From positions 1-24,129 of the IMG/VR virus record IMGVR_UViG_3300034073_002845: a stretch of 24,129 nt of DNA. One strand, written 5' to 3'. The notes beneath the pieces are model-generated. The model saw nothing but the letters and a program-made list of their open reading frames with translations. It was not told the origin of the DNA and ran no database searches. The DNA is from a virus. Shown here piece after piece: positions 1-24,129 of this stretch (position 1 is its first letter; each line of letters starts with the position of its first letter). The position numbers were made by a program, and so were the translations under genes.

Positions 1-46
1 GTCATCATTTTAACGATTGTTTGTTTGTTGGAGTGAATTAAAAAAA

Positions 47-460
47 ATGGCATCTTTATCAGTGACCGCAGCCAACGTGGCAATCGTGGGATCAAGCAGC
101 ACCGCAATCCTAGTGCAAGCCGGCGAGGCGCTAACGCAGGGCCAGCCTGTCTACCGATCGACAAGCACAGGCAAGTATCTAAAAGCCGACGCCAACGACA
201 CTGAAGCCAAAGCCGAAGCCGAGGGAATTGTGCTTACGCCAGCTGCAACCGATGGCTGGTTTTTGATGGCCACAGAGGGCCAGATCAACCCAGGCGCGAC
301 CCTGACCAAAGGGACCGCGTACTACGTGGCCAATGTCGTGGGAGAAATCGCGCCGTTTAGTGATTTGACGACGAACGACTACGTGACACTACTGGGCCAC
401 GCTTCATCAACCTCGGTACTCGATTTGGCGATTACACCAACTAGAATCCAAAAAGCCTAA
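47..460 (+). CDS. Capsid cement / head decoration protein (DUF2190-like)
   Basis: This 137-residue protein resembles the small phage capsid cement proteins that bind the outside of the head and stabilise it. The visible signature is a beta-rich chain with 'AGEALTQGQPVYRS' near residues 25-38, a 'KADANDTEAKAEAEGI' stretch, 'GWFLMATEGQINPGATLTKG' and a 'GTAYYVANVVGEIAP' segment, the usual order in this family. ATG 47 is chosen over the upstream TTG 17 because GGAG at 30-33 precedes it and the family begins near this point. Its place at the left edge, next to a regulator and far from the head genes, is unexpected; a second relative lies at 16307. Family call is from motif memory only. Confidence 0.7.
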   Translation: MASLSVTAANVAIVGSSSTAILVQAGEALTQGQPVYRSTSTGKYLKADANDTEAKAEAEGIVLTPAATDGWFLMATEGQINPGATLTKGTAYYVANVVGEIAPFSDLTTNDYVTLLGHASSTSVLDLAITPTRIQKA

Positions 461-469
461 GTTTGGCTA

Positions 470-504
470 TTGTTGTTGACGATTGTCGTCGATACAGTTA
501 TGGC
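470..504 (+). promoter_or_regulatory. Operator-like site 1 with promoter-like elements
   Basis: The 11-mer TTGTTGTTGAC (470-480) recurs exactly at 693-703. It runs into GACGATTGTC (478-487), whose reverse complement lies in site 2 at 712-721, and into the inverted repeat GACGA-ttg-TCGTC (478-490). A TTGACG hexamer (476-481) is followed 17 bases later by TATGGC (499-504), a weak -10. That promoter would start RNA after ATG 505, so an operator role is better supported than a promoter role. Confidence 0.45.
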
Positions 505-687
505 ATGAGCAAACTTTTTTCAGTGAACCAGGCCGCCGAGAGAGTCGGCATTAAGCGCAAAACGCTTTTACAGTGGATCGCCAGAGGCAAGGTTTACCCC
601 AAGCCGCCGATGGTTGGTGGCGCCTACGTGTTCACCGCGGCGCAAGTTGAGCGATTGCGCACAGTTTCAGATAATCGCAAAAAATAG
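505..687 (+). CDS. Small helix-turn-helix DNA-binding protein (MerR/excisionase-like)
   Basis: Sixty residues, nearly all of them one winged-helix or MerR-like DNA-binding domain: 'FSVNQAAERVGIKRKTLLQW' is the helix-turn-helix, followed by a wing with 'GKVYPKPPMVGGAYVFTAAQVERL'. Proteins of this build act as excisionases, Cox/Apl-type repressors or plasmid regulators. ATG 505 is chosen because the upstream TTG 463 would add residues encoded by the operator itself; no Shine-Dalgarno precedes ATG 505, so the start is uncertain. Two related inverted-repeat sites flank the gene (470-490 and 693-725), which suggests that it controls itself and the recombination operon that follows. With no integrase visible, an excisionase role cannot be judged. 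Confidence 0.7.
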   Translation: MSKLFSVNQAAERVGIKRKTLLQWIARGKVYPKPPMVGGAYVFTAAQVERLRTVSDNRKK

Positions 688-692
688 CTTTT

Positions 693-727
693 TTGTTGTT
701 GACCTATTGTAGACAATCGTCTACATT
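693..727 (+). promoter_or_regulatory. Promoter with overlapping palindromic operator (site 2)
   Basis: TTGACC (699-704) and TACATT (722-727) are spaced by 17 bases, a plausible sigma70-type promoter. The perfect inverted repeat TGTAGAC-AATC-GTCTACA (708-725) fills the spacer and enters the -10, so a bound repressor would block polymerase. The core GACAATCGTC is the reverse complement of the core of site 1, and both sites follow the same 11-mer. Predicted RNA start is near 734, giving a leader of about 40 bases to ATG 774. Confidence 0.6.
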
Positions 728-773
728 GCAAGGGCAGTTGGGGATGAGTTAAAAACACTTTTGAGGACTTCAG

Positions 774-983
774 ATGATTACCGAACTTGAACAGTACCAG
801 ACCTACCTAGTATTCGACGGCATGGCCGCTTTGCGCTGCGTAGCGATCGACAAGCATCATTTAAGGCCATGTGCCAGCTGGTTAGCCGGCTATCAGCAGA
901 TTACGGCGGTGATGCCGCTTCAAACGCTTTTGTCCGAAGGGATCGACGTTGTTAAATTTGAGGAAATTCCAGATGCTAAATAA
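774..983 (+). CDS. Hypothetical protein, first gene of the recombination operon
   Basis: Sixty-nine residues with no family I recognise. The chain begins 'MITELEQYQTYLVFDGMAAL' and ends in an acidic 'VVKFEEIPDAK'; there is no membrane segment, signal peptide or metal-binding motif. The start is well supported: GAGG at 763-766 precedes ATG 774 by a normal distance. It is the first gene after the operator-controlled promoter at 699-727, and its end overlaps the exonuclease gene, whose Shine-Dalgarno (GAGGAAA, 960-966) lies inside it. This coupling suggests early expression alongside the recombinases, but nothing in the protein itself tells a function. Confidence 0.6.
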   Translation: MITELEQYQTYLVFDGMAALRCVAIDKHHLRPCASWLAGYQQITAVMPLQTLLSEGIDVVKFEEIPDAK

Positions 984-1860
984 CATTCAGACACTACCGA
1001 GCCGAGAAGCCTGGCAAGCTAACCGCAAGACGTATCTTGGTGGGAGCGATGCCGCCGCCATCCTGGGCGCTTGCCCCTACCGATCCGCGATCGAAGTCTA
1101 CGCCGACAAGCTAGGTTTGCTTGATGCCAAGCCGACCAGCGAGGCGATGCGCTGGGGCCAGATACTAGAGCCAGTGATCGCTACGGAAGTTGCCGATCGT
1201 ATTGGCCGGCCAGTGCAGCTATGGGACCAAGCAACGATTGTCAGGAACCCAACCCATAACTGGCAAGCATGCACCCCAGATGCGATTATCGACGACGGCG
1301 AACAGATCGTGCAGATCAAGACGACTAGCAACCGCGAGGCCGCCGAGGAGCCGCCGCTATCGTACCAGGTGCAAGTGCAGCATGAGCTTTGCGTAACCGG
1401 CGCCGAGCGCGCCTATCTGGCGATTTTGATCGGTGGCCAAAAGCTAGTGATTCACGAAATTGAACCGGATGAGCGCTTCCACAAGTTTTTGATCGAGAAG
1501 GAAGCCGAGTTTTGGCAGCGCATTTTGCACAAGAACCCGCCGCCGGTAGATGGCAGCGAGTCAGCTAGGCGATCGCTAAACCAGATGTTTAACGGCTTGG
1601 CGCAGCCGCCCGAGTACCTCGATTCACAGCGCGCGATACTTTGCATGGAAAAGGACCAGCAATTACAAGCGATCAAGGCGCAGTTGCAGGATTTGCAGGC
1701 CAAAAAGTCGCTACTAGAGAATCAGCTGCTTGCCATGATGCAACCTTACGACGCGATCGAGTTACCTAATGGCGTGAAGCTGTCAAACAAGCAGCAGACG
1801 CGTAAAAGCTACGTGGTCGAGGAATCAGTGTACCGAGTGTTTAGGAGGTCCGAGAAGTGA
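973..1860 (+). CDS. YqaJ-family (lambda exonuclease-like) viral recombinase
   Basis: A 295-residue PD-(D/E)XK nuclease of the YqaJ family. Such enzymes resect double-stranded ends 5' to 3', exposing single strands for an annealing partner. Motifs in order: 'YLGGSDAAAILG' (21-32), 'WGQILEP' with E66, 'CTPDAII' with D103, 'IVQIKT' with K116, and 'YQVQVQHEL' (131-139). The third active-site position, normally glutamate in ExK, is Q114 here. The C-terminal part (about 215-260) is a probable coiled coil. ATG 973 is preferred over TTG 949 because GAGGAAA (960-966) precedes it and homology begins there. Its stop overlaps the RecT-like gene by 4 bases, the usual exonuclease-annealase pairing. Confidence 0.88.
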   Translation: MLNNIQTLPSREAWQANRKTYLGGSDAAAILGACPYRSAIEVYADKLGLLDAKPTSEAMRWGQILEPVIATEVADRIGRPVQLWDQATIVRNPTHNWQACTPDAIIDDGEQIVQIKTTSNREAAEEPPLSYQVQVQHELCVTGAERAYLAILIGGQKLVIHEIEPDERFHKFLIEKEAEFWQRILHKNPPPVDGSESARRSLNQMFNGLAQPPEYLDSQRAILCMEKDQQLQAIKAQLQDLQAKKSLLENQLLAMMQPYDAIELPNGVKLSNKQQTRKSYVVEESVYRVFRRSEK

Positions 1861-2486
1861 GTGACATTATTGAGATTCCGGAGACGCCCGAAGTGCTAGA
1901 GCGCGCCGAGCGCAAGCTAGCGATCATTGAAAAAGCATTCGAGTTTACGCAGCGCGAAGCCAAGCTACTGGCGACCAGCGATTTTGCCCCCAAAGCATTT
2001 AAGGGCAATATTGCCAATTGCGTGATCGCGATGAACTTGGCGCGTCGTTTCAACATGGAACCAGCGCTAGTCATGCAGAACGTGGCGATCATTCACGGCA
2101 AGCCCTCATGGGAAGCCAAGTTTTTGATCGCGCTAATTAACCAGAGCCGACAGTTCACTCGGCTGCACTACTGCTACGAAGGCAAGCCGAACGACGACAG
2201 CTGGGGGTGCCATGTTGAGACGCAGGACCGCGCGACGGGTGCCGAGCTAGTTGGCCCCTCGGTGACGATCGCCATGGCCAAAGCAGATGGCTGGTTTCAC
2301 AAAGACGGCAGTAAGTGGAAGTCGATTCCGCAAATGATGCTGATGTATCGCGCTGCTACGTTTTTCGCGCGCATTTACTGCCCAGAGCTGGTTTTGGGTA
2401 TGCAGTCGCATGACGAAGTAATCGACAGTGAACCAGTGGCCGCAGCTGCGCCGCGTAGTTTGGGGGATTTGATCGGTGAAACTTGA
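1857..2486 (+). CDS. RecT-like single-strand annealing protein
   Basis: A 209-residue protein resembling the RecT family of phage annealing proteins, which coat single-stranded DNA left by the exonuclease and pair it with homologous strands. The best evidence is the stretch from 'AMNLARRFNMEPALVMQNV' (59-77) through 'GKPSWEAKFLIALIN' (81-95) and 'TIAMAKADGW' to 'MMLMYRAATFFARIYCPEL' (160-178) and 'GMQSHDEVID', the classic RecT end. A short acidic/alanine tail follows. Translation starts at GTG 1857, preceded by a strong AGGAGG (1843-1848), and overlaps the exonuclease stop as GTGA. Order and coupling match known exo/annealase modules, so a complete phage recombination system is expected. Confidence 0.82.
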   Translation: MSDIIEIPETPEVLERAERKLAIIEKAFEFTQREAKLLATSDFAPKAFKGNIANCVIAMNLARRFNMEPALVMQNVAIIHGKPSWEAKFLIALINQSRQFTRLHYCYEGKPNDDSWGCHVETQDRATGAELVGPSVTIAMAKADGWFHKDGSKWKSIPQMMLMYRAATFFARIYCPELVLGMQSHDEVIDSEPVAAAAPRSLGDLIGET

Positions 2487-3051
2487 AGTTGGGAAGAAGT
2501 ACAAAACACGATCAGGCCTAAAGGCGTTTGTGTTTTCAATGAGTGGACGCGAACAAGAGGCTATTGGCTACATTGAGTTACAAAATAACCAAGGCCATGT
2601 CCCTTCAGAGTGGTTTAGCGATGGTTTGTTTTACAATACTAAGAAAGAGTCAGCATACGATATTGTTGCGGAGTGGACCGACGAGCCAGACCCTGGCGAA
2701 GGATGGCGGTTGCTGCATCCTGATGAAGATTTGGAGGCTGGCGATGAGTGCTATTTGAAATTTGACGACCCTTACGACGATTGGGCAAAAGTAAACTGCT
2801 CAAACAACAAACAAACTCCTGGCATGCACTATCGTCGCCGCGCTGCCCCGCAGTACGTCCCATACACCTGGGAAGACAGAGTGGAGTTAAGGGGACGGTG
2901 GTGTCGGATTAAGGACGGTGGTACGGAGGCAATGGTTCTCCGGTTTAGTGTAGATGGCGATGTGTTTTGCATGAATGGCTTGTCGGCTGAGTTTTTTCTG
3001 AATGAATGCGAATGGCTCGACGGTACGCCATGCGGAAAGGTGGTGGTGTGA
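2476..3051 (+). CDS. Hypothetical acidic phage protein
   Basis: A 191-residue soluble protein rich in Trp, Asp and Glu. It contains 'EGWRLLHPDEDLEAGDECYL' around residues 75-94, a segment of the kind repeated in many small phage proteins of unknown role, and 'DRVELRGRWCRIKDGGTEAMV' further on, suggesting two or three beta-rich repeats. I know of no assigned function. Translation begins at GTG 2476 behind a G-run (2461-2466) and overlaps the RecT-like gene by 11 bases, so it is co-expressed with the recombinases. A role as an accessory to recombination or against host defence is possible but rests only on position. Confidence 0.6.
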   Translation: MKLEVGKKYKTRSGLKAFVFSMSGREQEAIGYIELQNNQGHVPSEWFSDGLFYNTKKESAYDIVAEWTDEPDPGEGWRLLHPDEDLEAGDECYLKFDDPYDDWAKVNCSNNKQTPGMHYRRRAAPQYVPYTWEDRVELRGRWCRIKDGGTEAMVLRFSVDGDVFCMNGLSAEFFLNECEWLDGTPCGKVVV

Positions 3052-3260
3052 TGAAAACTAAATACGTGACGTTTGAAGTCGTTGCGACCATCGACTACCC
3101 GGAGGAGGCCGAGCTAGACGAATCGCAATTGATCGAGGCGGCGCTGGGATCGGTACTTCAGTCAACAGAAGTAAACGCAGGCGATCTGACCAACCCGATT
3201 TGGGCGACAGTGACTACGGAAGTCAATGATGAGGACGCAGAGGTAAGTGACTTTGCGTAA
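3051..3260 (+). CDS. Hypothetical small acidic protein
   Basis: Sixty-nine residues, strongly acidic ('YPEEAELDESQLIEAALG', ending 'VNDEDAEVSDFA'), with no recognised family. The start ATG 3051 shares one base with the previous stop (TGATG), and GGAAAGG near 3033 serves as Shine-Dalgarno; starts upstream in the same frame would add a short basic stretch that overlaps the previous gene and are less likely. It is the last gene before the non-coding stretch and terminator at 3261-3380, so it probably closes the first operon. The acidic make-up would suit a DNA mimic or adaptor protein, but that is only a guess from composition. Confidence 0.6.
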   Translation: MKTKYVTFEVVATIDYPEEAELDESQLIEAALGSVLQSTEVNAGDLTNPIWATVTTEVNDEDAEVSDFA

Positions 3261-3406
3261 ACCCGGTTTGGTGGCAGGACGCCAATAACCTAGTGCGCCA
3301 TGAGTGCTAGCGCAGGGCAGGCGTAAACCATGGCCGGTGCATCTGACGCGGTGGCCCCGATGCGAGATTCGGGGCGTTTTATAAATCACTAAAAAGCGAG
3401 GCAATT
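3261..3406 (+). other. Non-coding stretch with several possible hairpins
   Basis: These 146 bases hold no convincing gene. They show TTGGT/GCCAA near 3269-3289 enclosing GGCAGGACGCC (AGGAC between GGC and GCC), TGCGC/GCGCA around CATGAGTGCTA (about 3293-3313), and the terminator at 3354-3380. This may be the 3' end of the first operon or a small RNA. The AGGA in a hairpin loop is a possible CsrA contact, but only one copy is present, unlike CsrB-type sponges. Confidence 0.35.
3354..3380 (+). terminator. Rho-independent terminator
   Basis: GCCCCGA (3354-3360) and TCGGGGC (3369-3375) form a perfect 7-bp G+C-rich stem with an 8-base loop, followed by GTTTT. It separates the recombination operon from the A+T-richer genes that begin at 3407. 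The T-run is short, so read-through is possible. Confidence 0.65.
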
Positions 3407-3739
3407 ATGAGTAAAAAGTGTTGCGGGGCACAGCGAGAAACAGCATTTTGCCCGGATTGTGGTGCGCAGTTAGCAAAAAATGCGGCGCCGCTAGTTTCAT
3501 TGATTGGAATGTTGAGGACACAACAAAGAACGTGCGAAAAGCGAGTAGCGAAAAAGGTGGAGCAGTATAAAGCGTGGATCGCGGAAACACCAACCTTAGA
3601 AGCCTTGAAACCAGATATTAAGGCCACTCGATTTAATACAGAAAGCCTTCAGAAAAGAGCGGATAAATGGAAACGATGGGCAGATGCCGTCGAACAGGCA
3701 ATGCAGAAAGATGCAGATTGCGAGTCGCAAAATGTGTAA
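3407..3739 (+). CDS. Small zinc-ribbon-like hypothetical protein
   Basis: A 110-residue protein that opens with 'MSKKCCGAQ' and 'FCPDCGAQL', two cysteine pairs suited to one zinc ion, followed by a lysine- and tryptophan-rich helical region ('KWKRWADAVEQAMQ'). The zinc ribbon suggests contact with nucleic acid or protein, but no known family is clear. ATG 3407 follows GAGG (3398-3401). Its DNA is richer in A+T than the recombination and head genes, with TTA and AAA codons frequent, and it starts just behind a terminator, as expected for a gene gained separately (a moron). It overlaps the next gene by 8 bases. Confidence 0.6.
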   Translation: MSKKCCGAQRETAFCPDCGAQLAKNAAPLVSLIGMLRTQQRTCEKRVAKKVEQYKAWIAETPTLEALKPDIKATRFNTESLQKRADKWKRWADAVEQAMQKDADCESQNV

Positions 3740-4127
3740 CAATGAAGTGTCAAACGGCGGCGACGGGCACTATCTAGCAAAGCCGTACGAGTGCGAATTT
3801 ATGCGCCCTGGCGATTTGCTTTACAGAGTTGACTATGAATTTCAGCTACTTGAAGAGTACGTCATTTTGGACGAAAAGGAAGAGCTGGAATTGGGGATGT
3901 ATTTTTTAGCCAAGCCAGTTTATGCCGATGATAGCCGAGTTGATGCAGTAGCTTTTCCTCTAGCCGACGATGGTGAATGGTTTTTGACCGCATCGGAAGC
4001 GGCGCACGAACTTTCTATTTACTTGGTTGATCTTTGCAAGCAGTATATGCGAACATGCAGCGATATTCTTGCGTGTAAAGACAAAAACAATTTTGAGACA
4101 TTGATTTATAGGGCCAGGTATAAGTGA
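3732..4127 (+). CDS. Hypothetical acidic protein
   Basis: A protein of about 131 residues with no recognised family. It is acidic and rich in aromatic residues ('ECEFMRPGDLLYRVDYEFQLL', 'VILDEKEELELGMYFLAKPVY'), and its second half reads as amphipathic helices ('TASEAAHELSIYLVDLCKQY'). The start is uncertain: ATG 3732 overlaps the previous stop and has a weak GCGAG before it, while ATG codons at 3684 and 3711 have no Shine-Dalgarno. It belongs to the A+T-rich group between two terminators and is probably translated together with the zinc-ribbon gene upstream. The sequence gives no function. Confidence 0.5.
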   Translation: MCNNEVSNGGDGHYLAKPYECEFMRPGDLLYRVDYEFQLLEEYVILDEKEELELGMYFLAKPVYADDSRVDAVAFPLADDGEWFLTASEAAHELSIYLVDLCKQYMRTCSDILACKDKNNFETLIYRARYK

Positions 4128-4175
4128 TGTAGTAGACACAAGCAGTAAAACAATGAAAGGTCGTTTATAAAAGTT

Positions 4176-4427
4176 TTGATTAAGTTTTCAACAGTAGATG
4201 GCAAGCGGGAATCGTCATTCGATCAAGTTAGATTAACAACATACGGAAGTGATACCGCGGAGCATTTAGGGTACTTTTTTGTGGATGTTATGAAGTTGTG
4301 TGAGCCAGTAAAAAAGGGGAAGGTTTTGGATATCTTGATTGAATACATGGATCAAGAAGAGTTTGATAAGTGGTATTTAACGCTGAACCACAGCAAGTTG
4401 ATCGAGCTAGTTGAAAAGCAGGATTAG
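4176..4427 (+). CDS. Hypothetical small protein
   Basis: An open frame of 83 codons whose only standard start is TTG 4176. No Shine-Dalgarno is well placed; AAAGG at 4156-4160 is too far upstream. The protein ('MIKFSTVDGKRESSFDQVRL', later 'HLGYFFVDVMKL', 'EYMDQEEFDKWYLTLNHSKL') looks like a real soluble alpha/beta chain but matches no family I know. A 48-base gap with a five-codon frame (4153-4170) separates it from the gene before. It lies directly upstream of the csrA-like gene, in the same A+T-rich block, and may be co-transcribed with it. Confidence 0.45.
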   Translation: MIKFSTVDGKRESSFDQVRLTTYGSDTAEHLGYFFVDVMKLCEPVKKGKVLDILIEYMDQEEFDKWYLTLNHSKLIELVEKQD

Positions 4428-4441
4428 TAGTTTCAGTTTTT

Positions 4442-4456
4442 AACAAGGAGGTTGTT
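4442..4456 (+). promoter_or_regulatory. CsrA-type hairpin presenting the csrA Shine-Dalgarno
   Basis: AACAA (4442-4446) and TTGTT (4452-4456) pair perfectly around the five-base loop GGAGG (4447-4451), which is the Shine-Dalgarno of the csrA-like gene. The ACAAGGA core equals the known CsrA consensus (ACARGGA), and CsrA prefers GGA in a hairpin loop. Binding would hide the ribosome site, so self-repression is likely. Confidence 0.65.
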
Positions 4457-4459
4457 TCG

Positions 4460-4648
4460 ATGGGCAAGCTAGTTTTATCCCGCAAGAAGTCGCAGCGTAT
4501 TTTAGTTGGCGACAAGATCGCTATCGAGGTTTTGCAGATCAAGGGCGGAACCGTGAGGATTGGAATCGAGGCGCCGCAGGGTATCAAGGTAATAAGGGAG
4601 GAGTTAATAAATTTGCCACCGGCCGGCGAAGATGCTACAAAGGATTGA
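4460..4648 (+). CDS. csrA: CsrA/RsmA-family RNA-binding regulator encoded by the phage
   Basis: Sixty-two residues that follow the CsrA pattern along the whole domain: 'LVLSRKKSQRILVGDKIAIE', then 'VLQIKGGTVRIGIEAP', then 'GIKVIREEL'. CsrA dimers bind GGA-containing hairpins in mRNA leaders and block or help translation. The two key RNA-contact arginines of E. coli CsrA (R6 and R44) correspond to R8 and R46 here; the usual His before the second is Ile. A short tail (52-62) extends past the domain. ATG 4460 follows AAGGAGG, itself in a CsrA-type hairpin loop. The gene ends exactly where the kissing-loop RNA begins and precedes the replication initiator, so its targets may be phage or host messages; which ones cannot be read from this window. 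Confidence 0.9.
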   Translation: MGKLVLSRKKSQRILVGDKIAIEVLQIKGGTVRIGIEAPQGIKVIREELINLPPAGEDATKD

Positions 4649-4738
4649 GCTGAGTAGACGCAGCTGAGAGAACAACAACGCGGGAAACCGCTAAGAGCCA
4701 ATCATTGAGGTCGTCTACCCTCGGTGGTTGGCTTTTTT
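4648..4738 (+). ncRNA. Structured RNA with complementary hairpin loops (kissing-loop element)
   Basis: Three hairpins follow the csrA stop. H1: AGCTG/CAGCT (4648-4652 with 4661-4665) with 8-base loop AGTAGACG. H2: GCGG-GAAA-CCGC (4680-4691), a GNRA tetraloop. H3: a 15-bp stem (4696-4710 with 4719-4733, including G-U pairs) with 8-base loop TCGTCTAC, followed by a run of T. GTAGACG in the loop of H1 (4654-4660) is perfectly complementary to CGTCTAC in the loop of H3 (4712-4718). H3 is also the terminator in front of the replication initiator, so loop pairing could change termination or translation. I recognise no known RNA family in it. Confidence 0.6.
4696..4738 (+). terminator. Rho-independent terminator between csrA and the replication gene
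   Basis: AGCCAATCA (4696-4704) pairs with TGGTTGGCT (4725-4733), continued inward by two G-U pairs and GAGG/CCTC, and is followed by six T (4733-4738). It ends only 14 bases before ATG 4753, so expression of the replication initiator must depend on read-through or antitermination; no promoter is evident in between. Confidence 0.8.
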
Positions 4739-4752
4739 GTTGGGGTCCAATT

Positions 4753-5541
4753 ATGAGCTGGATTAAGTTTGAAACAGCCACAAGCCACAAGCCAGAGGTT
4801 TGGCAGATGGCGCAGGATTTGGGAATAGACCCAGATGCAGTTGTGGGAAAGTTGCTAAGGGTTTGGGCGTGGTTTGATGAACAGACCGAAAATGGTAACG
4901 CTCCAAGCGTTACAAAAGCGTTACTGGATCGTTACGTAGGCGTTACAGGCTTCGTTACAGCAATGTTACAGGTTGGTTGGCTAAGTGAGGATGAGACCGG
5001 AATCTCGATCCCAAACTTTAATCGCCACAATGGGAACACCGCTAAAAAGAGGGCCTTAACAGCAAAGCGAGTAGCCGAAAGTAGGGTAAAAGAGGGCGAT
5101 GTAACGCAAGAGTACGAAAATTGTAACGCTTCAAACGTTACATCAGCGTTACCTAGAGAAGAGAAGATAAGAGAAAGAGAAGATAAGAATAATAATACCC
5201 CCCATAGCCCCCCAAGGGGCAAGAGGGAAAAGCTGGCTACTTATCAATTCACTTTGGACGACATCCCGCCGGAGCTTGCAACCAACGATTTTCGCCGAGC
5301 GTGGAACAGCTGGATTGTCCACCGCCGGGAAATCAAAAAGCCGATCACCGCGACCAGCGCCAAGAGCCAGCTGAAATGGTGCGCCGCCCAGGGTGAGCGC
5401 CAGGCCGTAGCCGCGATCGAGTACACGATCCGCAAAGGGTGGCAGGGTTTGGAGCGCTGCCCGAAGGAAGAAAAGCCCAAGCAAAGCTTCGAGGAAATGG
5501 TCGCCGAGTTCAGAAGGGAGCCGCAAGATGCAAACGTCTGA
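4753..5541 (+). CDS. Phage replication initiator (DnaD/lambda O-like) with internal origin
   Basis: A 262-residue protein. The first 105 residues form a winged-helix-type domain seen in phage replication proteins ('SWIKFETATSHKPEVWQMAQ', then 'VGKLLRVWAWFDEQTENGNA', then 'NFNRHNGNTAKKRALTAKRV'). A charged linker follows (about 110-160), then a compact C-terminal domain with 'RRAWNSWIVHRREIKKPITA' that probably contacts the helicase or its loader. ATG 4753 has GGGG at 4742-4745; the upstream frame crosses the terminator. Inside the gene lie GTTAC repeats spaced by about one helix turn and an A+G-rich stretch, as in the lambda O gene, where the initiator binds its own coding DNA. It overlaps the next gene by 14 bases. 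Confidence 0.75.
   Translation: MSWIKFETATSHKPEVWQMAQDLGIDPDAVVGKLLRVWAWFDEQTENGNAPSVTKALLDRYVGVTGFVTAMLQVGWLSEDETGISIPNFNRHNGNTAKKRALTAKRVAESRVKEGDVTQEYENCNASNVTSALPREEKIREREDKNNNTPHSPPRGKREKLATYQFTLDDIPPELATNDFRRAWNSWIVHRREIKKPITATSAKSQLKWCAAQGERQAVAAIEYTIRKGWQGLERCPKEEKPKQSFEEMVAEFRREPQDANV
4895..4969 (+). repeat. Iteron array, cluster 1 (probable replication origin)
   Basis: GTTAC occurs at 4909, 4920, 4931, 4942, 4954 and 4965, that is at steps of 11, 11, 11, 12 and 11 bases, most often as GCGTTAC or TCGTTAC. The first copy forms an inverted repeat with GTAACGC (4895-4901). Eleven is not a multiple of three, so the pattern cannot come from a repeated peptide. Helix-phased repeats inside an initiator gene are typical of lambdoid origins. 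Confidence 0.75.
5101..5152 (+). repeat. Iteron array, cluster 2
   Basis: GTAACGC at 5101 and 5123 (22 bases apart, two turns) faces CGTTAC-type copies whose GTTAC starts at 5137 and 5148 (11 apart). The step from the inverted to the direct copy is 14 bases, the same as in cluster 1 (4895 to 4909). Both clusters therefore share one geometry and probably bind the same protein. Confidence 0.7.
5153..5200 (+). repeat. A+T/purine-rich stretch with tandem 14-mers (possible DNA-unwinding element)
   Basis: Directly right of the iterons the strand is almost pure A and G. It contains the 14-mer AAGAGAAGATAAGA twice (5159-5172 and 5175-5188, 16 bases apart) and then AATAATAATA. Placed beside iterons, this matches the easily melted element of iteron origins. 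It encodes the charged linker of the initiator. Confidence 0.55.
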
Positions 5542-5989
5542 GTGTACAAAGATTCTAAATCGCCTATTTGTTTTGTTCCCAAGTTTTCAGGGTTGGTTCG
5601 AGGATTTGCCCCACCGGCGAGAGACCTGGATTGAATGGGAACGGGCGCTATCTACCGCCGACTACGTGGATTGCCTCGAAGTGCTAGACGGCTGGACGAG
5701 TGGCCGCGCGAAGCCGCCCGCCGGTTTTGAACGTGACCAGACCGTCTATAAGCTCGCTAGAGAGGCGCGGGACATCCAATTCGACCGAATACGCAAGCAG
5801 CAAGCCGAGGCCGTTAGAAACGCAGTTACGCGGCGAGAGGACTACAGGCCCCTGCCGAGGTTTGCGGGTGGCATGAAGGCGGCCTATGACAAGATTTTGA
5901 CCAGGCTACCCGAATACAAGGCCGGCGGGATGACCTGGCCCGAGTGGCAACAATGGTGCGAACAGTGCGCAAAGGAGCTAGTGAAATGA
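5528..5989 (+). CDS. Possible helicase loader/inhibitor-type replication protein
   Basis: A 153-residue soluble protein directly behind the replication initiator. Its first 80 residues have the rhythm of the phage G39P-like helicase loader domain: 'ILNRLFVLFPSFQGWF', 'TWIEWERALSTADYVDCLEV', then a helix ending in 'KPPAGFERDQ'. The rest is charged and helical ('RIRKQQAEAVRNAVTRRE'), ending 'GGMTWPEWQQWCEQCAKELV'. Such proteins bring or hold the replicative helicase at the origin. The lambda O-P order, initiator then loader, supports this, but the sequence likeness is weak. ATG 5528 follows GGGAG (5517-5521); the stop overlaps RusA by four bases. Confidence 0.45.
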   Translation: MQTSECTKILNRLFVLFPSFQGWFEDLPHRRETWIEWERALSTADYVDCLEVLDGWTSGRAKPPAGFERDQTVYKLAREARDIQFDRIRKQQAEAVRNAVTRREDYRPLPRFAGGMKAAYDKILTRLPEYKAGGMTWPEWQQWCEQCAKELVK

Positions 5990-6342
5990 GTCTAGGGATT
6001 AGTTTGCCCTGGCCGCCTAGTGTTAATCACTATTGGGGAAGCCGAGGAAATGCCCGGTTTATTCGCGCCGAGGGTAAGAAATACCGTACCGAGGTTTTTT
6101 ACGCGATTTACCAGAGCTGCGCAGGGATGCCAAAGACGATCCGCGGCAGCTGCCGCGTTACGATTCACGCCTACCCGCCAGATCGCAGAGCTAGGGATTT
6201 AGACAACTTGCTAAAAGCGCCGCTGGATGCACTGAGTCATGCAGGCGTTTTTGTTGATGACAAACAAGTGGATGATCTGCGCATCATACGCGGCGAGATT
6301 CGGCCAGGTGGCGAACTTTTTGTGGTGGTGGACTCGATGTAA
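5986..6342 (+). CDS. rusA: RusA-family Holliday junction resolvase
   Basis: A 118-residue endonuclease of the RusA family, which cuts four-way DNA junctions as a dimer and so prepares branched phage DNA for packaging. It starts with the typical 'LPWPPSVNHYWGSRGNARFI' and carries the catalytic region 'RARDLDNLLKAPLDALSHAG' followed by 'VFVDDKQVDDLRI'. D71, D73, K77 and D91 sit almost exactly where E. coli RusA (120 residues) has D70, D72, K76 and D91. ATG 5986 follows AAGGAG (from about 5972) and overlaps the previous stop; the longer frame from 5944 has no support. Its stop shares one base with the terminase start. Confidence 0.93.
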   Translation: MSLGISLPWPPSVNHYWGSRGNARFIRAEGKKYRTEVFYAIYQSCAGMPKTIRGSCRVTIHAYPPDRRARDLDNLLKAPLDALSHAGVFVDDKQVDDLRIIRGEIRPGGELFVVVDSM

Positions 6343-8414
6343 TGGCGACCATGGATAAAGACAGCGAAGCCTACCAAAAGCATAAAGCCGACATGGCGCG
6401 CCGCAGCCGTGAGCGTGCGCAGACCAGCCGCGAAATTGGGCCGCTGCCAGCGGTGGCGGATTCCGCCAGGCGCGAAAGCTGCCGGCATAGCTTGCAACTA
6501 TTCCTTGAAACCTACTTGAAGGAAACGTTTAATTTGCCGTGGAGTGCGGATCATTTGCGCGCCATTTCGGTCATGCAGGAAGTAATTTTGCAGGGTGGTC
6601 AGTACGCACTAGCGATGCCGAGGCGCCAAGGCAAAACAACGCTGATTACCGGCGCAACCCTTTGGGCCATCTTCTATGGCCACTGCAAGTTTGTTGTCGT
6701 GGTGGCCGCAACCAAAGCCGACAGCGTGAAGATCGCCAATAACGTGAAGATCACAATCGAAACCGACGAAGCGCTGGGCGCCGATTTTCCCGAAGTGTGC
6801 TATCCGATCCAGCGCTTAGAGGGGATTAACCATCGAACCGGCGGCCAGACCCTTGATGGCGAACAGACCCGGATCAGATGGACCCGTGAGGAACTGGTTT
6901 TTCCCTACGTACCAGGCGCGGCCAGTAGCGCAGCGCGTTTGTACTGCCGAAGCATTACAGGCGCGATCCGAGGGCTATCCGATAAGCTACCGGACGGGAC
7001 GACGATCAGGCCAGAGCTGGTTTTGCTTGACGATCCGCAGACAGAGCGCAGCGCCAAGAGCGCCCACAGTACCGCCGAGCGTGAGCGCGTGATTAGTCGC
7101 GCCGTTTTGGGCCTTGGTGGTGCAAGAAAACGCTTGGCAGGATTTGCAGCGGTGACCGTGATTCAGCAAGACGATTTGGCCGCTAGACTTCTCGACCGCA
7201 AGCGAAACCCCGACTGGCGCGGCGACCTTATGAAGCTGGTTTACGAAATGCCAGTTAACATGGATTTTTGGCGCAGCTACCGAGACAAGCGCAACGAATT
7301 GATCCGCCTAGAGCAGCCGCTGGAGCAACTAAACGACTTCTACCGGCAGAACCGCAAGATTGCCGACGCCGGCTGCCGCGTGGCATGGGAGTGGCGCTAC
7401 GAACCGGACCAAGTGAGCGCTATTCAGTACGCTATGGACCTATGGGCCAAAGATGAGGACGCATTTTTAAGCGAGTATCAGAATAGCCCCAGAGCGCAAG
7501 AACTTGAAAACGCGTTTTCCCTAGTGCCCGCTGATGTGACCGCCAAACTGGCCGGCATACCCAGAGGCTACGTGCCCGACTGGGCCGAGCAGTTAACGGC
7601 ATTTTGTGATGTGCAGCAAGACGCGCTATTTTACTTGATCGCCGCGTGGGATTCGCAGCTGCGAGGCCATATCGTGGATTACGGCAGCTGGCCAGAGCAA
7701 GGCCGGCTATACTTCACAAAAGCCGACATACGCAAAAGTCTGATGGATCACTACGGTGTGGCAACCGTGGCGCATGGGCTACTCGCCGGTATTACTGAGA
7801 TTGCCGAGCGGATCACCAGTAGAAGCTACAGTTACCAAAGCCGCGGCCAGACGTCGGTAAACCTTTTGTTGATCGACGCAAACTGGCAACCCAGCACCGA
7901 TATTGTCTACCAGGTTGCGCGAACCGTGGGCGCTGGCCGAGTGATGCCGTGGCATGGTCGCTACGTAGGGCCGACCACAGCGCCGATCGAGGCGTGGAAG
8001 CGCGAGCCGAGCGACAAGATCGGACCCGGCTGGAAAACCGCTCAGGGCCGGCGCAATCAGCGGCACCTAGTTTGCGATGTAAACCAGTGGAAAACCGTGG
8101 TTGGGCAGCGCATTAAGACCGGCGACGAAAAAACAGGGATTACGATTTTCGGGGACCGCGCCGACACTCATGCGATGCTATCGGACCACCTATCCAGCGA
8201 GTACGCGCTAGATGCCAGCAGCGAAGCCACGGGCCGCCGAGTGCTTGAATGGAAGCTACGACCCAACCGGGACAACGAATGGTTTGACGGTTTAGTGGGG
8301 TCCGCCGTAGCGGCCAGTTACCTCGGCGCAACCCTGCCCGGCCAGGTGGCCAAAACGGAGCGCAAAAAGGTTAGCTGGCGCGAGCAGCAGCAAGCGAAGC
8401 GAGGTGGACGGTGA
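6342..8414 (+). CDS. terL: Terminase large subunit (DNA packaging ATPase-nuclease)
   Basis: A 690-residue packaging motor. An N-terminal arm (1-60) precedes the ATPase: Walker A 'AMPRRQGKTTL' (91-101) and Walker B 'PELVLLDDPQT' (224-234), the latter preceded by 'SITGAIRGLS'. The C-terminal nuclease domain begins at 'LTAFCDVQQDALFYLIAAW' with D422 as the likely first metal ligand; 'NLLLIDANW' probably carries a second acidic residue, and a third lies near 'DRADTHAMLSDHL'. The protein drives DNA into the prohead and cuts the concatemer. Start ATG 6342 overlaps the RusA stop by one base; ATG 6351 is an alternative. No recognisable small terminase gene lies in front. Confidence 0.92.
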   Translation: MATMDKDSEAYQKHKADMARRSRERAQTSREIGPLPAVADSARRESCRHSLQLFLETYLKETFNLPWSADHLRAISVMQEVILQGGQYALAMPRRQGKTTLITGATLWAIFYGHCKFVVVVAATKADSVKIANNVKITIETDEALGADFPEVCYPIQRLEGINHRTGGQTLDGEQTRIRWTREELVFPYVPGAASSAARLYCRSITGAIRGLSDKLPDGTTIRPELVLLDDPQTERSAKSAHSTAERERVISRAVLGLGGARKRLAGFAAVTVIQQDDLAARLLDRKRNPDWRGDLMKLVYEMPVNMDFWRSYRDKRNELIRLEQPLEQLNDFYRQNRKIADAGCRVAWEWRYEPDQVSAIQYAMDLWAKDEDAFLSEYQNSPRAQELENAFSLVPADVTAKLAGIPRGYVPDWAEQLTAFCDVQQDALFYLIAAWDSQLRGHIVDYGSWPEQGRLYFTKADIRKSLMDHYGVATVAHGLLAGITEIAERITSRSYSYQSRGQTSVNLLLIDANWQPSTDIVYQVARTVGAGRVMPWHGRYVGPTTAPIEAWKREPSDKIGPGWKTAQGRRNQRHLVCDVNQWKTVVGQRIKTGDEKTGITIFGDRADTHAMLSDHLSSEYALDASSEATGRRVLEWKLRPNRDNEWFDGLVGSAVAASYLGATLPGQVAKTERKKVSWREQQQAKRGGR

Positions 8415-8605
8415 GCCAGGGTTTACGGTGCCCGAAATGTGGTTGCGCTGATCTGCGCGTCTATAAAAGCCGAAGCTATGGCGAAGGGCGCCGGCGTATT
8501 CGAATTTGTCGCAATTGTGGCCAGCGATTAGCGACGACGGAAAAAATTTTGGGCAAGTTGGTCACAGGTGACCCAAAGCCAAAAGATAAGCCCAAAGACG
8601 GTTGA
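8411..8605 (+). CDS. Small zinc-ribbon protein (NrdR N-terminus / Ogr-like)
   Basis: Sixty-four residues forming one zinc ribbon, 'RCPKCGCADLRVYKSRSYGE' followed by 'RICRNCGQRLATTEKI', then a Lys/Pro-rich tail. The spacing and the basic strand between the cysteine pairs resemble the N-terminal DNA-binding ribbon of NrdR and, less closely, the Ogr/Delta activators of late transcription in P2-like phages. GTG 8411 overlaps the terminase stop and follows GAGG (8400-8403). Between terminase and the head genes it could regulate late genes or bind DNA during packaging; which one cannot be decided from sequence. The NrdR ATP-cone is absent, so it is not a full NrdR. Confidence 0.65.
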   Translation: MSQGLRCPKCGCADLRVYKSRSYGEGRRRIRICRNCGQRLATTEKILGKLVTGDPKPKDKPKDG

Positions 8606-8637
8606 TTTGATTACCGCCCGATTGCAACCATGGCAAC

Positions 8638-8841
8638 ATGAGCAATCCATCTGACCTTGAAGCCGCGATCGAAACCGCCGCCGAGAACCCACAGTCGGCC
8701 AGCGTAGACGGTGTGACCGTGACCCAGCGATCGCTATCCGAGCTTATCGAAGCCGATAAGTATCTACAGGCCAAAAAGGCCGCGCGCAGGAAAAACCGGG
8801 GTTTGCGTTATACGAAAATTGTCCCGCCAGGTGCGCAATAA
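8638..8841 (+). CDS. gpW-like small head-tail joining protein
   Basis: Sixty-seven residues, nearly the length of lambda gpW (68). It has an N-terminal helix ('DLEAAIETAAENP'), a short hairpin 'ASVDGVTVTQRS', a second helix 'LSELIEADKYLQAKKAA' and a basic end 'RYTKIVPPGAQ', the same order as in gpW. Such proteins sit in the neck after DNA packaging and prepare tail attachment. It lies between terminase and portal, as gpW does, and ends one base before the portal start. The 32 bases before it hold no clear Shine-Dalgarno. The family assignment is from layout and motif rhythm rather than a strict signature. Confidence 0.6.
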   Translation: MSNPSDLEAAIETAAENPQSASVDGVTVTQRSLSELIEADKYLQAKKAARRKNRGLRYTKIVPPGAQ

Positions 8842-10350
8842 ATGGCAAGTTTTTGGCAGCGCTTATTCCCGGCGAAACCAAAGCCGCAAACGGTGACCAG
8901 GCGAGTGCGCGCCAAGTACGACGCCGCGCAAACCGGTTACGATAACGCGCGACACTGGGCCGCCGCCGATGATCTGAGCGCCCGCAGCGCCAACAATAGC
9001 CATGTGCGCCGGCAACTGAGAAAGCGCAGCCGCTACGAAATCGCCAACAACAGTTACGCGCGCGGGATTGTTTCAACACTCGCCAACTACACGATCGGAA
9101 GTGGACCAACGCCAGGAATTACGTACCTCGGCGAGCAGTTAGAGCGCCAGGAAGTGAGCGACCTATCCGCAATCGTCATGCGACTTTTTCACGAATGGTG
9201 GACCGAAGCCGAAATCAGCAACAAGCTGGCCACCGCGGCGATCAGCGTACCCCAAGATGGCGAAGCATTTTTCACCAAGTACACCAGCCTCAACCCGTTT
9301 TGGCGATCGCCAGTGCGCTTGAACGTGCGTTTACTTGAAGCCGATCATTTTGAAACCGATTCGATCATTGCGCAGCTAGGCGTCGACGAAAGCGCTGTTG
9401 AGACCGATAGCAATGGCGACGCGATGGCCTACTACTTTTTGCCGAATCACCCAGGGGATTTATGGGCGCCGCTGCAAACTGCGCAGCGAATTAGCGCCCG
9501 TGATGTGTACCACCTTTACCGAGCGGATCGGCCAGGCCAATTGCGTGGGATTCCATGGCTAACGCCGTCGCTCGGTATTTTTGCACAGTTGCGCCGATTT
9601 GTGCTGGCAACACTAACTGCCGCAGAGACCGCCGCCGATCACGCCGCCGTACTAGAGCAGATGGCCGCCAGTGATGACGAAGATCAGGCCGAGCCATGGG
9701 AACGGATGGAAATTGAGCGCGGCGCGATGGTGACACTACCCGCCGGCGCGAAGTTATCGCAGTTTAAGGCCGAGCATCCGAACGCAAGTTTTGAGCAGTT
9801 TATCACTTCGATGGTGCGCGAAGCGGCTCGATGCGTGGATATGCCAGCGGTGCTAGCGATCGACGCCAGCAAGTACAACTACGCCAGCGGACGATTGGAC
9901 CTCCAAGCATTTTGGCGAACTCGCAACGCCGAGCGCGTTTTGATCTATGAGCGCCAGTTTTTGGATCCGCTTTGGCGCGATTGGTTAGACGAAGCGCTGC
10001 TAGTGCCAGGCTACTTGCCAGACGCATTTGCGCAGACTGCCGCCGACTGGGCGCCGCTATGGCGCTGGAGCGAAGCCGAGCATGTGGACCGCGCGAAAGA
10101 AGCCAACGGCCAGCAGATGGAGCTAGCCAACCATACCACAACGCTGGCGCGAGAATACGCCCGCCGCGGTTTGGATTGGGAAGATGAGTTAAAGCAGCGC
10201 GCCCGCGAACTGGAAGTGATGCGCGAACTGGGCCTATCCGCGACACAAGCAGTGCCGCAGCCTATGCAGCCTCGGCAGTTGATCGAGGATGAAAGCAGCC
10301 CAGAGGATGACGCCGAGGACGCCGAGGAGCAATTCAGCAATGACAGCTAA
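8842..10350 (+). CDS. Portal protein (lambda gpB family)
   Basis: A 502-residue portal protein. It forms the ring at one head vertex through which DNA enters and to which the tail binds. Family features are the start 'MASFWQRLFPAKPKP', 'RKRSRYEIANNSYARGIVST', 'YTIGSGPTPG', 'AISVPQDGEAFFTKY', 'VYHLYRADRPGQLRGIPWL' and the 'AAETAADHAAVLEQMA' helix, ending in a helical, acidic tail (about 470-502). These match the lambda-type portals rather than the HK97 type. The ATG follows directly on the gpW-like stop, with AGGTG at about 8827 as Shine-Dalgarno. The next gene starts inside its last 11 bases. Confidence 0.92.
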   Translation: MASFWQRLFPAKPKPQTVTRRVRAKYDAAQTGYDNARHWAAADDLSARSANNSHVRRQLRKRSRYEIANNSYARGIVSTLANYTIGSGPTPGITYLGEQLERQEVSDLSAIVMRLFHEWWTEAEISNKLATAAISVPQDGEAFFTKYTSLNPFWRSPVRLNVRLLEADHFETDSIIAQLGVDESAVETDSNGDAMAYYFLPNHPGDLWAPLQTAQRISARDVYHLYRADRPGQLRGIPWLTPSLGIFAQLRRFVLATLTAAETAADHAAVLEQMAASDDEDQAEPWERMEIERGAMVTLPAGAKLSQFKAEHPNASFEQFITSMVREAARCVDMPAVLAIDASKYNYASGRLDLQAFWRTRNAERVLIYERQFLDPLWRDWLDEALLVPGYLPDAFAQTAADWAPLWRWSEAEHVDRAKEANGQQMELANHTTTLAREYARRGLDWEDELKQRARELEVMRELGLSATQAVPQPMQPRQLIEDESSPEDDAEDAEEQFSNDS

Positions 10351-12265
10351 CGAAAAAATACAACTGGCGACCACAGCAACCATACAGCTGGCCGAGTCAA
10401 TCGAAGGTGTACCGCAGCGCCCGACCGTGGCGATTAACGCATACAACGGTGGACCAGTGCGCGTAGGTGGCTATCGTCACCCAGTCGTTATTGATTTGGA
10501 ATCACTTCAAGCGCCGGCCACTATACCGCTATTTCGCAGCCATGACGCCGAACGAATTGTGGGCCATGGTAGCCCAAGTTTGTCGCCAGGCCGACTAGAT
10601 ATTGGCGGCGTCATTTCCGCCAGCACGCCCGATGCAGAGCAGATCGTGGATTTGGCCAAAGGTGGTTTCCCATGGCAAGCCTCGGTTGGCGTGGACGTTG
10701 TGGCAAAGCCGCAGTTTTTGAGCGACGGCGAATCTGCCGTGGTGAACGGATCGAAAGTAACTGGCCCCGCATACGTTGTGCGTGGCGGTGAGCTATATGA
10801 AGTGAGTTTTGTAACATTGGGGGCCGACCGCACAACATCAGCGACGGTAGCCGCAACTAAAAAGGATGAAATCGTGGAAAACGAACCTATCGAAAAAACA
10901 GAAGCCGGCGCTGAAGTTCAAGCAGTTTTTGAGCGCGCCAAGCTAGAGCAAAGCCGCCAGCGCGAGATCGCAGCGATCGCGCAGCGCGCTATGGACAGCG
11001 GTTACGAGGTTTCAGCGATCGAGGCCGCAACCCGCCGCGCGATCGAAATGAAGCAAGAGCCAAAGGACTTTGAATTGCAGTTGCTTCGTGATACCCGCGG
11101 CGCAACCGTACGCCGTGGAACTCAAAAGCAGATCACGCAAGACGTTGTTGAGTGCGCGCTATCCATGGGGATGGGTGGCAGTTTCGACAGCGAGCGCTAT
11201 TACAAGCCGCAAACCCTTGAAGCTGCGCGCGACCAATGGAAAAACGGTTTGACAATCACTGAGTTTTTGCGCATTATGGCCCGCCGCAACGGCTGGACTG
11301 GCGAATCCAACAAAGACGTACGCGGATTGCTTCGAGCCGCGTTTGCGCCCGTCGAAGCAAGTAGCGGTGTATCGACCTATGACGTTTCTGGCATTTTGTC
11401 CAACGTCGCCAACAAAATGATCATGGACGCTTTCAATGCAGTAGACAGCGCTTGGCGCAGCATTGCGCTAATTACGCCCGTTTCCGACTTCAAGCAACAG
11501 GAAACCTACTCGATTTTTGGCGACCTCGACTATGAAAAACTGGGCCGAGGTGAGCGGATTAAGCATGGTACGCTCAACGAAAAGCAGTACACCAACCAGG
11601 CCGACACCTACGCCAAGTTTTTGGGTATCGACCGCCGCGACATTATTAACGACGATATGGGCGCATTCAACCGATTGCGCCAACGTTTGGGCCGCGGTGC
11701 AGCCACCAAGCTGAACAAGGTCTTTTGGACCGAGTTCATGGATAACGCGACCTTTTTCGCAGCTGGAAATAACAACTACATTTCTGGCGCGTCTACGAAT
11801 CTTTCTTCCGCAGGTTTGCAAGCCGGCGTTGAAAAGTTTATGAAACAAACCGATCCAGACGGTGAGCCGTTGGGAATCATGCCGCGATACTTGCTAGTGC
11901 CGCCTGAGCTGGATTCGGTAGCGCGTGAGCTTTATGTGTCCACCAACAATAATACCGGCGGCGCAGCAACGACCGAGCGCGTACCCAACGCAAACGTATT
12001 TGCCAACCGCTTCATTCCGGTTTCAACACCCTATTTGAGCAACAGTACGTACACGGGCTATAGCGCAAAAGCATGGTATTTGCTAGCCGATCCGAACGAA
12101 CTGGCAACTATTGAAGTTGTGTTTTTGAACGGAGTTGAAACCCCAACCGTCGAAATGGCCGACGCCGATTTTGATTTGCTTGGCATTTCGATGCGAGGCT
12201 ATCACGATTTTGGCGTTAACATGATGGAATTCCGAGGCGGCGTAAAGAGTAAAGGCGAGGCATAG
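10340..12265 (+). CDS. Prohead protease fused to major capsid protein
   Basis: One 641-residue chain that combines maturation protease and major capsid protein. The N-terminal part (about 30-175) carries protease motifs 'IPLFRSHDAERIVGHG' with H68, 'GFPWQASVGVDV' with S115, and 'GELYEVSFVTLGAD' (150-163), as in U35-type prohead proteases. A charged, probably helical linker (about 175-265) may act as scaffold, since no separate scaffold gene exists. The rest (from about 270) is the capsid subunit, with 'GVSTYDVSGILSNVANKMIM', 'RDIINDDMGAF', 'RYLLVPPELDSVARELY' and an ending close to 'GYHDFGVNMMEFRGG'. ATG 10340 follows GAGGAG (10324-10329). Self-cleavage of the N-terminal part during assembly is expected. 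Confidence 0.9.
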   Translation: MTANEKIQLATTATIQLAESIEGVPQRPTVAINAYNGGPVRVGGYRHPVVIDLESLQAPATIPLFRSHDAERIVGHGSPSLSPGRLDIGGVISASTPDAEQIVDLAKGGFPWQASVGVDVVAKPQFLSDGESAVVNGSKVTGPAYVVRGGELYEVSFVTLGADRTTSATVAATKKDEIVENEPIEKTEAGAEVQAVFERAKLEQSRQREIAAIAQRAMDSGYEVSAIEAATRRAIEMKQEPKDFELQLLRDTRGATVRRGTQKQITQDVVECALSMGMGGSFDSERYYKPQTLEAARDQWKNGLTITEFLRIMARRNGWTGESNKDVRGLLRAAFAPVEASSGVSTYDVSGILSNVANKMIMDAFNAVDSAWRSIALITPVSDFKQQETYSIFGDLDYEKLGRGERIKHGTLNEKQYTNQADTYAKFLGIDRRDIINDDMGAFNRLRQRLGRGAATKLNKVFWTEFMDNATFFAAGNNNYISGASTNLSSAGLQAGVEKFMKQTDPDGEPLGIMPRYLLVPPELDSVARELYVSTNNNTGGAATTERVPNANVFANRFIPVSTPYLSNSTYTGYSAKAWYLLADPNELATIEVVFLNGVETPTVEMADADFDLLGISMRGYHDFGVNMMEFRGGVKSKGEA

Positions 12266-12651
12266 TGAGTGACCTTCTAGCCAGTGGCGTGGAGTGGCTA
12301 CGTACGCAGCGCAAAGCCTACCTAAGCGAAACGATTGTTTACGCGCAGGATGGGGACACCGTGAGCGTAGTGGCCACCAAAGCCGAAACCCGGTTTGAAA
12401 CCGACACTGGCGACGGGGTGCTACTTACTGGCCGTCAAGTCGATTGGCTAGTTGATGCAGCTGATTTGGCCACAGGTTTGGGCGCAGGGATGCAGCCCTT
12501 ACCAGGCGATCGGATACAAGCAGGAATCGGGGCCGCCGCGATTCAGTACACGGTCGTACAGATTGGCGGTGAGGCGCCCTGGCGCTGGCATGATCGCCAG
12601 CAGAAAACGTACAGGATTCACACGATCGAAACCGCCCAGGGTGCATTATGA
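12265..12651 (+). CDS. Probable head completion / head-tail adaptor protein
   Basis: A 128-residue protein translated from GTG 12265, which shares one base with the capsid gene stop. It begins with a helix ('SGVEWLRTQRKAYLSETIVY') followed by beta-rich sequence ('DGVLLTGRQVDWLVDAADLA', 'PLPGDRIQAGIGAAAIQYTV'), the general build of small head-closure or tail-attachment proteins. 'VQIGGEAPWRWHDRQQKTYR' near the end resembles the terminal part of such proteins in other siphophages. Position straight after the capsid gene supports the role in the neck. The exact family is not clear to me, so the call leans on gene order. Confidence 0.6.
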   Translation: MSDLLASGVEWLRTQRKAYLSETIVYAQDGDTVSVVATKAETRFETDTGDGVLLTGRQVDWLVDAADLATGLGAGMQPLPGDRIQAGIGAAAIQYTVVQIGGEAPWRWHDRQQKTYRIHTIETAQGAL

Positions 12652-13070
12652 CCAGCGCTTGGTTTGCTTTACGCAACGCCGTCAAAACGCAAGTCAACAG
12701 CCTGACCGGCTATGAAACGATCGTAAGCAATATACCGACCATTGACAGAGCAGAACTGACGGAGCCAAAGGTTTTGATTGTGCCAGCGGACGCCGCGATT
12801 GCATTTCGCAACCGCAGCAGCACGCCCAAGACTATGGCGCTGTTTGTGGCACTGTTTGCGCCGCTGGGAACCGATACCTCGGCATGGGATGACCAGGCCG
12901 AAGAGTATTTACAGGTGATGGAGCGCATACAAAAGGAATTGATGGACAGCCCGCCGGACGGCTGGCGAACGCTGGAAGTTGAGTGGCCAGCGCCGATTAA
13001 CGAGGATAGGTGGCGAAACTTTTCACAGTTTAGCAGCATACTAAGACCCAATTTCGAGGAACTAGCATGA
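12648..13070 (+). CDS. Probable tail terminator / head-tail joining protein
   Basis: A 140-residue protein with an N-terminal helix ('WFALRNAVKTQVNSL'), beta strands with 'TEPKVLIVPADAAIAFRNRS', a hydrophobic strand 'TMALFVALFAPLG', then a long helix ('DDQAEEYLQVMERIQKELMD') and 'VEWPAPINEDRWRNFSQFSS'. This strand-helix alternation resembles tail terminator proteins that cap the tail tube and dock to the head, and the position between head-completion and tail genes agrees. ATG 12648 overlaps the previous stop by four bases. No catalytic or metal motif is present. Function is inferred from neighbourhood and shape, not from a diagnostic motif. Confidence 0.5.
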   Translation: MTSAWFALRNAVKTQVNSLTGYETIVSNIPTIDRAELTEPKVLIVPADAAIAFRNRSSTPKTMALFVALFAPLGTDTSAWDDQAEEYLQVMERIQKELMDSPPDGWRTLEVEWPAPINEDRWRNFSQFSSILRPNFEELA

Positions 13071-13369
13071 TCCAAAGCATTGAGGAACTGGAAACCGCGC
13101 TACTGGCCGAAATGCCAGTTCAAGGTGCGATGACGAAGCTAGGTTTGATCGACCGGCTATTTGACAGGCTGGGCCAACTGGTCGATTTGCTTGGTGATCT
13201 GCCGAAAGAAGCAATTTTGGAGATGCTAGGCCAGGTGTATGACGACTACTTGGCACCGCTCGATATTCCAGGCGTGCCCAACATTTTGATCGAGCCAAAG
13301 CTGGATGAGATGTTGCGCGTGGTGTTTTTGGAAATCGCCGCAAGGATTATTGATCGTGTCAACCAATAA
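13067..13369 (+). CDS. Hypothetical helical protein, first gene of the protease island
   Basis: One hundred residues, predicted mostly helical and acidic: 'IEELETALLAEM', 'LIDRLFDRLGQLVDLLGDLP', 'EAILEMLGQVYDDYLAPLDI', then 'PGVPNILIEPKLDEMLRVVF'. The 'PLDIPGVPN..IEP' segment recalls short proteins I associate with planctomycete phage clusters that also carry a papain-like protease, but I cannot confirm that. It starts at ATG 13067 (four-base overlap, GAGGA at about 13055) and its last 14 bases contain the start of the lipoprotein gene. No membrane segment or signal peptide is visible. Role unknown; coupling suggests it works with the next genes. Confidence 0.6.
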   Translation: MIQSIEELETALLAEMPVQGAMTKLGLIDRLFDRLGQLVDLLGDLPKEAILEMLGQVYDDYLAPLDIPGVPNILIEPKLDEMLRVVFLEIAARIIDRVNQ

Positions 13370-13736
13370 AACCGCGCAGTTAATATTTGATGGTTTGCTT
13401 TTGATCGGGCTATTTTTAATGGCCGTAGCGATCGGATGCCAGTCGCAAAATGGGCCGCGCGATAACGTCGCCAATACGTTTTTGCGTGATTATGCCATTG
13501 GACTAAGCAGCGCGTTTTTGAAAGCCGGCAGCGAAGTAGAGCAGGGCAATATTAAGACCGATGCCGATTTACTTGAAGCCCTTAAAGGTGCGACGGAAAG
13601 CGCCCGCAAGGAAGCGGCGATTGGTATTGATACGTACCTCGAAGAGAAGCTATCTAACGGCGATTTGACCCGCGACGATGCCAAGGTTTTGCGTGATCTG
13701 GGCCAGCAATTCCGGGAGGCGTATCGTGGAAGATAA
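13356..13736 (+). CDS. Probable phage lipoprotein
   Basis: A 126-residue protein with a hydrophobic N-terminal stretch 'LLLIGLFLMAVAIGC' ending in a lipobox-like A-I-G-C (C28), so it should be exported and anchored by lipid. The exported part is hydrophilic and helical ('VANTFLRDYAIGLSSAFLKA', later 'GATESARKEAAIGIDTYLEE'). GTG 13356 is chosen because AAGGA (13342-13346) precedes it and the signal sequence begins there; the open frame extends further upstream without a signal. Lipid-anchored phage proteins are usually outer spanins or superinfection-exclusion factors. It sits unusually, between head-completion and tail genes, directly before a cysteine protease. Confidence 0.65.
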   Translation: MSTNKTAQLIFDGLLLIGLFLMAVAIGCQSQNGPRDNVANTFLRDYAIGLSSAFLKAGSEVEQGNIKTDADLLEALKGATESARKEAAIGIDTYLEEKLSNGDLTRDDAKVLRDLGQQFREAYRGR

Positions 13737-14559
13737 CTACGGCTATCGAATTGACATTGAAAACCGTGAAGCGCTTCAGGAAGAGTCGCCGCCGTTTTTA
13801 CTAAAACTAACCGCCGAGCCAGAGCGCGTGGACCCAAGGCCGATTTTGGTCACTGAAGATCAGGGCAGCATGGGAAGTTGCCAGGGGCATAGTTTGTCAA
13901 CGTGCCTTGAGTGGTGCCATTACGTCGCAACCCGCGGCCAGTATTTGCAGCTGAGCCGGCTGTTTGCTTACCTTGGATCGCAGCGCTTGGACGGCATTGT
14001 GGGCGACAATGGCAGCACGTTACACGGTGGCGCCAAGCTGGCCAAAAATTACGGCATTTGCCCAGAGAACGTTTTGCCCTACCCGTCGCCGGTTAGGTAT
14101 CCAGGCGGAGGGTGGCGCAGTATGCCGGACAGCGCATGGGATGCCGCTAAAAAATACACGATCGCTACAGCGCAGTTCATTCAAGCCGAGCCACAGGTGA
14201 AAACGTGGCTAGCCGCTGGAGCTGGGCTAGTAAACATTGGCATCGCATGGGGCGCAGCGATGACGCCAGACAGCCGCGGGTGCATTAAGTCGTTCAGGGC
14301 TGGTGGCGGTGGTCATGCCGTCGTACTGGCCGGCTACGTGCCAGATGCAGCCGTGGGCGTCGATAGTGGCGATAGTTTTTGGTATTTGCTGCATAATAGC
14401 CATTCCAAGCGCTGGGGGATGAGCGGCTGGGCTTATGTTGCGCCGCGCGCCGTTAGGCAGATGATTGAGCATAGGTTTTCAACGTTTGTAGGCTTGTCCG
14501 ATATGGATCAAGTCGCGCCGCGAGAAATTGATTTTACGAAGGATAGTGTGATCACATGA
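13726..14559 (+). CDS. Papain-like (C1-type) cysteine peptidase
   Basis: A 277-residue protein with the full papain catalytic set. 'TEDQGSMGSCQGHSLSTCLE' supplies the oxyanion Gln (Q46) and nucleophile C52, 'GGGGHAVVLAGYV' supplies H197, and 'WYLLHNSHSKRWGMSGWAYV' supplies N224. GTG 13726 follows GGGAGG (13713-13718); it lacks a signal peptide and a long propeptide, so it is probably made active or trapped in a particle. C1 peptidases cut proteins or peptide bonds; in a phage this might be cell-wall opening, virion maturation or attack on a host protein. Its place between a lipoprotein and a small secreted protein, inside the head-to-tail gene order, favours a role at the cell surface, but this is inference. 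Confidence 0.85.
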   Translation: MEDNYGYRIDIENREALQEESPPFLLKLTAEPERVDPRPILVTEDQGSMGSCQGHSLSTCLEWCHYVATRGQYLQLSRLFAYLGSQRLDGIVGDNGSTLHGGAKLAKNYGICPENVLPYPSPVRYPGGGWRSMPDSAWDAAKKYTIATAQFIQAEPQVKTWLAAGAGLVNIGIAWGAAMTPDSRGCIKSFRAGGGGHAVVLAGYVPDAAVGVDSGDSFWYLLHNSHSKRWGMSGWAYVAPRAVRQMIEHRFSTFVGLSDMDQVAPREIDFTKDSVIT

Positions 14560-14759
14560 TGACAACCGTACTTTTGACATTGGCCCTGGCCCAGGATTGT
14601 CCCAACGGTGCGTGTGATGTGCCGCCAGTGGAAGCCAGGCCACAGCGCCAGCTAGTTCAGCGCGTGGCAGCTGCGCCGCGATCCGTCATGCAGCGCCAGC
14701 CAGTACGCCGATTGTTCAGCTGGGGTCGCCGACCGTTTCGCATGGTGCGCTGCCGATGA
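14556..14759 (+). CDS. Small secreted protein with arginine-rich tail
   Basis: Sixty-seven residues. The start 'MMTTVLLTLALAQDC' is a short signal peptide with likely cleavage after 'LALA', followed by a Cys pair 'CPNGAC', a Pro/Gln/Arg-rich middle and a strongly basic end 'RRLFSWGRRPFRMVRCR'. It is probably exported; the basic tail could bind membranes, cell wall or nucleic acid. Short secreted proteins of this style are common in planctomycetes and their phages as far as I recall. The frame overlaps the protease stop (ATGA) and the next start. No Shine-Dalgarno is visible, so translation would depend on coupling. A small lysis protein is one possibility. Confidence 0.55.
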   Translation: MMTTVLLTLALAQDCPNGACDVPPVEARPQRQLVQRVAAAPRSVMQRQPVRRLFSWGRRPFRMVRCR

Positions 14760-15190
14760 TTAACGTTTCGTTTGATGTTGCAAAGATCCAGTTCAACGCC
14801 AAGCCAGTGTTATCGGCCAAAGACCGTGGCACGATCAAAGCGCTAAAAAAGGCTGGGGCTTTTGTAAGATCGGACGCGCGCCGCTCGATGCGCAAGCGCG
14901 GGAAGCCAGCCCCGCCAGGCAAGCCGCCGCGAGTGGTCAAAGGACAGTTAAAGCAGTTTTTGTTTTTCGTTGTCGATCGCGCCGAAAGCGTGACCATTGG
15001 ACCAATCAAACTTCGCGAGGGTGGAGCGCCAGCGCTTTTAGAATACGGCGGAGCCAAGAACGTACGCCGCAGATTACGAGGCCGGCGCGAAAGTGTGCGC
15101 GTAGATTATGAGCCGCATCCGTATATGAACCCAGCACTAGAGCAAGTGGCGCCCAAAGTGCCAGACCTTTTTAAAAACGCGTTTAAGTGA
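14756..15190 (+). CDS. HK97 gp10-like tail completion protein
   Basis: A 144-residue basic protein of the HK97 gp10 / minor tail type. The visible family marks are 'IKALKKAGAFVRSDARRSM' at the start of the domain, a Pro-rich 'KPAPPGKPPRVVKGQLKQF', 'TIGPIKLREGGAPALLEYGG' in the middle and 'PHPYMNPALEQVAPKVPDLF' near the end. Proteins of this family sit at the head-tail junction and help finish the tail. ATG 14756 overlaps the previous stop by four bases. The next gene, the tail tube, follows after nine bases, which is the normal order. The group at 13067-14759 thus looks inserted between two head-tail joining genes. Confidence 0.78.
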   Translation: MINVSFDVAKIQFNAKPVLSAKDRGTIKALKKAGAFVRSDARRSMRKRGKPAPPGKPPRVVKGQLKQFLFFVVDRAESVTIGPIKLREGGAPALLEYGGAKNVRRRLRGRRESVRVDYEPHPYMNPALEQVAPKVPDLFKNAFK

Positions 15191-15199
15191 GAAAATAAC

Positions 15200-15646
15200 A
15201 TGGCCGTACTAAAGGGCATAGATTGCAAGGTGTATTACAACAGCGGGACGTACGGCAGCCCAACGTGGGCGCTGGTCAACCCGGTGATCGAGGTAAGTGT
15301 GAACCTTGAAAACAGCACATTTGACGCGAGCAACCGCGACAGCAACTATCGTTTGCAGTTGCCAGCGCTAACCGACATTAGCGTGGATTTTCGGTTTCAC
15401 AAAGACAAGGCAGACACCGACTTTTTGGCGCTCGAAACCGCAGCGCAGACGCGAGCCAACTTGGATTTGCTTATACTGGACGGTTTGCAGACCAGCGCCG
15501 ATTCGGACGGTTGGCGCATTTTGGGATTTTTTAGCAGCTGGGCCGAAGCGCAGCCGCTGGAAGATGCCGTGACGGTTGATGCGACCTACGTACCCGCCGC
15601 GGTCGCCAACGCCGTGGCCGTAGCAACAGGAACAGCCCCACCGTGA
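15200..15646 (+). CDS. Major tail tube protein
   Basis: A 148-residue beta-rich protein that probably polymerises into the tail tube. It begins 'MAVLKGIDCKVYYNSGTYGS', has 'PVIEVSVNLENSTFDASNRD', 'RLQLPALTDISVDFRFHKDK' and 'GLQTSADSDGWRILGFFSSW', and ends in an Ala/Val-rich strand region. 'SNYRLQLPALTDISVDF' matches the strand that in many siphophage tube proteins follows the alpha-helix. No clear Shine-Dalgarno is present in the nine-base gap. Position before the two-frame chaperone gene and the tape measure is that of lambda gpV relatives, which supports the call more than any single motif. Confidence 0.72.
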   Translation: MAVLKGIDCKVYYNSGTYGSPTWALVNPVIEVSVNLENSTFDASNRDSNYRLQLPALTDISVDFRFHKDKADTDFLALETAAQTRANLDLLILDGLQTSADSDGWRILGFFSSWAEAQPLEDAVTVDATYVPAAVANAVAVATGTAPP

Positions 15647-16101
15647 TAACTTTCGATGATGGAAATAGGGTTTGGCATTTGCGCTGGACCGTGGCCGTGT
15701 GCCGAGATTGCCAAGGGCTTGAATATCTCGACGCAGACGGAGACAGCGCAAAGCTGAACCCAGGGCTTATCGAGCAATGGTTTCCGGCGCTGTTTACGAA
15801 CCCAGTGCTAGTTTGCGATCTAGTGTGGGCCGCAGCCAGGCGCCAGCATTTGGACCGTACCAAAGAACAGCTAGAGGAACGGCTGGAAGGCGAAGTGGCC
15901 GACAAGGCTAGGGAGGCGCTACTCGACGAAGTGCTAAATTTTATCAGGAGCCAGGGCAGTCGGTATCGCGTATTAACCCAGATGCGCAAGACGGCAGCCA
16001 AGGCACTAGAGACAAGTTACGCAGAAATCGAAAGCCAGTTGACGCGTATCGACTCGCCATTGAGTGCGCCGGAGAACTTGGAATCGACCCCAGCGAATTG
16101 A
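15643..16101 (+). CDS. Tail assembly chaperone, zero-frame product (gpG-like)
   Basis: A 152-residue protein between tail tube and tape measure, the place of the lambda G gene, whose product wraps the tape measure during tail assembly. It starts with GTG 15643 overlapping the previous stop. The first half ('FDDGNRVWHLRWTVAVCRD', 'NPVLVCDLVWAAARRQ') and the helical second half ('DKAREALLDEVLNFIRSQGS') have the shape of such chaperones. The end 'IDSPLSAPENLESTPAN' is low-complexity, as often seen in the unshifted product. The -1 frame is open beneath its last 190 bases and continues into the next gene, so part of the protein is probably made as a longer frameshifted form. Confidence 0.7.
   Translation: MITFDDGNRVWHLRWTVAVCRDCQGLEYLDADGDSAKLNPGLIEQWFPALFTNPVLVCDLVWAAARRQHLDRTKEQLEERLEGEVADKAREALLDEVLNFIRSQGSRYRVLTQMRKTAAKALETSYAEIESQLTRIDSPLSAPENLESTPAN
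15912..16100 (+). other. Candidate programmed -1 frameshift region
   Basis: The -1 frame is open from 15912 (after a TAG at 15909) to 16310 and has no ATG, GTG or TTG before 16098. It reads like real protein from about 16041. The heptamer A-AAT-TTT (15936-15942), in the correct phase of the zero frame, is the only X-XXY-YYZ site seen; no GGGAAAG-type site lies nearer the junction. Confidence 0.4.
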
Positions 16102-16310
16102 CACTGGGCGAAATTTTGGTGATGGTGACCGCGCGCCGCAGGGCCGAATGGGCCAGGGCAGGAACGATCGCCGCAGCAATTTATAATGTGAACAAACGGA
16201 AAGGATCGAGGACGATTAAGCCCGCCGACTTCTACCGTGGACTAGAGGAAGTAACGACGAACTGGAAACAGGCCGTAGAGCAGTTTAAGCAAAAGGACAA
16301 GCAGAAATGA
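16098..16310 (+). CDS. Tail assembly chaperone, -1 frame part (gpT-like)
   Basis: A frame giving 70 residues from TTG 16098, 'LTLGEILVMVTARRRAEWAR' then 'AAAIYNVNKRKGSRTIKPAD', resembling the T segment found in phages that fuse two chaperone parts by frameshift. Helix 'LGEILVMVTARRRAEWA' and 'KPADFYRGL' are the recognisable parts. TTG 16098 has no Shine-Dalgarno, and the same frame already encodes a convincing 'AGELGIDPSELTLGEI' upstream (16068-16115), so the TTG is probably not the true start. Either a -1 frameshift from the previous gene or a non-standard start is needed. It ends overlapping the next ATG. Confidence 0.6.
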   Translation: MTLGEILVMVTARRRAEWARAGTIAAAIYNVNKRKGSRTIKPADFYRGLEEVTTNWKQAVEQFKQKDKQK

Positions 16311-17053
16311 GCCAAGCAGAAGTAAAGACCGTTACCGACATTTTGCCCTACGTGCCAGGCAGCGCCGCAAGCGCTGGGGACGTTGTGCGCGCGGGTGGAT
16401 TATTTGGAGTAGTAGCCACCGATTTGGCCGCCAGTGAGCGCGGATCGCTAAATGTCATGGGCCAGATGAAATTACCAAAAGTGACCGGCGCGATCAGCCG
16501 AGGTGCCAAGCTATTTTGGAACCCAACTGGCGACCCAGTGAGCGGGACAGCCGGCAGCGGTGCCGTGACAGTGACCGAAACGGACGGCTATTTTATTGGC
16601 TACGCCGTGGAAGCTGCCGTAAGCGGTGATGCGTCGGTTGTAGGCTACCTAATCCCGAGCGGCGAACAAGGTGTGCAGCAAAAGCGCTTCCGCGTAACGA
16701 CAGCGCAGGTAAACGCAGGTTTGACGCTACTACCAGCGATCGCCGGCGTACAGTACCAGGTTTGCGATCTGATTTTAATCGCTATCGGTGGCAACGCAGC
16801 AACCGCAACCACCGTAGACATTCTTGGCACCCAGAGCGCCAGCGGTGTGAAGCTACTCGCCGTGGCCGTCGCAGCGCTAACCCAAAGCGCCGTGGTCCGC
16901 GCAGGCGCAGCCAACGCTACCGTACTGGCCGATGGCGCTTCATTTGTGGCTAACGACGCCAATACCGCGATCACGATCGGCAAGACCGGATCGAACTTGG
17001 CGACCGCAACCCATATCGACGTATTGTTGAGCTATCGAACTGTAATTAGCTAA
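16307..17053 (+). CDS. DUF2190-like cement protein with a C-terminal extension
   Basis: A 248-residue protein. The first 125 residues fit the DUF2190 pattern: 'GSAASAGDVVRAGGLFGVVA', 'LNVMGQMKLPKVTGAISRGA', 'KLFWNPTGDPVSG', 'GYFIGYAVEAAVSGDASVVG', 'YLIP'. The second half (about 127-248) is an Ala/Val-rich beta domain ('VQYQVCDLILIAIGG', ending 'ATHIDVLLSYRTVIS') I cannot name, possibly a jelly-roll that protrudes from the particle. ATG 16307 follows AAGGA (16290-16294) and overlaps the chaperone stop. DUF2190 proteins usually lie beside the capsid gene; a location between chaperone and tape measure is odd. A smaller relative is encoded at 47-460. Confidence 0.72.
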   Translation: MSQAEVKTVTDILPYVPGSAASAGDVVRAGGLFGVVATDLAASERGSLNVMGQMKLPKVTGAISRGAKLFWNPTGDPVSGTAGSGAVTVTETDGYFIGYAVEAAVSGDASVVGYLIPSGEQGVQQKRFRVTTAQVNAGLTLLPAIAGVQYQVCDLILIAIGGNAATATTVDILGTQSASGVKLLAVAVAALTQSAVVRAGAANATVLADGASFVANDANTAITIGKTGSNLATATHIDVLLSYRTVIS

Positions 17054-17065
17054 GTCGGGGCCGCT

Positions 17066-18598
17066 ATGGCATCGAAAAAGGGCATCGAAGCGGGCGGCGC
17101 ATTTGTTCGCATTTTTGCGGATGATTCGCCGCTACGCCGCAGCTTGAAGAAAATATCCGACGACTTTAGATCGTTTGTGCGCCCATTTATCGGCGCAAGC
17201 AAAGTTTTAACGATTGCGGTCATTTCGACAGGTACGGCAGCTATCGCAGCAACAAAAAAGTTTGCAGATTTTGGCGATGCAATTGGAGATGCTGCCGCGC
17301 GAACTGGGCTTACGACCGAAATCCTCACCGAGTTAGGTTATGCAGCAAAATTAAGCGGAGCTTCCATTGAGGCGCTTGAAAAAGGGTTTCGCGTTTTTAC
17401 AAAGGGCTTGATTACTGGCGCAAACAAAAACGTTTTAGCGGCACTAGGACTTGATGCGACGACACTAAAAACTCAATCGCCCGACAAGCAATTGGAAGAG
17501 ATATTTTTGGCGTTTTCAAAAATATCAAACCCTAGTCAGAGAGCCGCATTTGCAATGCAACTATTCGGTAAAGCAGGCGCAGACCTTATACCGTTTTTAA
17601 GCATGAGCGCGGAGGAAATGAAGCAGACGCGCGAAGAAGCAAAGCGACTCGGCGTAAGCCTATCGCAAGAGCAAGTTGGCCGAGCAGCCGCATTTAATGA
17701 CGCGGTTGATAAGTTAGGAATGGCGCTTGTCGGATTGACTGGCCATATCGGCGGGGCGCTTGCGCCGCTTTTGACGTACTTAGCCGACAGTGTACTGATC
17801 GTAGCCAAGTCATTTGGCGATTGGCTAGCGGGAATCGTTAAATTTGTAGGATCGGCTAAGACCGCATTTGCAACGCTCGATGTTGCATGGGCCGCAACCA
17901 CTGAGTTTTTTGCCAACGCTTTCAGTCAAGCCGTTGAGCAAGTTTCTATTATTTTGGTTGCAATGAAAAACAACATCGAGGGCTCTTTCGACACAATATC
18001 AACAAACATTCAAATTTTTTGGGCCAAAGCGCTTAGCTCAATGGTCAATGAATTTTTCGTGTTCCAGCAAAAGATAGCAAATCCGATTGAGGAAATGCTG
18101 CGCGGTATGGGGCTTGAAAGCCTAGCCGACATCTATAAAGGCCAGACGATTGCCGCAGGCGTAGGTGCGCCTAAAATGATGGCGCAGAGCCAGGCTGAAG
18201 TTGCGAAGCAAGGGCAAGACCTCGAAAAGCGCCGCCAGCAGCGCGAGCAAGACCAGGCCAGCATTATCGCCAACATTCAAGAGGACGCAGCCAAGGCCAG
18301 GGAAGCCCGCACAAAGGCCACCATTGACGCGCAAAGCCGGCTAGCCGAAGCAATGGCCGAAGATCAAAACCGCATTACCGAGGAAGCCGCCAAGCGAGCC
18401 GAACGCGCGCAGATCGAAGCTGGCCTAGCATTTCAGGCCGCAGGGGGTGGCATGGAAACCGCTGGAACGTTTAGCGCCCAAGCGATCGCTGGACTCGGTG
18501 CGCAGAGCTTGCAACAGGATATGTTAAACGCTTTGCAAAAAGTCGCAGCCAATACCGATGAACTGGTCAACGAAGTGGCCGCAGGGGGCTTACAGTGA
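17066..18598 (+). CDS. Tape measure protein
   Basis: A 510-residue protein that sets tail length and enters the cell with the DNA. After an N-terminal helix come a membrane-like stretch 'VLTIAVISTGTAAIAATKKF' (about 47-66), the typical 'LTTEILTELGYAAKLSGASI' and 'AAFAMQLFGKAGADLIPFLS' segments, more hydrophobic helices ('GALAPLLTYLADSVLIVAKS'), and from about 375 a long coiled coil rich in Ala, Glu, Gln and Arg. At roughly 1.5 angstroms per residue it predicts a tail of about 75 nm. ATG 17066 follows GGGG (17056-17059). From about 17,150 to 18,100 its codons are richer in A and T than those of its neighbours, hinting at a different history. Confidence 0.88.
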   Translation: MASKKGIEAGGAFVRIFADDSPLRRSLKKISDDFRSFVRPFIGASKVLTIAVISTGTAAIAATKKFADFGDAIGDAAARTGLTTEILTELGYAAKLSGASIEALEKGFRVFTKGLITGANKNVLAALGLDATTLKTQSPDKQLEEIFLAFSKISNPSQRAAFAMQLFGKAGADLIPFLSMSAEEMKQTREEAKRLGVSLSQEQVGRAAAFNDAVDKLGMALVGLTGHIGGALAPLLTYLADSVLIVAKSFGDWLAGIVKFVGSAKTAFATLDVAWAATTEFFANAFSQAVEQVSIILVAMKNNIEGSFDTISTNIQIFWAKALSSMVNEFFVFQQKIANPIEEMLRGMGLESLADIYKGQTIAAGVGAPKMMAQSQAEVAKQGQDLEKRRQQREQDQASIIANIQEDAAKAREARTKATIDAQSRLAEAMAEDQNRITEEAAKRAERAQIEAGLAFQAAGGGMETAGTFSAQAIAGLGAQSLQQDMLNALQKVAANTDELVNEVAAGGLQ

Positions 18599-19401
18599 GC
18601 ATAACCGTTATCGAGGTTACCCCCGAAAGCCGAACTGGCGAAGTAGCCCGCGATGGCCGCGAGTCTCGGCATGAGCTGGTGTATATCGCAAGCGGGACCG
18701 GGATCGTCGATCTGGCGCTAGATGCCGTGGACGATGTTGCGCCGCCGACCAGCCAGGGTTTGGTGAAGCGCCGTTTGGCCTATGAAGCGCTATCAAACAA
18801 CGCATACAAGGTGCGCGTCGCGTATGATTCGGCAAGGCGCCTACTGGTCAACGAATACGAATACGAATTTGACATTGGAACCCAGAGCCAGAATCTGACC
18901 CAAAGCAAGGGCACGACCTACTACAAGGTACCCTCGATGGGCAACGTGCCGTTTTTCGGCAACGCGATCAACGTCCAGGATGGCCGCGTAAATGGCGTCG
19001 ATGTTTTGCTACCAACGTTCAGTTGGTCCGAGACGTTTATTCTGCCGGCTAACGTGGTCACTGATGCGTACAAAAACACCGTCTACAATTTAGTTGGCAC
19101 CAAAAACGCCAGCACGTTTAGACTTAAAGCCGCCGGCGAAGTGTTATTTGTGGGATGCCGTGGCCGTTTGCGCAACGAGGATGAGTTTAGCCTACAGTTT
19201 TCGTTTGTCGCCAGCCCGAACGTCGCCAACCTAAACGTAAACGGGATGTTTATCACAAAGAAGGGTCACGACTTCGTTTGGTTTTTGTATGCCGATCAGC
19301 AGGATGCCGGATCGCAGAGCGTAGTAAAACGCCCAGTATTCGCCTACGTCGAAAAAGTGTACGAGGACGGGGATTTTTCTCTACTGGGGATTGGCCAATG
19401 A
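18595..19401 (+). CDS. Distal tail structural protein (unassigned)
   Basis: A 268-residue, beta-rich protein directly after the tape measure, translated from GTG 18595 in a four-base overlap, with a G-run at about 18583. Features include 'HELVYIASGTGIVDLALDAV' near the start, 'VNEYEYEFDIGTQSQNLTQS', 'FSWSETFILPANVVTDAYKN' and the end 'YVEKVYEDGDFSLLGIGQ'. No protease, lysin or sugar-binding motif is visible. In siphophages the first gene after the tape measure usually encodes the distal tail or tail-tip component, so that role is likely. I do not recognise the family, and only position and fold type support the call. Confidence 0.55.
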   Translation: MSITVIEVTPESRTGEVARDGRESRHELVYIASGTGIVDLALDAVDDVAPPTSQGLVKRRLAYEALSNNAYKVRVAYDSARRLLVNEYEYEFDIGTQSQNLTQSKGTTYYKVPSMGNVPFFGNAINVQDGRVNGVDVLLPTFSWSETFILPANVVTDAYKNTVYNLVGTKNASTFRLKAAGEVLFVGCRGRLRNEDEFSLQFSFVASPNVANLNVNGMFITKKGHDFVWFLYADQQDAGSQSVVKRPVFAYVEKVYEDGDFSLLGIGQ

Positions 19402-20309
19402 CGGTTTTTCTAACCGGCGATAATTTCCAGCGCAACCTAACGGCCAAGGATGCCAACCGGATGCTAAAGGCCGCCCGCGAGGTGGACGCCGGCGCAGGTA
19501 ATTTGACCAGCAGCCAAGTAGTGCGCGCCTGGCAGAATGGCCATATTTTCATTCGCAATGACCATCCAAACTACAGATTGCCGGCCTACAGTACGATTGG
19601 TATCGGGCCAGCGCTTTATGAATGGAGTACCCAGGGGCCAGTACCGAGAACCCAGCAATGGCAAAACGTTTGGCGAGGCCAAAGAATCAACTTAAAGCAA
19701 CACTGGTTTCGCCATGGTGTGATCCAGCAGAGCGCCGCAGTGGGCGAGATTGTGCCGTGTGCTATTGACGGGATTACGTTTGCGATCGCAGATACACCGA
19801 TTCTCAACGGACCAAGCCCGTGGCACTACTCCGGCGTACGAATCGCGCTCAACATTTACAGTCAAAATGACATTAGCGAAAGATGGGAACCATGGACATT
19901 TATCCGCGATGCAGCGCAAGCATTTATGGGCCAGGCCAGGCTATTGCAAAGCTCTCGAACGGATTCGACAACGAGAGGCCGTATTTTGATCAAGCTAAAT
20001 GACCACAACAGCATTTGGCGCGCAGTTCTGACCAACCGAGACAACGAAACGACGTTTGACGGCTACCTATCCGCCTATGGAACCGGGACAGCAATTAAAA
20101 TTTACGATCCTATGTCGATTATGCCAGGCACCGCCGACATACCTACCGGAAGCGTGAGTAATTTGGTCGTAGGGGTGGAGATTACCCAGGGGGTGGCAGC
20201 AGCCGGCAGCGATCCAGAGGATGAGCTAGCCGACATTGAAGCCTACATCGTTTGCGTGAACCGAACAACAGCATTAACCGGCGTCCAGTTGGAAGAGCCG
20301 ATCATATAA
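19398..20309 (+). CDS. Tail tip / baseplate-type structural protein (unassigned)
   Basis: A 303-residue protein starting at ATG 19398 in a four-base overlap; a longer open frame from 19278 runs over the previous gene and is not used. The chain opens 'MTVFLTGDNFQRNLTAKDAN' and is rich in aromatic residues ('VRAWQNGHIFIRNDHPNYRL', 'WHYSGVRIALNIYSQNDISE'), with a C-terminal strand-rich part 'NNLVVGVEITQ'-like around residues 250-265. No catalytic pattern stands out. As second gene after the tape measure it may be a tail-tip or hub protein. Function is inferred from position; composition fits a virion surface protein. Confidence 0.5.
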   Translation: MTVFLTGDNFQRNLTAKDANRMLKAAREVDAGAGNLTSSQVVRAWQNGHIFIRNDHPNYRLPAYSTIGIGPALYEWSTQGPVPRTQQWQNVWRGQRINLKQHWFRHGVIQQSAAVGEIVPCAIDGITFAIADTPILNGPSPWHYSGVRIALNIYSQNDISERWEPWTFIRDAAQAFMGQARLLQSSRTDSTTRGRILIKLNDHNSIWRAVLTNRDNETTFDGYLSAYGTGTAIKIYDPMSIMPGTADIPTGSVSNLVVGVEITQGVAAAGSDPEDELADIEAYIVCVNRTTALTGVQLEEPII

Positions 20310-20324
20310 AGGAAGGAACCAATC

Positions 20325-20543
20325 GTGGAACAGATTACACTACTCGGCGCGCTAATGAGCGGAATGGCAGCAATGGGCGGCGCGGTTGGTATGCTATGGC
20401 GCCACGTCGAAAAGCTACACGGCGAAGCAATGGCGCGCGTGGATCGCACGACGGAGCGCATTGAAGCCGAGCTAAAGGATTGCCAGGCCGATCGTGAGAA
20501 ATTGTGGCAGCATATCGCAAAAATGCAGGAACCGAACGAATGA
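20325..20543 (+). CDS. Small membrane protein with coiled coil (holin- or spanin-like)
   Basis: Seventy-two residues: one hydrophobic segment 'LLGALMSGMAAMGGAVGML' (about 6-24) followed by a charged helix ('RHVEKLHGEAMARVDRTTER', 'IEAELKDCQADREKLWQHIA') that should form a coiled coil. Phage proteins of this build include small single-span holins, inner spanins and membrane anchors. GTG 20325 has a very good Shine-Dalgarno, AAGGAAGGA. It is the only clear membrane protein near the tail genes, so it is the best holin or spanin candidate here, but no muralytic enzyme lies beside it, which weakens the lysis reading. Confidence 0.6.
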   Translation: MEQITLLGALMSGMAAMGGAVGMLWRHVEKLHGEAMARVDRTTERIEAELKDCQADREKLWQHIAKMQEPNE

Positions 20544-20593
20544 CACTCCAATCCCTCATCCAATCTGGCAACTACGATTCACCGCAGGAATAA
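20540..20593 (+). CDS. Possible 17-residue coupled open frame
   Basis: ATG 20540 overlaps the stop of the membrane protein gene (ATGA) and opens 17 codons, 'MTLQSLIQSGNYDSPQE', ending three bases before ATG 20597. The Shine-Dalgarno of the next gene (AGGA, 20586-20589) lies inside it. It may only keep ribosomes moving to the next start; a peptide function is unproven. Confidence 0.25.
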   Translation: MTLQSLIQSGNYDSPQE

Positions 20594-20596
20594 CCA

Positions 20597-21046
20597 ATGG
20601 ACATTTCAATTCTTGCAACCGAACTTGCCAATCCAGAGTACGCTGGCCTAACCGACCAGCAAGCGGCGGACGCAGTCAACGCTAAGACGGTTATGGTTCG
20701 CCAGCTTGTCGAAACGTGGCGAGTCAAGCAGTATGCCATTGAAAATAGCATCTGGGGCAGCGTTAAAGTCGCACTACGCAAGAGCGATACGCCAGACGAA
20801 GTGTATGGACTTTGCGTGCAACTTGTCGACTGGGTGGACGATTCAGCTGGCAAGATTCAGTCTGTTGATGTTGATTTGCCAAGCGTGCAAATGATGCTTG
20901 GCGGATTGGTGCAGATTGGACTAGCAACGCAAGAGCAGATTGCAGGGCTTGTCGGATTGGCCGATACATCCATTCGTTGGGTCGATTCGGTCGGACTCGG
21001 AACCGTTGGCGATGGTCATGTAAAATCAGCAAGAGGTAATATCTAA
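20597..21046 (+). CDS. Conserved phage protein of unknown function
   Basis: A 149-residue helical protein. 'ELANPEYAGLTDQQAADAVN' near the start and 'SIRWVDSVGLGTVGDGHVKS' at the end are motifs I recall from phage proteins of unknown function encoded among tail-fibre genes; the middle is amphipathic helix ('VYGLCVQLVDWVDDSAGKI', 'MMLGGLVQIGLATQEQIAGL'). No signal or membrane segment is present. ATG 20597 follows AGGA (20586-20589). The DNA from here to 24088 has codon use visibly different from the head genes (fewer GCC and CGC, more GCA and GGA), as expected for an exchangeable host-range module. A fibre-assembly or virion role is possible but not shown. Confidence 0.6.
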   Translation: MDISILATELANPEYAGLTDQQAADAVNAKTVMVRQLVETWRVKQYAIENSIWGSVKVALRKSDTPDEVYGLCVQLVDWVDDSAGKIQSVDVDLPSVQMMLGGLVQIGLATQEQIAGLVGLADTSIRWVDSVGLGTVGDGHVKSARGNI

Positions 21047-21579
21047 TGGCATTGCCAGATTATTTTGTGCAGAGTCAAGGTACAGCGGTCATTTGGCGAG
21101 ACAGCGGCGGAACCGGTGGAACCGCAATTATCACGCTAGATGCACTTGCAGACGGTTCAGCCCGTATGGGTGCAGCGGTGGACCTTGGAGCAGACTGGAA
21201 TCGTGAGTATCTAGTGACATTGGTAGTTGAAACCGGCACTGCTCCAACGGCAGGCAACCGAGTCGATTTGTATTTTGCGTGCAGTTACGACAATACACTT
21301 TGGCCAGCGGGCGTGACGGGCAGCGATGGTGCTTGGCCCGCAGACGGCAACGAGGACGAATGGGCGGTTCAGTTAGGTTGGCCCGTGGTCAGTTTGAATG
21401 CAACCAATGACGGGAACGCAGAGCAGGTGCAGAACCCAGTGATTTGGAGACCATCGGGACGTTATGTGGCTCCGGTGGTTGATAACAACTTAGGCCAAGC
21501 GTTCCGAGACCAGGCAACGGCGGCAGATAATAAATCAAGAATCATCATGGTGCCACTACGCGAGGCGATTGTTGACTAA
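21046..21579 (+). CDS. Virion protein of the tail-fibre module (unassigned)
   Basis: A 177-residue beta-rich protein with many Gly, Asp and Trp residues: 'TAVIWRDSGGTGGTAIITLD', 'NREYLVTLVVETGTAPTAGN', 'VDLYFACSYDNTLWPAGVTG', and 'NPVIWRPSGRYVAPVVDNNL'. The pattern looks like a single jelly-roll domain, as found in proteins decorating tails or fibres. There is no signal peptide, and ATG 21046 shares a base with the previous stop (TAATG) with AGAGG upstream, so it is translated with its neighbours. I know related proteins only as phage structural proteins without detailed function. Confidence 0.55.
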   Translation: MALPDYFVQSQGTAVIWRDSGGTGGTAIITLDALADGSARMGAAVDLGADWNREYLVTLVVETGTAPTAGNRVDLYFACSYDNTLWPAGVTGSDGAWPADGNEDEWAVQLGWPVVSLNATNDGNAEQVQNPVIWRPSGRYVAPVVDNNLGQAFRDQATAADNKSRIIMVPLREAIVD

Positions 21580-22427
21580 TGAGCCAAGTCGTAGTCAGTC
21601 AGCAAGCAGGGTACGCGAGAAACGCCAGTGAGTCGGCCTATCCGAATCTTTGGCGTGGACTGGATATTTGGGTTTGCCCAAGCATCAATCCTAGAGGTCT
21701 TACGCTGTACGATTTGGGGCCAGGAAGAAAAAACGGGACACTGGAAAATGTGCTTGCGTCTGCTTGGGGCGTTAGTCAGGGGGGTGGGTATCTCGCATTA
21801 AATAGAGCTTCTACCAGAGATTGCGTAAACTTCGGAAATGTAGGGCATCAAGCAAACGATTTTACAGTTTGTGGTTGGGTGTATAAGCTTTCGACGACGA
21901 CAAGTTTCAGCAACATTTGGTTTATCAATAGGTGGCAGACTGGGGCAGGCGGCCAGAATGAATTTTTATTGTCGTGTGGCCAAGCCTTTGGAACAGGTAA
22001 TGGCGACATTCCAAGTTTTACAATAGTGGTATCAGGGATATCTTACACAGCTGCTTCCGTGACAAATTTGTCGCTAAATAAGTGGCAACACATTTGCGGA
22101 GTCCGGCGCGGTTCGGTCGTGCAGTTCTATCTTGACGGTAAAACGGAAGCAACTACTAATGCAACAGCGACGGCAATTTCGAAATTTAGCAGAAATCTCA
22201 AAATCGGCGATTCAGATATTGGATCTGATTTGAGCAACAATATCTATGTCGATGATCTTCGCATCTATAATCGAGCATTGGCCCCAACGGAAATTGCCTT
22301 ACTTGCCTCCCGTCGAAGAATAGGTCTAGAGCCAAGATTTGATCGACAAGCCTATGAGCAAGTAGCGGCTGGCATTGCTAACCCAGTTTTGTTTTATAAT
22401 CACTACGTTAACCAAGGGTTTTTCTGA
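21579..22427 (+). CDS. LamG/concanavalin-like domain virion protein
   Basis: A 282-residue protein with one LamG-type jelly-roll over most of its length. The diagnostic series is 'DFTVCGWVYKLSTTTSFSNI' (strand with CGWV), 'WQHICGVRRGSVVQFYLDGK', 'RNLKIGDSDIGSDLSNNIYV' and 'DDLRIYNRALAPTEIALLAS', the usual end of LamG-like lectin domains. Such domains bind sugars or proteins on cell surfaces, so it probably helps the tail attach to the host. The N-terminal 'PNLWRGLDIWVCPSINPRG' and the C-terminal 40 residues are outside the domain and may anchor it to the fibre. Starts and stops overlap both neighbours (TAATG and TGATG). Confidence 0.82.
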   Translation: MSQVVVSQQAGYARNASESAYPNLWRGLDIWVCPSINPRGLTLYDLGPGRKNGTLENVLASAWGVSQGGGYLALNRASTRDCVNFGNVGHQANDFTVCGWVYKLSTTTSFSNIWFINRWQTGAGGQNEFLLSCGQAFGTGNGDIPSFTIVVSGISYTAASVTNLSLNKWQHICGVRRGSVVQFYLDGKTEATTNATATAISKFSRNLKIGDSDIGSDLSNNIYVDDLRIYNRALAPTEIALLASRRRIGLEPRFDRQAYEQVAAGIANPVLFYNHYVNQGFF

Positions 22428-24088
22428 TGTTTTTAAAGCAGTCTACAACATCACAAGAAATTCTACTTGGTCCGTTTTTGGATGATACTGACGGCAAGAC
22501 CGCAGAGACGGGGCTAACTATCGCCAACACCGACATCAAGCTATGGAAATCAGGCGGAACAACTGAAAGCAATAAGAACAGCGGCGGGGCTACTCATATC
22601 GCCAGCGGCAGGTATTACGCAGTTTTAGACGCCACGGATACCGATACCGTTGGACTTCTTGAGGTGAGTGTATCCGTCAGCGGTGCCTTGCCAGTACGTA
22701 GGCAATTTTATGTTCTCGAAGAAGCTATTTACGACGCGTTATTCGGCGCATCGGCGGCAGGCTATCAAGTACCTATTTGGTCGAGTGCAGCGGCAACGGT
22801 CAATCTAAGCGGCACGACAATTAAGACAGCTACAGACGTTGAGACCGATACGCAAGATATTCAGTCGCGTTTACCGGCAGCGTTGCAATCGGGCAGGATG
22901 GATTCTTACGTGAGCGTGATGGCGACGGATGTTATTACGAACACAGCCCTTGCGACTTCAGCCGTGACCGAAATTCAAACGGGACTAGCAACATCGAGTC
23001 AGCTGAACACGATTGAATCCAAGATTGACGCAGTCGATGACTTTGTGGACACGGAAGTATCTGCTATTAAGACGGTGACGGATAAACTTGATACCGCGAT
23101 GGAATTGGACGGATTAGTTTACAGATTCACGGCTAATGCTCTTGAGGAAGCTCCAAGCGGTGGAGCAGGGACGGCGGACTGGACTTCCGATGAGCGCACT
23201 GCAATCAGAGCTATACTTGGCATTCCAGGCAGCGGCACAACGCCAGCCGATCCAACCAGTGGAATCCTCGATACGATTCGAGATAAAGTCGATGCGATTG
23301 ACGATTACGTAGATACCGAAGTTGCAGCCATAAAAACCGTGGTGGATGCGATTGAAGTGGACACGCAAGATATTCAGTCGCGATTACCAGCGGCATTGGT
23401 AAGCGGGCGAATGGATTCAAGCGTAGGTGCGATGGAGCCAAATACGATTACTTCTAGTGTGATTGCTACCGGTGCAATTACCGCGAGTTCAATCCAGACA
23501 AATGCCATTACCGATGACAAGATTGCGGCGAGTGCTATTACAGAAATTCAAAGCGGACTGGCAACCACAACGCAATTGACTACGGTTGAAGGTAAGATTG
23601 ATGCAATAGACGGGGTGACCGATAAGCTGGACACGACACTGGAGCTTGATGGTGCGGTGTATCGGTTCACGACCAACGCTTTGGAGCAGGCACCGAGTGG
23701 TGGAGGTGGTGGTTCAACCGTAATTGTCAGCCCGCTATCTGCGCAGAGCCCAGAACGCGTAGTTGGTACAACGATCACTACTTACGTAGGTGACCTAAGT
23801 CCGGTTAGTGTTGACGTATACGACGCCGACGACGATCCGGTGGACCTAAGCGCACAAGGTAACCTAGAAGTTTGCATTGAGTCGCGCGACAACGTGGATT
23901 TGCAGGTGATCGCGCACGCGAGTATTACGATCAGTGGAGCGAGTAGCAACAAGGCAACGTGGACGCCTAACAGCAGCGCCGTGGCAATTGTCGATAAACA
24001 CCGGTGGAGCTTACGTACAGCGAGCGGCAAGAAGGTTTTGGCATACGGGCCATGGATCGTGGCTAGAGCTGCGCTGAACGACGCCTAG
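22427..24088 (+). CDS. Tail fibre protein with internal duplication
   Basis: A 553-residue fibre-type protein. Residues 1-98 form an attachment domain like the N-terminus of baseplate upper or fibre proteins ('LGPFLDDTDGKTAETGLTIA', 'ASGRYYAVLDATDTDTVGLL'). A central heptad-rich part contains a duplicated unit: residues 138-245 and 310-425 share 'DTQDIQSRLPAAL', 'SGRMDS', 'TEIQ.GLAT', 'DKLDT..ELDG.VYRFT.NALE.APSGG'. It probably forms a trimeric coiled-coil shaft. A Gly hinge (425-429) leads to a beta-rich C-terminal domain (430-553), the likely receptor-binding or knob part. ATG 22427 overlaps the previous stop. Coordinates of the repeated DNA are 22838-23161 and 23354-23701. Confidence 0.8.
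   Translation: MFLKQSTTSQEILLGPFLDDTDGKTAETGLTIANTDIKLWKSGGTTESNKNSGGATHIASGRYYAVLDATDTDTVGLLEVSVSVSGALPVRRQFYVLEEAIYDALFGASAAGYQVPIWSSAAATVNLSGTTIKTATDVETDTQDIQSRLPAALQSGRMDSYVSVMATDVITNTALATSAVTEIQTGLATSSQLNTIESKIDAVDDFVDTEVSAIKTVTDKLDTAMELDGLVYRFTANALEEAPSGGAGTADWTSDERTAIRAILGIPGSGTTPADPTSGILDTIRDKVDAIDDYVDTEVAAIKTVVDAIEVDTQDIQSRLPAALVSGRMDSSVGAMEPNTITSSVIATGAITASSIQTNAITDDKIAASAITEIQSGLATTTQLTTVEGKIDAIDGVTDKLDTTLELDGAVYRFTTNALEQAPSGGGGGSTVIVSPLSAQSPERVVGTTITTYVGDLSPVSVDVYDADDDPVDLSAQGNLEVCIESRDNVDLQVIAHASITISGASSNKATWTPNSSAVAIVDKHRWSLRTASGKKVLAYGPWIVARAALNDA
22838..23701 (+). repeat. Diverged internal duplication in the tail fibre gene
   Basis: Two units of about 325-350 bases (22838-23161 and 23354-23701) encode matching peptides. 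The DNA still agrees in blocks such as ACGCAAGATATTCAGTCGCG (near 22849 and 23361). The spacer encodes 'TSDERTAIRAILGIPGSGTT' and a heptad segment. Such duplications can lengthen a fibre by recombination. Confidence 0.7.
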
Positions 24089-24129
24089 GCCCTTAAAAGG
24101 TACTATAAAAAGTAAAAGTGACGCAAAAT
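24089..24129 (+). other. Right-end non-coding stretch, cut by the window edge
   Basis: The last 41 bases after the fibre stop are A+T-rich. They hold CCTT-AA-AAGG, too weak for a terminator, and no start codon with a Shine-Dalgarno. What follows cannot be told. Confidence 0.3.

Follow-up and report, generated by a model that had tools for sequence, protein, structure and literature searches.

Why should the loop of a transcription terminator in front of a phage replication gene be complementary to the loop of a hairpin upstream of it? The question arises at the junction between csrA and a replication initiation (rep) gene in a 24,129-base virus record (hereafter the window), which also encodes RecE/RecT, RusA, a GpA-type terminase, and portal and capsid proteins. 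A papain-family cysteine protease (PF00112, E = 1e-8) is encoded among its virion genes at 13678-14559, and a Laminin-G/ConA-like lectin domain protein (PF13385, E = 7e-20), likely a receptor-binding part, in the tail region at 21579-22427. At the junction, the original prediction described two hairpins whose 8-nt loops share a perfect 7-nt complement, a GNRA-capped hairpin between them, and a 15-bp terminator ending 14 nt before the initiator start. All of these parts were located in the raw sequence and checked by folding, and profile matches agreed on the 5' csrA and the 3' replication initiation gene (Table 1). The loop match is above chance, a complement of at least 7 nt between two random 8-nt loops having P = 2.1e-4. 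The element folds with an MFE of -46 kcal/mol (z = -4.0) and is more stable than 199 of 200 shuffles. Its terminator stem pairs 4696-4710 with 4719-4733 with no mismatch and three G-U pairs. Since terminator stems of this kind carry 2-4 G-U pairs each and no mismatch, the RNA was assigned to the + strand, and a DNA-level cruciform or origin structure was rejected as the main reading on the same ground.

Table 1. Features of the csrA-rep junction (window coordinates)
Feature	Position	Strand	Basis or remark
csrA	4460-4648	+	PF02599, E = 2e-18; last base of the stop codon is the first base of hairpin 1
Predicted sigma70-like promoter: -35 TTGCCA (4613-4618), 17 nt, -10 TACAAA (4636-4641)	4613-4641	+	within the csrA 3' end
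Hairpin 1, AGCTG/CAGCT, 8-nt loop AGTAGACG	4648-4665	+	sequence, fold, stem covariation
Hairpin 1 segments: AGCTG, loop AGTAGACG, CAGCT	4648-4652, 4653-4660, 4661-4665	+	
Kissing segment 1, GTAGACG	4654-4660	+	7 pairs, covariation in 8 RNAs
CA-rich single-stranded linker GAGAGAACAACAAC	4666-4679	+	alignment of clade RNAs
Invariant hairpin GCGG-GNAA-CCGC, GNRA tetraloop	4680-4691	+	loop GAAA in the window, GAAA or GCAA in the clade
15-bp terminator hairpin, 8-nt loop TCGTCTAC at 4711-4718	4696-4733	+	fold, covariation, G-U pairs
Kissing segment 2, CGTCTAC	4712-4718	+	exact reverse complement of GTAGACG (4654-4660)
Terminator U-run	4733-4738	+	sequence; ends 14 nt before the ATG at 4753
GTTGGGG, Shine-Dalgarno-like sequence of rep	4739-4745	+	in read-through RNA, GUUG could base-pair with CAAC of the linker (fold)
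Phage replication initiation protein (YdaU-like)	4753-5541	+	phrog_2509, E = 7e-61

Relatives were collected by an IMG/VR scan with the window's terminase, and the csrA-rep junction was found in several close relatives. Loop 1 reads GTAGACG, CTACCAG, GTAGCTG or CTAGCAG in the aligned relatives, with the exact complement in each terminator loop. A covariance model that ignored the loop pairing recovered two RNAs on which it had not been trained, L235 and L238, at E of about 1e-16 from another rep-gene scan, one of which contributed the new loop pair ATAGTAG/CTACTAT. Across the eight distinct RNAs, these two included, the seven pairs of the kissing helix were 100% paired and four of the seven were altered on both sides. 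Double-change cells in the helix numbered 13 against 4.7 in shuffles (0 of 500 shuffles), and shifting the partner by 1-3 columns reduced pairing to 18-46%. The supporting stems also showed both-side changes, in 4/5 pairs of hairpin 1 and 10/15 pairs of the terminator. Loss of complementarity behind a retained terminator is not what the relatives show: in this comparison, which had been proposed with the original prediction, the complement was kept throughout and compensatory changes were present. The RNA thereby displays the feature that defines our proposed class, intrinsic terminators with a kissing 5' hairpin, namely a loop complement of at least 7 nt kept by double changes. At the level of sequence, the comparison shows that selection preserves a kissing helix of at least 7 bp that links the terminator hairpin to the hairpin at the 5' end, even as the sequences of the loops change.

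Other parts of the element vary less than its loops, which change quickly from relative to relative. The clade geometry is fixed (8-nt loops, 15-bp stem), and the middle hairpin is invariant except that its loop is GAAA or GCAA, both GNRA. An AACAAC-type linker is present in 7/8 clade RNAs, having been lost in L014. The near-invariant linker and GNRA hairpin are more than a bare attenuator would need.

The genes on either side are exchanged. RNAs of the same clade precede three different replication genes: YdaU-like (the window, L002 and L082), O-like (L003, L014, L235 and L238) and phrog_1408 (L011 and L087). csrA adjoins the RNA in most of the clade, its stop codon falling on or in hairpin 1, or no more than 10 nt from where that hairpin starts, in the csrA-bearing RNAs checked; in L082 the RNA is present and the upstream gene is not csrA. 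Because the flanking genes are exchanged, the RNA is bound neither to csrA nor to one rep-gene sequence. The core of the original prediction, a selected loop-loop contact before a replication gene, thus stands, while its tie to csrA proved inessential. RNAs of the same plan and unrelated sequence were located after genes other than csrA. At the csrA-rep junctions of L003, L002 and L011, csrA is near-identical and the kissing RNAs and replication genes differ; these are mosaic phages with recombination joints at the csrA end.

The same architecture was recognized in unrelated sequences. The first diverged examples were chosen by eye in upstream regions of related rep genes and then subjected to a scripted test that uses simple definitions of terminator and hairpin; rep loci fetched later, with three rep types, served as the independent check. 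In this later set, 26 distinct regions had a nearby terminator; 20 of them passed the strict kissing test, and four more of the 26 had an 8-12-nt complement outside a strict loop. The unit is common, not universal: of 100 distinct regions upstream of related rep genes, 74 lack such a terminator. In the full set of fetched phage loci, with near-identical terminators removed and related RNAs treated as independent, terminators kissing an upstream hairpin loop made up 17/19 of those adjacent to rep versus 5/96 of the others (Fisher P = 4.7e-14), against shuffled expectations of 0.3 and 3.8, respectively. At least three of the five non-rep cases share the architecture and precede other early genes. 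Pairing is specific to each RNA: a complement of 7-12 nt between its own two loops was found in 26/26 distinct RNAs, versus a match of at least 7 nt in 7/640 swapped pairs. Grouping by eye gave at least five sequence-unrelated types (the window type; L182/L193/L142; L109/L111/L258-L266/L108; L176/L177/L188/L168; and a few singletons), which have a topology in common and no sequence motif.

Several of these loci carry features of their own. In L168 and L196 the RNA and rep are separated by a small gene. In L108 (positions 340-450), a TATAAT promoter and a 12-nt kissing terminator stand before an unidentified early gene instead of rep. A short reading frame that opens with M-x-x-M-[IM]-A crosses hairpin 1 and the terminator in L109, L111, L261 and L266 and was not seen in L258; the frame may encode a leader peptide or may have arisen by chance. 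The minus strand of L105 carries, at 2699-2736, an abiF RNA (RF03085, 47 bits versus a gathering score of 37). It lies some 120 nt upstream of the kissing RNA, no abiF gene is obvious in the sequence fetched, and the phage could be using it as a decoy of an Abi defence RNA.

Promoter predictions point to a separate transcript. The window promoter scores p = 0.005 versus random positions and has a predicted start at about 4648; a stricter stock consensus scan omits it because the last T is missing from its -10 box. In 23/24 distinct RNAs the end of a sigma70-like promoter falls 3-10 nt ahead of the first paired base of hairpin 1, the exception being L123, with no clear promoter at the expected place. 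The combined P for this placement is about 1e-22 versus shuffled upstream sequence and 1e-26 versus random positions, values that are too small because related RNAs were counted as independent, although the signal holds in unrelated types too. The upstream sequences of L114 and L115 differ, yet TGGACG-16-TATGAT is kept in both. A promoter just before hairpin 1 points to a transcript start at hairpin 1, and the product is probably a discrete RNA running from there to the terminator, ~90 nt here and up to ~130 nt elsewhere. The suggestion that the element is the target of an antisense RNA gained no support: a consensus scan found no minus-strand promoter reading across 4648-4738, the lone nearby minus-strand promoter-like site (4527-4499) points away from the element, and the evidence for a promoter comes from the strand that carries rep.

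The element had been described as unlike any known RNA family, and Rfam agrees. There was no gathering-score match in the window or the other element-bearing loci searched, except the separate abiF RNA of L105, and nothing relevant to the window element up to E = 10. No earlier description of such an RNA was found in the literature searched, whose coverage leaves out most subscription journals. We know of no family that fits this RNA, and its class has probably not been described so far. Most examples are metagenomic contigs; of the phage records examined, only ctnlZ23 (MW202710, spring water) carries the element. None of the cultured phages examined that have the same rep type (from Xanthomonas, Pseudomonas, E. 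coli, Salmonella and Vibrio) has it, and their rep mostly starts directly after the preceding gene. Scanned with a strict pattern, 84,980 species genomes yielded a single chance match, in an OmpA-like gene of Rugamonas, and 399 genomes of that Rugamonas' order contained two rep relatives, both without such a terminator.

What might the kiss do? We lean, with about even confidence, to reading this phage small-RNA transcription unit as an attenuated leader of the early replication operon, with a terminator that would be locked by the kiss. The RNA would start at its own sigma70-type promoter by hairpin 1 and stop at the terminator. Most transcripts would end at the kissing-locked terminator as a stable small RNA with both ends protected, and the replication genes would be expressed solely from read-through transcripts. 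As the csrA stop lies near hairpin 1, a terminating ribosome would block hairpin 1 on upstream transcripts only. On transcripts of the upstream operon, the csrA ribosome stopping on hairpin 1 could keep the lock open, and the kiss could thereby let the terminator tell own-promoter transcripts from upstream-operon transcripts. It is possible that the element controls termination versus replication-gene expression, one of the two roles suggested in the original prediction. No terminator arm contains the complement, which lies in the loop; competition between the kiss and termination is therefore not obvious, and the kiss could simply stabilize the RNA. In read-through RNA, GUUG-CAAC pairing might cover the rep Shine-Dalgarno sequence. 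This pairing is possible in most relatives and is secondary because it is not possible in L082.

The parallel originally drawn was with the pseudoknot control of repZ in ColIb-P9, where the partner of a loop is the single-stranded stretch immediately before the repZ ribosome binding site. Both systems place loop pairing upstream of a replication gene, with an upstream reading frame ending near the structure. The ColIb-P9 pseudoknot, however, activates translation near the repZ start and is the target of the antisense Inc RNA, whereas here both partners are hairpin loops, the second within a transcription terminator, and the RNA has its own predicted promoter at hairpin 1. We rejected repZ-type control: loop 1 has its partner in the terminator loop (4711-4718), and the U-run ends 20 nt further on. 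The late-leader 6S RNA of lambda (PR'-tR') resembles the unit in its promoter, its short terminated RNA and the expression of downstream genes by read-through. Kissing terminators in the lambda genome, in contrast, occur only near background, and we know of no loop-loop lock in that leader.

A stable trans-acting phage sRNA gene that merely adjoins replication genes is a serious alternative, somewhat short of even in our estimate and nearly as likely as the attenuated leader. The kiss would then shield both ends of the sRNA, or hide a loop seed until a target opens it. Hfq class II sRNAs combine an ARN-repeat single strand with a U-tail, and here a CA-rich linker and U-tail would recruit Hfq or a similar chaperone. 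The AAC-repeat linker of the window clade and the A/C-rich linkers of L109, L111 and L258-L266 accord with this, although those of L114, L176 and L182 are not CA-rich. A unit with its own predicted promoter and terminator, an invariant GNRA hairpin and a linker conserved within the clade is likewise what such a gene would look like. The unit also stands before other early genes, and given the intervening gene of L168 and L196 and the other early gene of L108, a stand-alone sRNA gene fits equally. Against it, the loops drift fast, unlike a seed for a conserved host target, and no third hairpin covarying with them was seen in the same phage contigs. Siting before replication genes is also much more regular than random placement.

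RNA immunity or copy control, in which the terminated RNA would recognize nascent copies of itself in trans (loop 1 on loop 2) and shut off the replication genes of an incoming related phage, appears improbable. Its fast-changing loops would supply specificity, much as happens in P4 immunity and plasmid incompatibility, and they do diversify with the complement retained. P4 controls its replication operon by termination, and its CI-type immunity rests on a processed RNA that pairs in trans with two leader segments; the siting before replication genes resembles the P4 leader. The P4 CI and P1 C4 (RF01695) RNAs are likewise phage early-operon leader RNAs with complementary segments. They act in trans on separate target segments, whereas here the complement lies within one terminated RNA, where cis pairing should outcompete trans pairing. 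C4 antisense RNA was ruled out, its covariance model giving no match in the loci searched. Antisense RNAs of the FinP/FinO type from F plasmids are similarly short RNAs in which a single-stranded spacer connects a hairpin at the 5' end to a terminator hairpin at the 3' end, and their loops are regulatory. FinP loops, though, pair with another RNA (the traJ leader), while in the present RNA the two loops complement one another and covary; neither an opposing promoter nor a separate antisense one was found. Kissing terminators also occur only at about the low background rate in the lambda, P22, P4, HK022 and N15 genomes; none of the 12 HK022 terminators has a kissing hairpin, and P4 has one background-rate match.

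CsrA-sequestering sRNAs of the CsrB/RsmZ type carry repeated GGA motifs in hairpin loops, and in HK022 put two cis hairpins make RNA polymerase disregard downstream terminators. That our RNA is such a protein-bound structure (CsrA sponge, decoy or put-like polymerase-binding antiterminator) is very unlikely despite the adjacent csrA in most of the clade and the fixed geometry, since GGA is not conserved in any loop of the eight RNAs (a CsrA sponge was rejected on this count), the middle loop shifts from GAAA to GCAA, loop 2 begins with TC, AC or CC, csrA is missing in L082, and the unrelated types have a topology and no sequence motif in common.

Intrinsic terminators are usually viewed as a stem and a U-run with a nearly irrelevant loop. 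Here, in many phages, the terminator loop at the entrance to the replication genes is under strong selection for pairing with a hairpin further upstream. We suggest tentatively that these RNAs, of at least five types, form a phage RNA class in which an intramolecular kiss would act as a built-in switch for intrinsic termination, gating replication and sensing transcript origin. If the kiss alters termination or RNA lifetime, it would represent a control principle for terminators, with a dozen natural variants at hand. A functional kissing terminator would also be a marker for abundant, unannotated phage small RNAs.
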